Assembly (NCBI RefSeq): GCF_001040705.1
Contig: NZ_CVQP01000001.1
Location: forward strand, 612,324-676,323
Reading direction: 5' to 3'
DNA from: Rhodococcus sp. RD6.2
GTDB lineage: Bacteria > Actinomycetota > Actinomycetes > Mycobacteriales > Mycobacteriaceae
DNA: 64,000 nt
Each line of letters starts with the position of its first letter. Within the stretch, counting starts at the first letter, position 1. Both the position numbers and the translations under genes were made by a program. Below are positions 1 to 64,000 of the stretch, piece by piece. A model generated the notes under the pieces. That model searched no databases and had not been told where the DNA came from. It worked only from the letters and a program-made list of their open reading frames with translations.

Positions 1-1
1 G

Positions 2-50
2 TAAAATCCCGGCGAACACAGTGCCTCGTGAGCAGTCGAAGGGAATCGGA
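2..50 (+). promoter_or_regulatory. htpG -10 box and ribosome binding site
   Basis: A TAAAAT box at 2-7 fits an actinobacterial -10, putting transcription start near position 14. A purine-rich Shine-Dalgarno, GAAGGGA at 38-44, lies 6 nt before the TTG at 51. The in-frame GTG at 21 has no Shine-Dalgarno, so this pair of signals decides the htpG start. Any -35 element lies outside the window. Confidence 0.55.
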
Positions 51-1988
51 TTGAACGCGCACACCGGAGAACGGGAGCAGCTCGAGTTCCAGGCGGAGAC
101 CCGCCAGTTGCTGGACCTGATGGTCCACTCGATCTACTCGAACAAGGACTCGTTCCTGCGGGAACTGGTGTCCAACGCCTCGGATGCACTCGACAAGTTG
201 CGGCTCGCGGCCTTCCAGGACAAGGACCTGGACGCCGACACGTCCGACCTGCACATCGAGATCGCGATCGACAAGGACGCGCGGACGCTGACGATCCGCG
301 ACAACGGCATCGGCATGTCCCGGGACGAGGTCGTCGACCTGATCGGCACCCTCGCCAAGTCGGGCACCGCGGACTTGCGTCGCAAGCTCAAGGAGGCGAA
401 GGACGCAGCCGCGAGCGAGGAGTTGATCGGCCAGTTCGGCATCGGCTTCTACTCCACGTTCATGGTCGCGGACAAGGTCACCCTGCTCACGCGTAAGGCC
501 GGGGAGCGGCAGGCAACCCGCTGGGAGTCGAGTGGCGAAGCGACCTACGTCATCGAGACGGTGGACGATGCCCCGCAGGGCACTGCGGTGACGCTGCACC
601 TCAAGCCCGCCGACACCGACGACAACCTGCACGACTACACCGCCGAGCGGAAGATCAAGGAACTCGTCACCCGGTACTCGGACTTCATCGCCTGGCCGAT
701 CCGGATGGACGTCGAACGCCGTACCCCGGCGACCGATGAGGAACCGGAAAAGGTCGAGGTCGAAACCCAGACTCTGAACTCGCAGAAGGCGCTGTGGGCG
801 AAGTCGAAGGACGAGGTCTCCGAGGAGGAGTACACCGAGTTCTACCGCCACATCGCGCACGCATGGGATTCGCCGCTCGAGACGATCCCAATGAAGGCCG
901 AGGGCACTTTCGAGTACCAGGCCCTGCTGTTCATCCCGCAGCACGCGCCGTTCGACCTGTTCATGCGCGACGGCAAGACCGGTGTCCACCTGTACGTCAA
1001 GCGGGTGTTCATCATGGACGACGCCGACGAACTGCTCCCCGAGTACCTGCGCTTCGTCAAGGGTGTCGTCGACGCCCAGGACCTCTCGCTGAACGTGTCC
1101 CGAGAGATCCTGCAGCAGGACAGGCAGATTCGCGCCATCCGGCGTCGACTCACCAAGAAGGTGCTCACCACGATCGCGGACATCGCGTCGTCGCGTCCCG
1201 ACGACTACCGCACCCTGTGGTCCGAATTCGGCCGCGCCCTCAAGGAGGGGCTGATCTCCGACGTCGACAACCGCGACACGCTGCTGAAGATCTCGTCGTT
1301 CGCGTCCACGGCCAGCGAGGACGAACTCACCACCCTCGCCGACTACGTGTCCCGGATGAAGGACGATCAGAAGCAGATCTACTTCGCGACCGGCGAATCC
1401 CGTCAGCTGCTGGAGAACTCGCCGCACCTGGAGGCGTTCAAGGCCAAGGGACTCGAGGTGCTGCTGCTCACCGACCCCGTCGACGAGGTCTGGGCGTCGC
1501 AGGTGCCCGAGTTCGAGGGGATGACCTTCCAGTCCGTCGCCAAGGGCGAGGTCGACCTCGACAGCGATGAGGACAAGGCCGCCGCCGAGACCGAGCGTGA
1601 GGAGAAGGAGAAGGATTTCGCGGATCTGCTCTCCTGGCTGACGACGACCCTCGACGAGCAGGTCAAGTCGGTGCGGCTGTCGACCCGCCTGACCACCTCG
1701 CCCGCGTGCATCGTCGGCGACGATTTCTCCATGTCGCCCGCGCTGGAGCGGATGTACCGGGCGTCGGGTCAGCCGGTCCCGGTTACCAAGCGAATCCTCG
1801 AACTGAACCCCGAACACCCGCTCGTGCTCGCGCTGCGCACCGCGCACGCCGAACGCCCCGGGGACGAGGCGTCCGCGGAGACCGCCGAATTGCTGTACGG
1901 AATGGCGCTTCTCGCGGAAGGTGGCGAGCTCGCCGACCCGGCACGCTTCACCGCTCTGCTGGCGAACCGGCTGACCGCCGCGGTCTGA
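51..1988 (+). CDS. htpG: Molecular chaperone HtpG (Hsp90)
   Basis: ATP-dependent cytosolic chaperone of the Hsp90 family, 645 residues from the TTG at 51. The N-terminal GHKL ATPase domain shows the Asn helix ([10 protein letters not shown]), the Mg/ATP motif DNGIGM and the lid/G-box (GQFGIGFYS). The middle domain carries the conserved SREILQQ segment with its ATP-contacting Arg, followed by a C-terminal dimerisation domain. I prefer TTG 51 over the in-frame GTG at 21: it has a well-placed Shine-Dalgarno (38-44), and the protein then opens [15 protein letters not shown], like other HtpG N termini. The gene faces a prsW-like gene and is separated from it by a strong hairpin. The family identity is certain; only the start is open. 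Confidence 0.97.
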
Positions 1989-2003
1989 CGCCGTTCGACG
2001 CAG

Positions 2004-2042
2004 CGCCGAAGCGGTCCGGGCCGTGCCCGGGCCGCTTCGGCG
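2004..2042. terminator. Bidirectional terminator hairpin, htpG / prsW-like
   Basis: The 18-bp arms at 2004-2021 and 2025-2042 pair with a single T:C difference (a G-U pair in one RNA orientation) around a CGT loop. There is no clear U-tract, as is common in actinobacteria. It sits 16 nt after the htpG stop and just before the 3' end of the opposing gene, so it can serve both. Confidence 0.8.
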
Positions 2043-2054
2043 TGTCGTCCGTCG

Positions 2055-3230
2055 TCATCGCGGCGTCGACGGCACCCCGGACCGGATTCGGCCCACCTCG
2101 GTGCGGGCGAACTCGACCGCCGGGGTGTCGCGGCCGCCCGACGCGGCGAGCGCGTCCGCCACGTCGGCGACCGCGTCGAGGGTGTGGCCGCGGCGCCTGC
2201 GGTCCCGCCTGTCTACGCCCATCCTGCGGAACGCCCTGCGCACCTTGTGATCTCCGCACACTGCGATCAGTTCCTCGGGCGTGATGGTCCCGACCGCGAC
2301 CTCGGGACCGAGCACGTCGCCGAGGAACGCGCGTTCGCGGGGGACCGTCATCCGAAACACCCGCACTGCGATGGCCAGGGCCACCACGATCACCACGACC
2401 CACGTCGCGACGAGTTGAACGATCCGGCCCCCGGCGAGTGCCGCCAGCGAATTCCACACCCCGTGCAGCAGCATCGCGGTCGCCATCAGCGCCAGCCCGC
2501 GTCCGACGCGGCGTGGCTCGGCGGGCCGGCCGAGCAGGTAGACCAGTCCGGCGCAGAAGACCGCGCTGTACAGGATGTGTGCCGCGACCCCGACTGCCAT
2601 GCGCAGCCACACGGTCCCCATCGCTGCCGCCACCTGGTTCGCCCCGAACTGCGATCCGGCCGAGTTCAACGCGTACACGACGTCCTCCGCGATCTGGAAT
2701 CCCAGGCCGAGGAACGCCCCGACGATGAAGCCGTCGAACGCGGTCCGGATCAACCGCGGCGCCAGCGCGATGAGCAGGAGCAGCCCGAGACCCTTCGCGA
2801 TCTCCTCGGTGACGGGGGCCACGAGGCCGGCACCCCACGCCAATGACCACGACTGCCCGAGCGCTTTCGCGAACAGTCCGAGCGCGGCAGTGTTGGCCTC
2901 CGCCGCCAGCACCCAGGTCGCGGCGAACGCTCCCCACCCGAAGGCCACGACGACGATGCCGACAGGCTGCCGGGAGTATCGGTCGATGTGCTGGGTGAAT
3001 CCCCAGAAGAGGGCGCCGTACACCCCGAACAACACGACCGACACCGCGATCGCACGTCCGTACGCGCCCGACGCGCCCACCAGCATCGTCACGAAACTGA
3101 ACACACCGAGCGACACCAGCAGCAGATACACCCAGAACGCCGCATTGCGCGGCTGATAGAAGGTGAATGACCGGCCCCACCCGGAGTCCTCGATCGCGGC
3201 GACCCGACGTTCCGTCGCGGTGGCGGTCAT
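2055..3230 (-). CDS. PrsW-family intramembrane metalloprotease
   Basis: Polytopic membrane protein of 391 residues with about nine hydrophobic segments. Three family signatures are visible: EEIAK at 142-146, a second conserved Glu in a QIAED context near 187, and the AHxLYSA His motif near 222. These match the PrsW/CPBP-type glutamic protease core, which cleaves substrates inside the membrane (for example anti-sigma factors in Bacillus). The start codon overlaps the stop of the upstream gene by one base (TGATG), so the two are translationally coupled. The substrate here is unknown; the only coupled partner is the small anchored protein encoded upstream. Confidence 0.85.
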   Translation of the reverse strand: MTATATERRVAAIEDSGWGRSFTFYQPRNAAFWVYLLLVSLGVFSFVTMLVGASGAYGRAIAVSVVLFGVYGALFWGFTQHIDRYSRQPVGIVVVAFGWGAFAATWVLAAEANTAALGLFAKALGQSWSLAWGAGLVAPVTEEIAKGLGLLLLIALAPRLIRTAFDGFIVGAFLGLGFQIAEDVVYALNSAGSQFGANQVAAAMGTVWLRMAVGVAAHILYSAVFCAGLVYLLGRPAEPRRVGRGLALMATAMLLHGVWNSLAALAGGRIVQLVATWVVVIVVALAIAVRVFRMTVPRERAFLGDVLGPEVAVGTITPEELIAVCGDHKVRRAFRRMGVDRRDRRRRGHTLDAVADVADALAASGGRDTPAVEFARTEVGRIRSGVPSTPR

Positions 3231-3877
3231 CAGGACTCCTCCCTGTCGCGGTCGATGCTCGTGATCATTCGGGAGATCTCCTCGGCCCGTGATTGATCGG
3301 TGTCGGGGGGACCAGTGGCGACGACCTGGACACCCCGACCGTCCTCGACGAACGCCGCGAGGACCCCGGAGAACCGGGGCCCGGCGTAACGCGCGACGTA
3401 TCCGTGCTCCCCGGAGTCGGTCGTGACGGGCGTTGGGGTGCCGTCGATGTGGATGCTGTCGTCCAGCGCCGTGGTCGTGTCCCGGATCTGTTCGAGGAGG
3501 GCGCGGGCATCGCCACTGAAGGCACCGGTCCGGACTGTCAGGGACACGTCATCGGCCTCGACGGTCGCGGAAGCCGGATACGACCCTGTCGCGGGCCGGT
3601 CGCCGGCCCGCACGCCGGAGGTGATGCCCCAGTCGGTCGCGGGCTCGAACGTCACCCCGCCCGCGATCTCCATCACGTCGCCTGCCGTGACGGTGTCGTC
3701 GTACTCGACCGCACTGTTGACAGCCGGCAGGACTGCCGCGAGTACGAAGGCGAATGCGAGCACCACGACGGCGGGCAGGAGGGTCGCACGGTCGAGCCCC
3801 AACCACCGCCGGTCCACCGGCACCCATCGGTCACCCGGGTCGAATTGGTTGGTCGGCGGTGAAACACCCTGCGTCAT
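3230..3877 (-). CDS. Single-pass membrane-anchored protein, unknown function
   Basis: 215-residue protein starting at the ATG at 3877, chosen because AGGAGG precedes it by about 5 nt. The much longer open frame upstream has no matching signal. A short N-terminal segment is followed by one strong transmembrane helix (about 31-51, ending VLAAVLPAVN). An extracytoplasmic domain of about 160 residues follows, with no cysteine and no motif I recognise. The gene is the first of a coupled pair with the PrsW-like protease and overlaps it by one base. That arrangement makes it a candidate partner or substrate of the protease, which is inference only. Confidence 0.75.
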   Translation of the reverse strand: MTQGVSPPTNQFDPGDRWVPVDRRWLGLDRATLLPAVVVLAFAFVLAAVLPAVNSAVEYDDTVTAGDVMEIAGGVTFEPATDWGITSGVRAGDRPATGSYPASATVEADDVSLTVRTGAFSGDARALLEQIRDTTTALDDSIHIDGTPTPVTTDSGEHGYVARYAGPRFSGVLAAFVEDGRGVQVVATGPPDTDQSRAEEISRMITSIDRDREES

Positions 3878-3966
3878 CGGACCTCCTGCGTCGCTGGGTG
3901 CAACGGTAGGGCGTGGGCGGGCACGTCGCCGCCGCGACACTCGCGACCCCGCCACGTTGCCGCTGC

Positions 3967-3978
3967 TATCGTCACCCG
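3967..3978 (+). promoter_or_regulatory. -10 box of leaderless promoter for the acyltransferase gene
   Basis: TATCGT at 3967-3972 stands 6 nt before the GTG at 3979. This is the spacing expected when transcription begins at the start codon itself, and no Shine-Dalgarno is present. Confidence 0.5.
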
Positions 3979-5334
3979 GTGCCGCGGATGACCAGCCCTG
4001 ATGCGCAGTCGTACTGGATCTCACGCCGGATTCCGACAGACCAGTTCCTGCTGTACTGCTTCGTCGGTACGACCGAGCCGCTGACGAGCGCGCGGGACCA
4101 GCTTCTGGCGCGCGCCGCGACGATCGGCGACCTGTCCCTGCGGGTGCGGGAGGTTCCCCGACGGCTCGACGTTCCTCACTGGGCGCCTGCCGCGCCGGAC
4201 GCCTCGTCGATCCGCCTGCACGAGGACACCGGAACCTGGAAGGACTGCCTGACCGTTCTCGGTGAACTCGTTCTCGACCAGGTCGATCCTGCTGAATCGC
4301 CCTGGCGGATCCACCTTTTCGGACCGTTGGTCGATGCACCGGACAGTGGCGGCGCCGAGTGCGTGGTAGCCGTCCTGCAGATGTCCCATGCCCTTGCCGA
4401 CGGGAGGCGCGCCGCGGCGATCGCCCGCGACCTGTTCGCCGACGCGGCCCCGACACCGACGCGACCGCTGCCGCAGTGGCGTCCCCGCCTCGCCGCCGTG
4501 GCAGCCGCGGTCCGGCTGCCGATGCAGGTAGGCCGGATGCTGCTGCGCGCCCGGCCAGCTCACCTTGCACACCGCCAACTCGAACGCGACACAGCAGCAG
4601 GGTTGGTTCCGCCGAAGCCGCTCGGCCGGCCGAAGTTGCCGACGAATGCCGCACCGGACGAGCGGCGGACCCTCGGAGCCGTCGTCGTTCCGGCCGCCGA
4701 CCTGCGAGGGCCCGGCGTCAGTGTCACCGTCGGTGCGCTGACGACGATCTCGTTGGCGCTCGGCAGGTACCTCCTCGAACGAGGAGTGGACCCCTCGGTG
4801 CTCGCCGCCGAGGTCACCGTCGCCAGGCCGGGAATCCCGTACGCCCGCAATCACTTCCGAAACTTCGCCGTCGAGCTTCATACCGAGGTCGACGATCCCG
4901 CCGATCGCGCTGCAGCCATCGCGGAGTCGCTTCGCGAGCGGAGGTTGCGCGCGGACCACCCGTCGCGGGCCGCCGAGGATCGCGCACTCGACGCCGTGCC
5001 CGCGCCCCTACTGCGACACGGCATCGAGCACTTCGATTTCACCGCCGTCCCGGACGAGGTCACCGGACACACGGTGGTCTCCAGCGTCGACCGTGGTCCC
5101 GCCGACCTCGTCCTCGCGGGTGGCCGGGTCGGGTTCACGGCAGGATTCCCCGCACTGTCTCGTTTCATGGGGCTGACCCACGGCGTGCACGGCATCGGTG
5201 ACCGAGTGACGATCGCCGTTGCGACCTCACCCGCGGTGCTGCCCGACGTGGACGCGTACGAACGGTTGCTGAGCGACGCGGTCGCAGAAGTTGCGCAGGC
5301 CCTGCACACCGACCGTGATCGGACCGGGTCCTGA
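3979..5334 (+). CDS. WS/DGAT-like acyltransferase domain protein
   Basis: 451 residues resembling the wax ester synthase/diacylglycerol acyltransferase superfamily. The acyl-transfer signature appears as HALADG in the context MSHALADGRRA near residue 137, matching the HxxxDG active site of this and related condensation-domain families. In known members the His abstracts the proton for acyl-CoA transfer to an alcohol or diacylglycerol, giving storage lipids, which rhodococci make abundantly. The length is typical. The start was set at GTG 3979 because of the leaderless -10 box just upstream; ATG 3988 is the alternative. The gene stands alone. The actual acceptor cannot be read from the sequence. 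Confidence 0.75.
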   Translation: MPRMTSPDAQSYWISRRIPTDQFLLYCFVGTTEPLTSARDQLLARAATIGDLSLRVREVPRRLDVPHWAPAAPDASSIRLHEDTGTWKDCLTVLGELVLDQVDPAESPWRIHLFGPLVDAPDSGGAECVVAVLQMSHALADGRRAAAIARDLFADAAPTPTRPLPQWRPRLAAVAAAVRLPMQVGRMLLRARPAHLAHRQLERDTAAGLVPPKPLGRPKLPTNAAPDERRTLGAVVVPAADLRGPGVSVTVGALTTISLALGRYLLERGVDPSVLAAEVTVARPGIPYARNHFRNFAVELHTEVDDPADRAAAIAESLRERRLRADHPSRAAEDRALDAVPAPLLRHGIEHFDFTAVPDEVTGHTVVSSVDRGPADLVLAGGRVGFTAGFPALSRFMGLTHGVHGIGDRVTIAVATSPAVLPDVDAYERLLSDAVAEVAQALHTDRDRTGS

Positions 5335-5406
5335 TCGCCCGCGAACCACAGACAATCGGCCCGGTGGGCGTGGGGCTCCGCCGGGGCCCGACATGCAGGC
5401 CTTGCG

Positions 5407-6531
5407 TCACCCGGCGACGGTGACGCCCCCGAACGCCACCCCGCGGAACTCCGCGAGCGCCGTCGACCGCTTCTCGACGTCGGCGCGCTCCGCCTTCGAC
5501 AGCACCCGCCACGGCGCCGTCTCGACCGTGAGCGTGCGGCCAGATGTCCGGGGTCGCCACTCGCCGATCAGGTCACCGCCGACTGCGATCGCACCCGGCC
5601 GTCCCAGAGTCGGCCACAGGGACTTCCGGTTCGCCGCGTCGGGCACGAGAATCTCCCGGTCCTTCAGTTGCAGGTACGGGTCGTACGGGCCGAGCAACTG
5701 CACCGACCTGTCGGGGGGAGAAGTACGCAGCGCGTCGACGTCGTCGGCGAGCGCCGAGCGGCTCACCCCGTCCACCGTCACCTCGACCGCGTCGGCCGGC
5801 CAGTTCGCCTTCACGTCCCGGACGGGCGCGTCGACGTACGCCGCGACCGCCTTCGGATCGCTGGGGCCGAAGAAGTGCAGGTACCCGCGGATCACGTCGA
5901 ACCGCGGCTCGGCGTCGGTGCCCGTGTGCGCGTACGCCGCCCCGCGCCAGCCGGGAATGCGTTCGAGGACCGGTGGTGACGTGTGCGGGCGCAGTTCCAG
6001 ACCTGCCTGAAGCGCCGCCAGCCGGAAGGGCATCTCGTACATGTGCGTCGCGCTGCATGGCCGGCAGAACCGGAGGTACGGCTCGGGCATCCGAGCGGTG
6101 AGTTGCGACGACATGTCGCCCTTCACAGTGGGCTCGTGGACGATGTCGCGCATCTCGTGTGCGACGGCGCGGAGCGCGTCGAACGTCGGAATACCCGCCG
6201 CCTTCAGTGGTCGGTTCGCATCGAAGATCCGCTTGGCGGCGTCCGCCTCCGACAGCGGGGCCGTCGCGACCGCCACCTTCGGCAGGTCCGCACGGCGATA
6301 GCAGTGCGGCGCACCCCGCAGCGTCCACGCCAGCGCGAGCGCGTCACCGGTGTCTGCCGGTGTGCCGCGCAGGTGCAGCGCCAACGCTGCGCCGTCGGGA
6401 CCGGTGTTCTGGATTCCGAGGTCGAGGAGGTCGCAGTCGGCGGCGTCGGTGGCGACACCGGGCATGCGATCGAGCTGCTGCACGTGCCATCGATACGCGA
6501 GCACCTGCACACGGGACACCTCGGCGGTCAT
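5407..6531 (-). CDS. Winged-helix DNA-binding protein (AlkZ/YcaQ-like family)
   Basis: 374-residue protein of the winged-helix family that includes the DNA glycosylases AlkZ and YcaQ (PF06224-like). Supporting segments are the N-terminal HVQQLDRMPG region, the central YLRFCRPCSATHMYEMPFR block and the FFGPSDPKAVAAY block, which recur in actinobacterial members. Characterised glycosylases carry a catalytic Q-x-Q or Q-x-D near the N terminus. The corresponding stretch here reads LGIQNTG, so Q-N-T replaces it and repair activity is uncertain. The gene is monocistronic, and its 3' end faces the acyltransferase gene. Confidence 0.75.
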   Translation of the reverse strand: MTAEVSRVQVLAYRWHVQQLDRMPGVATDAADCDLLDLGIQNTGPDGAALALHLRGTPADTGDALALAWTLRGAPHCYRRADLPKVAVATAPLSEADAAKRIFDANRPLKAAGIPTFDALRAVAHEMRDIVHEPTVKGDMSSQLTARMPEPYLRFCRPCSATHMYEMPFRLAALQAGLELRPHTSPPVLERIPGWRGAAYAHTGTDAEPRFDVIRGYLHFFGPSDPKAVAAYVDAPVRDVKANWPADAVEVTVDGVSRSALADDVDALRTSPPDRSVQLLGPYDPYLQLKDREILVPDAANRKSLWPTLGRPGAIAVGGDLIGEWRPRTSGRTLTVETAPWRVLSKAERADVEKRSTALAEFRGVAFGGVTVAG

Positions 6532-6568
6532 GGGCCGAGTGTAGGAGCGGTGACCGACACCAGGCGTG

Positions 6569-6952
6569 TCAGCGGTTGTCGACCTGATACGACTCGATCC
6601 GCCGGATCAACCCTTCCCGGAAGTGGAAGTAGTCGCTGAAGATGCCGTGCAGTTCGCCGCCGTCGGTGAACCGAGCCTCCACCGTCCCGAGCAGGACGAC
6701 GACATCGTTCTCCTCGACCATGCGGATCACCGTCAACGTCGGTTTCCCGGTGAACGTGTCGTTCTCGATCTCCTTGTGGAAGGCCGCCTTGCCGGTGATC
6801 GAGAAGTCGCCCGGCATCTCCCAGATCACGTCCTCGGTGAGCAGGGAGAGGATCGCGTCGTGGTCGCCCGTGCGAAAACCCTCGACGTACGCGGCGACGG
6901 CGCGCTTGTTCGGGGACAGTGACGGATCGGATTCGGACATCTCCGGCTGCAT
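6569..6952 (-). CDS. SnoaL/NTF2-like (limonene-epoxide-hydrolase type) protein
   Basis: 127-residue alpha+beta barrel protein. The pattern of an N-terminal helix, YVEGFRTGDHDAILSLLTEDVIWEMPG and a C-terminal sheet with LIRRIESYQ is typical of SnoaL/ketosteroid-isomerase folds. The ATG at 6952 has AAGGAGA immediately upstream and is preferred to longer readings. It lies 55 bp downstream of the ECF41 sigma gene on the same strand and is probably co-transcribed. The sigma factor itself ends in a SnoaL-like domain, so two related folds sit side by side. Substrate unknown. Confidence 0.75.
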   Translation of the reverse strand: MQPEMSESDPSLSPNKRAVAAYVEGFRTGDHDAILSLLTEDVIWEMPGDFSITGKAAFHKEIENDTFTGKPTLTVIRMVEENDVVVLLGTVEARFTDGGELHGIFSDYFHFREGLIRRIESYQVDNR

Positions 6953-7007
6953 GACTCTCCTTCGGGCAGTCGAGGCGGTCCAGTTCATCGTGGCACCGGT
7001 AGCGGCA

Positions 7008-7907
7008 TCACACCCCTGATGAGGCCAGATTGATGTCGAGTTCCGCGAGAGACGCCGGATCGGCGAGCACGACCAGCTCGACGATCCGGTCTCCCTCGAC
7101 CACGAACGTGTACACCGCCCGGACGTGCCCGTCGGGCGCCCACGCCGCCGCGGGACGCCCGTCGACAGTGACGACCTGCGCGGCACGAGCGCGCCCGCTG
7201 AAAGCCTCCGCGACGCCGCGGGCTCCGGCGACCATCGCCGACAGGGCAGGCGCACCGTGGGCCACCCCGGCCGCCGACGCGGACACCGCCACCGAGTCCG
7301 CGCGCAGCACGACATCCGGATCGAGCAGTTCGAGCAGGTCCTCGAAACGACCCTCCCGGGACGCGGCGAGAAACGCCTCGACCACCCGCCTGCGCCGCGG
7401 CGCGTCGGGCTCGGCGACGCCACCGCCCTGCACGCGGCGCCTGGCTCGGCTCGCCAACTGCCGCGCGGCGGCGGGGGAGCGGTCCACGATCGGTGCGATC
7501 TCGTCGAACGGCACCGCGAACAGGTCGTGCAGCACGAAGGTGAGCCGCTCTGCGGGCGTGAGGGTGTCGAGCACGACGAGCAACGCAACACCGATCGAAT
7601 CGGCAAGGACCGCTTCGGTTTCCGGTCCGATTGCCGCATCGGCCGGATCGGGGCGGCCGGGCTCGTCCAGCGTCACCTCGCGGCGCGACCCCCTCGAGCG
7701 CAGCATGTCCAGGCACACCCGGCTGAGGGCGGTCGTGAGCCAGCCCGCCAGGTTCAGGATCTCGTCGCTGTCGACCCGAGCCAGGCGTAACCACGTCTCC
7801 TGCACCGCATCGTCGGCCTCCGCGGTCGACCCGAGCATGCGGAAGCCCACAGCCCGCAGATGGTCGCGGTGCTCCTCGAACTGCCTGGCCAGAATCTCTT
7901 CACTCAT
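7008..7907 (-). CDS. ECF41-type RNA polymerase sigma factor
   Basis: 299 residues. Sigma region 2 (about 1-75) carries HLRAVGFRMLGS and DDAVQETWLRL. Region 4 (about 110-170) carries LTPAERLTFVLHDLF and the DNA-binding helix. A C-terminal SnoaL-like extension of about 120 residues follows. That extension and the divergent AhpD-like gene are the hallmarks of group ECF41 (SigJ type), which lacks an anti-sigma factor and is controlled by its own C-terminal domain. The DGGG motif usual in the extension is not visible, and the terminal NPDKL motif is replaced by ADPASL. The start is ATG 7907; GTG 7916 in frame is possible. Opposing ECF41-type promoters lie between it and its partner. Confidence 0.9.
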   Translation of the reverse strand: MSEEILARQFEEHRDHLRAVGFRMLGSTAEADDAVQETWLRLARVDSDEILNLAGWLTTALSRVCLDMLRSRGSRREVTLDEPGRPDPADAAIGPETEAVLADSIGVALLVVLDTLTPAERLTFVLHDLFAVPFDEIAPIVDRSPAAARQLASRARRRVQGGGVAEPDAPRRRRVVEAFLAASREGRFEDLLELLDPDVVLRADSVAVSASAAGVAHGAPALSAMVAGARGVAEAFSGRARAAQVVTVDGRPAAAWAPDGHVRAVYTFVVEGDRIVELVVLADPASLAELDINLASSGV

Positions 7908-7910
7908 CGC

Positions 7911-7937
7911 TGTCACATTCTCTCGTAGCGGTCCGTC
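7911..7937 (+). promoter_or_regulatory. ECF41-type promoter driving the AhpD-like gene
   Basis: TGTCAC (7911-7916, continuing ACA to 7917), a 17-nt spacer, then CGTC (7934-7937). This matches the published ECF41 consensus of a TGTCACA -35 and a CGTC -10. It points right, about 48 nt before ATG 7985. Confidence 0.75.
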
Positions 7938-7945
7938 AGAGGGGT

Positions 7946-7972
7946 GACGAACATGCGAGAACCGATGTGACA
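7946..7972 (-). promoter_or_regulatory. ECF41-type promoter driving the sigma gene itself
   Basis: On the minus strand TGTCAC (7972-7967) is followed by a 17-nt spacer and CGTC (7949-7946). Motif and spacer length are the same as in the opposing copy at 7911-7937. The two promoters fire towards each other with only 8 bp between their -10 boxes. This one would autoregulate the sigma gene. Confidence 0.75.
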
Positions 7973-7984
7973 GGAGAGTTCGAG

Positions 7985-8440
7985 ATGCAGGCACGAATGA
8001 CCAATCCCGCGATGGTTCTGCCCGGCGCCGTGGCGGCGTTGCAGGCAGTCGGCCGCACGACGGAGAACACCGGACTGCCGACCCGCACCGTGCACCTCGT
8101 GCACCTGCGCGCCAGCCAGATCAACGGCTGCGGCGTCTGCGTCGACATGCACCCGAAGCTGGCGATGAAGGACGGCGAAACCGTCGAGCGCCTGCTCGCG
8201 GTCGCCGCGTGGCGCGAATCCCCGTACTTCACGGACGCCGAACGGGCAGCGCTGGCACTGACCGAGTCGGTGACCCGGCTCGCCGACCGACCCGACCCCG
8301 TCCCGGACGACGTCTGGGACGACGCTGCCGACCACTACGACGAGCAGCAGCTCGCTGCGCTGATCATGCAGATCTCGCTGATCAATGTGTGGAACCGGCT
8401 CAACGCCACCGTCAAGCAGGTCGCCGGCGCAGGCTGGTGA
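7985..8440 (+). CDS. Carboxymuconolactone decarboxylase / AhpD-like protein, ECF41 partner
   Basis: 151-residue all-helical protein of the CMD/AhpD family. It shows a CxxC redox pair with following His (C49, C52, H56 in the context NGCGVCVDMH), as in AhpD peroxidatic partners. ATG 7985 is preferred because AGGAG lies about 8 nt upstream; GTG 7967 in frame overlaps the sigma promoter motif and is less likely. A carboxymuconolactone decarboxylase, oxidoreductase or epimerase gene is the typical conserved neighbour and sole target of ECF41 sigma factors. The cellular substrate is unknown for the family. A paralogue lies at 52638-53075. Confidence 0.88.
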   Translation: MQARMTNPAMVLPGAVAALQAVGRTTENTGLPTRTVHLVHLRASQINGCGVCVDMHPKLAMKDGETVERLLAVAAWRESPYFTDAERAALALTESVTRLADRPDPVPDDVWDDAADHYDEQQLAALIMQISLINVWNRLNATVKQVAGAGW

Positions 8441-8446
8441 ACACGA

Positions 8447-8479
8447 CGGCGGCCCGGTGGGAATCCCACCGGGCCGCCG
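8447..8479. terminator. Bidirectional terminator, AhpD-like gene / fumarase
   Basis: Perfect 15-bp GC-rich arms (8447-8461 and 8465-8479) with a 3-nt loop, placed between two convergent stop codons (8440 and 8492). Confidence 0.9.
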
Positions 8480-8491
8480 CCGCACATCTGG

Positions 8492-10189
8492 TTACAGGCC
8501 GGGACGCTTGCCCACGGTCAGGGTGACCTCGCCGGTGTGCGCGAAGAAATCGTTGCCCTTGTCGTCGACGACGATGAACGCGGGGAAGTCGACGACGTCG
8601 ATCTTCCACACCGCCTCCATGCCGAGCTCCTCGTACTCGACGACCTCGACGTGCTTGATGCAGTCCAGCGCCAGACGCGCGGCCGGGCCACCGATCGAAC
8701 CGAGGTAGAAGCCGCCGTGCGAGTTGCAGGCGTCGGTGACCTGCTTCGAGCGGTTGCCCTTCGCGAGCATGACCATCGAGCCGCCCGCGGCCTGGAACTG
8801 CTCCACGTACGAGTCCATGCGGCCTGCGGTCGTCGGGCCGAACGATCCCGACGCAAGTCCCTCGGGAGTCTTCGCCGGTCCGGCGTAGTAGACGGGGTGA
8901 TCGCGCAGGTACTGCGGCATCTCCTCGCCTGCGTCGAGGCGTTCCTTGATCTTCGCGTGCGCGATGTCGCGGGCGACGACCAGCGGACCCGTCAGCGACA
9001 GACGCGTCTTCACCGGGTGCTTCGACAGCTCGGCGAGGATCTCCGGCATCGGCTTCGTCAGGTCGATCTTGACCGCGGCGCCCTTGCCGGTACCCGAGAT
9101 GCCGTCGGTCTCCGCGTCGAGCTGGCTGTCGGTGACCTCGGGCAGGAACTGGCCGGGGTTGAACTCGAGCTGCTCGAGAAACACGCCCTCGGGGGTGATC
9201 TTCGCCTTCGCCTGACGGTCCGCCGAGCAGGAGACGGCGATCGCGACAGGAAGCGACGCGCCGTGCCGGGGCAGGCGGATGACCCGGACGTCGTGGCAGA
9301 AGTACTTGCCGCCGAACTGCGCGCCGATGCCGATCTTCTGGGTCAGCTCGAAGACCTGCTTCTCCAGTTCGTGGTCCCGGAAGCCGCGGCCGGTGATCGC
9401 GCCCTCGGTGGGCAGCTCGTCCAGGTAGTGCGCCGACGCGTACTTCGCCGTCTTGAGCGCGAACTCGGCGGAGGTGCCGCCGACGACGATCGCCAGGTGG
9501 TACGGCGGGCACGCCGCGGTGCCGAGCGACCGGATCTTGGCCTCGAGGAACTGCATCATCGAGTCCGGGTTCAGGATCGCCTTCGTCTCCTGATACAGGT
9601 ACGACTTGTTCGCCGACCCTCCACCCTTCGCCATGAAGAGGAACTTGTAGGAGTTCTCGTGGCCCTTCGCGGTGTCCGCGTACAGCTCGATCTGCGCGGG
9701 CAGGTTGTTGCCGGTGTTCTTCTCCTCCCACATCGTGATCGGAGCGTTCTGCGAGTACCGCAGATTCAACCGGGTGTACGCGTCGTACACGCCCCGCGCG
9801 ATCGACTCCTCGTCGTCACCAGGCGTGAGAACCTGCTGGCCGCGCTTGCCCATCACGATCGCCGTGCCGGTGTCCTGGCACATCGGGAGCACACCCGCCG
9901 CGGAGATGTTCGCGTTCTTCAGCAGATCGAGTGCGACGAACTTGTCGTTGTCCGAGGCCTCCGGGTCGTCGAGAATGCTCGCGACCTGCTTGAGGTGATC
10001 GGTGCGCAGGTAGTGCGAGATGTCGTGCAGCGCGGTCTCGGTGAGCAGCCGCATCGCTTCGGGCTCGACCTTCAGGAAGGTGCGTCCGTCCGGTCCCTCG
10101 ACGGTGGACACCCCCTCGGTGGTCAGCAGCCGGTACTCGGTGGGATCTTCCCCGATCGGCAGCAGGTCCTCGTAGAGGAAGTCGGCCAT
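8492..10189 (-). CDS. fum: Fumarate hydratase, class I
   Basis: 565-residue cytosolic TCA-cycle enzyme interconverting fumarate and malate with an oxygen-sensitive [4Fe-4S] cluster. Class I features are the N-terminal alpha-domain with [13 protein letters not shown], the [14 protein letters not shown] segment bearing a cluster Cys, [15 protein letters not shown] with another, and a C-terminal beta-domain with AGPAKTPEG and [11 protein letters not shown]. Single-chain length is typical. Two ATG codons lie in tandem; 10189 is preferred since AGGAG then has a usable spacing, while 10192 would be too close. The gene is monocistronic and divergent from the CPBP protease gene. Confidence 0.95.
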
Positions 10190-10297
10190 CATCTCTCCTG
10201 GGCATGGGCGTGTGAAGGTCGGGATCCAGGCTAAACCTGCCCGTCGAGTGTGACGAAGGCGGGGATCATACGGGCCTTTCCCTGCTCGTGGGGTCCG

Positions 10298-10310
10298 TAC
10301 ACTGGGCGGG
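10298..10310 (+). promoter_or_regulatory. -10 box of leaderless promoter, CPBP protease gene
   Basis: TACACT at 10298-10303 followed by 7 nt and the GTG start at 10311. There is no Shine-Dalgarno, so the transcript probably begins at the start codon. Confidence 0.55.
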
Positions 10311-11042
10311 GTGTCCGAAACGATCGCCGTCCATCGCCCGCGGTTCCACGCGTATCTCGACGTCGCGGTCGTCGTCGCGGTCCTGGTGTGCACGAACCTG
10401 ATCGCGCACTTCACCACCGTGTGGGCGTCGGTGGCCGCCGTCCCGATCGCGGCAGCGGTCCTCCTCGGTCTGGGCCGGAGTCGGGGACTGGGCTGGCACG
10501 AACTCGGACTCTCGCCGCGGCACTGGCGGCGCGGCACCCTCTATGCGCTCGGTGCGGTCGCGCTGGTCCTCGCCGTGGTCGCGGCGGCCATCGCGCTTCC
10601 GCTGACCCGCCAGTTCTTCCTGAGCAACCGGTACGCGACGGTCTCGGGTGCACTGATCGCATCGATGATCGTCATCCCCCTGCAGACCGTCATCCCGGAG
10701 GAGCTGGCGTTCCGTGGTGTCCTGCACGGAACGCTCGAACGTGTCTGGGGCGCCCGCGGAGTCTTCGCGGCAGGTTCGCTCCTGTTCGGCTTCTGGCACA
10801 TCGCGTCGTCACTGGGACTGACCACGGGTAATCAGGGGCTCACCGGGATCCTCGGCGCCGGACTGTTCGGGCAGATCGTCGGGATCGCGGGCGCCGTTGC
10901 CGCCACCGCGGCCGCCGGAGTCGCATTCACCTGGTTGCGGCGCCGCAGCGGCAGCCTCCTCGCGCCCATCGCGCTGCACTGGTCCCTCAACGGAGTGGGA
11001 GCCCTCGCGGCGGCCCTCGTCTGGCACGTCACCCTGTCGTGA
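10311..11042 (+). CDS. CPBP-family intramembrane metalloprotease
   Basis: 243-residue membrane protein with about eight hydrophobic segments. The CPBP/Abi (Rce1-like) motifs are in order: EELAFRG with the Glu pair at 130-131, FGFWHIASS with His 163, and [11 protein letters not shown] with a His near 229. In Rce1 the corresponding residues activate water for cleavage of prenylated peptides; bacterial substrates are mostly unknown. The start is GTG 10311, supported by the leaderless -10 box. Its 3' end overlaps that of the opposing small membrane gene by 14 bp. Confidence 0.88.
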
Positions 11043-11337
11043 CGTTGCCACCGTTCTCGAACTCGGCGATGTCGCGCGCCAGCTCTCGCTGAAGGGCGAA
11101 GTACATCGCCGGGTGCATCCGCTGCTGTTCCGGAAGCGGAACACGTTTGCGTGGTCGCCCGAAGGCCAGCCAGAGCGCGGGACCGACCGGCGGCAGCAGC
11201 GCGATCGCCGCGATCCACGTCCGGCGGCGCGCCCGGCACATCTCCCACTCCCGTCGCGAGACGGCATCCGTGAGCGTCCCAGCCCAGAGCGGCACGATCA
11301 CCGCCGCGGCCAGCATCGGCGTGAGTTGCTTCTGCAC
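11029..11337 (-). CDS. PLDc_N-domain small membrane protein
   Basis: 102 residues beginning at GTG 11337, which has GGGAGGA about 9 nt upstream. It contains a hydrophobic hairpin: a first helix near the N terminus (MLAAAVIVPLWAG), then RRTWIAAIALLPPVGPALWLAFGRPR. That second segment closely follows the phospholipase D/cardiolipin synthase N-terminal domain pattern (helix, P-x-x-G-P, aromatic, FGRP). There is no catalytic PLD part. It is probably a stand-alone anchor or regulator in the membrane. It is convergent with, and overlaps, the CPBP gene. Confidence 0.75.
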   Translation of the reverse strand: MQKQLTPMLAAAVIVPLWAGTLTDAVSRREWEMCRARRRTWIAAIALLPPVGPALWLAFGRPRKRVPLPEQQRMHPAMYFALQRELARDIAEFENGGNVTTG

Positions 11338-11478
11338 GATTTCGGTTCCTCCCCCGTCGCGTGGCTGTCGAAGCCACCTGATGTCGACCCCCTGCAGGGA
11401 GGGTACGGGGTGGGGGAGCTGTTTCACCCGGGGTTCGTACCGGACTTAGCGAACCCTCAGGAACGGCTGAGATTCGTC

Positions 11479-11700
11479 TCAGAGGTCGAACGGAACCCAC
11501 CGGCCGAACGGCGGAGGCCCCTCGCCGTGCACCTTGATGCGATGACTCGGGTCGTCCGGGGTGATGTGCATCCATTCGTAGCCGTGGAGAACGTGTTCCT
11601 CGTTTTCCTCGGTGCTCGCGACGACGAGGTCGCCGTTGGGGCGTTGCTCGAATGTGAACGGGCTCTCGGGTGCGATCACCCACCACGTTTCCTTAGCCAT
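11479..11700 (-). CDS. Small hypothetical protein (73 aa)
   Basis: The start at ATG 11700 is supported by GAGGAGG 7 nt upstream. The protein is soluble and rich in Trp, Pro and Glu (opening MAKETWWVIAPESPF and ending FGRWVPFDL), with no signal peptide or membrane segment. I do not recognise a family. Codon usage matches the neighbours, and the strong ribosome binding site argues that it is real. It lies alone between the PLDc_N gene and the DUF1906 gene. Confidence 0.65.
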   Translation of the reverse strand: MAKETWWVIAPESPFTFEQRPNGDLVVASTEENEEHVLHGYEWMHITPDDPSHRIKVHGEGPPPFGRWVPFDL

Positions 11701-11904
11701 GGCCCACCCTCCTCGGGGAGGTTTTCCTGCTGGTCGGCTGCCCTTCGGATACGGTTCCGAGCCTACCGCCGAACCGGCCGTCGGCACCCGCACCTTCGGT
11801 TACGGGTGAGACGCAACAGGGCGCGTGCGACTGGCGGGCACCACTGTGCTGTGATGCAATTCACCGAGGCCGACCGCAGACGATCCGATGAAGCGAGGCG
11901 CCCC

Positions 11905-12624
11905 GTGCATGTCACCCGTCGTGAACTGTTCAGATTCGCAGCCGTGGGCTCGGCCGCGCTCGGTGCCGCGGCGCTGGGCGTGACCGGCGCCGCGGGTGCC
12001 GCGCCGCTCGGCACACTGGTCGACTACTCCGGCGGCGTGCCGTCCGCCGACGCCATCCGAGCAGCAGGGCATGTCGGCGCCATCCGATACGTCTCCGATC
12101 GCAGGCCGGGCGCCGAATGGATGGTCGGCAAACCCATCCGGGCCGACGAGGCGTCCGCGTTGATCGAGGCCGGCCTCGAGATCGTTTCCTGCTACCAGTT
12201 CGGCAAAGGTGCGACCGCCGACTGGCGCGGTGGATTCGAAGCGGGTGTCACACATGCCAGGCGCGGACTCGAACTGCACCGCGCCGCGGGCGGACCCGAA
12301 GGGCGCCCGATCTACACGTCGATCGACGACAACCCGAACACCGTCGACATCACGACGAAGGTCCTGCCGTACGTACTCGGCTGGGAATCCGTGATCGGAC
12401 GCGAGAACACCGGCGTCTACGCGAACTCCGGCACGATCGACGCACTGAGGCTGGCAGGCGCGGGAAGTTTCTTCTGGCAGCACGACTGGGGGACACCCGA
12501 GGGCTACGTCCACCCCGCCGCGCACCTGCACCAGTACGAGATCGACAAGCGTGCCATCGACGGGGTCGGAGTCGACCTCAACACGATCCTCAAGCCCGAC
12601 TACGGCCAGTGGTCGCTCGCCTGA
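11905..12624 (+). CDS. Tat-exported DUF1906 (glycoside-hydrolase-like) protein, Rv2525c type
   Basis: 239 residues from GTG 11905. A twin-arginine signal (TRRELFRFAAVGSAALG...AGAA) starts four residues in, followed by a DUF1906 domain: a TIM-barrel-like fold related to GH25/N-acetylmuramidase-like enzymes, with VDYSGGVPSADAIRAAG, YTSIDDNP and FFWQHDWG. The M. tuberculosis homologue Rv2525c is a Tat substrate of the cell envelope. A longer reading from ATG 11854 is open but lacks a ribosome binding site and gives an unusually long n-region. A hairpin spans the stop codon. Catalytic activity is not established for this family. Confidence 0.85.
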   Translation: MHVTRRELFRFAAVGSAALGAAALGVTGAAGAAPLGTLVDYSGGVPSADAIRAAGHVGAIRYVSDRRPGAEWMVGKPIRADEASALIEAGLEIVSCYQFGKGATADWRGGFEAGVTHARRGLELHRAAGGPEGRPIYTSIDDNPNTVDITTKVLPYVLGWESVIGRENTGVYANSGTIDALRLAGAGSFFWQHDWGTPEGYVHPAAHLHQYEIDKRAIDGVGVDLNTILKPDYGQWSLA

Positions 12625-12640
12625 GCGACCACCGGCCGTA
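12601..12640. terminator. Hairpin spanning the stop codon of the DUF1906 gene
   Basis: Arms 12601-12618 and 12623-12640 pair along their length with one mismatch, around a GCCT loop. The left arm is coding sequence. It can also terminate the convergent lipoprotein gene ending at 12657. Confidence 0.75.
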
Positions 12641-12656
12641 GTTGTACGGTCCTAGG

Positions 12657-13142
12657 TCAGCAGAGCGGCTTGGCGATGTTGTAGATCTGCTGCGCCTGCT
12701 CCGGAGTCGCCTCGGTGCCGCCGTTGCCCGCCCGAACCTGCAGTTCGGAGACCACCGTCGACTCGTCGACGTTGGCGTCGATTGCCGCACACGTCTCGGC
12801 GTAGATGTCCTCGATGGCGGCGTCGTCGCGTCCCTCGGAGAGATCGGGATAGCCCGCCCGGAATGCGGCGACGAACGCACCCGACTGGATGGCGTCGACC
12901 GCGCCACTCGCGCGACTCGTCAGGCCCGCCGCCGCGGACTGCATCGACGAGACCGCTCCCTGCGCCGACGAGATGGCGCCCTGGGCTGCGTTCGCGGCCG
13001 AGCTGACGGCATCGGATGCCCGATCGAGGACGCCCGCCGTCGTGGTGACGGTGGTGTCGCTGCTCTCGCTGTCGGAGGTGCATCCCGCGACGGTGAGAGA
13101 GACGACGGTCGCGGTGAACAGTGCTGCTGCTACACGCTTCAT
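12657..13142 (-). CDS. Putative lipoprotein with DUF732-like C-terminal domain
   Basis: 161 residues. The N-terminal lipoprotein signal ends at the lipobox VAGC (Cys 21), so the mature protein should be acylated and held at the outer face of the membrane. An Ala/Ser-rich low-complexity linker of about 60 residues follows. A compact helical C-terminal domain then has two cysteines (AETCAAI and the final KPLC) and the pattern FVAAFRAGYPDL...QAQQIYNIAKPLC. That pattern resembles DUF732 domains, common and often secreted in mycolata. Function unknown; a hemophore-like or envelope role would be guesswork. Confidence 0.75.
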   Translation of the reverse strand: MKRVAAALFTATVVSLTVAGCTSDSESSDTTVTTTAGVLDRASDAVSSAANAAQGAISSAQGAVSSMQSAAAGLTSRASGAVDAIQSGAFVAAFRAGYPDLSEGRDDAAIEDIYAETCAAIDANVDESTVVSELQVRAGNGGTEATPEQAQQIYNIAKPLC

Positions 13143-13232
13143 GTGTCGAGCCTAGCCCCGGACGTAACGCCTGGGGCGGATGTGGACGACGTAGGGAAGA
13201 ACGAGTCGCAATCGAAAGGACACCGATCACAC

Positions 13233-13334
13233 GTGGACATTGTCATCAACCTCGTCTATGCATTCGCAGCCAACCTCTACGAGGAGATCTCCGCAGGCTC
13301 GACCGCAGGCGTAGGGGAGCAGCAGAACCCCTGA
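13233..13334 (+). CDS. Possible 33-aa small protein
   Basis: A short frame from GTG 13233 to TGA 13334 encodes a peptide with an amphipathic or hydrophobic N-terminal half (VDIVINLVYAFAANLYEEI) and a polar tail. A weak AAAGGA lies about 12 nt upstream. It fills the gap between two other genes and shows no overlap, but length and signal are too weak to be sure. I recognise no family. Confidence 0.35.
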   Translation: MDIVINLVYAFAANLYEEISAGSTAGVGEQQNP

Positions 13335-13348
13335 CGGGCCGGTCGGTG

Positions 13349-13882
13349 TCAGCCGCCGACCTTTGCGAGCCACCGACGGGCCTCGTCCGGCAGTGTGCCC
13401 GCGGACTCGGCGGCGCGGCACCACTTCTTGGCCATCGCAAGGAACTTCATCGGGTTGTAGACGTCCTCTTCGCAGGACCACAGCCCGTCGCCCGCGTAGT
13501 GCAGGATCGTCAGGTTCGACGCGCCGTGGACCGATCCGTCGCCCGGATCGCACATCGGGTTGTCGATCTCGCAGATCACCCAGCCCCGCTGCTCGTCGAT
13601 GGTGTGCCACAGCGCCGGGAATGCCGTCATGTGACTGCCGGGGAAGCTCGACATCGTGCGGTTGATCCACGGACGGATCTCCTCGCGGCCGGAGAACGTG
13701 CCGTATGCGTGCTCCACGTAGTTCGCGTCCTCGGTGAACATGTCCGCGAACAGGTCCCAGTTCCCGGTCTCCTTCGCGGTCTCCACCGTGCGCTGGTAGC
13801 CGGCGAATGCCTGCTCCAGTTCCTCCCGGCTCCAGCGGCCTCCGGTCGGGGCGAGTGTGGCGTCGTTGCCGGGCAGGGTCAC
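13349..13882 (-). CDS. SnoaL/NTF2-like polyketide-cyclase-type protein
   Basis: 177 residues from GTG 13882, which has GGAGG 5 nt upstream; ATG 13894 in frame lacks one. The fold signature is SnoaL-like: WSREELEQAFAGYQRTVETAKETGNWDLFADMFTEDANYVEHAYGTFSGREEI, then a beta-sheet with WVICEIDNPMCDPG and a C-terminal helix. The family includes ketosteroid isomerases, dehydratases and non-enzymatic binding proteins. Several aromatic and acidic pocket residues are present, but the substrate cannot be inferred. It precedes no obvious pathway genes. Confidence 0.75.
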   Translation of the reverse strand: MTLPGNDATLAPTGGRWSREELEQAFAGYQRTVETAKETGNWDLFADMFTEDANYVEHAYGTFSGREEIRPWINRTMSSFPGSHMTAFPALWHTIDEQRGWVICEIDNPMCDPGDGSVHGASNLTILHYAGDGLWSCEEDVYNPMKFLAMAKKWCRAAESAGTLPDEARRWLAKVGG

Positions 13883-13935
13883 GGGGTCCTCCATCGGTGT
13901 CGGTCGAAACCGGATGGGGCGATCCCGGTTTCGGC

Positions 13936-14274
13936 TCAGGTCTGGGTATGCGAGAGCGGTGACGCCGCGAGTTCCGGTTCCTCCGCCAGCACGTGAAGTG
14001 GGCGGTCTCCGGGACCCTCGCCGTCGGCCCGCCAGGACAGCACCGACCATCGGGACAGGCCCGACAGCGCGGAACCGAGGCTACCGAACGAGCCGGACGA
14101 CAGCGCGGAACCGGCGGATCCGATCGACCCTATCGAGAGGATCGAGAAGGCGGAGCCGATCGACAGGATCGAGTACGCGGACCCGATCGACAGGATGGAT
14201 CCCTCCGAGCGGATGGACAGGATCGACCGACTGGAGCGCACGGACTTGACGGAGCGTCGACTGCGAGTGGCCAT
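13936..14274 (-). CDS. Serine-triplet (S-x-x) repeat protein
   Basis: 112-residue protein with an extraordinary regular pattern. From residue 5 to residue 80 every third residue is serine, 26 triplets without a break. The middle positions are mostly I, L, A and G, and a higher-order nine-residue unit SILSIGSAx is repeated. The first triplets carry Arg/Lys (RRSVKSVRS), giving a basic N terminus. After residue 81 comes a Trp-containing joint and an acidic, His-containing tail. There is no signal peptide. A three-residue period fits a tight solenoid or filament-like fold, but I know no function. The start ATG 14274 is the natural choice although the Shine-Dalgarno is poor; GTG 14289 is possible. 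Confidence 0.7.
   Translation of the reverse strand: MATRSRRSVKSVRSSRSILSIRSEGSILSIGSAYSILSIGSAFSILSIGSIGSAGSALSSGSFGSLGSALSGLSRWSVLSWRADGEGPGDRPLHVLAEEPELAASPLSHTQT
14032..14262 (-). repeat. Coding repeat tract: 26 serine triplets
   Basis: The DNA encoding residues 5-81 shows a 9-nt rhythm (one Ser codon per three codons) with a 27-nt superperiod over its central part, visible on the plus strand as recurring GATCGA(C/G) words. Ser codons are mixed rather than identical, so the repeat is kept at protein level and is not a recent DNA slippage product. Confidence 0.75.
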
Positions 14275-14320
14275 TCCCCGGTTTACCACGGTGCGGCCCA
14301 CCGCACGACCCGGCGAATGA

Positions 14321-14355
14321 ACGAAGGCCCCTCGCGTGACGCGAGGGGCCTTCGT
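14321..14355. terminator. Terminator for the secreted-protein gene
   Basis: Perfect 16-bp arms (14321-14336 and 14340-14355) around a TGA loop, 26 bp past the stop of the minus-strand gene ending at 14381. Confidence 0.9.
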
Positions 14356-14380
14356 GAGTTCGTCGATCGGAACTTCCCGA

Positions 14381-15151
14381 TCAGGGGACGTACACGGTCC
14401 CGACGGTCGGGAGGAAGCTGCAGGTAACGGCTGCGCCGCCCTCGGTCTCCGTGGTGAGCCCACCGGAGACCACGGCGAGAACGCGGCCCTGGCCGGTCTG
14501 GGCGATGCCGGACAGGGTGGCCGGGCCGTCCGGGTTGATCCGGGACGCGGTGGTCAGCTCGGTGCGGCCGGTCTTCGGGTGGTCGATGTTGACCCAGTCG
14601 ACGACCAGCGGCGCAGGCTGCTTTTCGGTGGCCTTGCTGGTGCCGAGCGCGGTGAACACGAAACCCGTCTCGCCGGCCTTCGGTCCCGGAGGGGGCAGGT
14701 GCGCGGGCCCGGGAACGGCGAGCGCCGCACCGATCGAGTCGGACTTGCCGCCGATGCAGCCCTTGCCGATGGTCGGGTACAGGAACTGGGAGATGACCGG
14801 GCCGCTCTCCGGGGGCAGCTCCGGGCCGCCGCCGCCGCTGCCGTCGAGGAACGTGATGACACGCTGGAGGGTCGACTTCGTCTGCGGGGGCAGGTTGGAC
14901 GCCTCGAGCAGCGCCTTCGCCTGCGCGAGCAGATCTGCCTGCGGGTTGGCAATGTCCGTCACGCCGAGCTCGATCGGGCCCGCGGCTGCACCGACGATCG
15001 CGGGGGCGAGCGAGGCGAGGGCCTCGATATCCAGGCCCTCAGGGATCTGGGGGACCGTGGGCTCGGCGGACGCGCTCGCCGGTAGCGCGACTGCGGCGGC
15101 GGCAATCGCCAGCGCAATGATCGATGTGCGCGTTCCTCGCGTACGAAGCAC
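14381..15151 (-). CDS. Conserved secreted protein of unknown function
   Basis: 256 residues from GTG 15151, which has GGGGA at suitable spacing. A Sec signal peptide (about 1-29) ends at ASA-EP. The mature part begins with a Pro/Ile-rich helical region (PQIPEGLDIEALASLAPAIVG). It continues with a glycine/proline loop (GSGGGGPELPPESGP), a conserved-looking block (GKGCIGGKSDSIGAALAVPGPAHLPPPGPKAG) and a beta-rich C-terminal half with a second cysteine (VTCSFLP). The two cysteines could form a disulfide. The style matches exported proteins restricted to mycolic-acid bacteria. No enzymatic motif is visible. Confidence 0.8.
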   Translation of the reverse strand: MLRTRGTRTSIIALAIAAAAVALPASASAEPTVPQIPEGLDIEALASLAPAIVGAAAGPIELGVTDIANPQADLLAQAKALLEASNLPPQTKSTLQRVITFLDGSGGGGPELPPESGPVISQFLYPTIGKGCIGGKSDSIGAALAVPGPAHLPPPGPKAGETGFVFTALGTSKATEKQPAPLVVDWVNIDHPKTGRTELTTASRINPDGPATLSGIAQTGQGRVLAVVSGGLTTETEGGAAVTCSFLPTVGTVYVP

Positions 15152-15508
15152 GGTGTCCCCATCCTTGTCGTCAAACGTCGGCGTCCCTAAGGCGACGACT
15201 GGCCCAGTAGGCCCCTCGTTGTCGAAGGGTCACTCTATGCAGGGCTTCTGGCGTTGTACAGCGTTTGCCGTGACCGTCCCACGCAATGGCGAGGGGCGAG
15301 CACCCGCGGAAGTCTACTCACTGGTACTTCCGACGATGTCGACGTCCCGACGATAGCGTGTTACGGGAGTGAACTCTGAGGTAGTTGATGCAACTGTTAC
15401 TTGCTGCCGTCGCCGTGCATCGAGTCCGCCGCCCCTGACGTAGGCTCGCCGACGACCAAGTCGGGTCCGGCCCGCAGGAACACCACCACCCTGGAGAACA
15501 CGAGCACA
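15152..15508. promoter_or_regulatory. Divergent intergenic region upstream of pimE
   Basis: 357 bp without a convincing gene. It must hold the promoters of the secreted-protein gene (leftwards) and pimE (rightwards). TAGGCT near 15441-15446 is a plausible -10 for pimE. A TAGCGT lies near 15354 in the middle. I see no strong palindrome, terminator or small frame with a ribosome binding site. Confidence 0.4.
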
Positions 15509-16804
15509 GTGTCCGAGACGACTCCTGCGTCCGAGGCGAACGACGCCGCCCCGGCCCGCAGCCCCAGGACACGGGCGGACCGGTTCCTGCGGCTGGCACC
15601 CCTGCTCCTCTTCGTCTCGGTCGCGGCGCGGATGGCATGGTCCCTGCTCAGCGCCAACGGCATGAACCTCGTCGACCTGCACGTGTACGTGGACGGATCT
15701 GCGGCCCTGCTCCAGGGCGACCTGTACGACTTCACGTACTCCGAGGTGACGCCCGACTTCCCGCTGCCGTTCACCTACCCGCCGTTCGCCGCACTCGTCT
15801 TCTTCCCACTGCACTATCTGCCGTTCCCGGTCGTCGGCATCGGATGGCAGCTCGCGACGATCGCAGCGCTCTACCTGCTGGTCAGGATGAGCATCGAACT
15901 GCTTCATGGCACCCGAACGGCGTGGACACGTGGACTCGACCACCGATGGACCTCCATCGCCCTTCTGTGGACCGTGGTCGGAATGTGGACGGAACCGGTC
16001 CGCACCACCCTGGACTACGGACAGGTCAACGTCTTCCTCGCGCTCGGGGCGATGGTCGCGGTGCGCTCGACTCGGTGGTGGGTTGCGGGCGGGCTCGTCG
16101 GATTCGTCGCAGGCATAAAGCTGACTCCGGCAGTAACCGGGTTGTACTTCGTGCTGCGGCGCCGCTGGAAGGACGCGGTGTTCGCCGCGGTCGCCTTCGG
16201 TGGCACCGTCGCCCTCAGCTACCTGCTGATCGGGAACGAGGCGCGCACCTACTTCGAGCACCTGCTCGGAGACGCGTCGCGGATCGGGCCGGTCGGGTCG
16301 GTCTGGAACCAGTCCCTGCGCGGCGCGATCAGCCGCGTCGCCGGTCACGACGTCGGCAGCGGCGGCGTGTGGCTCGTCGGGGTCGCGGTCGCGGCAGCGC
16401 TCGCGTGGTTGGCGTGGCGGTCTCTCGGGCGTGACGATCTGCTGGGCACGCTGGTGATCGTCCAACTGTTCGGGCTGCTGCTCTCGCCGATCTCCTGGTC
16501 GCACCACTGGGTGTGGCTGATCCCGATGTCGATCTGGCTGGTGCACGGTCCGCTCGCCGACCGTCTCGGCTCGAAGATCCTCGCCGGAGCGTGGCTGACG
16601 TCGATCCTGGTCGGTGTGCCGTGGGTGCTGAGCTTCTTCCAGGATTCGATCTGGCTGATCTCCCGGCCCGGCCTGCTGGCGTGGCTCGGTGCGGTCGACG
16701 TCATCGGGACGGCGGCCTTCTTCCTGTGGGTGATCTACGCCGGTCGGGTCAGCCCGCGGCCAGCCGGTCGATCGCCCGCGCCAGCGTCACGTCCAGATCG
16801 GTGA
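15509..16804 (+). CDS. pimE: Polyprenol-phosphate-mannose-dependent alpha-1,2-mannosyltransferase PimE
   Basis: 431-residue GT-C/GT87 (DUF2029) enzyme with about ten membrane helices. It adds the fifth mannose to phosphatidylinositol tetramannoside on the periplasmic side, committing it to polar PIMs. The catalytic Asp is visible in the first loop (NGMNLVDLHVYVDGS), followed by the family blocks FPLPFTYPPFAALVFFPLHYLPFP, LDYGQVN, GIKLTPA and LLLSPISWSHHWVWL. These closely follow M. tuberculosis Rv1159, which is also 431 residues. The GTG start has only a distant GGAG. The last 56 bp overlap the 3' end of the opposing pterin dehydratase gene. lpqW, whose product balances PIM and lipoarabinomannan synthesis, is 6 kb away. 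Confidence 0.93.
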   Translation: MSETTPASEANDAAPARSPRTRADRFLRLAPLLLFVSVAARMAWSLLSANGMNLVDLHVYVDGSAALLQGDLYDFTYSEVTPDFPLPFTYPPFAALVFFPLHYLPFPVVGIGWQLATIAALYLLVRMSIELLHGTRTAWTRGLDHRWTSIALLWTVVGMWTEPVRTTLDYGQVNVFLALGAMVAVRSTRWWVAGGLVGFVAGIKLTPAVTGLYFVLRRRWKDAVFAAVAFGGTVALSYLLIGNEARTYFEHLLGDASRIGPVGSVWNQSLRGAISRVAGHDVGSGGVWLVGVAVAAALAWLAWRSLGRDDLLGTLVIVQLFGLLLSPISWSHHWVWLIPMSIWLVHGPLADRLGSKILAGAWLTSILVGVPWVLSFFQDSIWLISRPGLLAWLGAVDVIGTAAFFLWVIYAGRVSPRPAGRSPAPASRPDR

Positions 16805-17042
16805 TTCCGCCCTTGAAATGGGTGGAGCACCGGAAGGTGAGAGTTCGCCAGCGGATGTCGATGTCGGGGTGGTGATTGCCCGACTCGGCGATCTCGGCCA
16901 CCCGGTCGACCAGGGTGATCGCGGCGGGAAACGTGGGCAGTTCGACGGTTCGAACGATCGCCGCGCCGTCGCGGCGCCACTGAGGCAGCCCCGTCAGTGC
17001 CTCGGCGACCTCTGCGTCGGTCAGCAACTCGGCCATGGTCAT
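16749..17042 (-). CDS. 4a-hydroxytetrahydrobiopterin dehydratase (pterin-4a-carbinolamine dehydratase)
   Basis: 97-residue PCD/DCoH-fold protein that dehydrates 4a-carbinolamine pterins. The active-site signature is clear: GNHHPDIDIRWRTLTFRCSTHFKGGITDLD, that is the E-x-x-x-H-H-P block and the T-H motif. The length is normal. Start ATG 17042 was chosen over ATG 17036 because GGGA sits upstream; either is possible. Its start lies only 9 bp from that of the divergent mutT2. In M. tuberculosis the corresponding Rv1159A also lies between pimE and mutT2, which supports orthology. Confidence 0.9.
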   Translation of the reverse strand: MTMAELLTDAEVAEALTGLPQWRRDGAAIVRTVELPTFPAAITLVDRVAEIAESGNHHPDIDIRWRTLTFRCSTHFKGGITDLDVTLARAIDRLAAG

Positions 17043-17051
17043 GATGGTCCC

Positions 17052-17468
17052 ATGCACACGGGTGCGAGCAACAGGGACGACCGGCGGGAAGTGGCCGCCG
17101 CGGCGATCGTCGACGATGGCCGGCTGCTGCTCGCGCAGCGCGTGAGCCCACCGGAACTGGCAGGCCGGTGGGAACTTCCCGGCGGCAAGATCGAACCTGG
17201 CGAGACGCCTGCCGAGGGACTACGACGCGAACTGCGCGAGGAGCTCGGTGTCGAGACGGTCGTCGGCGCGCGGATCGGTGTGGACGTCCCGCTGCCGAAC
17301 GGAATGGTGCTGCGGGCGTACGCCGTGGAATTGAGATCGGGCGTCCCGGTCGCGCTCGAACATGCCGCGGTGCGGTGGGTCGGCGCCACCGACCTCCTGG
17401 GCGCCGACCTCGTACCCAACGATCGCGCCTGGCTGCCCGAGCTGATCGGCCTCCTCGCAGTCAGGTAG
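17052..17468 (+). CDS. mutT2: Nudix hydrolase MutT2-like
   Basis: 138-residue Nudix pyrophosphatase. The Nudix box is complete (GGKIEPGETPAEGLRRELREELG), preceded by LLLAQRVSPPELAGRWELPGG, typical of the CTP-pyrophosphohydrolase/MutT subgroup. Mycobacterial MutT2 (Rv1160, similar length) hydrolyses dCTP and modified pyrimidine nucleotides. Only 9 bp separate its ATG from the divergent dehydratase start, and no Shine-Dalgarno fits, so the message is probably leaderless with CATGAT (17040-17045) as a -10-like box. This places the promoter inside the other gene. Confidence 0.9.
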   Translation: MHTGASNRDDRREVAAAAIVDDGRLLLAQRVSPPELAGRWELPGGKIEPGETPAEGLRRELREELGVETVVGARIGVDVPLPNGMVLRAYAVELRSGVPVALEHAAVRWVGATDLLGADLVPNDRAWLPELIGLLAVR

Positions 17469-17478
17469 GTCGGTCAGC

Positions 17479-17655
17479 TCAGGCGGCACGCGCCTTCTTC
17501 AGGCCCTTCTTGAGTTCCTTGCCTGTTGCACCCTGATCCTCGAGCTTCTTCATCCGCATGATGACGACCGGGCACTTCACACACCGGGTCTTGCTGCGGC
17601 AGCACTTCTTCTTCGGCTTCAGGCTCGACACCTTCTTCGCCTTGACCTTGCTCAT
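17479..17655 (-). CDS. Small basic cysteine-containing protein
   Basis: 58 residues from ATG 17655 with a GGAAGG some way upstream. About a third of the residues are Lys or Arg. Four cysteines sit in a short core (KKKCCRSKTRCVKCPV), a spacing able to bind zinc, followed by a helical stretch ending KELKKGLKKARA. I recall similar short proteins being widespread in actinobacteria, without an assigned function. Nucleic-acid binding is suggested by the charge, as inference only. It ends 10 bp from the mutT2 stop. Confidence 0.7.
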   Translation of the reverse strand: MSKVKAKKVSSLKPKKKCCRSKTRCVKCPVVIMRMKKLEDQGATGKELKKGLKKARAA

Positions 17656-17739
17656 TGGCGACCGGGACCTTCCACTCGACAACCACGAAGCGACTCTCCG
17701 AGGGAGGTTAGCGTGTCCTCAGTCGCCTGGGACGCCGGG

Positions 17740-19152
17740 TCAGCGGCCGTGCACCGGGTAGTTGCCGCGGATCACGTGCGACGGATCGACCGACTCCTTC
17801 AGGCGCCGCAACGAGTCCAGGACCGGTGCGTCGAAAGCGCGGTCCAGGGACTCGCTCGGCCCGAGCAGCGTCGGGACGGTGGGGCCCGCGGACCAGGGGG
17901 CGAGCTCGTCGAACAACGTCGACATCGCCTCCGCTCCGGCAGCGAGCAGATCGGGTGCAGGCGCGACGGTCAGCGTCATCACCGCATACTCGGCGCCACG
18001 AGGCCGGAGGTCGAATGCGCCCGCCCGCCCGGTACGCGACGGACCGCCCAGGTGGCGGAACTGGATCTGGCTCAGCGGAAGCGAGCCGGCCGTACCGGCG
18101 CGCTCGACGACCAGGTCGACGAGGTCGTCGTCCAACGCGGTGAGCATCATCGAGGAGTGCACGCCCGGTGACGGATCCGTCGGCTCCTCGCAGATCGTGC
18201 CGACGTCGCCGGGCAGCAGTGGGCGAGTCGTGTCGCGCAGGACCGTGCCCGTCGCGCGGATCGAGGCCAAGTGGTTCGTGAGCTCGTCCTCCGAGCCCAG
18301 CAGTATCGCGTCGACGAAGCAGAACGATTGCCCGCGGATCTCGTCGGGCAGCTCCGGGATCGGGGGGAAGTGCATGATCGACGCCCATACCGACAGTTCC
18401 GCTGGAGCGGTGGCCGTCAGGGCGGCGACAGCGCGTAGCACCGCCGCGGCGTCGGTGGCGGGGAAGGCCACTCGGCCGCCCGTGATCTCGGGAGCCGGGA
18501 ACAGGTCGATCTCGACCGCGGTGACGATGCCGAACTCGCCGCCTCCCCCGCGAAGTGCCCACATCAGTTCGGGGGACGTGTCGTCGCTGATCCACCGGTG
18601 CGTGCCGCCCGCGTCGACCAGTTCGACCGCGCTCAGCGACCCCGATCCCGGCCCGTACGGGCGGGTGAACCACGACAGTCCGCCGCCTAGGCAGAAGCCC
18701 ACCACCGAGACGTCGGGATTCGAGCCGACCAATCCGGTCAGGCCGGTTCCGTCGAGTGCGGACTGCAGCGCACCCCACTTCACGCCCGCTCCGACTCGCG
18801 CGGTCCGCGCGGTGGAGTCGATCCAGATGTCGTCGAGGGCAGCGGTCCGGATCAGGAGGGTGTCGTCGAGCGCCCTGTTCGCACCGTGGCCACCCGGCTG
18901 CGCCGTCACGCGGACACCGCAGTCGGCGGCGAAGCGGACGGTCTTGACGACGTCGGCGACGGTCGCGGCGGTGACGACCGCGGCGGGATGTTGCGTCACG
19001 CTCACGTTCCACGCCAGGGTCGCGGCCGGCCAGTCCTGATCGCCCGGAAGGTGGAGCGTTCCGTCGAGGTCGGCGGCGAGCAGATCCCACGCGGCGGTGG
19101 CGGAGCGGGTGCGGGAGCGATGGGCGTCGAGGTCGATCGGTGTCGATGTCAT
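17740..19152 (-). CDS. FAD-binding oxidoreductase, berberine-bridge-enzyme-like
   Basis: 470 residues of the VAO/PCMH flavoprotein superfamily. The N-terminal FAD domain has VTAQPGGHGANRA, whose His is the usual site of 8-alpha covalent FAD linkage. LVGSNPDVSVVGFCLGGGLSWFTRPYG follows, and the C terminus ends DPSHVIRGNYPV, close to the BBE motif (D-P-x-x-x-F-x-x-x-x-x-I). The second Cys used for bicovalent attachment in GOOX/BBE enzymes is replaced (SNP instead of a CP context), so attachment is probably through His alone. No signal peptide. It is divergent from a LuxR-type regulator with a strong palindrome between, which suggests local control. Substrate unknown, perhaps a sugar or alkaloid-like alcohol. 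Confidence 0.85.
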   Translation of the reverse strand: MTSTPIDLDAHRSRTRSATAAWDLLAADLDGTLHLPGDQDWPAATLAWNVSVTQHPAAVVTAATVADVVKTVRFAADCGVRVTAQPGGHGANRALDDTLLIRTAALDDIWIDSTARTARVGAGVKWGALQSALDGTGLTGLVGSNPDVSVVGFCLGGGLSWFTRPYGPGSGSLSAVELVDAGGTHRWISDDTSPELMWALRGGGGEFGIVTAVEIDLFPAPEITGGRVAFPATDAAAVLRAVAALTATAPAELSVWASIMHFPPIPELPDEIRGQSFCFVDAILLGSEDELTNHLASIRATGTVLRDTTRPLLPGDVGTICEEPTDPSPGVHSSMMLTALDDDLVDLVVERAGTAGSLPLSQIQFRHLGGPSRTGRAGAFDLRPRGAEYAVMTLTVAPAPDLLAAGAEAMSTLFDELAPWSAGPTVPTLLGPSESLDRAFDAPVLDSLRRLKESVDPSHVIRGNYPVHGR

Positions 19153-19207
19153 GGCCGACAGCCTCCGGCGGTGCGACGGCCGGGCACATCCCTCGGGACC
19201 GGGCTTT

Positions 19208-19233
19208 CGACATCCCAGGAACCTGGGGTGTCG
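19208..19233. promoter_or_regulatory. 26-bp operator-like palindrome between oxidoreductase and LuxR genes
   Basis: Arms CGACATCCCAGG (19208-19219) and CCTGGGGTGTCG (19222-19233) are inverted copies with one mismatch around AA. It lies 33 bp before the LuxR start and 56 bp before the oxidoreductase start, well placed to control both. Confidence 0.6.
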
Positions 19234-19265
19234 GAATTGCGCCGCGCACGGGAGGATTCCACGCC

Positions 19266-20414
19266 ATGACGACCATGCGCGCGGAAACGGTCCGCACCAA
19301 GCTCGACGCTCTGTCTCGGGCCGGTGGGTCGTGGCAGGAGTTCGGCCTGACTGCCATGGAGTTGTTGACGAAGGCGGTGCCGTTCGACGCGGCGTGCTTC
19401 GGCACGATCGATCCAGCGACGTCGATGGTGACCGGTTCGGTCAAGTCCGGACTCGACAACCCGTGCGAGGTCGAGTTCGCCTTCCACGAGTACGTCGAGG
19501 ACAACGTCAGTCTCTTCACCGATCTGGCTCGTCGCAAGGTTGGAGTGAGCATCCTGCACGAGGAGACCGGGGGCGATCCGAGGCGCAGCTCCCGGTTCCG
19601 GGACCTGTTCGAGCCGATGTTCGACCTCGGGCACGAGATGCGGGCGACGATCCGGACCGGTGGAGACGTGTGGGGCGGCCTGGCCGTCTATCGGCGGGCG
19701 GGTGGCAGTGGGTTCAGCCCGGCGGAGGCCGATTTCCTCCAGGGGTTGTCCGGGACGCTCGCCGTCGGGGTTCGCGCCGGCCTGATCGTGGACGCGGCAT
19801 TGGGGGGCGAGGTCGGCGTCGAATCGGGAGGGCGGTTCGCTGCGGAAAGGGTGGACGGTCCCGCAGTCCTCACCTTCGACCACCACAACCAGCTGTGCCA
19901 GGCCACCCAGGCCGCGCAAGCGCGCGTCGAGGAACTCGGTGGGGACCTCTGGGCGGAGCTTCCCCAGCCGGTGTTGGCGACGCTGGCGGGTGCGCGGGCG
20001 TTCGCGGCGGGGCGGACGTCGGCTCCTCCGCGTGTGCGGGTCCGCTCGGGGACCGGCCAGTGGCTGGCCGTCCACGCCGCCGCGCTCACCGGGCGCGCGG
20101 GTCATCCCACGCAGGTCGTGGTGACGATCGAGCCGGCAGGCGCACCCGAGGTGGTGCCGCTGGTGGTGGCGGCGTTCGGGCTGACGCCGCGGGAACGCGA
20201 CGTCGTGGACGGGGTTCTGCGCGGGGCGAGCACCGCCGAGATCGCCAAAGCACTGCATCTGTCCCCGTACACGGTGCAGGACCACCTCAAGGTCGTCTTC
20301 GACAAGGCCGGCGTCTCGAACCGGAAGGAACTCAGCGCTCGGGTGTTCTTCGACCACTACGCCCCACGTAAGGACTCCCGGGTGGGGCCGTCCGGGTGGT
20401 TCGCCCAGCCCTGA
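19266..20414 (+). CDS. LuxR-family transcriptional regulator with N-terminal sensor region
   Basis: 382 residues. An N-terminal GAF-like sensor region (about 20-180, with VPFDAACFGTIDPATSMVTGS and VWGGLAVYRRAGGSGFSPAEADFLQGLSGTLA) is followed by a middle region. A C-terminal LuxR/NarL helix-turn-helix comes last (about 310-370: FGLTPRERDVVDGVLRGASTAEIAKALHLSPYTVQDHLKVVFDKAGVSNRKEL). The ligand is unknown and no phosphoacceptor domain is present. Start ATG 19266 lies 11 nt after GGGAGGA; ATG 19275 is possible. It is divergent from the flavin oxidoreductase and the likely binder of the palindrome at 19208-19233. Confidence 0.88.
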   Translation: MTTMRAETVRTKLDALSRAGGSWQEFGLTAMELLTKAVPFDAACFGTIDPATSMVTGSVKSGLDNPCEVEFAFHEYVEDNVSLFTDLARRKVGVSILHEETGGDPRRSSRFRDLFEPMFDLGHEMRATIRTGGDVWGGLAVYRRAGGSGFSPAEADFLQGLSGTLAVGVRAGLIVDAALGGEVGVESGGRFAAERVDGPAVLTFDHHNQLCQATQAAQARVEELGGDLWAELPQPVLATLAGARAFAAGRTSAPPRVRVRSGTGQWLAVHAAALTGRAGHPTQVVVTIEPAGAPEVVPLVVAAFGLTPRERDVVDGVLRGASTAEIAKALHLSPYTVQDHLKVVFDKAGVSNRKELSARVFFDHYAPRKDSRVGPSGWFAQP

Positions 20415-20498
20415 ACGCCACCAGTGTCGCAGATCACTATTCCCTGGTCAGGGGCCGTGATCGAGGATTGTGATGTGTGGAACCGGGGCGCGGGCGGG

Positions 20499-20669
20499 TA
20501 GGATGTTCGCTGGCCGCAGTCCCTGCACCAGCGCAAAATGTCGATTTGGCACGCGACGTTCGGTTTGACGGGGGTCGCGAATGGAAATCACGCATGCGCG
20601 TAGCGGCAGCCAGAAGCCGTGCGACCCCAAATTCGTGTGGCCCCATCAGCAGCCAGGAGAACGCCCCGC
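20499..20669 (+). promoter_or_regulatory. typA promoter (-10) and long structured 5' leader
   Basis: TAGGAT at 20499-20504 is a good -10, which leaves about 160 nt before the typA GTG. Within that leader GGGGTCGC (20571-20578) pairs with GCGACCCC (20621-20628), enclosing a small CGGC/GCCG hairpin (20604-20619). ATTTGG (20544-20549) can compete for part of the same strand (CCAAAT, 20627-20632). It matches no riboswitch class I know. Confidence 0.4.
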
Positions 20670-22565
20670 GTGAGCACCACCAATTTCCGCAACGTCGCCA
20701 TCGTCGCGCACGTCGACCATGGCAAGACCACCCTCGTCGACGCGATGCTGCGCCAGTCCGGCGCCTTCGCCGAGCGCGCCGAGCTGGTCGACCGCGTGAT
20801 GGACTCCGGTGACCTGGAGCGCGAAAAGGGCATCACCATCCTCGCGAAGAACACCGCGGTTCACCGCCACAACGAAGACGGCACCGTCACCGTCATCAAC
20901 GTGATCGACACTCCGGGCCACGCCGACTTCGGTGGTGAGGTCGAGCGCGGCCTGTCCATGGTCGACGGCGTCGTCCTGCTCGTCGACGCGTCCGAGGGCC
21001 CGCTGCCGCAGACCCGATTCGTGCTCCGCAAGGCCCTCTCGGCGTCCCTGCCGGTCATCATCGTCGTGAACAAGACGGACCGCCCCGACGCCCGTATCGA
21101 GGAGGTCGTCACCGAGGCCCAGGACCTGCTCCTCGACCTGGCGTCCGATCTCGACGACGAGGCCGCTCAGGCCGCCGAGGCGCTGCTCGACCTCCCGGTG
21201 CTGTACGCGTCGGGCCGTGAGGGCAAGGCGTCGCTGAACCGTCCCGAGGACGGCCAGGCGCCCGACACCGAGAACCTCAACGTGCTCTTCGACGTGCTGA
21301 TGGAGCACGTCCCGGCGCCCAAGGGCGACGAGAACGCACCCCTGCAGGCCCACGTCACCAACCTCGACGCCTCCGACTTCCTCGGTCGTCTCGCGCTGGT
21401 CCGCATCCACAACGGCCAGCTCCGCAAGGGCCAGAACGTCGCATGGATGCATGCCGACGGCGTGAAGACCGTCAAGATCACCGAACTGCTCAAGACGGTC
21501 GGCGTCACCCGTGAGCCCGGCGAGAGCGCAGGCGCAGGCGACATCGTCGCCGTCGCGGGCATCCCGGAGATCATGATCGGTGACACCCTCGCCGACACCG
21601 AGAACCCGGTCGCACTGCCGACCATCACCGTCGACGAGCCCGCGATCTCGGTCGTCATCGGAACCAACACCTCGCCGCTCGTCGGCCGGGTGAAGGGCCA
21701 CAAGCTCACCGCGCGCATGGTCAAGACGCGCCTGGACTCCGAGCTGATCGGCAACGTGTCGCTGCGCGTCCTCGACATCGGCCGCCCGGACGCCTGGGAG
21801 GTGCAGGGCCGAGGCGAGCTGGCGCTGGCCATCCTCGTCGAGCAGATGCGCCGTGAGGGCTTCGAGCTGACCGTCGGCAAGCCGCAGGTGGTCACCCGTC
21901 AGGTCGACGGCAAGCTGCACGAGCCGTTCGAGGAGCTGACCATCGACACCCCGGAAGAGCACCTCGGCGCGATCACGCAGCTGCTCGCCAACCGCAAGGG
22001 CAAGATGGTCCAGATGACCAACCACGGAACCGGTTGGGTCCGTATGGAGTTCATCGTCCCGTCGCGTGGCCTGATCGGGTTCCGCACCGACTTCCTCACC
22101 GAAACCCGCGGCACCGGCATCGCCAACGCCGTCTCGCACGGTTACGGCCCCTGGGCCGGCGAGATCCGCGCGCGCCACACCGGCTCGCTCGTCTCGGACC
22201 GGAGCGGCACCGTGACCCCGTTCGCCATGATCCAGCTGTCGGATCGCGGCACGTTCTTCGTCGACCCGGGTGCCGACACCTACGAGGGCATGGTCGTGGG
22301 CATCAACCCGCGTGCCGAGGACCTCGACATCAACGTCACCAAGGAAAAGAAGCTCACCAACATGCGTTCGGCGACGGCCGACGTCACGGAGACTCTTGCG
22401 AAGCCGATCGAGCTGACCCTCGAGTCCGCGATGGAGTTCTGCGCAGGCGACGAGTGCGTCGAGGTCACCCCGGAGGCCATCCGCGTCCGCAAGGTGCACC
22501 TGAACGCGACCGAGCGCGCCCGCGAGCGTTCGCGCGCGAAGTCCCGTGACAAGGCTGCGCTGTAA
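20670..22565 (+). CDS. typA: Ribosome-associated translational GTPase TypA/BipA
   Basis: 631-residue EF-G-like GTPase that binds ribosomes and supports 50S assembly and stress adaptation. The G domain has the P-loop AHVDHGKTT, switch/G3 DTPGHADFGGEVERG and G4 NKTDRP, followed by domain II. An EF-G domain V-like region and the TypA-specific C-terminal domain (GRGLIGFRTDFLTETRGTG, KEKKLTNMRSATAD) complete it. Start GTG 20670 with AGGAGA about 10 nt upstream removes a 17-residue extension that lacks a signal. It is followed by a strong terminator, so it is monocistronic. M. tuberculosis has typA (Rv1165) immediately before lpqW as here, but narGHJI lies between mutT2 and typA there. Confidence 0.97.
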   Translation: MSTTNFRNVAIVAHVDHGKTTLVDAMLRQSGAFAERAELVDRVMDSGDLEREKGITILAKNTAVHRHNEDGTVTVINVIDTPGHADFGGEVERGLSMVDGVVLLVDASEGPLPQTRFVLRKALSASLPVIIVVNKTDRPDARIEEVVTEAQDLLLDLASDLDDEAAQAAEALLDLPVLYASGREGKASLNRPEDGQAPDTENLNVLFDVLMEHVPAPKGDENAPLQAHVTNLDASDFLGRLALVRIHNGQLRKGQNVAWMHADGVKTVKITELLKTVGVTREPGESAGAGDIVAVAGIPEIMIGDTLADTENPVALPTITVDEPAISVVIGTNTSPLVGRVKGHKLTARMVKTRLDSELIGNVSLRVLDIGRPDAWEVQGRGELALAILVEQMRREGFELTVGKPQVVTRQVDGKLHEPFEELTIDTPEEHLGAITQLLANRKGKMVQMTNHGTGWVRMEFIVPSRGLIGFRTDFLTETRGTGIANAVSHGYGPWAGEIRARHTGSLVSDRSGTVTPFAMIQLSDRGTFFVDPGADTYEGMVVGINPRAEDLDINVTKEKKLTNMRSATADVTETLAKPIELTLESAMEFCAGDECVEVTPEAIRVRKVHLNATERARERSRAKSRDKAAL

Positions 22566-22578
22566 AGTGCGCTGACGT

Positions 22579-22626
22579 GCCTGTGCGCCTTCGCGGTAGC
22601 TCCGACTACCGCGAAGGCGCACAGGC
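22579..22626. terminator. typA terminator
   Basis: Perfect 21-bp arms (22579-22599 and 22606-22626) with a 6-nt loop, 13 bp after the typA stop. This is one of the strongest hairpins in the window. lpqW starts 30 bp further on. Confidence 0.92.
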
Positions 22627-22655
22627 GACGTAGCCGCTTACGAAGGGAACGGTGG

Positions 22656-24467
22656 GTGCGAGCGATCCTGCGGATGGTGACCGTGTTGGTCTCCGGACTG
22701 GCCCTGGCGGGCTGCACGGCGAACCCTCCACCCCCGGTGGAGAGCACGGACAGTCCGAAACCCACCACCACCGTTCCCACCAAGAACACCGTCGTCGTCG
22801 GGATCGACGAGATCGGGCAGGGTTTCAACCCGCACCTGCTGTCGGACCAGTCGCCGGTCAATGCGGCCGTCACCTCGATGGTGCTGCCGAGTCCCTTCCG
22901 GCCGATCCAGAGTCCGACCGTGCCGGGCGGGACGGACTGGGTGCCGGACGAGTCGCTGGTCGTGACAGCGGACGTGACGTCGCAGGCGCCGTTCACGATC
23001 ACCTATCAACTCCGCAACGAAGCCCAGTGGTCGGACAGCGCACCGATCGCTGCCGAGGACTTCCGCTACCTGTGGCGGCAGATGATCAGCCAGCCCGGCG
23101 TCGTCGACCCCGCCGGCTACGCGCTGATCGACGACATCGCCTCGTCGGCGGGCGGCAAGACCGTCACCGTCACCCTGACGTCGCCCTATCCGGCATGGCG
23201 CGAACTCTTCACGGACCTGTTGCCGTCGCATCTCGTCAAGGACACCCCGGGCGGTTTCGCCCGTGGGCTCGCGGAGAACATCCCGGTTTCCGGTGGGCAC
23301 TTCCACATCAAGAGCGTCGACCGTGGGCGTGACGAGATCCTGCTCGAACGCAACGACCGCTTCTGGGGAACGCCTGCGACGCCCGATCAGATCCTGATGC
23401 GGCGCGGTGGATCGAACGCCCAGCTCACCGATTCCGTCCGGTCCGGTGACACCCAGGTCGTGCAGGTGCGCGGGGCCGGTTCCCTGCAGGCGCAGCTCGC
23501 CGCGGTCCCCGGGGTGCGGGCGGGCACGACACCGCAACCGCGAGTCCTGGACCTGACGTTCAACGGCCGCACCGATGCCGTCGCGGATCAGCGTGTGCGG
23601 CGTGCCCTCACCGGCCTGCTGAACACGGATCTGCTCGCATCGGTGGGGTCGCCGTCGGGCGCGAATGCGACGGTCGCCCGAGCTCAGGTGCTCGCACCGT
23701 CCGCACCCGGCTACGTTCCGACGGCTCCGCCCGCGCTCACCCGGGACGACGCGCTGCGTCTGCTCGCGGAATCCGGGTGGATTCTCGACGTCCCGCAGGC
23801 GCAGCCCGACGACTCCGCGGACGGTCGGGAGGACGAGGTGCGTCTGGTTCGCGACGGCGAACAGCTGGCGTTGACGATCGGTGCGACCACCGGTGACGAC
23901 TCCGCGATCGCGGTTGCGAACACGGTTGCCGACCAGTTGCGCGGCGCGGGTGTCCTGGTCGACGTCACGACGATGCGTGCGGAGGAACTGTACGGGCAGG
24001 CACTGGTCGAGGGTCGTGTGGACGCGGTCGTCGGCTGGGCGCGTGCGGGCGCGGATCCCGCGACCGTGCTGGCGTCCCGATACGGGTGCCCCCTGCCCGC
24101 TGCACCCGAGGCGGAGCCGACGGGCGAGCCGAGTGCAGCCGCAGGCACCGCGGCGACCGAAGCGCCGGAAGCTTCCGACGAGGATTCGGAAGACGCTCCG
24201 AATCTCGAAGCCCCGAGCAACATTTCGGGCCTGTGTGATCCCGCCTTGCAGCAGGGGATCGATGCCGCACTGCGTGGCGTCGGCGACGTCGGGCAGGTGA
24301 TCTCCCAGGCCGAGCCGCGCCTGTGGGAACTTGCTGCGGTGCTGCCGATCCTGCAGGACACGACGGTGGTCGCGGCGGGGCCGGACGTGGACGGCGTGAC
24401 GCTGTCCGGGGCGATCGAGGTCGGCATCTTCGGTGACGCTGCGAACTGGTCGAGGACTCAGGGATGA
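22656..24467 (+). CDS. lpqW: Lipoprotein LpqW, peptide-binding-protein-like
   Basis: 603-residue lipoprotein with lipobox LAGC (Cys about 17) followed by a Pro/Thr-rich linker. The rest has the type 5 extracellular solute-binding protein fold ([17 protein letters not shown]...[54 protein letters not shown]). A long acidic insertion lies near 480-520. No permease or ATPase genes are near, in keeping with mycobacterial LpqW (Rv1166), which lost transport. That protein instead regulates the split between polar PIMs and lipoarabinomannan upstream of PimE. Start GTG 22656 has AAGGGA upstream. It overlaps mshB by 4 bp (ATGA). Confidence 0.9.
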
Positions 24468-25366
24468 CGACGCAACACATGACTGCCGTGGACGATTCGA
24501 CGCCGGCCCGACGTGTGCTGCTGGTGCACGCGCACCCCGATGACGAGTCGCTGACGACCGGCGGCACCATCGCCCGGTACGCGGCGGAGGGCGCCGAGGT
24601 CACGGTGGTGACCTGCACTCTCGGCGAGGAGGGCGAGGTCATCGGGGAGAGCTGGGCCGGTCTCGTCGCCGATCAGGCCGACCAACTCGGGGGATACCGG
24701 ATCCTGGAACTGACCGCGGCACTCGGCCGCCTCGGGGTGTCCTCGCCGCTGTTCCTCGGCGGCGCCGGTCGATGGCGTGACTCCGGGATGGCGGGCACCC
24801 CGGCCGCACGGAATCCGCGGGCGTTCGTGAACGCCGATGCCGACGAGGTGGTCGAGGCGCTGGTCCGGGTGATCCGGGAGCGTCGACCGCAGGTCGTCGT
24901 CTGCTACGACCCGCAGGGCGGGTACGGCCATCCCGACCACATCCGGGTGCACGACGTCGTGACGGCGGCTGTCGAGTCGGCCGCGTCGGATGCTGGAGCG
25001 GGGGCTCCGTGGGACGTGGCGAAGCTGTACTGGACCGTGACCGAGGAGACGTCTCTGGCTGCCGGTCTCGAGTGCATCACCGAGTTCCCGGCGAGCTGGC
25101 GTCTGCCCGAACCCGGTGAGTTGCCGTGCGTTCCGGACTCCGAGGTCACGACGACGGTCGACGTTCGTGAGCACCTGGCGGCGAAGGTGGCGGCCTTCGA
25201 GGCGCATGCGACGCAGGTGACGGTGTCGCCGAGCGGGACGGAGTACGCGCTGTCGAACGACATCGTGCAGCCGATCCTCGTCGACGAGCACTACGTTCTG
25301 GTGCGCGGGACGCTCGGTGACGTGGCCGCCGACGGACGCGAACGGGATCTGTTCTCCGGACTGTGA
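24464..25366 (+). CDS. mshB: N-acetyl-1-D-myo-inositol-2-amino-2-deoxy-alpha-D-glucopyranoside deacetylase MshB
   Basis: 300-residue zinc deacetylase of the LmbE/PIG-L fold, second step of mycothiol synthesis: it releases acetate from GlcNAc-Ins. The zinc ligands are visible in AHPDDES (His, Asp) and [10 protein letters not shown] (His); the first Asp pair acts as general base. The acidic [17 protein letters not shown] and [14 protein letters not shown] blocks are typical of MshB as against the conjugate amidase Mca. Its ATG overlaps the lpqW stop, indicating one operon. Mycothiol is the main thiol of these bacteria. Confidence 0.95.
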
Positions 25367-25454
25367 AACGGCCTTGCGCGGGCTACGCTGTGGTCGATTC
25401 ACCTGTGTGACTTCCAAGTGTGTGTGAGCTTCACCCACGAAGGGACGAGTGCTG

Positions 25455-26834
25455 ATGGCACTGCACAAGGTCGGTGACCGATCCGACATCACGGACGACA
25501 TCTATTCGACGCCGCTGAGTGAAGCGGAGCTTCCGAAGTATCGAATGCCCGAGGGGTCGTCGGATCCGCGAATCGTCCGAGCGTTGATCCACGGCGAACT
25601 GGCCCTCGACGGAAACTCCTCGCAGAACCTCGCGACCTTCTGTTCCACGTGGTCGGAGGACGAGGTGCATCGTCTGATGGACGAGTGCATGGACAAGAAC
25701 ATGATCGACAAGGACGAGTACCCACAGACCGCGGAGATCGAGTCGCGTTGTGTGCACATGCTCGCCGACCTGTGGAACAGTCCGGACGGCCGCAACACGG
25801 TCGGGTGTTCGACGACGGGGTCCAGCGAGGCCGCGATGCTCGGCGGACTGGCACTGAAGTGGCGGTGGCGGGAACGCAGGCGCGCGGCAGGGCAGTCGAC
25901 CGACCGCCCGAACCTGGTGTGCGGTCCGGTGCAGGTGTGCTGGGAGAAGTTCGCCCGCTACTTCGACGTCGAGCTGCGGCAGGTCCCGGTGGAGGAGGGT
26001 GCGACCGGAATGCAGCCGCACCAGCTGAGGGAGTACGTGGACGAGAACACCATCGGTGTCGTCGCGATCCTGGGCGTCACCTACACGTGCGACTACGAGC
26101 CGATCGCGGAGATCGCCGCCGAACTCGACGCGATCCAGGCGGATCACGGTTGGGACGTTCCTGTCCACGTGGATGCCGCGAGTGGTGGCTTCATTGCGCC
26201 GTTCGTTCAGCCGGAGCTGGTGTGGGACTTCAGGATCGAGCGTGTCGCGTCGATCAACTCGTCCGGTCACAAGTACGGGCTGGCGCCGCTCGGAGTGGGC
26301 TGGGCGATCTGGCGGAGCGCGGACCTGCTCCCAGAGGACCTGGTGTTCCGGGTCAGCTACCTCGGCGGTGACATGCCGACCTTCGCGTTGAACTTCTCCC
26401 GGCCGGGCGGGGAGATCGTCGCGCAGTACTACCTGCTGCTGCGTCTCGGGCGGGAGGGCTACCGCCGGATCCAGCAGGCGTGCGCGGACACGGCCAAGCA
26501 CCTTGCCGACGAGATCCGGGAGATGGGCCCGTTCACCATCCTCTACGACGGCACCGGCGGACTGCCTGCGGTGTCGTACACGCTCACCGATCCGGAGAAC
26601 GCGGGATTCTCGCTGTACGACCTGAGCGACCGCCTGCGGATGCGTGGCTGGCAGGTGCCGTCCTATCCGTTGCCCGCGAACCGGGAGAACACGGTGATCC
26701 AGCGGGTTCTGGTGCGGCACGGCATTTCTCGTGACGTGATCGAGTTGCTCGCCCGCGACATCGAGGAGACGGTCGCGACGCTGAGTGGCGGCGGGGCCCC
26801 CACGGCCAGCGAGCGCACGAGTTTCCATCACTGA
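25455..26834 (+). CDS. gadB: Glutamate decarboxylase GadB
   Basis: 459-residue PLP enzyme that converts glutamate to GABA with proton consumption, a known acid-resistance reaction. Type II decarboxylase motifs are clear: GCSTTGSSEAAMLGG for phosphate binding, HVDAASGGFIAPF with the PLP-stacking Asp, and SINSSGHKYG with the Schiff-base lysine. GTG 25449 in frame is possible, but ATG 25455 keeps AAGGGA at a normal distance. A typical C terminus ends TSFHH. No GABA antiporter adjoins it; the amino-acid permease at 61.9 kb is far away. In M. tuberculosis gadB is elsewhere, so it is a local insertion relative to that genome. Confidence 0.95.
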   Translation: MALHKVGDRSDITDDIYSTPLSEAELPKYRMPEGSSDPRIVRALIHGELALDGNSSQNLATFCSTWSEDEVHRLMDECMDKNMIDKDEYPQTAEIESRCVHMLADLWNSPDGRNTVGCSTTGSSEAAMLGGLALKWRWRERRRAAGQSTDRPNLVCGPVQVCWEKFARYFDVELRQVPVEEGATGMQPHQLREYVDENTIGVVAILGVTYTCDYEPIAEIAAELDAIQADHGWDVPVHVDAASGGFIAPFVQPELVWDFRIERVASINSSGHKYGLAPLGVGWAIWRSADLLPEDLVFRVSYLGGDMPTFALNFSRPGGEIVAQYYLLLRLGREGYRRIQQACADTAKHLADEIREMGPFTILYDGTGGLPAVSYTLTDPENAGFSLYDLSDRLRMRGWQVPSYPLPANRENTVIQRVLVRHGISRDVIELLARDIEETVATLSGGGAPTASERTSFHH

Positions 26835-26877
26835 GTCGATTTCTCGCCGGGCAGGTGACGGGCAGCGCCATTCCCTC

Positions 26878-26900
26878 TAGTCTGTGATCTGGATCATAGT
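26878..26900 (+). promoter_or_regulatory. Crp-like site overlapping a promoter for the small ORF
   Basis: TGTGA-N6-TCATA at 26883-26898 matches the Crp/GlxR pattern TGTGA-N6-TCACA with one difference, with an inner palindrome TGATC-TG-GATCA. CATAGT (26895-26900) is a possible -10 and TAGTCT (26878-26883) another. Overlap with the first -10 would suggest repression. Confidence 0.4.
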
Positions 26901-26927
26901 TGCGGGGGATGGCTCGGAGGTGCCGGC

Positions 26928-27083
26928 GTGAACTGGAGCGTGCAGAACCAGATCGTGGAGTTCGTGGACTCACTGCGGCCCAATTCGCAGATGCATCACG
27001 ATCAGTACATGAACGCGCTGCACGGATTCGTCCACATGCAGTCGAACCTCCTGACGATGCTCGGGTACCCGCCCGTGGGGTGA
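26928..27083 (+). CDS. Small protein (51 aa), unknown
   Basis: The frame runs from GTG 26928 to TGA 27083 with a good Shine-Dalgarno (CGGAGG, spacer 7 nt) and its own promoter-like region upstream. The product opens VNWSVQNQIVEFVDSLRP, is rich in Gln, Asn, His and Met (NSQMHHDQYMNALHGFVHMQSN) and ends TMLGYPPVG. There is no signal peptide or membrane helix. Two amphipathic helices are likely. I do not recognise a family. It lies between gadB and the Rv1171-like membrane gene and ends 25 bp before the latter. Confidence 0.6.
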   Translation: MNWSVQNQIVEFVDSLRPNSQMHHDQYMNALHGFVHMQSNLLTMLGYPPVG

Positions 27084-27095
27084 GTGCCCGGCGCC

Positions 27096-27108
27096 TACGA
27101 TCGACGGC
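27096..27108 (+). promoter_or_regulatory. -10 box of leaderless promoter, Rv1171-like gene
   Basis: TACGAT at 27096-27101, then 7 nt, then ATG 27109, with no Shine-Dalgarno. Confidence 0.6.
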
Positions 27109-27516
27109 ATGACCACCGCACCCGCCGCCGACCACGGGACCGTCGACCGCTTGATCCTGGCGTTGCTGGTGTTCGACGGGTTCCTGACGGCGCTGCTGGC
27201 CGTGCTGTTCCTGCCGACGCACATCGGGGCGGTGGCGGTGCCGGTGAGCGCTCTGGTCGCGGGTGTCGTGAATGTGCTGCTCGTCCGCGGGGCGAGGTCC
27301 GTCACCGGCAGCGTCGGGCAGGCGACGTGGCCGCTCGTCGCCTGGTTCGTGGGGTTTCTCGTGTGCATGGTCGGTGGTCCCGGCGGGGACCGACTGCTCC
27401 CTGCGGACTGGCGCACGCTACTGCTGCTCGCCGTCGGGCTGCTTCCGCCGATCGCGATGCTGTTCAAATGGGGAGCCGACGCCGCGGTGGAGCGTGGGCA
27501 GGCGACGCGGCGCTGA
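27109..27516 (+). CDS. Conserved membrane protein, Rv1171-like
   Basis: 135 residues with four predicted membrane helices (about 15-35, 40-60, 72-90, 103-122). Loops are short and no catalytic residues are visible; the C terminus is basic. Position just upstream of fbiC, with mshB further upstream, matches M. tuberculosis Rv1171, a small membrane protein without assigned function, so orthology is suggested by synteny. The ATG has a leaderless promoter signature. Its stop is 11 bp from that of the convergent DUF2235 gene. Confidence 0.75.
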   Translation: MTTAPAADHGTVDRLILALLVFDGFLTALLAVLFLPTHIGAVAVPVSALVAGVVNVLLVRGARSVTGSVGQATWPLVAWFVGFLVCMVGGPGGDRLLPADWRTLLLLAVGLLPPIAMLFKWGADAAVERGQATRR

Positions 27517-27527
27517 GGTCGGTGTCC

Positions 27528-28646
27528 CTAACGAACGGTCTTGAACTGCGGCGCGCCCTCGAGATAGTCGACCAGGCCTCGCGGAGCGTAGCCGTCATTC
27601 CTGTCGTATCGGGCCTCCGCGGTCGACGAGAGGTACTCGGTTCCAGGTAGGCCCTCGCCGAACCGCCGGCTGTACCCCGGGAAGATCTTGAAGAGCCCTT
27701 TGCGGGACTCGTTCAGTTTGCCGAACGTGTTGGGGTTGACGGCGGTGTACGCACGGAGGGCCGGATCGCCCACTGGTGGAGCGCCCTCGCGCGACGAGGC
27801 GTCCACAAAGGCATCGGGTCGGAATTTCACGCCGCATGCGCGGGCGCGGTCGACCATCCACAACAGTGAAATGTCGCTGAGGCCGTGCACTTCGTAGCCG
27901 CCGCCGACGTCCTTGTGGACCCCGGCGAACCAGACCTGTTCGACCTCCTGGTTCTCGGGAGGTGGATCCTTCGGCCCGGGTGCCGCATCCGTGTTCGGGG
28001 TCCACAGCGTCGGACGGAAGGGTCTGCGCTTCTCGTCGATCGCCAGGGCGTGGTAGGCCGAGCGGACCGTCGGGCTCAGGGTGGTGTCGTGAAACGCCCA
28101 GCGGCGGTTGATCATCCTGGTCAGATTCCACAGGTGAAGCGGAATTCCGAGCGATCCCACCGTATCGAAAACGCCGATGAACTCGATGTGGGCTTCGTGG
28201 GAGAAGGAGCGCCGGAAGAGGATGGCCTCGGTTCCCTTCCTCATGGTGGTCTTGCTCTTGTTGCGGTACAGCGCGTACGCCTCGTCGAGGCGGTGGGTGT
28301 GTTCTCGGCGCAGGACGCCGCAGTTGCCGACGAAGCCGGCGGTACTTCTCGCGGTGAAGGCGCCGCGACTGAAGCCGAAGAAGTAGATCTCGTCGCCCGG
28401 CTCGTAGTTCTCGACGAGGAACCGATAGGCGTTCCGGACGTCGCGAGAGAGACCCACACCGAATGCGCCTCCGCGAACTCTCTCCCTCTTGTCCGTTCCG
28501 ACGCCGCGGTGGTAATACGTGCGCTGCTCTTTCCCCGTGCCGTCCTGTGCGGCGACGGCCAGAGCAATCTTCGAAACGTTGGTCGGGTTCTCGTCGTCCG
28601 CGCTGTTCCATGTGCCGTCACAGCACACGATGAGTCGTTTCGACAT
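27528..28646 (-). CDS. DUF2235 alpha/beta-hydrolase domain protein
   Basis: 372 residues. It opens with the DUF2235 signature KRLIVCCDGTWN and continues with YYHRGVGTDK and YFFGFSRGAFTAR, where Ser 93 lies in a G-x-S-x-G nucleophile elbow. EFIGVFDTVGS and VEQVWFAGVHKDVGGGY supply the Asp and His regions. The domain is found in the T6SS phospholipase effector Tle1 and in many stand-alone bacterial and fungal proteins. No secretion-system genes are near, and there is no signal peptide. A lipase or esterase role is plausible but unproven. GAGGGA precedes the ATG. Confidence 0.85.
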   Translation of the reverse strand: MSKRLIVCCDGTWNSADDENPTNVSKIALAVAAQDGTGKEQRTYYHRGVGTDKRERVRGGAFGVGLSRDVRNAYRFLVENYEPGDEIYFFGFSRGAFTARSTAGFVGNCGVLRREHTHRLDEAYALYRNKSKTTMRKGTEAILFRRSFSHEAHIEFIGVFDTVGSLGIPLHLWNLTRMINRRWAFHDTTLSPTVRSAYHALAIDEKRRPFRPTLWTPNTDAAPGPKDPPPENQEVEQVWFAGVHKDVGGGYEVHGLSDISLLWMVDRARACGVKFRPDAFVDASSREGAPPVGDPALRAYTAVNPNTFGKLNESRKGLFKIFPGYSRRFGEGLPGTEYLSSTAEARYDRNDGYAPRGLVDYLEGAPQFKTVR

Positions 28647-28758
28647 GGCAATCCCTCATTGGAGGTAAGGGCCCCTGACTACCGCAATTGTCGCGCCGAA
28701 CATCGTGGGCGACAACTCGAGCGCGGTGCCACCTTGTTAAGGGTGCGAACGAATTCGG

Positions 28759-29472
28759 CTATCGGACAGGTAAATGCGCGGCGCGCGCCGCATCCCGGAG
28801 AACGCTCTCGATCATGGGAGGGGTGAGCCTGCCGGTGAAGGTGTTCTGCTGGCTGACGTGATAGCAGCCGAACAAATGCAGCGGGCTGCCCTTGCCCGCG
28901 AGTTCGACATGGGCGCCGTGCGCGAATCTCGGTCGTGGACGCGGGATCGTCCACCCGGCGTCGGCGAATACGGGAAGTAATGCCTGCCAACCGAATCCAC
29001 CGAGCACGACCACCGACCGCAACGTCGGGGAGAGCAGGCGCAACTCGTCGTCGAGCCAGCGGCGGCAGGTGTCGCGCTCGGTGGGGGTCGGCTTGTTGTC
29101 CGGAGGTGCGCAGTGCACGGGCGAGGTGATCCTGGTGCCGAGCAGGGCGAGTCCGTCGTCGATGGACACCGCGGTCGGCTGATTCGCCAGGCCCACGGCG
29201 TGCAGCGCCGCGTAGAGCACGTCACCGCTGCGGTCTCCGGTGAACATGCGCCCAGTTCGGTTGGCGCCGTGGGCGGCGGGTGCCAACCCCACGATCAGGA
29301 GTGAGGCGTCGGAGGGTCCGAACCCGGGTACCGGACGGCCCCAATAGGTTTCGTCACGAAAGGAGGCCCGCTTCTCGCGTGCAACCTTCTCTCGCCACGC
29401 CACGAGGCGGGGGCAGCGTCTGCACTCGATGAGATCAGCGTCCATCGAGGTGAGAGTGGAGTGACGTTCCAT
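28759..29472 (-). CDS. udgB: Uracil-DNA glycosylase, family 5 (UdgB)
   Basis: 237-residue Fe-S base-excision repair enzyme removing uracil and other deaminated bases. Cluster cysteines lie in IECRRCPRLV, SPVHCAPP and LFGCYHVS. The family 5 active-site block GLAPAAHGANRTGRMFTGDRSG has no catalytic Asp/Asn of family 1, as expected, and the C-terminal HVSQQNTFTGRLT motif is present. The start ATG 29472 follows a leaderless -10 (TAGCGT, 7 nt); ATG 29445 is the internal alternative. The protein resembles M. tuberculosis UdgB (Rv1259). It is not part of a repair operon here. Confidence 0.93.
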   Translation of the reverse strand: MERHSTLTSMDADLIECRRCPRLVAWREKVAREKRASFRDETYWGRPVPGFGPSDASLLIVGLAPAAHGANRTGRMFTGDRSGDVLYAALHAVGLANQPTAVSIDDGLALLGTRITSPVHCAPPDNKPTPTERDTCRRWLDDELRLLSPTLRSVVVLGGFGWQALLPVFADAGWTIPRPRPRFAHGAHVELAGKGSPLHLFGCYHVSQQNTFTGRLTPPMIESVLRDAARAAHLPVR

Positions 29473-29485
29473 CGATTCGACGCTA
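29473..29485 (-). promoter_or_regulatory. -10 box of leaderless promoter, udgB
   Basis: On the minus strand TAGCGT (29485-29480) is followed by 7 nt and the ATG at 29472. Confidence 0.55.
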
Positions 29486-29500
29486 CCCCCGCACCGGGTT

Positions 29501-30520
29501 TCAGCAGGGTGCCGTCCCGGGCAACGTCGGATCGAGGGCCTGGCGGACGAGGAAACGGGGGACCTCATGGTCGAGGAGGCCGACGGAGTTGCCCGCTCCC
29601 GGCGGGAAGTACCTGCCGTGCGAGATGGCCAGATCCGGGTCGTCGCACACGTCCTGCACTGTCATCTGACGGACAGACTGCTCGGTGCCCGGCGCCGGAG
29701 TGAAGAAGGAGTTCTCGTACGGAAAGATCCGATCATCGTTGGTCGACGCGATGACGGTGTACTCGATTCCGGGCAATGTTCCCGGGCCGGCGTTGAGTTC
29801 GGTCAGGAACGACGATCCCACGGTCTGCTGTTGAGCGGCGATCGAGTGCCCCCCCTTCTTGGCCCCTTCCTCGGTCTTACCCCAGAACGTCGTGCCGTTG
29901 GTGCTGGGCGCGAGCAGGACCAGGCTGTGAACCTTGTTGTTCTCGGGGTTCGCCGGGTCTGCTCCGCCCTCGGCGAGGAGGTACCGCCGAGTGAGCGGCC
30001 CAGCCTGTGAGTGCCCGACGATATCGACCTGGGGTGTGCCGGTCAGGTCCCGCACCGAGTCGATGAACGTCGACAGTTCCTTCGCGGACTCCGCGATCGA
30101 GCCGTTTCCCCACCCACTGGGGCCCGCGAACCCGGCGATCCGAATCACCGTGTCGTATCCGTAGTTCAACGCGTACAGGCAGTACCCGTCGTCGCGAAGC
30201 GCCGTGACCATCGGCCCAGGCAGGCTGGGATCGAAGACGTTCCCCCACGTCTTCTGCATTCTCAGCCCTGTGCCGTGAACGAGTACGACCGGCCGAGGGT
30301 GTTCCGGCGACGGCGTGCATTCCTCGTTCACACCCGGGAGTTCACCCTGGACGAACTCCTGACTCATCACCGACCCCGTGAGGTTCTTGAAGCTCTCGAC
30401 GATCACCGGGTTCGAGGACTGCGCCGATGCCGTCGCCGCCCCCGGGACGATCGAGAACCCAAGCAGGAGTGCGGCGAGGGCCGTTAGGCCGGTCGCGGAA
30501 GTGCGGTTCCGTTGTGTCAC
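29501..30520 (-). CDS. Secreted triacylglycerol lipase/esterase (alpha/beta hydrolase)
   Basis: 339 residues from GTG 30520, which has AGGGGGA at good spacing; the longer reading lacks this. A Sec signal peptide ends near ASA-Q (residue 33). The lipase class 2 fold shows the oxyanion loop VVLVHGTGL, the nucleophile elbow GHSQAG (Ser 171), and the Asp and His regions further on (ASTNDDRIFPYENSF, VGLLDHEVPRFLVRQAL). Four or five cysteines suggest disulfides in the exported enzyme. It is monocistronic and most likely hydrolyses lipids or polyesters outside the cell. Confidence 0.88.
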   Translation of the reverse strand: MTQRNRTSATGLTALAALLLGFSIVPGAATASAQSSNPVIVESFKNLTGSVMSQEFVQGELPGVNEECTPSPEHPRPVVLVHGTGLRMQKTWGNVFDPSLPGPMVTALRDDGYCLYALNYGYDTVIRIAGFAGPSGWGNGSIAESAKELSTFIDSVRDLTGTPQVDIVGHSQAGPLTRRYLLAEGGADPANPENNKVHSLVLLAPSTNGTTFWGKTEEGAKKGGHSIAAQQQTVGSSFLTELNAGPGTLPGIEYTVIASTNDDRIFPYENSFFTPAPGTEQSVRQMTVQDVCDDPDLAISHGRYFPPGAGNSVGLLDHEVPRFLVRQALDPTLPGTAPC

Positions 30521-30658
30521 TCGAGTCCCCCTGTGGATGGTCGTGCAAGCTGGAATAGGTGCAGCGGTCATATCTAGCAGCACGGACGAGATCGGCGAGG
30601 CAGAACAGGGTGACTAGTCCGTCACGACGCCGGTGAGATGCCGCGGATCGAGTCGGCG

Positions 30659-32206
30659 TCACACGGACCGGGTCCAGGCGTCACCGGCGCCCGGGGTGAC
30701 TGCTTCCACCAGTGCCCACGCCTCGTCGGCCGGCAGGTCGATCACGTCGTAGTGGCCCGTCCCTGCCGGGGTGGCCGCGATGACAGTCGCGACCCCGGCG
30801 CGGCGCTGGAAGAACGTCTGCCGCACCGTCCACGCCACGATGCCGTCGGCGTCGACCGTGTGCCTGCCGCGGTCGAGTGATCCGTGCCGCGTCACCAACC
30901 GGCCCGGCGGGGTGGCGTGCCCGAGACCGCGATACCGGTCGTGGGCGAGCAGGCCCGCGGCGACGGCCAGGATCGCGACCGCGGTCCACACCGGCCAGCC
31001 GATGGGCGCACCGACCGCGCCCGCGACACCGGCCGCCGCGGCGAGGGCGGCGAACGGCAGGAGCGCGCGACTGTATCTGCGGCGCCGCGCGGCCGGTCCG
31101 TGCATCCTCAGTGGCGTGGAGTCGTCCGCGCGCAACACCAGGGACTCCATGCGCCGCACCTCGGCGTGCGGCGCCTGCGGCAGCAGCATCGAGGAGAACC
31201 TCTGATCCGCGGAGACCCCGGTCATCACGGCGTCGAGTCGCGCCGCACCCGCCATTCGCAGCAGCAGCGGCTCACGGAGGCTGGTGCCACGCAGGCGTGC
31301 CCGGTCCAGTGTCGTCTGCCGGGTGCGGAGCAGTCCGTGACTCACGTGCAGGACTCGTCCGTCGTCGGTCACCGTCAGGTTGCCGAAGGTCAGCAGGTAG
31401 CGGACGCAGGCGAGCGCGCTCGCAATCGCGACGAGTGCGACCACGCCGATCGTCACCGCCGCCGCGACACCCCAGCCGCGCAGCACGTCCAGGCCCTCGG
31501 AGATCGTGTCGGAGTCGGCGACGCGTTGGCCCAACCCGTACTGGAACACCAGGCCGACGGCGGCGGCGACGGTGAGGACGCCCGTCGTCGAGAGCGGGGC
31601 GTACCGAACCCAGGACGGTGACCAGTGTGCGATCTCGACGGCAGGCGGTGCCGGCGCGGGTTCGGATGCCCCGGGGGAGTCCGTGCTCCCGTGTGCGAAC
31701 AGCAGCGCCTCGCGCAGCGCGGGGACGAGCCGGGCGTCGAGGGCGTTGAGTTCGAACCTGGCCGACTCGCCCGGCTTCTCGGCCCGCTGCCCCGTCCCGA
31801 TCCGGACAACCGAGAGACCGAGGACGCGGTGCAGCAGTCCGGCCTCGACATCGACCGAGCGGATCCGGTTCCGCGGAACGGACAGGACCTTGCGTTGGAA
31901 CACCCCGGTCCGCAACTGCACGTGGACGGGTCCGATGCGGTAACTCGTCGTCAACCACCGTGCAATCGCGTACGCGACCAGCCCGGTCAGCACGAGCAGA
32001 CCCCAGTAGTGGTTGCCGCTCTGGGTGCCGACGACCAGTGAGATCAGCAGCACCGGGAGGAGTTTGACCGCTTCGTCGACGGGATGAACGAGCAACATCC
32101 GCTTGTCGAGGCGCAGCCACGGCTGCTCCTGTTCGGCGGCGAGGGCGTCCGGACCCGACTGTTCCGGCGGGGCGGTGCCGGGGGCCGGTGACCGCGGCAC
32201 GGTCAT
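30659..32206 (-). CDS. PH domain-containing membrane protein (YdbT-like)
   Basis: 515 residues from ATG 32206. Several pairs of membrane helices alternate with bacterial PH-like (DUF304/bPH2) domains. Domain one is near 85-150 (TTSYRIGPVHVQLRTGVFQRKVLSVPRNRIRSVDVEAGLLHRVLGLSVVRIGTG), domain two near 285-360 (LTFGNLTVTDDGRVLHVSHGLLRTRQTTLDRARLRG) and domain three near 435-500. This is the layout of Bacillus YdbT. The gene overlaps the upstream small PH gene by 4 bp (ATGA), as YdbS and YdbT pair in other bacteria. In Bacillus the pair protects against certain bacteriocins. Confidence 0.88.
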   Translation of the reverse strand: MTVPRSPAPGTAPPEQSGPDALAAEQEQPWLRLDKRMLLVHPVDEAVKLLPVLLISLVVGTQSGNHYWGLLVLTGLVAYAIARWLTTSYRIGPVHVQLRTGVFQRKVLSVPRNRIRSVDVEAGLLHRVLGLSVVRIGTGQRAEKPGESARFELNALDARLVPALREALLFAHGSTDSPGASEPAPAPPAVEIAHWSPSWVRYAPLSTTGVLTVAAAVGLVFQYGLGQRVADSDTISEGLDVLRGWGVAAAVTIGVVALVAIASALACVRYLLTFGNLTVTDDGRVLHVSHGLLRTRQTTLDRARLRGTSLREPLLLRMAGAARLDAVMTGVSADQRFSSMLLPQAPHAEVRRMESLVLRADDSTPLRMHGPAARRRRYSRALLPFAALAAAAGVAGAVGAPIGWPVWTAVAILAVAAGLLAHDRYRGLGHATPPGRLVTRHGSLDRGRHTVDADGIVAWTVRQTFFQRRAGVATVIAATPAGTGHYDVIDLPADEAWALVEAVTPGAGDAWTRSV

Positions 32207-32715
32207 GTCGCGTCCCCGCGATTGTGTCCGGCGATCTCGGTGAGTCGGGTGACGGTGGCGTCGGCGATCTCGGTGTCGAGCGCCGCGATCCGCACCGCAC
32301 CCGCGGACGAGGCGGTGGTGACGGTGACCGTGGCGAGTCCGAGCAGGCGGTCGACCGGGCCGCGTTCGGTGTCGACGGTCTGGACGCGGCTGATCGGCGC
32401 GATGCGACGTTCCTGGGTGAACCACCCGGAGCGCGTGTAGACGGCGGTGTCGCTGACCTCCCAGCGGTGCACCCGGTAGCGCCAGCCGGGCACGACCAGC
32501 ACGTGCGCCAGCGCCAGCGCCGCCGACGCCGCGAACACCGTCACGTGCGGCCACGACGTCCACGCGCCGTCGACGACAGCCCAGACGGCCTGCGCGGCGA
32601 AAACCGGGATCCACATCAGGGCAGCGTTCACCGCCCACAGCAGCGGAGCCCGCGAGCTCGGCTTCCACCGCGGGTCGGCCATCGTGACGGGGGAGGAGAA
32701 GGCCGGGGTGCTCAT
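32203..32715 (-). CDS. PH domain-containing membrane protein (YdbS-like)
   Basis: 170 residues starting at ATG 32715, with GGAGG 5 nt upstream. Two transmembrane helices (about 25-45 and 53-73) precede one bPH2 domain (YRVHRWEVSDTAVYTRSGWFTQERRIAPISRVQTVDTERGPVDRLLGLATVTVTTASSAG). It is the first gene of a two-gene operon with the larger PH protein, coupled by ATGA. The overlapping open frame that continues through both genes is a reading-frame coincidence and not a fusion. Confidence 0.88.
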   Translation of the reverse strand: MSTPAFSSPVTMADPRWKPSSRAPLLWAVNAALMWIPVFAAQAVWAVVDGAWTSWPHVTVFAASAALALAHVLVVPGWRYRVHRWEVSDTAVYTRSGWFTQERRIAPISRVQTVDTERGPVDRLLGLATVTVTTASSAGAVRIAALDTEIADATVTRLTEIAGHNRGDAT

Positions 32716-32750
32716 CACCCCTCCACACTGCCGCACCGGACGCCAACGGC

Positions 32751-32820
32751 GCTCGTGGGCGCTTTGCGTGTCACCGGACCCGTGAACCGCGCACGAGCGC
32801 CGAAGGCGCCTAACCTGGAC
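32751..32820 (+). promoter_or_regulatory. Promoter module A (shared with rocA)
   Basis: Inverted repeat GCTCGTG (32751-32757) - 34 nt - CACGAGC (32792-32798), then GCGCCGAAGGCGCC and the -10-like TAACCT (32811-32816), then GGAC. The same parts in the same order and with the same 34-nt spacing stand upstream of rocA (38020-38090). Confidence 0.55.
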
Positions 32821-32840
32821 AGGAGCGGAAGGAGCGTGCC

Positions 32841-33026
32841 GTGGATCGACTCGAGAACGAGGTACCGGACGTCGACCGCGCCGAGCAGGCGGACCCGGTG
32901 GTGCCGGACGACGAGCAGGACGATGCGGCGCAGGTCGAGACGGTCGGCACCAGGGAGGTCGACGAGGCCGACGCGGTGGAGCAGTCCCGTGCGGTTCCCG
33001 ACGACGAGGACTACCCCCGCAGCTGA
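32841..33026 (+). CDS. Small acidic protein (61 aa), unknown
   Basis: Start GTG 32841 with AGGAG 8 nt upstream. The product is extremely acidic and hydrophilic (opening [19 protein letters not shown], with runs such as VVPDDEQDD and [10 protein letters not shown], ending DDEDYPRS). It is probably disordered, with no signal peptide. Short acidic proteins of this sort occur in many actinobacteria without known function. The upstream region carries a promoter module shared with rocA. It ends 32 bp before fbiC, so read-through into fbiC is possible. Confidence 0.7.
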
Positions 33027-33058
33027 CCTGCCCTGGCGTAGATCTCCGGCAATGGCGC

Positions 33059-35659
33059 ATGATCGACTGCGTGACTGCTGACGACGCCACTTCCTCGATG
33101 CTGCCCGACCCGACGATGCCGGGCGCGGCACCGTCGACGGTGCGTGAATTGCCGGCACCGCCGGCGTCCGCGATGCGACGTGCGCTGCGACGTGCCCGGG
33201 ACGGGGCGACGCTCAACGTCGACGAGGCGACGGTGCTGCTGCACGCCAAGGGCGGCGACCTCGACGATCTGTGTACCTCGGCGGCGCGTGTCCGGGACGC
33301 CGGCCTGGAGGCGGCGGGCAGGCCGAAGACCGTCAGCTACTCCCGCAAGGTGTTCATCCCGCTTACCCGGCTGTGCCGCGACAAGTGCCACTACTGCACG
33401 TTCGTCACCGTGCCCGGCAAGCTGCGCGCCGAGGGACACGGGATGTACCTGGACCCGGACGAGGTGCTCGACATCGCCAGGAGGGGCGCCGAACTGGGCT
33501 GCAAGGAGGCGCTCTTCACGCTCGGTGACCGTCCGGAGGCACGGTGGCCAGAGGCACAGGAGTGGCTCGAATCGAGGGGGTACGACTCGACCCTGGACTA
33601 CGTGCGGGCCATGTCGATCCGGGTGCTCGAGGAGACCGGTCTGCTGCCGCACCTGAATCCGGGCGTGATGAGCTGGGAGGAGATCTCGCGGCTCAAGCCC
33701 GTCGCGCCGTCGATGGGCATGATGCTCGAGACGACGTCGACGCGGCTGTTCACCGAGAAGGGGCAATGTCACCACGGCAGCCCCGACAAGGATCCGGCGG
33801 TTCGCCTGCGGACGTTGACGGACGCCGGTCGGCTGTCGGTGCCATTCACCACCGGACTGCTGGTGGGGATCGGCGAGACGATGGTCGATCGCGCAGAGAC
33901 GATCATGGCGATCCGCAAGTCGCACAAGGCGTTCGGTCACGTTCAGGAAGTGATCGTGCAGAACTTCCTGGCCAAGGACGACACCGCGATGCGGGAGACG
34001 CCCGACGCGGGGATCGAGGAGTTCCGGGCCGCGATCGCCGTCACCCGGCTGGTGCTCGGACCGGCGATGCGGATCCAATCGCCGCCGAACCTGGTGTCGG
34101 CGGACGAGTGCCTGGCGTTGATCGCGTCCGGTGTCGACGACTGGGGCGGGGTGTCGCCGCTGACGCCCGACCACGTCAACCCGGAACGCCCATGGCCGAA
34201 CCTCGACACGCTCGCCGCGATCACCGCCGAGGCCGGATACACGCTCGTCGAGCGCACGGCCGCCCAGCCGCAGTACGTGCTGGCAGGCTCGCCGTGGATC
34301 GACCCGCGCATCGCCGGGCACGTCCAGGCACTCGCCGACCCGGCCACCGGCATGGCCCGCGTCGACGTGATTCCGGCAGGCCTGCCGTGGCAGGAACCGG
34401 ACGAGATGTGGTCGTCGAGCGGCCGCATCGACCTGAACACCGCCATCGACACCGACGGCCGCAACACCGAGACCCGGAGCGACCTGGGCAGCGCGTTCGG
34501 CGACTGGGACACGGTCCGCGAGCAGGTGCTCTCGCTCAGCGCCCCGCAGAAGGTCGATTCGGACGTGCTGACCGCGCTCCGCAACGCGGAGCGCGACCCG
34601 GCGGGCTGCTCCGACGACGACTACCGCGCACTCGCGACCGCCGACGGTGCCGGCCTCGAAGCCCTCGTCGCGCTGGCCGACGGCCTGCGTCGCGAGGTGG
34701 TCGGCGACGACGTCACCTACGTGGTGAACCGGAACATCAACTTCACCAACATCTGCTACACCGGCTGCCGATTCTGTGCGTTCGCGCAGCGCAAGGGGGA
34801 CGCGGACGCGTTCACCCTGTCGGCATCCGAGGTCGCGGACCGGGCGTGGGAGGCGCACGTCGCCGGGGCGACCGAGGTCTGCATGCAGGGTGGTATCGAC
34901 CCGGAACTGCCGGTCACCGGGTACGCCGACCTGGTGCGCGCGGTCAAGGAACGGGTTCCGTCGATGCACGTGCACGCGTTCAGCCCGATGGAGATCGTCA
35001 ACGGCGCCTCGCGCGGCGGGCAGTCGGTGCGGGACTGGCTGACGGAACTGCGGGCAGCGGGCCTCGACACCATCCCCGGAACGGCAGCGGAGATCCTCGA
35101 CGACGAGGTCCGCTGGGTCCTCACCAAGGGCAAGCTGCCGACGAGCACCTGGGTCGACGTGGTCACGACGGCGCACGAGGTGGGTCTGCGGTCGAGTTCG
35201 ACGATGATGTACGGCCACGTCGACCAACCGCACCACTGGGTGGGCCACCTGAACGTGCTCCGCGGAATCCAGGACCGCACCGGCGGTTTCACCGAGTTCG
35301 TGCTGCTGCCGTTCGTGCACCAGTCGTCGCCGCTGTACCTGGCGGGGGCGTCGCGTCCGGGGCCGACAATGCGGGACAACCGGGCCGCGCACGCGCTGGC
35401 GCGGGTGATGCTGCACGGCCGTATCCACAATATTCAGACGAGTTGGGTCAAACTGGGGATCGAGGGCACCCAGGCGATGCTGCAGGGCGGTGCCAACGAT
35501 CTCGGAGGCACGCTCATGGAGGAGACCATATCCCGCATGGCCGGCTCGCAGCACGGGTCGGAGAAGACCGTCGCCGAACTGCGCTCCATCGCGGAGGGCA
35601 TCGGCAGGCCCGCCCGGGAACGCACGACCAGTTACGCCGAGCGGGTGGTCGTGTCATGA
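33059..35659 (+). CDS. fbiC: 7,8-didemethyl-8-hydroxy-5-deazariboflavin (FO) synthase FbiC
   Basis: 866-residue fusion of the two radical-SAM halves (CofG and CofH) that make the F420 chromophore FO from tyrosine and the flavin precursor 5-amino-6-ribitylaminouracil. The N-terminal half has the cluster motif CRDKCHYC; the C-terminal half has CYTGCRFC. Both are followed by barrel motifs such as [13 protein letters not shown] and [11 protein letters not shown]. The length agrees with mycobacterial FbiC. ATG 33059 is used here; GTG 33071, preceded by CATGAT and 7 nt, could be a leaderless start. The 3' end overlaps the next gene by 4 bp. Confidence 0.97.
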
Positions 35660-36438
35660 GCGGCGGGGACCCGATCGGCGACGAGCGGGTCGTCGCGGTT
35701 CTCGACCGCGCGGCGTGGGGCGTGAATCCGATTCTCGATCTGGCGTCCGTCGACCCGTTCGGGATCAAGGCGCGCACCTTCCTGCCCCCGGTCGAGGGCG
35801 GGTCGGCGCTCGACCGCGTCCTCGACGGGGTGGCGTGGCTGCTGGACCTCGCCGAAGTGCCGGGCACCGCGGCGTGGGAGCGGGCCGGGGACGAGCGTCG
35901 GGCGAGTTGGTGGCTGACACGCCTCGGGACCCTGAACACGATGGTCGTGGCGTTCCCGGGTGTCCTCGGACCGGTTGCGAAGCGTCTGCCGCTGCAGGAC
36001 CTGCTCGGGTTCGCGAACCAGACACTGGTTCTCGTGGCGGTCGCCCGTGAACTGGGCGTCACCGACCGGACCGCGCAGGTGGAGTTGCTGGCGTCGGTGC
36101 TCTGCGGTCGGGAGATCGATGCACGCACCCTGCTCGCCGACACCGCTGAACGCGTCGACGACCAGCCCGCCGGCTGGCGACCGTTCGCCGCGATCGGCGG
36201 TCTGTGGTCGACCGCGCGGACGGTGCGGGCCATCCCCGACGAACTGCACCGCAGGCCCCAGCCGATACGGGTGTTTCGGGTACTCGGTCACGTGCCGCTG
36301 GTGGGTGCGATCGCCGGATATCTCGGCGAGCGGGGCGCCCTGTTCGATGCCGCGGTGCAGGGGAAACGGTGGATCGACGGGCACACCGTGCGGACCGCTG
36401 TCGCGGGGCAGGGTGTGCACGGAATCACCACTGTCTGA
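35656..36438 (+). CDS. Hypothetical protein translationally coupled to fbiC
   Basis: 260 residues starting at ATG 35656, overlapping the fbiC stop (ATGA). It is mostly helical ([70 protein letters not shown]). One cysteine is present and there is no signal peptide; hydrophobic stretches are too short for clear membrane helices. I recognise no family. Coupling to FO synthase suggests a role connected with F420 use or synthesis, but the sequence itself offers no catalytic clue. Confidence 0.7.
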
Positions 36439-36545
36439 GGGCACCCTTACCTGACCGTCGTCCGGGGGAGGGGTGATACTTGTTACCCGGGTACCACGCC
36501 TCGTGGTGTCCTGCAAAGAAGGTCCGTGTCAGAAAGGCAGCGGCA

Positions 36546-36869
36546 GTGCCCTACACGATTGCTGAACCGTGCGTGGATGTGCTCGACAAGGCATGCATCG
36601 AAGAATGCCCCGTCGACTGTATTTACGAGGGCGGCCGGATGCTTTACATCCACCCCGACGAGTGCGTGGACTGCGGCGCCTGTGAGCCCGTCTGCCCCGT
36701 CGAAGCCATCTTCTACGAAGACGACGTCCCGGATCAGTGGAACGACTACGTTTCCGCAAACGTCGACTTCTTCGTCGAGCTCGGATCACCGGGCGGTGCC
36801 GCCAAGCTCGGGAAGGTCGACTACGACCCGCCGTTCATCAAGGCGCTCCCGCCCATGGGCGAGCACTGA
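36546..36869 (+). CDS. fdxC: Seven-iron ferredoxin FdxC
   Basis: 107-residue electron carrier with one [3Fe-4S] and one [4Fe-4S] cluster, as in mycobacterial and streptomycete 7Fe ferredoxins. Cysteines occur in [18 protein letters not shown] (first Cys, then C-x7-C-x3-CP) and [12 protein letters not shown]. The C terminus ([20 protein letters not shown]) is the usual extension. Start GTG 36546 has AAAGG upstream. dapC follows 18 bp later, as fdxC (Rv1177) precedes Rv1178 in M. tuberculosis, so the two are probably co-transcribed. An ACCAC/GTGGT inverted repeat lies about 40-55 bp upstream. Confidence 0.95.
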
Positions 36870-36887
36870 GCGTCGAGGTTCCCGACC

Positions 36888-37985
36888 GTGCCCCGTAACG
36901 CCGTCTCTCGCGGCCTGCCCGACTTCCCGTGGGACTCGCTCGCCGGCGCGAAGGCCACGGCGCAGTCGCATCCCGACGGCATCGTCAACCTGTCCGTCGG
37001 TACCCCGGTCGACCCCGTCGCGCCCCTGATCCGGGACGCGTTGGCGTCGGTGTCCCAGGTGCCCGGGTACCCGACCACTCACGGTGAACCCGCGCTGCGG
37101 GAGGCCGCGGTGGCGGCGCTCGCCCGGCGGTACGGCATCACCGGTGTCGATCCGGTGGCGGTGCTGCCCGCGATCGGGACGAAGGAGATGATCGCCTGGA
37201 TGCCGACCCTCCTCGGGCTCGGCAAGGGTGATCTGGTGGTGATCCCCGAGGTCGCGTACCCGACCTACGAGGTGGGCGCGCTGCTGGCAGGCTGCCGCGT
37301 GCTGCGGGCGGACGGTTTGACGCGTCTCGGTCCCGAGCGGCCCGAGCTGATCTTCATCAACTCGCCGTCCAACCCGACCGGCAAGGTGCTCGGTATCGAT
37401 CACCTCCGCAAGGTCGTCGAGTTCGCGCGCAGCCGGAACGCGATCGTCGTGTCCGACGAGTGCTACCTGGGGTTGACCTGGGAGGCCGAGGCGTACTCGA
37501 TCCTGGATCCGCGCGTCTGCGACGGCGACCACACCAATCTGCTTGCGGTGCACTCGCTGTCGAAGACGTCGAACCTGGCCAGCTACCGGGCCGGCTTCGT
37601 CACCGGCGACCCGGCACTCGTTGCCGAGTTGCTCGAGGTGCGAAAGCACGCGGGCATGATCATGCCGCTCACCGTGCAGGCCGCGATGACGGCGGCACTG
37701 AACGACGACGAGCACGAGAACGAGCAGCGTGAGCGGTACCGCAAGCGTCGTGAGGTTCTGCTGGGTGCCGTCCGCGGCGCCGGATTCACCGTCGACAACT
37801 CCGAGGCCGGCCTCTACCTGTGGCTGACCCGCGAGGAGGCGTGCCGTGACACCGTCGACTGGTTCGCGGAGCGTGGCATCCTCGTCGCCCCCGGCGACTT
37901 CTACGGTCCCGGCAGCCGCCGCCACGTGCGGATGGCGCTGACCGAGACCGACGAGCGCATCGCCGCGGCCGCGTCCCGCCTGTAG
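36888..37985 (+). CDS. dapC: Succinyldiaminopimelate transaminase DapC
   Basis: 365-residue fold-type I PLP aminotransferase. It makes N-succinyl-LL-diaminopimelate in the succinylase branch of lysine and peptidoglycan precursor synthesis. Landmarks are GYPTTHGEPALREA, the INSPSNPTG motif, SDECYLG with the PLP Asp, HSLSKTSNLASYRAGF with the Schiff-base lysine, and the final Arg region SRRHVRMALTET. The start is GTG 36888. The next enzyme back in the pathway, DapD, lies at the right edge of the window, consistent with M. tuberculosis (Rv1178 and Rv1201c). A modest hairpin follows near 37995-38012. Confidence 0.93.
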   Translation: MPRNAVSRGLPDFPWDSLAGAKATAQSHPDGIVNLSVGTPVDPVAPLIRDALASVSQVPGYPTTHGEPALREAAVAALARRYGITGVDPVAVLPAIGTKEMIAWMPTLLGLGKGDLVVIPEVAYPTYEVGALLAGCRVLRADGLTRLGPERPELIFINSPSNPTGKVLGIDHLRKVVEFARSRNAIVVSDECYLGLTWEAEAYSILDPRVCDGDHTNLLAVHSLSKTSNLASYRAGFVTGDPALVAELLEVRKHAGMIMPLTVQAAMTAALNDDEHENEQRERYRKRREVLLGAVRGAGFTVDNSEAGLYLWLTREEACRDTVDWFAERGILVAPGDFYGPGSRRHVRMALTETDERIAAAASRL

Positions 37986-38019
37986 GCAGCTTCGGCTCCC
38001 GCAAGCGGGAGGTGCCCCA

Positions 38020-38090
38020 GCTCGTGTGCGTTTCGGGGGTCTGTGGACCTCCACAACACGCACGAGCGCCGACGGCGCCTTACGCTGGAC
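38020..38090 (+). promoter_or_regulatory. Promoter module B (rocA), matching module A
   Basis: Inverted repeat GCTCGTG (38020-38026) - 34 nt - CACGAGC (38061-38067), then GCGCCGACGGCGCC, the -10-like TACGCT (38081-38086) and GGAC. It shares order, spacing and most bases with 32751-32820. Confidence 0.55.
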
Positions 38091-38104
38091 TTCAGTTCCT
38101 CGGT

Positions 38105-38123
38105 ACCGGGGTTCCGCCCCGGT
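38105..38123 (+). promoter_or_regulatory. Hairpin in the rocA 5' leader
   Basis: Arms ACCGGGG (38105-38111) and CCCCGGT (38117-38123) around a 5-nt loop, inside the predicted leader and 13 nt before the AGGAGG of rocA. It could affect ribosome access. Confidence 0.35.
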
Positions 38124-38146
38124 CCCACCTCGGGACAGGAGGCAGC

Positions 38147-39790
38147 ATGGACGCCGTCACGCAGGTTCCCGCGCCGGCCAACGAGCCGGTGCACTCGTAC
38201 GCTCCGGGCAGTCGCGAGCGCATCATCCTCGCCGGCGAGCTCGCCGAGATCGCCGGGGCTCCGATCGACCTCCCACACGTCATCGGTGGCGTGCACCGGA
38301 TGGGTGCGGGGGAGCGGATCGACGTCGTGCAGCCGCACCGCCGGACCGCGGTCCTGGGCACGATCACGGACGCCACCCACGAGGACGCCGACGACGCCGT
38401 GACCGCGGCCGTCGCAGCGGCGCCGGGATGGCGGTCGCTGCCGTTCGACGAGCGCGCCGCGGTGATCCTGCGCGCCGCCGACCTGCTGTCCGGCCCCTGG
38501 CGCGAAACCCTCGCGGCGGCAACGATGCTCGGACAGTCGAAGTCCGTGCAGCAGGCAGAGATCGACGCGCCGTGCGAACTGGTCGACTTCTGGCGGTTCA
38601 ACGTGCACTTCGCGCGGCAGATTCTCGCCGAGCAGCCGGTGTCGAGTCCGGGGGTGTGGAACCGGATGGAGTACCGGCCGCTGGAAGGTTTCGTCTACGC
38701 GGTGACGCCGTTCAACTTCACCGCGATCGCCGGAAACCTGCCGACCGCGCCCGCGTTGATGGGGAACACCGTGGTGTGGAAACCGTCTCCCACCCAGACG
38801 CTTTCGGCGTACTGGACGATGAGGATTCTCGAGGAGGCCGGGCTGCCGCCTGGGGTGATCAATCTCGTCACCGGGACGGGTCCCGCGGTGTCGGACGTCG
38901 TCCTCTCCGACCCTCGCCTCGCAGGCATCCACTTCACGGGCTCGACCCGCACCTTCCAGCACCTGTGGCAGGAGGTGGGGTCGAACATCGGCCGATACCA
39001 CGGTTATCCCCGACTTGTAGGCGAGACCGGAGGCAAGGACTTCGTCGTCGCGCACTCCTCGGCGAACCCGGACACGTTGCGTACCGCACTGATTCGCGGC
39101 GCGTTCGAGTACCAGGGGCAGAAGTGCTCGGCGGCGTCTCGCGCCTACGTGCCGCGGTCGGTGTGGGAGGAGATGGGGGAGGACTTCCTCGCCGAGACGG
39201 ACGAGCTCGCCTATGGGGACGTCACCGACCTGGCGAACTTCGGCGGGGCACTGATCGATCAGCGGGCCTACGACAAAAACGTCGCGGCCATCGAGCGGGC
39301 GCGCGGAGCCGCCGGCGTCAAGGTCGCGGTCGGTGGCACCTACGATGACGCCGTCGGCTGGTTCGTGCGACCGACGGTTCTGCTCGCCGACGACCCCGGC
39401 GACGAGGCGTTCGCGACCGAGTACTTCGGGCCGATCCTGTCGGTGCATGTGTACGACGACGCCGCCCCGACCGCGTTCGAAGACGTGCTCACCGTGGTCG
39501 ACAGGACCGCGCCGTACGCCCTGACCGGGGCGGTGATCGCCGACGACCGGGTTGCGGTGGAGAAGGCCACGGCGGCACTGCGATTCACTGCGGGAAACTT
39601 CTATGTGAACGACAAGCCGACCGGTGCCGTGGTGGGGCAGCAGCCGTTCGGTGGGGCGCGGGCGTCCGGTACCAACGACAAGGCGGGCTCGCCGCTGAAC
39701 CTGCTGCGCTGGACGTCGGCTCGCACGATCAAGGAGACGTTCGTGCCGCCCACCGACCACCGCTACCCGCACATGGGACCGGAGGTGTAG
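38147..39790 (+). CDS. rocA: 1-pyrroline-5-carboxylate dehydrogenase (glutamate-5-semialdehyde dehydrogenase)
   Basis: 547-residue aldehyde dehydrogenase oxidising P5C/glutamate semialdehyde to glutamate with NAD. Catalytic Glu lies in VGETGGKDF and catalytic Cys in EYQGQKCSAASR. TPFNFTAIAGNLPTAPALMGNTVVWKPS supplies cofactor binding, and KPTGAVVGQQPFGGARASGTNDKAG is characteristic of the P5C dehydrogenase subgroup. ATG 38147 follows AGGAGG at 4-5 nt. putB starts 2 bp after the stop, so both proline-degradation steps form one operon, as Rv1187-Rv1188 in M. tuberculosis. A shared promoter module and leader hairpin precede it. Confidence 0.96.
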   Translation: MDAVTQVPAPANEPVHSYAPGSRERIILAGELAEIAGAPIDLPHVIGGVHRMGAGERIDVVQPHRRTAVLGTITDATHEDADDAVTAAVAAAPGWRSLPFDERAAVILRAADLLSGPWRETLAAATMLGQSKSVQQAEIDAPCELVDFWRFNVHFARQILAEQPVSSPGVWNRMEYRPLEGFVYAVTPFNFTAIAGNLPTAPALMGNTVVWKPSPTQTLSAYWTMRILEEAGLPPGVINLVTGTGPAVSDVVLSDPRLAGIHFTGSTRTFQHLWQEVGSNIGRYHGYPRLVGETGGKDFVVAHSSANPDTLRTALIRGAFEYQGQKCSAASRAYVPRSVWEEMGEDFLAETDELAYGDVTDLANFGGALIDQRAYDKNVAAIERARGAAGVKVAVGGTYDDAVGWFVRPTVLLADDPGDEAFATEYFGPILSVHVYDDAAPTAFEDVLTVVDRTAPYALTGAVIADDRVAVEKATAALRFTAGNFYVNDKPTGAVVGQQPFGGARASGTNDKAGSPLNLLRWTSARTIKETFVPPTDHRYPHMGPEV

Positions 39791-39792
39791 CG

Positions 39793-40740
39793 ATGGCGAA
39801 CCTGCTGCGGCCCGCGATCCTGGCCGCAGCGCGCTCGTCTCGGATCAAGTCGGCGATCACCCATGCCCCCGGAACCCGCTCGCTGGTCACCCGATTCGTC
39901 GCGGGGGAGGCCCGCGACGATGTGCTGGTCGCGACGCGTGCCCTGCTCGACTCCGGACGCGCCGTCAGCATCGACCACCTCGGCGAGGACACCACCGACG
40001 CCGAGCAGGCGCGCGCGATCGTCGCCGAATACCGCAGTCTGCTGGGTGATCTCGCCGAGCTGGACGAGGCGCCGGGATCGCACAGGCTGGAAGTGTCGGT
40101 GAAACTTTCGGCGCTCGGGCAGGCGCTGCCCGTCGACGGCGACAAGATCGCGCTCGACCACGCGCGGGAGCTGTGCGAGGCCGCGCTGGCCGCGGGTGTG
40201 TGGGTCAGCGTCGATGCGGAGGACCACACCACCACCGACGGGGCGCTGTCGATCGTCTCCGCGCTCCGCGCCGACTATCCGTGGGTGGGGGCGGTGCTAC
40301 AGGCGTACCTGCGCCGCACGGAGAGCGACTGCCGTGATCTCGCGGGACCGGGGTCACGAGTCCGGCTGTGCAAGGGCGCCTATCGGGAGCCGGCGTCGGT
40401 GGCGTTCCAGTCGGCGGCGGAGGTGGACGACTCGTACCGTCGGTGCCTGGCGATTCTCATGGACGGCGACGGTTACCCGATGGTCGCATCCCACGACCCG
40501 GCGATGATCGACGCCGCGACGGCCGAGGCCCGGCGCACCGGGCGCGGCCCGGATCGCTACGAGCACCAGATGTTGTACGGGATCCGGGACGTCGAGCAGC
40601 AGCGTCTCGCCGACAGTGGCGCCCGCATGCGGGTGTACGTGCCGTACGGCGCGCAGTGGTACGGCTACTTCATGCGCCGCCTCGCGGAACGTCCCGCGAA
40701 CCTCACGTTCTTCCTACGGTCGCTGACGACGCGGACGTGA
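39793..40740 (+). CDS. putB: Proline dehydrogenase PutB
   Basis: 315-residue flavin TIM-barrel enzyme oxidising proline to P5C and feeding electrons to the quinone pool. Typical motifs are EVSVKLSALGQ, VSVDAEDHTTTD, RVRLCKGAYREP, ASHDPAMI and the substrate-binding YFMRRLAERPAN near the C terminus. It is the stand-alone (monofunctional) form found in Gram-positives. It is coupled to rocA by a 2-bp gap and followed 34 bp later by fadD36. Confidence 0.95.
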   Translation: MANLLRPAILAAARSSRIKSAITHAPGTRSLVTRFVAGEARDDVLVATRALLDSGRAVSIDHLGEDTTDAEQARAIVAEYRSLLGDLAELDEAPGSHRLEVSVKLSALGQALPVDGDKIALDHARELCEAALAAGVWVSVDAEDHTTTDGALSIVSALRADYPWVGAVLQAYLRRTESDCRDLAGPGSRVRLCKGAYREPASVAFQSAAEVDDSYRRCLAILMDGDGYPMVASHDPAMIDAATAEARRTGRGPDRYEHQMLYGIRDVEQQRLADSGARMRVYVPYGAQWYGYFMRRLAERPANLTFFLRSLTTRT

Positions 40741-40774
40741 CGGGCGCCGGACCTGATGTGAGACGCTGGCAGGC

Positions 40775-42172
40775 GTGCTGCTGAGCTCCCTGAACCCCCT
40801 CGCCGTCGCCCAGGGCGACGACCTCCCCGACGCCGTGCGCATCGACGGGCACACCCTCTCGCGCAGTGACATCGTCGGTGGCGCCGGCGCGCTGGCGCGT
40901 CGCATCGCCGGTGCTCGGTGCGTCGCCGTGCTCGCCGAACCCACTCCCGCGACCGTCGTCGCGATCGTGGGCTGCCTCTTCGCCGGGGTCACCGTGGTTC
41001 CGGTGCCGCCGGACTCCGGACCGGCGGAGCTCGCGCACATCCTGACCGACTCGGGCGCGCAGGCGTGGTTGGGGAAGGCGCCCGAGGGGAGCGACCTTCC
41101 CGTCGTGCCGGTGCGGGTGAACGCCCGAGACTGGCACGGACACCCCGAGCCACATCCGTCGTCGACGGCGTTCGTCCTGTACACCTCCGGTACGACCGGC
41201 GCCCCCAAGGGTGTGCTGCTGTCACGTCGCGCCATCGCGGCCGGGCTGGACGCGCTCGCGCGGGCCTGGCACTGGACCGGCAAGGACACTCTGGTCCATG
41301 GGCTTCCCCTGTTCCACGTGCACGGTCTGATCCTCGGGCTGCTCGGACCGCTGCGCGTCGGCAGCAGGCTCGTGCACACCGGCAAGCCGACGCCCGCCGC
41401 CTATGCGGAGGCGGGGGGCAGCCTGTACTTCGGTGTTCCGACGGTGTGGTCGCGGATCGCGGAGGACGAGGCATCCGCTCGGGCACTGTCCGGAGCCCGG
41501 TTGCTGGTGTCGGGCAGTGCGCCGCTACCGGTTCCGGTGTTCGAGAAGCTCACCGCGCTCACCGGACTCGCGCCCGTCGAGCGGTACGGCATGAGCGAAA
41601 CGATGATCACCCTCAGTACCCGCGCGGACGGGGAACGCAGGCCCGGATGGGTCGGGCTGCCGGTCGAAGGAGTCGAGACGCGGCTCGTCGCCGAGGACGG
41701 GACGCTCGTTCCGCATGACGGCGAATCCATCGGAGGGCTGCAGGTACGCGGTCCGATGCTGTTCGACGGCTACCTGAACCGTCCCGACGCGACCGCCGAA
41801 TCGTGGACGGAGGACGGCTGGTTCGTCACCGGCGACGTCGCCGCGATCGACGACGGCGGCTTCCATCGCATCGTCGGCCGCGCGTCGACCGACCTCATCA
41901 AGTCCGGCGGCTACCGGATCGGCGCGGGCGAGGTGGAAACCAGTCTGCTCGGACATCCCGGCGTCAAGGAGGTTGCCGTCGTCGGACTGCCCGACGACGA
42001 CCTCGGGCAGCGGATCGTCGCGTTCGTCGTCGGGCCGGACACCGACCCCGACGAGCTGATCGCGCACGTCGCGTCCGAACTGTCCGTGCACAAGCGCCCG
42101 CGGGAGGTGCGGTTCGTGGAGTCGCTGCCCCGTAACGCGATGGGGAAGGTCCAGAAGAAGCTGCTGGGGTAG
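40775..42172 (+). CDS. fadD36: Acyl-CoA synthetase FadD36
   Basis: 465-residue adenylate-forming ligase activating a fatty or organic acid to its CoA ester. It has the P-loop YTSGTTGAPKG, YGMSET, GWFVTGDVAAIDDGGFHRIVGRASTDLIKSGGYRI and the catalytic lysine motif LPRNAMGKVQKK. It is short for the family, like M. tuberculosis FadD36 (Rv1193c), which also lies near the proline genes. GTG 40775 is preceded by GACGCT and 7 nt, suggesting a leaderless start. It marks the right end of the conserved core. Confidence 0.88.
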   Translation: MLLSSLNPLAVAQGDDLPDAVRIDGHTLSRSDIVGGAGALARRIAGARCVAVLAEPTPATVVAIVGCLFAGVTVVPVPPDSGPAELAHILTDSGAQAWLGKAPEGSDLPVVPVRVNARDWHGHPEPHPSSTAFVLYTSGTTGAPKGVLLSRRAIAAGLDALARAWHWTGKDTLVHGLPLFHVHGLILGLLGPLRVGSRLVHTGKPTPAAYAEAGGSLYFGVPTVWSRIAEDEASARALSGARLLVSGSAPLPVPVFEKLTALTGLAPVERYGMSETMITLSTRADGERRPGWVGLPVEGVETRLVAEDGTLVPHDGESIGGLQVRGPMLFDGYLNRPDATAESWTEDGWFVTGDVAAIDDGGFHRIVGRASTDLIKSGGYRIGAGEVETSLLGHPGVKEVAVVGLPDDDLGQRIVAFVVGPDTDPDELIAHVASELSVHKRPREVRFVESLPRNAMGKVQKKLLG

Positions 42173-42327
42173 TGGGGATGTGAAGCGTTGGGGCGGCGAG
42201 TATCTCGACGTACCACGGCCGAGAACCAGACGGTGGGAATGAGGACTCGTCGCGTAGCCCACGGGAGAGGACGGCAGGCGGGTTCTACCATGTGGAGAAC
42301 CTGTCCCCCGAATGCAGGAGTCCCGTC

Positions 42328-43257
42328 GTGACCTCCCGGGATCTACAGAGCGTCGACCTGAATTTGATGGTCGCGTTCGACGCCCTGATGTCGGAGCGCA
42401 GTGTGACGCGTGCCGCCGAGCGGATGCAGGTGGGCCAGCCCGCGATGAGCGCATCCCTTGCGCGTCTGCGCAAGCTGTTCGACGATCCCCTGCTCGTCCG
42501 GGAGGGACGCACCCTGGTGCCGACTCCGGTGGCCGAATCGCTCATCGGCCCGATCCAACAGTCGCTCGCGCTGATGGAGAACGCCCTGGGGCAGCGTCGC
42601 GCGTTCGATCCGACCCGCGAGCATCGGACCTTCACGATCGTCGCCAGCGACTACGTCCTGTTGGTGTTCCTGCGGCCGCTCCTTGCCCATCTGCGACGCG
42701 AAGCGCCCGCCGTCAGCATCCACGTCCGCCCTGTGACCGAGGACTACGCGGAGTTCCTGCAGCGGGGCCGTTTCGACCTGCTGATCGCGCCACGGGAACT
42801 CCAGCCGTCGGGTGTTCCACTGAACAGTGAAGACCTGTTCGGTGATCGATTGGTCTGTGCGGTCGATTCGGAGAACACCGAGGTCGGGGACGCACTCACC
42901 GCCGAGGAGTTCCTCACTCTGCCTTACCTGGGGTACGAGGGCCACGCGGTGCAGACGGTCGCGCGACTCCAGATGCGGGCGATGGGCATGGACCGCCCCG
43001 TCGACGTCTCGACTCAGAGCTTCTCCGCGGCGTCGCTGTTCCTCCGCGACACCCCGTTCTTCACCGTGATCTCGGAGCGGCTCGCGTACTGCCTCGCCCC
43101 GCAGGCTCGCATCCGGCTCGTCGAGCCACCGATGACATTCGCCCCGTTGACCGAAACGATGTTCTGGTCGGCCCGCCATGACGACAACCCTTCGCACCGC
43201 TGGCTGCGACAGCGCATGCGCGACGCCGCCGAGGCCCTCAACTATCAACAGCAGTGA
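42328..43257 (+). CDS. LysR-family transcriptional regulator of the adjacent catabolic operon
   Basis: 309 residues from GTG 42328, chosen because AGGAG lies 8 nt upstream and TACCAT (42285-42290) is a good -10; the frame is open to GTG 42292. The N-terminal winged HTH (SVDLNLMVAFDALMSERSVTRAAERMQVGQPAMSASLARLRKLFDDPLLVREG) is followed by a two-lobed effector domain resembling the NodD/NahR-like subgroup. It is transcribed in the same direction as the four-gene operon that follows. A strong palindrome (43265-43282) lies in the gap between them. Confidence 0.9.
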   Translation: MTSRDLQSVDLNLMVAFDALMSERSVTRAAERMQVGQPAMSASLARLRKLFDDPLLVREGRTLVPTPVAESLIGPIQQSLALMENALGQRRAFDPTREHRTFTIVASDYVLLVFLRPLLAHLRREAPAVSIHVRPVTEDYAEFLQRGRFDLLIAPRELQPSGVPLNSEDLFGDRLVCAVDSENTEVGDALTAEEFLTLPYLGYEGHAVQTVARLQMRAMGMDRPVDVSTQSFSAASLFLRDTPFFTVISERLAYCLAPQARIRLVEPPMTFAPLTETMFWSARHDDNPSHRWLRQRMRDAAEALNYQQQ

Positions 43258-43264
43258 TACCGGC

Positions 43265-43282
43265 TATCGATATGAATCGATA
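43265..43282. promoter_or_regulatory. LysR-type operator-like palindrome
   Basis: TATCGAT-ATGA-ATCGATA, a perfect 7-bp inverted repeat with 4-nt centre containing a T-N11-A core. It lies 8 bp after the regulator stop and about 150 bp before the first operon gene. TAGCTT near 43308 is a candidate -10 downstream. Confidence 0.6.
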
Positions 43283-43433
43283 ACACCTGCGTGATGCAGC
43301 GCACTAGCTTCGAGGTTGATCGGCGTTCGCGCATCTGACCAGCGCGGACGGAAGCCTTCGGCGGCGCCCATGGCGCCCGCCGCCTTTTCGGTCGAATCAC
43401 CCTCACACCGAACCACTTTCGAGAGAAGAACCG

Positions 43434-44414
43434 ATGAAATTCGTCACCTTCCGCACCCCCGACGACCCCACTCCGCGGCTCGGCATCGACAACCGCGACA
43501 ACCACAGCTACACCGACCTGACGAGCCGGTTCCCCGATGATCCCGACTTCGCGTCCATGCTGGCGCTGATCGACGGCGGGCAGGCCGCACTCGACAAGGC
43601 GTGGGCCGCCTACACCACGCTCGACGCGGCGCACCTCGTCGAGCAGCGCACCGCCGGCCTCCTGGCTCCCTTCCGTCCCCGCCGCCTGCGCGACGTCTCG
43701 CTGATCGTCAACCACCTCCGTCCGAGCGTGGCGAGGACGGCACAGTGGATCGCCGCGAACACCGACGATCCGCGAGCCGTCGCCGAGATCATGGCGGCGG
43801 TCGACCCGCTCGTGTCGTTGCTCTACGAGCCCACCGCTCCGCCGTTCGCGGCCGAACGCGACGCCGGGACCGTCTCGGCGCCCGGAAGCGTCCTGACCTG
43901 GCCGGGTCGAAGTGACTGGCTGGACTACGAACTCGAGCTGTGTGCGGTGATCGGCAGGTCCGGGCGCGACATCGACCCGAGCGTCGCCGACGACCACATC
44001 TTCGGCTACGCCGTCTACAACGACTGGACGCTCCGTGACGTCCAGGCCCGCATCATCGCGGGCAGTGGCTCGATCCACGGCGACTCGAAGGACTTCCCGA
44101 ACGGCAACAGCTTCGGACCGTGCGTCGTCACCAAGGACGAGATCCCGGACGTGCGCGATCTCGCGATGACGGTGCGTGTGAACGGACAGGTGTGGGGCGA
44201 GGGCTCGACGTCGGAGATGCTCCACGGCTTCGACGACGCGGTCGTCTCGCTCAGCAAGGGCGACGAGATCGTCGCAGGCGAGGTGTGGGGCACCGGAACG
44301 GTCCCGGACGGCTCCAGTTTCGAACTCGGCAAGCACCTGCCACGGCCGGCGTTCGTCGAGTTGGAGATCGAGCGCATCGGCGTCCTCTCGCACTACGTCG
44401 TCCCCGAACTCTGA
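43434..44414 (+). CDS. Fumarylacetoacetate hydrolase-family protein
   Basis: 326 residues with a C-terminal FAH fold. Metal ligands are visible in WLDYELELCAVIG (E-x-E) and YNDWTLRDVQARII (Asp). DSKDFPNGNSFGPCVVT supplies the Lys and substrate region, followed by NGQVWGEGSTSEMLHGFDDAVVSLSKGDEI. Family members hydrolyse C-C bonds in acylpyruvates or hydrate and decarboxylate oxo-acids during aromatic and amino-acid breakdown. It is the first gene of a tight operon with an MBL hydrolase, a thiolase-like protein and an acyl-CoA synthetase, under a LysR regulator. The substrate is not deducible. Confidence 0.88.
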   Translation: MKFVTFRTPDDPTPRLGIDNRDNHSYTDLTSRFPDDPDFASMLALIDGGQAALDKAWAAYTTLDAAHLVEQRTAGLLAPFRPRRLRDVSLIVNHLRPSVARTAQWIAANTDDPRAVAEIMAAVDPLVSLLYEPTAPPFAAERDAGTVSAPGSVLTWPGRSDWLDYELELCAVIGRSGRDIDPSVADDHIFGYAVYNDWTLRDVQARIIAGSGSIHGDSKDFPNGNSFGPCVVTKDEIPDVRDLAMTVRVNGQVWGEGSTSEMLHGFDDAVVSLSKGDEIVAGEVWGTGTVPDGSSFELGKHLPRPAFVELEIERIGVLSHYVVPEL

Positions 44415-44442
44415 TCCCACCGAAGAAGCGAGCACACACACC

Positions 44443-45378
44443 ATGACCACGTCCCGCCTCGCCCTCGACGGCGACCCGCGCCTCCTCCAGCTCTCCGACG
44501 ACGTCTACGTCTTCGGCACGTACCCGTACAGCGGCCTGATCGTCACCGACGAAGGTTGCATCGCCGTCGACGGCCCGATGTCCGTCAACATCTGCGCACC
44601 GTGGAAGGAGTTCATCGACAGCAAGGGCCCGCTGCGCTACCAGGTGTACTGCGAACACCACTCCGACCACACCATCTCCGCGCCCTACCTCGAGCCCGAG
44701 GTCCTGATCTCCTCGGAGACGACGCGCGGTGTGATGGACACCGACGAGATGGCCCGCGAGGCGCTGCGCACCTGGGGCGAGTACCCGGATGTCGATCCGG
44801 CGATTGTCGAGAACTACACGATGGCGTACCCGACGCTCACCTACCGTGGGCGCCTCAACCTCGAGCTCGGCGGCAAGCGCTTCGTCCTCTTCGAGGCGCC
44901 CGGCCACACCATGGGCTCGACGGTGGTGCATGCGGTCGACGACCGCGTGGCCTTCATCGCCGACCTCGGAATGACCCCGGCCATCCAGTCCGGTGATCCC
45001 GTCGCCTGGCTCACCACTCTCGCGCTGCTCGAGACGCTCGACGTCGACTGGTACGTCCAGGGACACATGGATCCGATGCGGCGAGAGGACCTGCACACGT
45101 GGCGCACCATGCTGCTGGCGACCCTCGACACGGTTCGGGAACGAGACGGCGCAGGCCTGAGCGCGCAGGACATCATCGCCGAGAGTCCGATCTTCGACAT
45201 CCCGGCGATCCTGGCGAGCCATTCGTTCGTCGGTCGCGCCGACATGCCGACCGGACTGCTCAAGGCCGCGGGCGACACCCTCCAGGTGCTCGGCGCCGAA
45301 CGGATGGTGGAGTCCGTGCACCGGCATCCCACCGATTCCCTCACGGCGTCCCTCGGGCCTGTGAGCACGCAGGAATGA
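44443..45378 (+). CDS. MBL-fold metallo-hydrolase
   Basis: 311 residues. The beta-lactamase-fold metal motif H-x-H-x-D-H appears as EHHSDH (71-76, i.e. HHxDH with Glu in front), so the first His position is Glu and metal binding may differ. APGHTMGS (near 153) and a later GH motif (VQGHMDP) complete the site. Possible activities include lactone or thioester hydrolysis, or quenching of a pathway intermediate. It sits 28 bp after the FAH gene and overlaps the thiolase gene by 4 bp (ATGA). Confidence 0.85.
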   Translation: MTTSRLALDGDPRLLQLSDDVYVFGTYPYSGLIVTDEGCIAVDGPMSVNICAPWKEFIDSKGPLRYQVYCEHHSDHTISAPYLEPEVLISSETTRGVMDTDEMAREALRTWGEYPDVDPAIVENYTMAYPTLTYRGRLNLELGGKRFVLFEAPGHTMGSTVVHAVDDRVAFIADLGMTPAIQSGDPVAWLTTLALLETLDVDWYVQGHMDPMRREDLHTWRTMLLATLDTVRERDGAGLSAQDIIAESPIFDIPAILASHSFVGRADMPTGLLKAAGDTLQVLGAERMVESVHRHPTDSLTASLGPVSTQE

Positions 45379-46619
45379 CGCGAAACATGAACGACGTCTT
45401 CATCATCGGGGTAGGCATGACCCCGTTCGGAGTGCATCCGTCCGAGACCGTCCCGAGCCTGGCCACTCGGGCGGTCCGAGAGGCACTCGCCGACGCCTGC
45501 GTCGATCCCGCCGAGGTCGACAGCGCCTACTTCGGCAACACCACCCAGGGCCCGCTGGAGGGCCAGGCCATGATCGCCGGCGAGATCGCGCTGCGCGGAA
45601 CAGGACTCGAGCGGATCCCCGTCTTCAACGTCGAGAACGCGTGCGCGAGCGGGTCGTCGGCGCTGAGTCTGGCGGTCACGAGCGTGCGGGCCGGGGAGTC
45701 GGCCGTCGCGCTGGCGGTCGGCGCGGAGAAGATGAACACCGGCGACCGCGCGAAGACGATGAGCGTCTTCGACGGCGCCTACGATCTCTCCGACCCCGCC
45801 GCACTGCAGCGGACGCTCGACCAACTCGGCGGCACCGTCGACGCCAGTCAGGCGGGCCGGCGCAGCATCTTCATGGACATCTACGCGGCGATGGCCCGAG
45901 CCCACATGGACCGGTTCGGCACCACGCAGCGCCAGCTCGCGGCGGTGTCGGCAAAGAACCACCGGCATTCGGTCGACAATCCGCTCTCGCACTTCCGCAA
46001 GGACATGAGCGTCGACGAGATCCTCGCGGCACGCGCGCTGAGTTTCCCGCTGACAGTTCCGATGTGCTCGCCCCTCACCGACGGCGCCTCGGCCGTGATC
46101 GTCTGCAACGCAGAGGTGGCCGCGCGGGTGGGGTCGAAGCGGCAGGTCCGTGTGCTCGCGTCCGTCGTCGGCACCGGCGTGGAGCGCGCGATGACCGACT
46201 ACTCGAGGCACGTCACGAAGCTCGCAGGCGAGCGTGCCTACGAGCGGGCCGGCATCGCGCCGAGCGATGTCTCCGTCGCCGAGGTCCACGACGCGACCGC
46301 CTTCGGCGAACTGTTCATCAGCGAACTCCTCGGTTTCGTCGAGTTGGGGGGCGGCGGCGCGGCCGCCGAGTCGGGAGTCACCTCGATCGGAGGACGCATC
46401 CCGATCAACACCTCCGGCGGCCTCGAATCGAAGGGGCATCCCCTCGCTGCGACCGGTCTCGGCCAGATCTTCGAGCTCGTCAGCCAGTTGCGTGGCGAAG
46501 CAGGTAGTCGTCAGGTTGAGGGCGCACGGATCGCTCTCGCCGAGAACGGCGGCGGATTCAGCCCGTTCTCGACAGGTGAGGAAGCCGTCGCAGTGGTGAC
46601 CGTCCTCGAGGCGGTCTGA
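45375..46619 (+). CDS. Thiolase-family protein (SCPx/acetyl-CoA acetyltransferase-like)
   Basis: 414 residues (410 if the in-frame ATG 45387 is used). The nucleophilic Cys is present (NVENACASGSSA, Cys 90), as are VHDATAFGEL and the GGLESKGHPLAATG block with the catalytic His. The usual second Cys near the C terminus is replaced (AENGGGFSPF), as in SCP2/SCPx-type thiolases, where other residues act. It would cleave a 3-oxoacyl-CoA, or condense acyl-CoAs, in the pathway. The stop overlaps the ligase ATG by one base (TGATG), so synthesis is coupled. Confidence 0.88.
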   Translation: MTRNMNDVFIIGVGMTPFGVHPSETVPSLATRAVREALADACVDPAEVDSAYFGNTTQGPLEGQAMIAGEIALRGTGLERIPVFNVENACASGSSALSLAVTSVRAGESAVALAVGAEKMNTGDRAKTMSVFDGAYDLSDPAALQRTLDQLGGTVDASQAGRRSIFMDIYAAMARAHMDRFGTTQRQLAAVSAKNHRHSVDNPLSHFRKDMSVDEILAARALSFPLTVPMCSPLTDGASAVIVCNAEVAARVGSKRQVRVLASVVGTGVERAMTDYSRHVTKLAGERAYERAGIAPSDVSVAEVHDATAFGELFISELLGFVELGGGGAAAESGVTSIGGRIPINTSGGLESKGHPLAATGLGQIFELVSQLRGEAGSRQVEGARIALAENGGGFSPFSTGEEAVAVVTVLEAV

Positions 46620-48178
46620 TGGCGATCATCGACTTCTTCGACCGCGGGTGGGATCAGAATGCCTCCGGTACCGCTTTCATCATGGGCGAGCGCTCGTGGA
46701 CCTATCAGGAAGCGGGCGAACTCACCTGCCAGATCGCATCGGCGCTCCTCGACACCGAAGTGACGTCGACCGGACACGCGGCCGTGCTCTCCCCGAACGA
46801 TCCCGTGGCGTGGCTGTGTGTCCTCGGCATATGGCGTGCCGGCCGAGCCTGGGTGCCGCTGCACCCGGGCGAGCCGCCCAGCACGTCGGCGGGGCTGATC
46901 CGGCAGTTCGACTGCGAAGCTCTCTTCTTCCACAGCTCGATGCGTTCCGAGGCCGAGGAGCTGTGTGCGTCGGTGCCCGACCTGGCCCTGATGATCTGCA
47001 TCGATTCCGACCTCGACGGCTCGTACCCGTCGCTCGCCACGTGGATCCACGGCCGGCCGGTCACCCGACCGGCCGTCCCGTACTCGATGGACGACGTCGT
47101 GATGATCTCTCCCACCGGTGGCACCACGGGGCTGCCGAAGGGCGTCATGAACACCCATCGCACGCTTGCCAACACGTGCGCGCATCTGCTGATGGCGTTC
47201 GAATACGGCCACGCCGAGTCGATCGTCAATCTGGCGGCGGCGCCCCTCACGCACTCGGCGGGCATCATCACCCTCCCGACCACGGCGCGCGGCGGCACCG
47301 TCGTGATCGTTCCGCGAGCGGACCCCGCGTCGATCGTCGAGGCGATCGAGTCGCATCGGGTCACAGACCTGTTCCTGCCTCCGACGGTCATCTATCGCAT
47401 GCTGGACTGGGTGGCCGGACGTGACTTCGACTTCTCCTCGTTGCGCTACTTCGTGCACGGGGCTGCGCCCATGTCGGTGGAGAAGGTCAAGCGAGCGATC
47501 GAGGTCTTCGGCCCGGTGATGATGGCCGCGTACGGACAGACCGAGGCGTTCGCCGGAGTCGCGTTCGCGCGTCCCGACGAACGCATCCGCGACGGAATCC
47601 CGGTGTCGGACAGTCGACTCGACTCCTGTGGACGCCCGTACCCGCTCATCACCGTCGAGATCCGCGGCACGGACGACAAAGCCGTACCGCGCGGTGAGAG
47701 CGGTGAGATCTGCGTCCGCGGCGATCTGGTGATGAAGGGCTACTACAAGCAGCCCGACAAGACCGCCGAGACGATCATCGACGGTTGGCTCCGCACCGGT
47801 GACGTCGGACACCTCGACGACGAGGGCTACCTCTACATCACCGACCGGACCAAGGACATGATCATCACTGGCGGCTTCAACGTGTATCCCAGTGAGATCG
47901 AGCAGGTCATCTGGGGACATCCCAGCGTCGGCGACTGTGCCGTGATCGGCGTACCCGACCCCGACTGGGGCGAAAAGGTGATCGCCGTCGTCGAGCTCTC
48001 GCCCGGTCGTGACGTCGGCGAGTCGGAACTCATCGCGCTGGTGAAGGACGCGCTGGGCAGTGTACGTACACCCAAGCGGATCGACTTCGTCGACAGTCTT
48101 CCCCGCAGCGGCGCCGGCAAGGTCTTGAAGCGGTCGTTGCGGGACAACTACTGGGTCGACGTCGACACGCGGATCTGA
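46619..48178 (+). CDS. AMP-dependent acyl-CoA synthetase
   Basis: 519-residue adenylate-forming ligase. The P-loop is SPTGGTTGLPKG (the usual first SG replaced by TGG). AYGQTEAF, GWLRTGDVGHLDDEGYLYITDRTKDMIITGGFNVYPSEIE and the C-terminal catalytic Lys motif LPRSGAGKVLKRSLR complete it. It presumably activates the operon's starting acid or a carboxylic intermediate to its CoA thioester, which the thiolase then cleaves. It is the last gene of the four-gene operon. Confidence 0.9.
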   Translation: MAIIDFFDRGWDQNASGTAFIMGERSWTYQEAGELTCQIASALLDTEVTSTGHAAVLSPNDPVAWLCVLGIWRAGRAWVPLHPGEPPSTSAGLIRQFDCEALFFHSSMRSEAEELCASVPDLALMICIDSDLDGSYPSLATWIHGRPVTRPAVPYSMDDVVMISPTGGTTGLPKGVMNTHRTLANTCAHLLMAFEYGHAESIVNLAAAPLTHSAGIITLPTTARGGTVVIVPRADPASIVEAIESHRVTDLFLPPTVIYRMLDWVAGRDFDFSSLRYFVHGAAPMSVEKVKRAIEVFGPVMMAAYGQTEAFAGVAFARPDERIRDGIPVSDSRLDSCGRPYPLITVEIRGTDDKAVPRGESGEICVRGDLVMKGYYKQPDKTAETIIDGWLRTGDVGHLDDEGYLYITDRTKDMIITGGFNVYPSEIEQVIWGHPSVGDCAVIGVPDPDWGEKVIAVVELSPGRDVGESELIALVKDALGSVRTPKRIDFVDSLPRSGAGKVLKRSLRDNYWVDVDTRI

Positions 48179-48441
48179 CCGCCTCTCGGAAGGACGATCC
48201 TCGTCTCGACAACATCGCCGTCGCCAGTCAGGCGGTTCCGACGACCGAGGAACCGGTCTGTAGTTCTGCGGGGAGTGGACGGCCTCGGGCAGCGAAGTCG
48301 GGGCTGCCGGGATGGCCCCACGTCGAGGGTGGCGTCTTTCCTCACCCTCGGGTGCCTGTCGGCGCCGCGGCGCCCGGCGGACGCTGGTCTGGACCAGGAC
48401 CACCCGACGAGGTGGCCACCGGACTGGAAGGACACCGCACC

Positions 48442-49209
48442 ATGCCGCACATCCTCGATCCCACCGTCCCCGACGAGCTGGAGCACGCTCCTCCCTCGAC
48501 CGGCAGGGTCCGCCATCACTGGGCGTTCACCCGCATCGGGCTGTACCTCCTCCTGGCGTCGTTGCCTTTGCTGGCGATCTCGGCGCAGGTGTTCGGGGTG
48601 GTCTCGATGAACGCGACGGGTGCGCTGGTGATCATCCCGCTCGCCGCGATCCTCGTCGTGCTGTGCGTTTTCGCGCCGCACCCGGTTGACCGGATCGTCG
48701 GACACGGTCTCTTCTGGGGCATGTTCGCGTGCCTGGTGTACGACGTGTTCCGCCTCGACACCGTGTACCTGCTCGGGTTGTGGGGCGACTTCATCCCGCG
48801 GATGGGCACGTGGGTGCACGCGGGCAGCGACGCCCGCACCGGTGCGATCGTGGGTTACCTGTGGCGGTACCTCGGCGACGGCGGTGGGATCGGGATCGGG
48901 TTCTTCCTCCTGGCCCTCACCTTCGGCCTGCAGCACCGATCGCGCCGCACCGTCCTGGTCGCTTTCGTCGCCTTCGCGGTGGCCCCGGTGTGGGCCGGGT
49001 TGATCGGCACGGTCGCGCTGTCACCGGGCGGACAGCAGAAGATGTTCCCGCTCACTCCCACCACGATCGTGCTGTCCCTGATCGGGCACCTGATCTTCGG
49101 GCTCGTCCTCGGTCTCGGATTTCTGCGGGCCCGCGCGCGCCTCGCTCGGCATTGGCCGTGGCGGCCACTGCTGCCTACCCGCCAGGCTGCGCAGGCCGAT
49201 ACCCCCTGA
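48442..49209 (+). CDS. Polytopic membrane protein, unknown
   Basis: 255 residues with about six membrane helices and a soluble N-terminal tail of about 25 residues. The start ATG 48442 has AAGGA 9-10 nt upstream. Loops contain no clear catalytic motif (PHPVDRIVGHGLFWGMFACLVYDVFRLDTVYLLGLWGDFIPRMG is the most distinctive block). The C terminus is basic. I recognise no family. It stands alone, preceded by 263 bp without a gene in which I see several small hairpins but no clear promoter, and followed by a terminator. Confidence 0.75.
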   Translation: MPHILDPTVPDELEHAPPSTGRVRHHWAFTRIGLYLLLASLPLLAISAQVFGVVSMNATGALVIIPLAAILVVLCVFAPHPVDRIVGHGLFWGMFACLVYDVFRLDTVYLLGLWGDFIPRMGTWVHAGSDARTGAIVGYLWRYLGDGGGIGIGFFLLALTFGLQHRSRRTVLVAFVAFAVAPVWAGLIGTVALSPGGQQKMFPLTPTTIVLSLIGHLIFGLVLGLGFLRARARLARHWPWRPLLPTRQAAQADTP

Positions 49210-49217
49210 GCTATGCA

Positions 49218-49262
49218 CGGGCAGGCAACGCCGAGGCGCAGTCCGGCGTTCGTCCCTGCCCG
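49218..49262. terminator. Bidirectional terminator, membrane protein / universal stress protein
   Basis: Outer arms CGGGCAGG/CCTGCCCG (49218-49225, 49255-49262) and inner arms AACGCC/GGCGTT (49227-49232, 49245-49250) form one interrupted stem between convergent genes. Confidence 0.7.
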
Positions 49263-49285
49263 CCGTCGACCCGGCAGCGCTCTGC

Positions 49286-50215
49286 CTACGACGCGTCCGG
49301 ATCGCGGTGGACGATGACGGTCCTGTCGGCGCGATGCAGCAGGTTCTGACTCGTCGAGCCGAGCAGGGCCGCTGCGACTCGGCCGAGGCCCCTGCTCCCC
49401 ACCACGGCCAGCTGGCCGTCATCAAGGGCACGCAGCAGTTCTCGGGGTGCCGATCCGCGGGACGACACCGCGTTGACGGTCACGCCGGGAAAGCGGTCCC
49501 GGAACGGGGCGAGGATGTCCGCCAGATGCTGCTCCTCGGCACGAGCGACTGCCTCCCAGTCGACCAGCAGTGCCGTCGGTCCCGACTGGCGCAGCATTTC
49601 GGGGGTGGCCGCACCGATCGCGTACTCGTCCGTCCAGGACCGCACCGCAGTGACGGGTGCACCGAGCAGGTCCGCGAACGTGAATGCCAGCTCGGTTGCG
49701 GCTGCGGAGATGGTGCTGCCGTCGATGCCGACGACGAGCGGGCGCGTGTCGGGCCCGGGATCGGCAGGGTCGCCTCGCCAGACGACGACGGGGCAGGGGG
49801 CTTGGTTGGCCACCCGCACCGCGGTCGATCCGAGCAGCCACCGCTCGACCGTCCCTCGTCCCGTGGCGCCGAGCACGATCATGGTGGCGTCGTTCGCGGC
49901 AGTGAGCAGTGCGGCTGCGGCAGGCTCGTTGTCGAGTTCCGTCGTCATACGAATGTCGGAGGCGTGTTCACGAATGGCGTCGACCGCAGAGGAGAGAACT
50001 TCGACTCCCTCCGCGTCGAGACTGTCGATCAGCTGTTGAGAGGGGGATGGCTCGCCGCGGCCGGACGTACGCTTGGGTTTCGGCGCCGAATGCACGACAT
50101 GCAGTGGCTGCCCCAGTTTCTCTGCCACCACGGCGGCCCATTTCGCGGCCCCCAGTGAGGTGTCGGATCCGTCGACCCCGACCACGATTCGTGTTCCGGC
50201 GTTCACGAGCGGCAT
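49286..50215 (-). CDS. Universal stress protein, tandem UspA domains
   Basis: 309 residues from ATG 50215 (GAGGA upstream). Two Usp domains cover about 8-145 and 155-305. Both carry the ATP-binding pattern G-x-x-G-x9-G-S/T: GATGRGTVERWLLGST and GSRGLGRVAAALLGST. Each begins with VVGVDGS or VVGIDGS. Tandem ATP-binding Usps are abundant in mycobacteria and rhodococci and respond to hypoxia and stationary phase. It lies next to a metal ATPase gene but with 184 bp between, so co-transcription is uncertain. Confidence 0.93.
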   Translation of the reverse strand: MPLVNAGTRIVVGVDGSDTSLGAAKWAAVVAEKLGQPLHVVHSAPKPKRTSGRGEPSPSQQLIDSLDAEGVEVLSSAVDAIREHASDIRMTTELDNEPAAAALLTAANDATMIVLGATGRGTVERWLLGSTAVRVANQAPCPVVVWRGDPADPGPDTRPLVVGIDGSTISAAATELAFTFADLLGAPVTAVRSWTDEYAIGAATPEMLRQSGPTALLVDWEAVARAEEQHLADILAPFRDRFPGVTVNAVSSRGSAPRELLRALDDGQLAVVGSRGLGRVAAALLGSTSQNLLHRADRTVIVHRDPDAS

Positions 50216-50399
50216 GTCTTCCTCGTTTCGGCAGAAGGTCACCTCTTCGAAGCTGCGCCGCGGCTCATCCAGTGAATCGCGACACCAGACGACCCTACTG
50301 CGGTGGCGGCGGGACCGGGACCCACGCGGACTTCACGGGTACCGCGCCGGTGTCGGCCGAGAGGCGCTCGAATTCGGTCTCGGAGGTCGTCGGCCCGGG

Positions 50400-52598
50400 T
50401 CACCGGGAGCCGCGATCGTCCTCGCGGACTCCTCTCCGCCCGAGGAACCGGTCGGTGCTGTGCTGCGGCGTCAGATCGAGGCGTCGGAGCAACTGCGCGT
50501 TGAGCGCGACGACGACCGTCGACGCCGACATGAGAATCGCACCGACACTCATCGGCAGCACGAACCCGATCGGGGCGAGGACGCCGGCGGCCAGGGGTAC
50601 GGCAACGAGGTTGTAACCGGCTGCCCACCACAGGTTCTGCTTCATCTTGCGGTAGCTCGCGCGGGACAGTTCGATCACCGACAGCACCGAGCGGGGGTCC
50701 GACGACGCCAAGATCACGCCGGCCGATCCGATCGCGACGTCGGTGCCCGCGCCGATGGCGATGCCGACGTCGGCCTGCGCGAGCGCCGGAGCATCGTTGA
50801 CGCCGTCGCCGACCATCGCGACCTTGCGACCCTCGTGCTGGAGTTCGGCGACCTTCGCCGCCTTCTCCTCGGGTCGCACGCCGGCGTACACCCGGTCGAT
50901 GCCGAGGTCCGCCGCCACGCTCTCGGCGACCGCCTGCGCGTCACCGGTGATCATCACGACCTGTGCTCCGGCAGCGTGCAGCGCGTCGACGGCGTCACGC
51001 GACTCCGGGCGGATCTCGTCGGCGAGGCGCAGCGCGCCGATCACGTCGTCGCCGGAGAGCACGTGCAGGATGATCGCGCCGGTCCTGCGCCATTCGTCGG
51101 CGACCGGCAGTTCGGCGAGGTCGTGCTCGGTGAGCAGGTGCGGGCCGCCGACCCGGATGCGGGAACCGTCGACGGTGGCCGTTACGCCGACCGCGGGCGA
51201 AGAGGAGAAGTCCGACGACGCCGGGACGGTGATGCCGCTCGACTCCGCCTTCCGGACGATGGCCCTCGCGAGGGGGTGTTCGCTGTCGGATTCGGCGGCG
51301 GCCGCGAGGGCCAGCACCCGGTCCGGGCTGTACCCGGCGACCGGTTCAACGGCGAGCACCGAGGGCTCACCCTTCGTGAGCGTGCCGGTCTTGTCGAAGA
51401 GGACCGCGTCGACGGTGCGCATCGACTCGAGCGCGAGTCGGTCCTTGACGAGAACGCCTCCGCGGGCGGCGCGTTCGGTCGCGATGGACACCACGAGCGG
51501 AATCGCGAGGCCGAGGGCGTGGGGGCAGGCGATGACGAGGACGGTGATGGCTCGCACGACCGCGGAGTCGGGCATACCGATCGCGGTCCACACGACCGCG
51601 GTGATCGCGGCGGCGCCGAGGGCGAACCAGAACAGCCAACCGGCGGCGGTGTCGGCGATGCGCTGTGCGCGCGAGGACGACGCCTGCGCGTCGGCGACCA
51701 GTCGCTGGATGCCGGCCAGTGCCGTGTCGTCCCCGGTGGCCGTGACCCGAACGCGCAGACCCGAGTCGGTGGCGACCGTGCCCGCAACGACGGTGTCGCC
51801 GGCCTCACGCTGGACCGGCTTCGACTCGCCGGTCACCATCGCCTCGTCCATGCTCGCGGTGCCGTCGACGATGGTGCCGTCGGCCGGTACCGATGCGCCG
51901 GGGCGCACGATCACGATGTCGCCGACGGTCAGTTCGGCGGGGGAGACCGTCACGACGTCCTCCCCGACGAGCTTCTCGGCCTCGTCGGGCAGCAACGCGG
52001 CGAGCGAATCCAGCGCGGAGGTGGTCTGGGCGAGAGATCGCATCTCGATCCAGTGCCCGAGCAGCATGATCACGACGAGAAGCGCCAGCTCCCACCAGAA
52101 GTTCAGTTCGTGGTGGAGCAGTTCCAGTGTCGAACCCCATGAGGCGACGAAGGCGACGGTGATCGCGAGGGCGATCAGCAGCATCATTCCCGGCTTGCGT
52201 GAACGGATTTCACTGACCGCGCCGGTCAGGAAGGGGCGACCGCCCCAGAAGTAGATGACCGTGCCGAGGATCGGCGAGACCCACCGCACCCAGTCGGCAT
52301 CCGGCAGCTGATACCCGATGAGGTCCGCGAACATGTCGTTGAACGCGACGGTCGGGACGGCGAGGACAAGCATGATCCAGAACAGCCGGCGGAACTGGTC
52401 GACGTGATTGCCGTGTCCGGCGTGGCCACCATGATCCCCGTGCCCGGAGTGTCCCGCGCCTGGATCGTGCGCGGCATCGGGCGCGCCGTGGCCCATGTGG
52501 TCGTGGCCGGAATGGTTGGTGTGCTCATGATGCGTCCCGACTGCGTCGTGGTGCGTGTGCGGGGCGGCCGATACAGGGTGTTCGGGTCGCATGCTCAT
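50400..52598 (-). CDS. copB: Copper-type P1B ATPase (CopB-like) with His-rich N terminus
   Basis: 732-residue metal-exporting ATPase. An N-terminal stretch of about 65 residues holds roughly 20 His, with no CxxC metal-binding domain. Eight membrane helices follow, with CPH in helix six (VLVIACPHALG), the CopB signature as against the CPC of CopA. Other landmarks are TGES, DKTGTLTKG (phosphorylated Asp), SEHPLARAI, MITGD and GDGVNDAPAL. CPH pumps are linked to Cu export, sometimes Cu(II) or Ag. The start ATG 52598 is leaderless, with TATGGT 6 nt upstream; ATG 52592 is an alternative. A CsoR-type operator overlaps the promoter. Confidence 0.93.
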   Translation of the reverse strand: MSMRPEHPVSAAPHTHHDAVGTHHEHTNHSGHDHMGHGAPDAAHDPGAGHSGHGDHGGHAGHGNHVDQFRRLFWIMLVLAVPTVAFNDMFADLIGYQLPDADWVRWVSPILGTVIYFWGGRPFLTGAVSEIRSRKPGMMLLIALAITVAFVASWGSTLELLHHELNFWWELALLVVIMLLGHWIEMRSLAQTTSALDSLAALLPDEAEKLVGEDVVTVSPAELTVGDIVIVRPGASVPADGTIVDGTASMDEAMVTGESKPVQREAGDTVVAGTVATDSGLRVRVTATGDDTALAGIQRLVADAQASSSRAQRIADTAAGWLFWFALGAAAITAVVWTAIGMPDSAVVRAITVLVIACPHALGLAIPLVVSIATERAARGGVLVKDRLALESMRTVDAVLFDKTGTLTKGEPSVLAVEPVAGYSPDRVLALAAAAESDSEHPLARAIVRKAESSGITVPASSDFSSSPAVGVTATVDGSRIRVGGPHLLTEHDLAELPVADEWRRTGAIILHVLSGDDVIGALRLADEIRPESRDAVDALHAAGAQVVMITGDAQAVAESVAADLGIDRVYAGVRPEEKAAKVAELQHEGRKVAMVGDGVNDAPALAQADVGIAIGAGTDVAIGSAGVILASSDPRSVLSVIELSRASYRKMKQNLWWAAGYNLVAVPLAAGVLAPIGFVLPMSVGAILMSASTVVVALNAQLLRRLDLTPQHSTDRFLGRRGVREDDRGSR

Positions 52599-52624
52599 GC
52601 CCCGACCATACCCCCAGGGGGTAT
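52599..52624 (-). promoter_or_regulatory. copB promoter with overlapping CsoR-like operator
   Basis: The perfect palindrome ATACCCCCAGGGGGTAT (52608-52624) matches the TACCCC-GGGGTA pattern bound by the copper-sensing repressor CsoR. Its left end forms part of the minus-strand -10 TATGGT (52610-52605), which lies 6 nt before the ATG. Bound repressor would cover the -10. No csoR gene lies in the window. Confidence 0.7.
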
Positions 52625-52637
52625 AAAACTCCAGGGG

Positions 52638-53075
52638 TCAGGGTGCAACCGGATAGTGGCTCGTGACCGCGACACGGTTCCATGCGTTCATCACCACGGT
52701 GAGCCAGCTGACCGCCGACGCCTGTGCGTCCGTGAGGGAGCCGTCGCGCCAGCCCTGGCGTGCCGGCACGGGAAGTTCGGTGACCTGCTCGGCCAGCGCG
52801 AGCGCAGCCCTCTCCTGTTCCGTGAAGTACTGCGACTCCCACCACGCCGCCACGACCGCCAGGCGATCGGTGGTCTCGCCCTTCGCGACAGCGTCACGGG
52901 TGTGCATACGCAGGCAGAATGCGCAGCCGTTGATCTGGGAAACCCGGATCTTGACCAGCTCGCCGAGGAGTGGGTCCAGCCCCGCGTCCATGATCGCGGC
53001 GTCGGCCTGAGCGCTCAGGGTCAGCAACTGCTGATAGAGGCTCGGATGTTGCTTGCTCAGGTTGACGGCGTTCAT
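52638..53075 (-). CDS. Carboxymuconolactone decarboxylase / AhpD-like protein
   Basis: 145 residues with the CxxC-x3-H redox motif (C51, C54, H58 in NGCAFCLRMH). The start ATG 53075 has GGAGGA 7 nt upstream. It is a paralogue of the ECF41 partner at 7985 but lacks an ECF41-type promoter and a sigma gene. It is divergent from an MDR oxidoreductase. A role in thiol/peroxide chemistry is likely from the motif; the substrate is unknown. Confidence 0.88.
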   Translation of the reverse strand: MNAVNLSKQHPSLYQQLLTLSAQADAAIMDAGLDPLLGELVKIRVSQINGCAFCLRMHTRDAVAKGETTDRLAVVAAWWESQYFTEQERAALALAEQVTELPVPARQGWRDGSLTDAQASAVSWLTVVMNAWNRVAVTSHYPVAP

Positions 53076-53128
53076 CGTCGGTCCTCCATGCTCTCCGCGC
53101 GTCGAGTGCGACCTCCGTCACAGAAGAC

Positions 53129-53142
53129 TAGCCTCGACAGGC
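53129..53142 (+). promoter_or_regulatory. -10 box of probable leaderless promoter, MDR oxidoreductase
   Basis: TAGCCT at 53129-53134, 8 nt before ATG 53143. No Shine-Dalgarno is seen. Confidence 0.45.
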
Positions 53143-54168
53143 ATGAGCCTGCCTGCCGAGAACACTCGCGTCGTGCTCGCCGCCCGCCCCGTAGGCGAGC
53201 CGACCCCGTCCGACTTCCGGATCGAAACGGCGCCCCTCCCTGAGCCTGCCGACGGTGAACTGCTCCTCGAAACCCTCTACCTGTCGCTCGATCCGTACAT
53301 GCGCGGCCGCATGAGCGAGGCCGAGTCGTACGCCGACCCCGTCCCGCTCGGCGCCGTGATGGTCGGCGGCACGGTTGGTCGCGTCGTCGAGTCCAAGGAC
53401 CCCTCGTTCGTGAAAGGTGATGTGGTGCTGTCGTTCTCGGGCTGGCAGTCCCACGCGATCGCGGACGCGCGGCACGTGCGGAAGCTGGATCCGGCGGCGG
53501 CGCCCCTGTCGACGGCGCTCGGGGTACTCGGCATGCCGGGTTTCACGGCGTACGCGGGGCTGCTCCAGATCGGCAAGCCGGCGCGCGGCGAGACCGTGGT
53601 GGTTGCGGCGGCCACCGGTCCCGTCGGCTCCGCGGTCGGGCAGATCGCGAAGATCAAGGGCGCCCGCGCCGTCGGAATCGCCGGTGGGCCCGACAAGGTC
53701 GCGCACCTGCGTGCGCTCGGCTTCGACGAGGCCCTCGACCACCGTGCGCCCGACTTCGCGGCGCAACTGAAGGCTTCCTGCCCCAACGGAATCGACGTGT
53801 ACTTCGAGAACGTCGGCGGCAAGGTGTGGGACGCGGTGCTGCCGCTGCTGAACACCTACGCCCGGGTGCCGGTCTGTGGCCTGATCGCGAACTACAACCT
53901 GACGTCGGCGCCGGAGGGCCCGGACCGGTCCGCGGCACTGATGGGTCGGATCCTCACGAAGAGCCTCACCGTGCGGGGTTTCATCCAGTCGGAGTTCGTG
54001 AAGGATCAGTTCGTGCACTTCCTGGCCGACATGTCCGGCTGGATCGCGGACGGCCGCGTGAAACACAGGGAAGACGTCGTCGACGGTCTCGAGAACGCTC
54101 CCGCCGCCTTCATCGGTTTGCTGAAAGGTCAGAACTTCGGAAAGTTGCTGATCAAGGTCGCGCAGTGA
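53143..54168 (+). CDS. NADP-dependent zinc-free MDR oxidoreductase (CurA/leukotriene B4 dehydrogenase-like)
   Basis: 341-residue medium-chain reductase. LSLDPYMRGRM, the glycine-rich nucleotide loop VAAATGPVGSAVGQIAK, FDEALDHRAPDF and GIDVYFENVGGKVWDAVLPLL are hallmarks of the double-bond-reductase branch, which reduces enones or 15-oxo/12-oxo groups with NADPH. No zinc ligands are present, as expected. The start was set at ATG 53143 with a leaderless -10 upstream. It overlaps the following DUF2568 gene by 4 bp (GTGA). Confidence 0.9.
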   Translation: MSLPAENTRVVLAARPVGEPTPSDFRIETAPLPEPADGELLLETLYLSLDPYMRGRMSEAESYADPVPLGAVMVGGTVGRVVESKDPSFVKGDVVLSFSGWQSHAIADARHVRKLDPAAAPLSTALGVLGMPGFTAYAGLLQIGKPARGETVVVAAATGPVGSAVGQIAKIKGARAVGIAGGPDKVAHLRALGFDEALDHRAPDFAAQLKASCPNGIDVYFENVGGKVWDAVLPLLNTYARVPVCGLIANYNLTSAPEGPDRSAALMGRILTKSLTVRGFIQSEFVKDQFVHFLADMSGWIADGRVKHREDVVDGLENAPAAFIGLLKGQNFGKLLIKVAQ

Positions 54169-54524
54169 CGAGCTCGGCGCGCGAGCGTTCCGACTACGGT
54201 CCGCTGCACGCGGCGGCGTTTCTCCTCGAACTGATGATGCTCACGATCCTGGCGCTGTCCGGTGCCGCGTCCAGCGACAGCCTGGTGGTTCAGGTGCTGG
54301 CGGCCGTTGCGCTTCCCGTTGTCGCCGCGGCGATCTGGGCGGTGTGGATGGCGCCGACGTCCGTGCGTCGGCTCGCGAATCCACGCCGGTTCGCGGCGGA
54401 GGTGGTGTTGTTCGCGATCAGCGGACTGCTCGCCGCGCTGCTGCTCGCGCCGTGGGTCGGTGCGGTGTTCTTCATGGTGGCCACCCTGGTGTTCGGCGAG
54501 CTTGCCCGCCGCGAAAGCCGGTGA
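54165..54524 (+). CDS. YrdB/DUF2568-family small membrane protein
   Basis: 119 residues beginning at GTG 54165 inside the end of the oxidoreductase gene (GTGA overlap). Four hydrophobic helices are evident. The blocks AAIWAVWMAPTSVRRLANPRRFAAEVVLFAISG and FGELARRE match the DUF2568 pattern. Function unknown. Its stop is 13 bp from the kynU stop on the other strand. Confidence 0.8.
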   Translation: MTSSARERSDYGPLHAAAFLLELMMLTILALSGAASSDSLVVQVLAAVALPVVAAAIWAVWMAPTSVRRLANPRRFAAEVVLFAISGLLAALLLAPWVGAVFFMVATLVFGELARRESR

Positions 54525-54537
54525 TCGTGAGATTCCC

Positions 54538-55755
54538 CTAGCGTTCCACCTCGTCCGCGATCGCCCGGACCCCTGCCAGGGATTCGGCGAACCCCGTGCT
54601 CAGGGGGCTCGGTCCCAGGCGCAGGCCCTGCGGTGCGCGGAAGTCGGGGATCACGCCGCGAGCCCACAGTCGCGACAATGCGTCGCGGAATCCGGGGTGG
54701 TCGAGGGTGACGTGCCCGCCGCGGCGGCCGGAATCGAGGGGTGACGAAATCGCGACGCCGGGGAGGAGTTCGCGCGCCAGGTCGATCAGGTACTCGGTCA
54801 ACTGCACCGACTTCGCGCGCACCGCGTCGATGCCCGCGCGCTCGATCATGTCGATCGTCGACTGCATCGCGATCATCCCGAGGATCGCCGGAGTGCCGCT
54901 GACAACCCGCCGGACACCCTCGGCGGGCACGTAACCCGGACCCATCTCGAATGGGTCGCGGCGACCCATCCACCCCTGGATCGGTTGCCGGAAGTCGTCC
55001 TGGTGCTCGGTGCGCACATAGGCGAACGCGGGCGATCCCGGACCGCCGCACAGATACTTGTAGGTGCAGCCGACCGCGAAATCGACGTGCCACGAATCGA
55101 GTTCGATCGGGACACTCCCGACGGAGTGGCACAGGTCCCACAGGACCAGGGCGCCTGCATCGTGGGCGCAGCGTGTGATCGCGTCCACCTCGGCGAGAAA
55201 GCCCGACCGGTACGCGACGTGACTGAGCACCACCAGTGCCGTGCGATCGGTGATCGCGTCGCGAGCGGCGGCCACCTCGACACCGGATGCGGGATCGACC
55301 GTGATCCAACGCAGGTGCAGGCCGAGCTCGTCCGCGATGCCTTCGAGGACGTAGCGGTCGGTGGGGAAGTTGTCGCTGTCGAGGACGATCTCGGTTCGGC
55401 CCGGCCGCATCGCGAGGGCGCCGCGGGCGAGCTTGTAGAGCAGCACGGTCGTCGAATCGCCGATCGTCGTCTGTCCCGGTGCGGCGCCGAGTGCCGCGGC
55501 GCCGAGCCGGTCGCCGATGGTGAGCGGCAGGTCCATCCACTGCTCGTCCCAACCCCGGATCAGTCGCCCCGACCACTGTGCGACGGCAGCGGTGATCGCC
55601 TCCGTCGCCGCGATCGTCGGGCGGCCCAGCGAGTTGCCGTCCAGGTAGGAGACCAGATCGGAGCCTTCGGTCGAGTGGAAGAGGGAGCGGTAGTGGGCCA
55701 ACGGATCTGCCGCATCTCGCGCGGCGGCGTCACGGTCCAGGTCGTCGACGGTCAC
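54538..55755 (-). CDS. kynU: Kynureninase
   Basis: 405-residue fold-type I PLP enzyme hydrolysing kynurenine to anthranilate and alanine. Recognisable are SYLDGNSLGRPT near the start, DSTTVLLYKLARGAL, WDLCHSVGSVPIELD, the PLP lysine in GCTYKYLCGGPGSPAF and the GWMGRRDPFEMG block typical of kynureninases. Start GTG 55755 overlaps the amidohydrolase stop (GTGA). It is third and last in a tryptophan-degrading operon. No anthranilate dioxygenase genes adjoin. Confidence 0.95.
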   Translation of the reverse strand: MTVDDLDRDAAARDAADPLAHYRSLFHSTEGSDLVSYLDGNSLGRPTIAATEAITAAVAQWSGRLIRGWDEQWMDLPLTIGDRLGAAALGAAPGQTTIGDSTTVLLYKLARGALAMRPGRTEIVLDSDNFPTDRYVLEGIADELGLHLRWITVDPASGVEVAAARDAITDRTALVVLSHVAYRSGFLAEVDAITRCAHDAGALVLWDLCHSVGSVPIELDSWHVDFAVGCTYKYLCGGPGSPAFAYVRTEHQDDFRQPIQGWMGRRDPFEMGPGYVPAEGVRRVVSGTPAILGMIAMQSTIDMIERAGIDAVRAKSVQLTEYLIDLARELLPGVAISSPLDSGRRGGHVTLDHPGFRDALSRLWARGVIPDFRAPQGLRLGPSPLSTGFAESLAGVRAIADEVER

Positions 55756-56795
55756 TGCATGCCTCCTCGTTCGATGTCCGGGGCGAGGTCGAGATCGCTG
55801 ACGGCCACGATCCGCGCGCCCGCCAGCCAGTCGGCGAAATCGGCGTCAGCCGCGGGCGGGGTCCCGGGGATCCAGGTGAACCGCTGCAGGCCCGCGGCGA
55901 ACCGCGCGGCGGCGCCACCGTCGATCATCGCGTCCAGAACTTCCGCACGGCCGAGTCCGGCGTCGAGCAGCGACAGCACCTCCGCCGGGTTCGGCCCCTC
56001 GGGTAGGTCACCGTTTCCGAGATCGGTTCCGTACCGGACGCGTCCGCCAGCGGCGTGGAACCGGCGCAGATTGTCCACGGCCACATTGAGTTCGGGGCCG
56101 CGGTGGATGGCGAGTGTGCTGATCCACAGCATCGACCGTGCTGCCGTGTGGATGACGGAATCGTCGAGAGCTTCCGTCCACGGGGTGTGCGCGAGGACGT
56201 CGACGCCCGCAGCGAGGGCACGGGCTGCCTGTCCCGGCCCCTCGGCGTGCGCGATCACCCCGCGGCCCGCGGCGCGGGCGGCGGAGACCACCGCCGTCAG
56301 GGTGTCGTCATCGAACACCGGTCCCGCGGCAGCGTTCAAAGTGACCTTCACGAAAGCTGATCCCGCACAGACCTGTTCGCGTACCGCCGCTGCCGCATCC
56401 TCGGCGGAGTCGACCTCCCGGACCGAGCCCGCGGGCGCCCACGGCCGGTCGCTCGGGTAGCCGCCCGGCGCCGTCAGGAACTGGCCGGCGAAGCGCACCC
56501 GCGGCATTCCCTCGACCGGGCGACCGTCCGGTGACGGCCACGTCGCGACGGCGTCGAGCCCGGCACCCAGGTCGTACACCTCGTCGAGGCCGCCCGCGAA
56601 CAGTGCTCGGGCATCGACCAGTTCCAGGTGGACGTGGGCGTCGCGGAACCCGGGAAACACGGTGCCGCCGAGGTGCAGGTCGGCGTCGCGGCCGCTCGCA
56701 CCCGGCCGCATCCGTCCGCCGTCGAGGGTGAATCCGATCGGTCCGCTCCACCGCCCGAGCCAGGACTCGTCGGCTGCGACCGTTCCAGTCGGCAC
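55752..56795 (-). CDS. Amidohydrolase-family protein, candidate N-formylkynurenine formamidase
   Basis: 347-residue metal-dependent hydrolase. The metal-site residues appear in order: FRDAHVHLEL (H-x-H), FVKVTLN (candidate bridging Lys), GVIAHAEG and VLAHTPW (His), and YGTDLGNGD (Asp). Start GTG 56795 lies 1 bp after the kynA stop (TGACGTG), and its own stop overlaps kynU, so it is strictly co-translated between the first and third kynurenine enzymes. The missing step there is hydrolysis of N-formylkynurenine, normally by KynB. No KynB-type gene is present, so I infer this enzyme fills it. Another hydrolytic role is possible. Confidence 0.85.
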   Translation of the reverse strand: MPTGTVAADESWLGRWSGPIGFTLDGGRMRPGASGRDADLHLGGTVFPGFRDAHVHLELVDARALFAGGLDEVYDLGAGLDAVATWPSPDGRPVEGMPRVRFAGQFLTAPGGYPSDRPWAPAGSVREVDSAEDAAAAVREQVCAGSAFVKVTLNAAAGPVFDDDTLTAVVSAARAAGRGVIAHAEGPGQAARALAAGVDVLAHTPWTEALDDSVIHTAARSMLWISTLAIHRGPELNVAVDNLRRFHAAGGRVRYGTDLGNGDLPEGPNPAEVLSLLDAGLGRAEVLDAMIDGGAAARFAAGLQRFTWIPGTPPAADADFADWLAGARIVAVSDLDLAPDIERGGMQ

Positions 56796-56796
56796 G

Positions 56797-57669
56797 TCAC
56801 CGACCGACTTCGGTTCGGACCGCGAACAATTCGGGGAAGAACGTGAGGTCGAGGGCGCGCTGGAGGAACCCGACGCCGCTCGAACCGCCGGTGCCGGGCT
56901 TCGTTCCGATGACGCGCAGCACCGTCCGCATGTGCCGGAACCGCCACAGCTGGAAGTTCTCCTCCAGATCGACCAACTCCTCGAACGACTCGTACGCCTC
57001 CCAGTTCTCGTGCGGGTTCTCGTAGACGTGCTTGACCAGCGGGATGAGGTCGCGGTTGAGGGTGTACGCGCTCGCGGGGTCCCGCTGCAATGCCGACTCC
57101 GGCACCGGAAGTCCGACCCGGTGCAGGTGTCGCCAGAACTCGTCGTACAGGCTCGGTTCCGCCAGCACCCGCGACAGCAGGGCATGCGCCTCGGGGTCCG
57201 ACTCGAACACCGGCAGCACCCCGGCGTTCTTGTTGCCGAGGATGAATTCAACGGCCCGGTACTGGAACGACTGGAATCCCGACGCGTTGCCGAGGAAGCC
57301 ACGGAACTGCGAGTACTCCGTCGGAGTGAGTGTCGCGAGCACCGACCACTGTTCGGTCAACGACTTCTGGATGTGTTTGACGCGGGCGATGCACTTGAGC
57401 GCGACCGAGATGTCGTCCCGGGCGAGCGCCGCCTTCGCCGCACTCAGTTCGTGCAGCGTCAGCTTCAGCCACAGTTCGCTCGTCTGGTGCGCAATGATGA
57501 ACAGCAGTTCGTCGTGATGCTCCGGCGCACTGACCGGATGCTGCGCGCCGAGCAGCGTGCCGAGGTCGAGGTAGGACCCGTAGCTCATCCGGTCCCGGAA
57601 GTCGGTGACGATCCCCGGCTCGACCGGCCGCGTGTTTTCCTCGCCGATGTCGTGATCGTCGGAGCCCAT
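56797..57669 (-). CDS. kynA: Tryptophan 2,3-dioxygenase
   Basis: 290-residue heme enzyme opening the indole ring of tryptophan to N-formylkynurenine. MSYGSYLDLGTLL, HHDELLFIIAHQTSELWLKLTLHEL and the heme/substrate residues in FQYRAVEFILGNKN and GTGGSSGVGFLQRAL are diagnostic; the heme-ligand His lies in the C-terminal RHMRTVLRVIG block. The ATG at 57669 is used; a TTG further upstream (57687) is open but unlikely. CATGGT 6 nt before it could be a leaderless -10. It is the first gene of kynA-amidohydrolase-kynU. A LysR gene on the same strand ends 120 bp upstream. Confidence 0.96.
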   Translation of the reverse strand: MGSDDHDIGEENTRPVEPGIVTDFRDRMSYGSYLDLGTLLGAQHPVSAPEHHDELLFIIAHQTSELWLKLTLHELSAAKAALARDDISVALKCIARVKHIQKSLTEQWSVLATLTPTEYSQFRGFLGNASGFQSFQYRAVEFILGNKNAGVLPVFESDPEAHALLSRVLAEPSLYDEFWRHLHRVGLPVPESALQRDPASAYTLNRDLIPLVKHVYENPHENWEAYESFEELVDLEENFQLWRFRHMRTVLRVIGTKPGTGGSSGVGFLQRALDLTFFPELFAVRTEVGR

Positions 57670-57789
57670 GCATCGACCATGCCCCAATCGGTACGCCTCG
57701 TCCAGGCCAACAGGCTCGTGTCCGCCGTCGTCGGTGCCGTCTCCACCCGTGCTCGAGTACTGCCGGGGGAGTAGCGGACGCGCGCGTCC

Positions 57790-58674
57790 TCAGCCGAAAT
57801 GGCGGAGGAGGAAGCTGCTGAGGCGTTGTGTCGCAGGCGCCTCGGTTGTCGAGCCCCAGGCAAGGGTGACGTCTCGCCTGTATCGCGTGCCGGTCAGTGG
57901 CAGTTCGGCCAGGCCCGGCGTTGTTCGTTCGTCGTGGGGGAGCAGTGCGATTCCGAGGCCACGGCTGACCAGCTCGCGGATGGTGGCGAACTCGGTCACC
58001 TCGAACGCGACGTCCGGCTCGAATCCCTTGTCGTGACACCAGCTCTCGGTGAGTTGCCGAAGGTTATAGCTCGGTGGGTTGGCAATGAAGGTCTCGTTCT
58101 TCAGGTCCGTGAGTTCGACGTGCTTCCTCGTCGTCAGGCGGTGATCTTCGGGAACCGCCACGTGAATCTGCTGGGAACCGATGCGGACGTGCTTGAGGCG
58201 GTCGGGCGCGGGGATGACGATCGCCAGGTCGAGTTCTCCGGTCACGAGATCCGTGCCGAGGGCTGATCCGTGCGCCTGCTTGAGAATCACCTTGATGCCG
58301 GGATGGTGGCGACGGAACGCGGCGAGAAGGTCGGGAACGTGACCGGATCCCATCGTCAGGGGGAACCCGAATCGAACGGTCCCCTGGTCGGGATCGGCTG
58401 CTCCGGTCACCTCGGCGATCGCCAGATCCAGTTGGTGCAGCGGGTCACGGACCTGTCGCGCCAAGCGTTCGGCGGCGGCGGTGAGGCGGACGATCCGGCC
58501 GTCATGAATCAGCAGCGGAACCCGCAAGTCCTCTTGCAGGGCGTGGATGCGCCGACTCATCGACGACTGCGGCACGCCGAGTGCCGCCGCTGCCTGGGTC
58601 ATGTGACCGTCGTGCGCGGCCAGTTCGACCAGCGCCCGCAGCTGTGGGGCCAGTCGATTCGTCCACTGATCCAT
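57790..58674 (-). CDS. LysR-family transcriptional regulator
   Basis: 294 residues from ATG 58674. The N-terminal HTH reads LRALVELAAHDGHMTQAAAALGVPQSSMSRRIHALQEDLRVPLLIHDGRIVRLT, followed by a periplasmic-binding-like effector domain (GTVRFGFPLTMGSGHVPDLLAAFRRHHPGIKV). It resembles the GltC/CynR branch in style. It is divergent from mqo (96 bp apart), the classical arrangement for a LysR target, but it also precedes the kyn operon on the same strand. The effector is unknown. Confidence 0.9.
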   Translation of the reverse strand: MDQWTNRLAPQLRALVELAAHDGHMTQAAAALGVPQSSMSRRIHALQEDLRVPLLIHDGRIVRLTAAAERLARQVRDPLHQLDLAIAEVTGAADPDQGTVRFGFPLTMGSGHVPDLLAAFRRHHPGIKVILKQAHGSALGTDLVTGELDLAIVIPAPDRLKHVRIGSQQIHVAVPEDHRLTTRKHVELTDLKNETFIANPPSYNLRQLTESWCHDKGFEPDVAFEVTEFATIRELVSRGLGIALLPHDERTTPGLAELPLTGTRYRRDVTLAWGSTTEAPATQRLSSFLLRHFG

Positions 58675-58770
58675 AACTGGATCGTAATACCGCACTCGTT
58701 CATTGGACGGATGGTGTGTCGCGGGCGAATTCTGGCTGCACCAACCCTCTACGTCGGGAGTGTGCGTCAC

Positions 58771-60273
58771 ATGGGTCGACCGTCGAATGCCGTGCCGGAC
58801 TCGCCCGATGGGCGGGATGCCGATGTGATCCTGATCGGTGGCGGAATCATGTCCGCAACGTTGGGATCGATGCTCGCGATCCTGGAGCCCGACTGGCGGA
58901 TCGTCCTGCTGGAGAGGGCAACCGGGCTGGCCACCGAGAGCAGTGGGCCGTGGAACAACGCCGGCACCGGGCACAGCGGGTTCTGCGAGCTGAACTACAT
59001 GCCCGACCCGGAAGACGGACGCAAGGCATCGACCATCGCGCGGCAGTTCCATGTCTGTCGCCAATGGTGGGGGTACCTCACGGCCAGGGGGTTGCTGGAC
59101 CCGGATGCCTTCGTTCACGCGACCCCGCACATGGACGTCGTCTTCGGGCGTCGCGACATCGACTACCTCCGTGAGCGATTCGAGACGCTGACGTGTGACC
59201 CACTGTTCGACCGGATGGAGTACAGCGACGACCCCGCCACGATCGGCCGGTGGGCACCGCTGTTGATCGAGGGACGAACTCCGGGCGAGCCGATGGCGGC
59301 CACGCGACATGCCGGAGGGACCGACGTCGATTTCGGCTCTCTGACAGAGGGGTTGACGCGAATCGTCGCCGACGCCGGTGGGGAGGTCTTGTTCGAACAC
59401 GAGGTGCGTTCGCTGCGTCGGTCACCCGGCGGAGCGTGGGTTGTGGGAGGGAGTTCCGGTTCCGGCACGTTCGAGCTGCGCGGGCGGCACGTGTTCGTGG
59501 GTGCAGGCGGAATGGCACTGCGTCTGCTGCAGCGAGCTCGCCTTCCCGAGGTTCGCGGGTACGCCGTGCTGCCGGTCGGCGCGGCCTTCCTTCGCTGCTC
59601 GGAACCGGACGTCGTCACTCGTCACGAGGCGAAGGTCTACGGCCAGGCCGCGATCGGAGCGCCGCCGATGTCGGTGCCGCACCTCGACCGGCGGTTCATC
59701 GAGGGAACCGAGCACCTCCTTTTCGGTCCGTACGCGACGTTCAGTACCAAACTGCTCAAGCACGGACGCCTGAGCGACGTCTTCACGACGCTCCGGTGGC
59801 ACAACCTGCTCGTCATCGTGGCCGCACTCGTCCAGAACCTGTCGTTGGTGCGCTATCTCGTGGGCGAACTCGCGGCGAGGCCCCGAAAGAAGTTCGCCAA
59901 GTTGCAGCGCTTCTACCCGAACGCGGACATTCGTCAGTGGGAGCTCGTGCCGGCAGGCCAGCGCGCGCAGCTGGTGACGCCGGACCGGCGCCGCGTCGGC
60001 GTACTCCATCAGGGCACCGAACTCGTCGTCGGAGGGGACGGGACCATCGCCGGCCTCCTCGGAGCCTCGCCAGGGGCGTCGACGGCCGTACCGATCATGC
60101 TCGAACTGCTCGAGCGGTGCTTTCCTGACCGGTGGCACACCTCCTGGAGCGCCACCATGACCGAGGCGATGCCGGCCTGTGGTGCCGCGGACCGGGACGC
60201 CGCCGAGGTCGCCGAGTCAGTCGCCTCGACCGGTTCGGTGCTGGGCCTCGACGGGTCGAACGATCGGCGATGA
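58771..60273 (+). CDS. mqo: Malate:quinone oxidoreductase-type FAD enzyme
   Basis: 500-residue membrane-peripheral flavoprotein. The FAD fingerprint VILIGGGIMSATLG is followed by the MQO blocks ERATGLATESSGPWNNAGTGHSGFCELNYMP, FVHATPHMDVVFG and FGPYATFSTKLLKHGRLSD, with a C-terminal PGASTAVPIMLELLERCFP. MQO passes electrons from malate straight to quinone, bypassing NAD-linked malate dehydrogenase. ATG 58771 has GGGAG 11 nt upstream; GTG 58762 is possible. It overlaps the isochorismatase-like gene by 4 bp (ATGA) and is divergent from a LysR regulator. Confidence 0.93.
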   Translation: MGRPSNAVPDSPDGRDADVILIGGGIMSATLGSMLAILEPDWRIVLLERATGLATESSGPWNNAGTGHSGFCELNYMPDPEDGRKASTIARQFHVCRQWWGYLTARGLLDPDAFVHATPHMDVVFGRRDIDYLRERFETLTCDPLFDRMEYSDDPATIGRWAPLLIEGRTPGEPMAATRHAGGTDVDFGSLTEGLTRIVADAGGEVLFEHEVRSLRRSPGGAWVVGGSSGSGTFELRGRHVFVGAGGMALRLLQRARLPEVRGYAVLPVGAAFLRCSEPDVVTRHEAKVYGQAAIGAPPMSVPHLDRRFIEGTEHLLFGPYATFSTKLLKHGRLSDVFTTLRWHNLLVIVAALVQNLSLVRYLVGELAARPRKKFAKLQRFYPNADIRQWELVPAGQRAQLVTPDRRRVGVLHQGTELVVGGDGTIAGLLGASPGASTAVPIMLELLERCFPDRWHTSWSATMTEAMPACGAADRDAAEVAESVASTGSVLGLDGSNDRR

Positions 60274-60929
60274 GCACAGCCCTTCGGGATGTCGCGGACA
60301 ATGTCTCCATGGCAACGTTCAAGGCCGAGGTGGAGGACTACGACGCGAGTGATCTCGTCGAGCTGGCCGGCGGTCCCGACTGGACACCGGACCCGACGAG
60401 GGTCGCGATTCTCGTGCACGACATGCAGCCCTACTACCTGGATGTGCTCGCTGCGCAGGTCAGGTCGCGGCTCCTGTCGGAGGTGTCGGCCCTTCTGAAA
60501 CGTGCAGTGGACCTTGGTGTTCCGATCCTCGGCAGCGGTCCTCGGCCGGCCACCGAGCCCGTGCAGCGCGGACTGCTCGGCTCGATGTGGGGGCTGGGGC
60601 CCGACCCGCGTCAGGCGGAGGAGACGGCGCTCGACGAGCTCGTCTCGCCTGACGTCGTGTGGGTCAAGAAGCGCAGCTACAGCGCGTTCTTCGCAACGGA
60701 TCTGGCCGAGGAACTGCGTCGACGCGGACGCGACCAGTTGATCGTTGCCGGGGTGTTCGCCACGGCAGGCGTCCTGGCCACCAGCTACGACGCATTCGCC
60801 CGCGACATCCAGTGCTTCGTCGGTGTCGAGTCGACCGCCGACTACACGAAGCGTCAGCACGCCGTCGCGCTCACGCTGATCTCGGCACTGACCGGCCGGG
60901 TGCAGCCGACCGCGAGCCTGCTGTCCTGA
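60270..60929 (+). CDS. Isochorismatase-family hydrolase
   Basis: 219 residues. The catalytic positions read Asp in VHDMQPYYLD, Lys in WVKKRSYSAFFATDL, and Gly where cysteine hydrolases have Cys (AGVFATAGVLATSYDAFARDI). D-K-G is the pattern of true isochorismatases such as PhzD and EntB, which cleave vinyl ethers, unlike nicotinamidase-type members. The start overlaps the mqo stop, so expression is coupled. No siderophore or phenazine genes are in the window, so the substrate is unclear. Confidence 0.88.
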   Translation: MSTALRDVADNVSMATFKAEVEDYDASDLVELAGGPDWTPDPTRVAILVHDMQPYYLDVLAAQVRSRLLSEVSALLKRAVDLGVPILGSGPRPATEPVQRGLLGSMWGLGPDPRQAEETALDELVSPDVVWVKKRSYSAFFATDLAEELRRRGRDQLIVAGVFATAGVLATSYDAFARDIQCFVGVESTADYTKRQHAVALTLISALTGRVQPTASLLS

Positions 60930-61072
60930 CGGTCGTCGGAGCGAAGGCCACTCGACAGAATCGCACGCCCAACGCGTCGTCCGATTCCCGCCAGCGCCGA
61001 GTCTCGTGATTCTGCAGTCTGATTCAGGCGACCACGTCGCCACCTCCAGCAGAACTTCCGAAAGGACTCGTC

Positions 61073-61831
61073 ATGTCTTCGCGCCTCGACTCCAAGGTCT
61101 TCATCGTCACCGGCGGCACATCCGGCATCGGTCTCGCTGTTGCCCGGCGGCTCACGGCGGAGGGCGCCGCCGTCGTGATCGGTGCTCGCCGCAAGGACGT
61201 CGGGGAGGACGCTGCGGCGAGCATCCGCGCCGCGGGCGGCACGGCGACATTCGTACCGGCGGACGTGTCTGTCGAAGCGGATGCCGCGGCACTGGTCTCC
61301 GCCGCGGTCGCCGAGTTCGGGCGACTGGACGGGGCATTCAACAACGCCGGCGGCATCAACGCGTCCGGCTCGGTGTGCGGAATCGACGGTGCCGACTGGG
61401 ACGCAGAGATCGCGCAGAACCTCACCAGTGTCTTCAACTGCCTCAAGCACCAGATTCCTGCAGTCCTCGACACCCGCGGGGCGATCGTCAACAACGCGTC
61501 GAACATGGGTGTCGTCGCGCTGCCCGAGGTCGCGCCCTATGTTGCCGCCAAGCACGCCGTCGTGGGCCTGACCAGGTCCGTCGCGCTGGAGGTTGCCGAG
61601 CGGGGCGTCCGCGTCAACGCCATCACCACAGGAGGGGTCGACACTCCGCTCTCCCGCGGGTCCATGGCCCCCACCGACGAGGCGATGGCGCAGATAGCTG
61701 CCCTGCACCCGGTGAACCGTGTCGCACGGCCGGAGGAGATCGCACCCTTCGTCGCGTTCCTGCTGAGCGACGAGGCATCGTTCGTCACCGGCGCGGCTCT
61801 CTCGATCGACGGCGGCTTCACCGCGCGCTGA
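61073..61831 (+). CDS. Short-chain dehydrogenase/reductase
   Basis: 252-residue classical SDR. The Rossmann motif TGGTSGIG (14-21), FNNAGG, the catalytic Ser region NNASNMG and YVAAK (Tyr/Lys) are all present. The C terminus ends [21 protein letters not shown]. The Arg after the first strand (GARR) suggests NADP(H) preference. It has its own 143-bp upstream gap after the isochorismatase gene and a terminator behind it. Substrate not assignable. Confidence 0.92.
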
Positions 61832-61844
61832 GCCGGACGCGCCA

Positions 61845-61881
61845 CATGCGGCCCGGTCCGGAGTCCGGTCCGGGCCGCATG
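61845..61881. terminator. Bidirectional terminator, SDR / permease
   Basis: Arms CATGCGGCCCGG (61845-61856) and CCGGGCCGCATG (61870-61881) with an inner CCGG/CCGG stem, between convergent stops at 61831 and 61904. Confidence 0.88.
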
Positions 61882-61903
61882 CACGATCCGTCCGGCGAAG
61901 CGA

Positions 61904-63310
61904 TCAGACCGCGGCCTTGCGCCGCCTCGCGTTGAGCACCGACAACCCGGCGATGAACAGGGTGAGGATCGCCGTCGAGATCAACTGCTTGCGGGCGTCG
62001 GTGTCGGTGAGCATCAGCAGGATCAGGCCGCCGAGTGCCGCGAGCGTCAGCCAGCTCAGGTACGGGAAGCCCCACATCTTCACGGTCAACCTGCCTTCGG
62101 CCTCGAGGCGTCGGCGCAGTCGCAGCTGCGCGACCACGATGAAGATCCACACCACCAGCAGTGCGGCGCCGACGGCGTTGAGCAGGATCTCGAGCAGCGA
62201 GTCGGGCAGCAGCCAGTTCAGCAGCACCGACACGAAGCCGAAGAACACCGACACCAGCACCGCGTTGGTCGGCACGCCGGTCGGGGAGAGCTTGCCCAAC
62301 GCGGACGGTCCGTCGCCGTCCCGGGAGAGGGCGAACGCCATCCGCGAGGTGCCGTACACGTTGGCGTTGAACGCCGAGAGCAACGCCACCACGACGACCA
62401 GTTCCATGAACCCGGAGACGTACGGGATGCTCGCCTCGTTCAGGACCGCGACGAACGGGCCGCTCTGCAACTGCTCGGAGTTCCACGGCAGCACGAGCAC
62501 CATGATCGCGATGGAGCCGAGGTAGAAGACGCTGATCCGCCACACCACGCTGCGGACCGCCGACGCGATGGAGCGTTCCGGGTCCTTCGACTCCGCCGCG
62601 GCGATGGTGACGATCTCGATTCCACCGAACGCGAACGCCACCACCAGAAGTCCCGCGGCGATACCCGCGACACCATTCGGCATGAAACCGCCCTCGCCGA
62701 ACAGGTTGGTGGTGCCGACCGGGTCGGTGCCCGGGAGCAGTCCGAACACCAGCAGGACACCGATCACCAGGAAGGCGATGATGACGGTGACCTTCATTGC
62801 GGCGAACCAGAATTCGAACTCGCCGAAGTTGCGGACCTTGGACAGGTTGACCACCGCGAAGAAGGTCACGAACACCAGTGCCACCACCCACTGCGGGAGG
62901 CCGGGCAGCCAACTGTGCACGATCGCGGAGGCGCCGGTGATCTCGGCGCCGAGCACCATGATCAGCATGAACCAGTACAGCCATCCGAGGGTGAAGCCGG
63001 CCCATTCGCCGATGCCGATCCGGGCGTAGTGGCTGAACGAGCCGGACGCCGGGATCGCGGCGCCCATCTCGCCGAGCATCCGCATCACGGCGATCACGAT
63101 GATGCCCGCGATGACGTACGAGACGAGCACCGCCGGGCCCGCCTTGGCGATGCCGACGCCGGTGCCGAGGAACAGCCCCGCCCCGATCGCGGACCCGAGG
63201 CCCATCATCGTCAGATGGCGAACCTTGAGTCCGTGACCGAGGTGGGACGCATCCCCCTCCTCGGCTGTGGAACTGGCGGAGGACGGGGAGTGTTCCTGGG
63301 AGTGCTTCAT
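61904..63310 (-). CDS. Amino-acid permease (APC superfamily, GabP/AAT-like)
   Basis: 468 residues with twelve membrane helices after a polar N-terminal tail of about 28 residues. The signature GLKVRHLTMMGLGSAIGAGLFLGTG in helix 1 and GEMGAAIPASGSFSHYARIGIGEWAGFTLGWLYW identify the amino-acid transporter (AAT) family of proton symporters, which includes GABA, aromatic amino acid and proline carriers. FGGIEIVTIAAAESKDPERSI is the usual helix 6 region. Which amino acid it carries cannot be told; GABA or tryptophan would fit other genes here, but this is speculation. It is monocistronic. Confidence 0.93.
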   Translation of the reverse strand: MKHSQEHSPSSASSTAEEGDASHLGHGLKVRHLTMMGLGSAIGAGLFLGTGVGIAKAGPAVLVSYVIAGIIVIAVMRMLGEMGAAIPASGSFSHYARIGIGEWAGFTLGWLYWFMLIMVLGAEITGASAIVHSWLPGLPQWVVALVFVTFFAVVNLSKVRNFGEFEFWFAAMKVTVIIAFLVIGVLLVFGLLPGTDPVGTTNLFGEGGFMPNGVAGIAAGLLVVAFAFGGIEIVTIAAAESKDPERSIASAVRSVVWRISVFYLGSIAIMVLVLPWNSEQLQSGPFVAVLNEASIPYVSGFMELVVVVALLSAFNANVYGTSRMAFALSRDGDGPSALGKLSPTGVPTNAVLVSVFFGFVSVLLNWLLPDSLLEILLNAVGAALLVVWIFIVVAQLRLRRRLEAEGRLTVKMWGFPYLSWLTLAALGGLILLMLTDTDARKQLISTAILTLFIAGLSVLNARRRKAAV

Positions 63311-63360
63311 GAATCCAGACGTTCGAATAGACAGCCGCCCGTGGTGACGGCCTGGGTGAA

Positions 63361-64000
63361 TCAGTCGTTCGCGTGCAGCGCCGCGTTCAGTTCGACACCG
63401 GTGCCGGACTTCGCGACCACCTCGACACCACCGGTGACCGAGTTGCGGCGGAAGAGCAGGTTCGACGTGCCGCTGAGCTCCTTCGCCTTGACGACGGTGC
63501 CGTCCGGGCCGGTGACCTTGGTGCCCGCGGTGACGTAGAGGCCCGCCTCGATGACGCAGTCGTCGCCGAGGGAGATACCCAGGCCGGAGTTCGCGCCGAG
63601 CAGGCAGCGCTTGCCGACGGAGATGACCTCCTTGCCGCCACCGGACAGGGTGCCCATGATCGAGGCGCCGCCGCCGACGTCGGAACCGTCGTCGACGACG
63701 ACGCCACCGGAGATGCGGCCCTCGACCATCGAATTGCCGAGGGTGCCCGCGTTGAAGTTGACGAAGCCCTCGTGCATGACGGTGGTGCCGGACGCGAGGT
63801 GGGCACCGAGGCGGACACGATCGGCATCACCGATGCGGACGCCCGACGGGACGACGTAGTCGACCATGCGGGGGAACTTGTCGACGCCGAAGACGGTGAC
63901 GGGACCGCGGGCGCGCAGCTTGGCGCGGACCAGCTCGAAGCCGTCGACGGCGCACGGGCCGTAGTTCGTCCACACGACGTTCGCGAGCAGGCCGAACACG
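63361..64000 (-). CDS. dapD: 2,3,4,5-tetrahydropyridine-2,6-dicarboxylate N-succinyltransferase DapD (partial)
   Basis: The C-terminal 213 residues of a gene whose 5' end lies beyond the right edge. It shows a left-handed beta-helix of hexapeptide repeats: [96 protein letters not shown] is the succinyl-CoA-binding part in actinobacterial DapD. The enzyme feeds DapC (36888-37985) in diaminopimelate synthesis. M. tuberculosis DapD (Rv1201c) is 317 residues, so about 100 are missing here. Confidence 0.95.

Follow-up and report, generated by a model that had tools for sequence, protein, structure and literature searches.

Organization of the sigma factor locus in Rhodococcus sp. RD6.2

The window analysed here is a stretch of 64,000 nucleotides from the Rhodococcus sp. 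RD6.2 genome (contig NZ_CVQP01000001.1, positions 612,324 to 676,323 of the forward strand), and positions are given in window coordinates unless stated otherwise. An ECF sigma factor gene and a gene of the CMD/AhpD family are transcribed away from each other across an intergenic space of 77 bp, and a third gene lies behind the sigma gene:

6569..6952, minus strand: protein of 127 aa with a SnoaL_2 domain, encoded behind the sigma gene in the same orientation (open reading frame and profile)
7008..7907, minus strand: ECF sigma factor gene, 299 aa, with a SnoaL-like C-terminal extension (open reading frame and translation, ATG at 7907)
7985..8440, plus strand: partner gene of the CMD/AhpD family (151 aa), whose product contains CGVC, a CxxC motif (open reading frame and domain profiles)

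In a domain profile search the sigma factor matched Sigma70_r2 and r4_2 above cut-off, and SnoaL_2 at 176-277 with 21.7 bits against a cut-off of 27. A sequence search of the PDB gave SigJ (5xe7) as the top match, and the protein is a relative of SigJ/ECF41 that lacks the WLPEP linker motif. The locus resembles the ECF41/COE systems (Wecke et al. 2012, PMC3426412) in the TGTCACA/CGTC consensus, the CxxC-containing CMD partner and the lack of an obvious anti-sigma gene nearby. The SnoaL_2 gene at 6569-6952 is possibly part of the same transcript as the sigma gene. Its 127-aa product gave a weak match to the C-terminal part (214-269) of the sigma-70 family model PRK08241 and looks like the sensor domain of a sigma factor in free-standing form.

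The intergenic space contains two exact TGTCAC-N17-CGTC promoters that point at each other, with -10 boxes separated by the 8 bp AGAGGGGT; this part of an earlier note on the same DNA was confirmed on both strands. The parts of the element are as follows:

7911..7937, plus strand: partner-directed promoter, exact motif (-35 TGTCAC 7911-7916, 17-bp spacer, -10 CGTC 7934-7937)
7946..7972, minus strand: sigma-directed promoter, exact motif (-35 TGTCAC 7972-7967, 17-bp spacer, -10 CGTC 7949-7946)
7938..7945, no strand: 8-bp centre separating the -10 boxes, defined by the sequence and the recurring 8/9-bp gap, predicted to be untranscribed from both starts
7946..7984, plus strand: leader predicted for the partner mRNA, 39 nt from start G 7946 (9 nt past CGTC, the S. 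meliloti offset)
7908..7937, minus strand: leader predicted for the sigma mRNA, 30 nt from start G 7937 (9 nt past CGTC, the S. meliloti offset)

Both arms read TGTCACA and CGTC, N17 counted from TGTCAC being N16 counted from TGTCACA. The single motif is weak evidence by itself: two copies are found in the window against 0.54 expected, at least two occurred in 10 of 100 shuffles, and the 5.57-Mb genome holds 19 exact matches, two of them the window's. With a relaxed motif and facing pairs accepted whenever 0-30 bp separated their -10 boxes, the window's pair was the only one in the genome. Mirror symmetry holds at 34 of the 62 positions of the element (7911-7972), a value reached by 204 of 63,938 window stretches, and outside the boxes the symmetry is not unusual. 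The centre, CGTCA-N6-TGACG, forms an inverted repeat whose half-sites are spaced by 11 bp.

A preferred gap at sigma loci selected without regard to promoters

A set of 110 loci, the window's included, was picked by similarity of the sigma protein alone, with promoters ignored; 30 came from 61 related genomes, and the other 80 were the top-ranking named loci on GTDB contigs. Codon usage assigned the upstream neighbour as divergent at 67 loci, co-directional at 24 and unclear at 18, with one locus (L110) having no upstream DNA, and some of these calls may be wrong. The 67 divergent loci carry a sigma-directed site in 50 cases, an away-directed site in 58 and both in 44. The gap between the facing -10 boxes was 8 bp (26 loci) or 9 bp (7 loci) in 33 of these 44. 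Permuting arm positions between loci with leader lengths kept produced a gap of 8 or 9 bp at a mean of 2.82 of the 44 loci and at no more than 9 in 2000 trials.

The same gap was seen at 6 of 13 co-directional and 3 of 11 unclear loci with both sites. These may represent wrongly called neighbours or dyads that have lost the second gene; the six co-directional loci show that an obvious gene for the away arm is not always present. At L049, L050, L100 and L121 the arms face each other across 8 bp though the nearest upstream gene apparently reads toward the sigma gene, and the away arm there would yield antisense or non-coding RNA. Five loci (L063, L097, L113, L091 and L085) show as best hits, four of them in the scored set, arms placed back to back upstream of the sigma gene, with -10 boxes 64 bp and -35 boxes about 10 bp apart.

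The dyad is absent from 33 of the 67 loci with a divergent neighbour. Where it is present, the divergent partners, named by eye, are varied and include CMD, NmrA/SDR-like, old-yellow-enzyme-like, glyoxalase-like and DoxX-like proteins. Among the four closest orthologues of the window sigma (67-71% identity), L002 and L005 have both arms, and L003 and L004 have the partner-directed arm only, so that autoregulation is dispensable. The earlier note had made its proposal depend on conservation in related genomes: the facing architecture is indeed kept there, but not universally, as the latter two orthologues illustrate.

Relation to classical ECF41 sigma factors

The label ECF41, used by the earlier note, fits the locus in its promoter consensus and adjacent CMD (COE) gene, but not in the sigma protein or the promoter geometry. 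ECF41 proteins are characterized by a WLPEP motif in the sigma2-sigma4 linker (PMC3426412) and carry an NPDKL-type motif near the C-terminus (PMC7730460). WLPEP is absent from the window sigma and was found in one of the 110 motif-blind loci (L027), whose sigma retrieved mainly relatives of the window's kind in a search, not classical ECF41; an NPDKL-like sequence, by the pattern used, was found in none of the 110, the window included. Against NCBIfam, the window sigma scored 230.9 bits with the SigJ model NF007214 (cut-off 271) and 207 with the SigX4 model TIGR02957 (cut-off 323.25). Membership of ECF41 in the strict sense of Wecke et al. (2012) is ruled out by the two missing motifs. ECF56 is ruled out by the promoter: that of SigG1 contains CCG at -35 and CCCTCC at -10 (PMC7730460), features absent from the window element with its TGTCAC/CGTC.

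For contrast, 148 genomes of the class were searched with SigX4, and the 30 loci fetched for the top matches, all above cut-off, were compared; 27 of them were usable (L192, L193 and L209 were left out, their contig flank being cut and the frame lost). WLPEP is present in 25 of the 27. By the same method 11 were divergent, 13 co-directional and 3 unclear, and a facing pair with a gap of 8 or 9 bp occurred in none of the 27, including the seven divergent ones with both sites. In a quick tree with midpoint root, a branch with 100% SH-aLRT separates the 27 classical sigmas from all others; the dyads are spread through the other, non-classical side, where the window sigma falls. Five of the seven divergent classical loci with both sites (L186, L189, L190, L208 and L213) have back-to-back arms with -10 boxes 88-89 bp apart, a spacing that descent may explain, these sigmas being close relatives.

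Rhodococcus sp. RD6.2 itself encodes two sigma factors above the SigX4 cut-off and a third with WLPEP, each near a one-way TGTCAC site (by eye), and cross-talk between these and the window sigma, which share a consensus, is possible. At one of these loci (L241, 1549-1575 and 2204-2947 in its own coordinates) the WLPEP sigma gene is convergent to a CMD-like gene that is preceded by a one-way TGTCAC-N17-CGTC. Of four single-motif matches looked at outside the window, one lies inside an aminotransferase-like open reading frame, one precedes a CMD-like gene beside a WLPEP sigma gene (gene names by eye), and two had no clear assignment.

Genome scans blind to genes recover the same gap beside sigma genes

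Whole genomes were scanned for facing pairs with gene content ignored. The family scan (401 genomes, strict pattern, gap 2-20) returned 17 places in 17 genomes, 16 at 8 bp and one at 9 bp. The phylum scan (296 genomes of Actinomycetota, relaxed pattern, gap 0-30) returned 42 places in 38 genomes: five at 8 bp, the window's own included, nine at 9 bp and four at 11 bp, with 24 places distributed over the other 28 gap values, or about 0.86 each (hand count). The same relaxed pattern applied to the order of Rhizobium rhizogenes (219 genomes) gave 14 places in 14 genomes, six scattered and eight at 8 bp, one of which (in the genome of L111) was known beforehand. Eight further genomes, chosen for holding a dyad, gave ten places, every one at 8 bp; one genome accounts for three of these, and the ten are not independent. 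Controls with the reversed pattern hit no genome in the family, phylum and eight-genome scans and 2 of 219 in the order scan.

From these four scans 68 loci were fetched. A sigma gene adjoins all 42 elements with a gap of 8, 9 or 11 bp versus two of the 26 whose gap differs. Since L044 and L140 both represent the window element, the 42 correspond to 41 places, a few near-copies among them. Back-to-back pairs, sought in the phylum genomes with a pattern one letter stricter, occurred at 26 places in 24 of 296 genomes and at most three times at any gap (hand count), with the reversed pattern hitting 3 of 296. Chance is ruled out as the source of the facing gap by the permutation, the gap histograms and the near-empty reversed-pattern controls, and a general habit of divergent promoters by the missing gap peak among back-to-back pairs.

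The gap of 8 or 9 bp is strongly preferred and not obligatory, 11 bp being found in one family and 4 and 16 bp at two sigma loci. The latter are L153 (1501-1556, gap 4) and L147 (1501-1568, gap 16), both with sigma-linked facing arms. The 11-bp gap is confined to family f32 (L157 and places in G624, G665 and G696) and comes with a near-constant centre, which reads ACTACTACAAT in three of the four and differs by a single base in the other; this gives the impression of selection on the centre itself.

Could the two arms be independent ECF promoters that came to face each other merely through the short intergenic space, the gap being frozen history with no coupling between them? Descent is visible in the 41 dyads compared, with a mean pairwise identity of 47% in the spacers and 88% in the boxes, and part of the gap constancy may be common ancestry, the loci being related by descent; just 77 bp are available in the window, and the locus is still kept in those two of the four nearest orthologues that have one arm fewer. 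Such a history is nevertheless rather unlikely. Leader lengths were preserved in the permutation and accounted for fewer than 3 of the 33 loci observed, and the facing pairs peak sharply in the very genomes where back-to-back pairs do not. Moreover, the dyad label (L019 and L029 added by hand, below the score limit) changes at least 24 times on the quick tree, yet the same gap returns across Actinomycetota, Pseudomonadota, Chloroflexota and one Myxococcota MAG.

Concordance of the two -35 boxes with one another and with the sigma factor

The 43 motif-blind dyads with gaps of 8-11 bp comprise 37 GTCAC/GTCAC pairs, three GTTAC/GTTAC pairs, three pairs with a divergent away arm and no GTCAC/GTTAC pair. 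A scan for GTTAC arms in the 219 order genomes returned 17 pure pairs, 11 at 8 bp, five at 9 bp and one at 26 bp, the last sharing an arm with another pair. Mixed GTTAC/GTCAC pairs numbered 16, none at 8 bp and four at 9 bp, three of these four being one near-identical sequence from a single genus. The reversed pattern hit 3 of 219 genomes. A sigma gene was present at 15 of 15 fetched pure GTTAC loci versus 0 of 15 fetched mixed loci (of 16).

The -35 class is matched in the stretch before SRAR, which we take, from the structure of sigma region 4, to be the recognition helix. It carries K-M in 14 of the 15 fetched GTTAC loci, the exception being L246 with K-Q; GTCAC dyads have R-Q, K-Q, R-K or K-K at the same positions. 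The change to GTTAC on both arms, together with the altered helix, marks one subclade. Some dyads are asymmetric, with GGTC toward the sigma gene and TGTC away from it.

Predicted overlap of start sites and -10 boxes at a gap of 8 bp

The mapped start of the S. meliloti ECF41 promoter lies 9 nt past CGTC (PMC3616915), and the starts in B. licheniformis and R. sphaeroides are G (PMC3426412). The 9-nt offset comes from classical ECF41 systems, from which we infer the starts in the present clade. Applied to the window, it places each predicted +1 G opposite the final C of the facing arm's -10 box, so that box and start overlap reciprocally between the two strands. Each transcript would cross the boxes of the opposing promoter, as the earlier note had stated; its suggestion of 5'-overlapping RNAs does not hold with this offset, by which the two RNAs begin 9 bp apart and diverge.

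Because the complement of CGTCA is TGACG, the -10 box of either arm doubles, at a gap of 8 bp, as the start sequence (TG+1AC) of its opponent on the other strand. In keeping with the offset, lone sigma-directed promoters (38 loci) have A after CGTC in 92% of cases and T, G and A at positions 8, 9 and 10 in 55, 61 and 55%; in dyads, T, G, A and C occupy positions 8-11 past CGTC in 81, 79, 79 and 77%. GAC at the position for a gap of 8 or 9 bp is found in 41 of 43 dyads versus 11 of 38 lone promoters, a difference that is partly by construction, the dyads having been chosen by both arms. A lone promoter thus already has half of the opposing box, and a second arm would be easy to gain at this distance. 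In the 9-bp class the start would need a one-base shift.

A probable bidirectional promoter that may cap sigma factor self-activation

The sequences directly present two arms, a preferred gap, its recurrence, its link to a sigma clade, and -35 boxes in agreement with each other and with the recognition helix. The reading we favour is that of a bidirectional promoter in an ECF form, preserved in a clade that neighbours ECF41. For the window in particular we consider it likely that 7911-7972 is a mirror-symmetric bidirectional promoter of a SnoaL-type ECF sigma factor, with the gap set by the overlap of -10 box and start site, mutually exclusive openings and capped self-activation. The sigma factor very probably drives both its partner and itself, as the earlier note had proposed. 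Sigma-RNA polymerase would bind the element either way round, in one orientation to transcribe the CMD partner gene and in the other the sigma gene. Both open complexes would melt nearly identical base pairs (about 7935-7948) and so exclude each other, and the transcripts, beginning at G7946 on the plus and G7937 on the minus strand, would run apart. Active sigma would raise both outputs, and each firing toward one gene would cost the other; with initiations divided between target and regulator, self-activation would be tied to target transcription and capped by it. That the two promoters could not be occupied simultaneously, another point of the earlier note, is supported by the geometry, given usual polymerase footprints and bubbles.

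The earlier note had gone further and seen a built-in switch, in which occlusion of one promoter by firing from the opposite one is strong enough to leave cells either partner-on or sigma-on. Although the exclusive occupancy just described and the passage of each transcript across the other arm are what such a switch would use, we regard it as improbable: both arms need the same sigma, with no opposing input to hold either state, and the predicted transcripts do not overlap, so that there would be no antisense pairing at their 5' ends. With one activator common to both arms, competition would split or damp the output, not toggle it. It is still less probable that the partner-directed arm alone is real and the sigma-directed arm a chance or decaying match. 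The former is indeed present in all four nearest orthologues and the latter missing in two, and in the divergent ECF41 loci of Wecke et al., where the motif often precedes both genes, PCOE (41 of 55) slightly exceeds PECF (36 of 55) (Table 4, PMC3426412); but the sigma-directed arm in this genome is an exact match at the recurring gap, the 67 divergent loci have almost as many sigma-directed as away-directed sites, and the two arms agree in -35 class. Least credible is an operator for a dimeric regulator in the CGTCA-N6-TGACG centre, with the likeness to facing -10 boxes secondary: its half-sites are one helical turn (11 bp) apart and GAC also occurs at the corresponding place in some lone promoters, but far less often than in dyads, a number of dyads are asymmetric, and an operator would not explain why the outer -35 boxes agree mutually and with the recognition helix.

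The bidirectional promoter with competing openings, which we prefer, bears on how such sigma factors are held in check. No obvious anti-sigma gene has been found near ECF41-type sigmas (PMC3426412), which raises the question of how their self-activation is restrained. If the proposal is true, regulator synthesis competing directly with target synthesis would be a very simple restraint. We put forward more tentatively, and with less than even confidence, the wider idea that a sigma clade adjoining classical ECF41 is wired in several phyla by a two-way promoter with one shared bubble, and that DNA symmetry, not an anti-sigma factor, sets both the feedback gain and the output ratio.

Relation to known facing and bidirectional promoters

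The promoters of argE/argCBH in E. coli likewise face each other between divergent genes; there, unlike at the window element, a repressor acts between the facing promoters. We know of no fixed gap set by -10/start-site overlap at argE/argCBH. A further comparison is offered by the sigma70 bidirectional promoters (Middlemiss et al. 2023, PMC10268837), in which divergent starts lie 7-25 bp apart (9 bp predicted here), the -10 box and start overlap reciprocally, and polymerase binds in either orientation; these too are commonest between divergent genes on the chromosome. Their starts are usually 18 bp apart, their symmetry resides in one near-symmetric TATAAT -10, and the second RNA is often non-coding, whereas the window element has two full -35/-10 pairs, is served by a dedicated ECF sigma and recurs in distant bacteria. 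It also suggests an ECF counterpart of the sigma70 -10/start overlap that has been kept in distantly related bacteria.

Among ECF systems, RpoE9-SMb20029 of S. meliloti shares the ECF41-type promoter, the CMD target and the start 9 nt past CGTC, but its CMD gene lies upstream of the sigma gene, is likely co-transcribed with it and has a single mapped start (PMC6180224, PMC3616915). The earlier note held its built-in switch to be one not usually described for ECF41 loci. The promoter pair had already been published, and a fixed facing geometry was not found in the text consulted of that paper (PMC3426412). Titles and abstract openings in a library of open literature likewise yielded no description of facing ECF41 promoters.

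With both -35 boxes matching the recognition helix, the dyads form a natural series for studying -35 specificity. One genome (G033) holds a GTCAC/GTCAC pair (L138) and a GTTAC/GTTAC pair (L255) of facing promoters, each beside its own sigma gene, which are possibly two orthogonal copies of the system.
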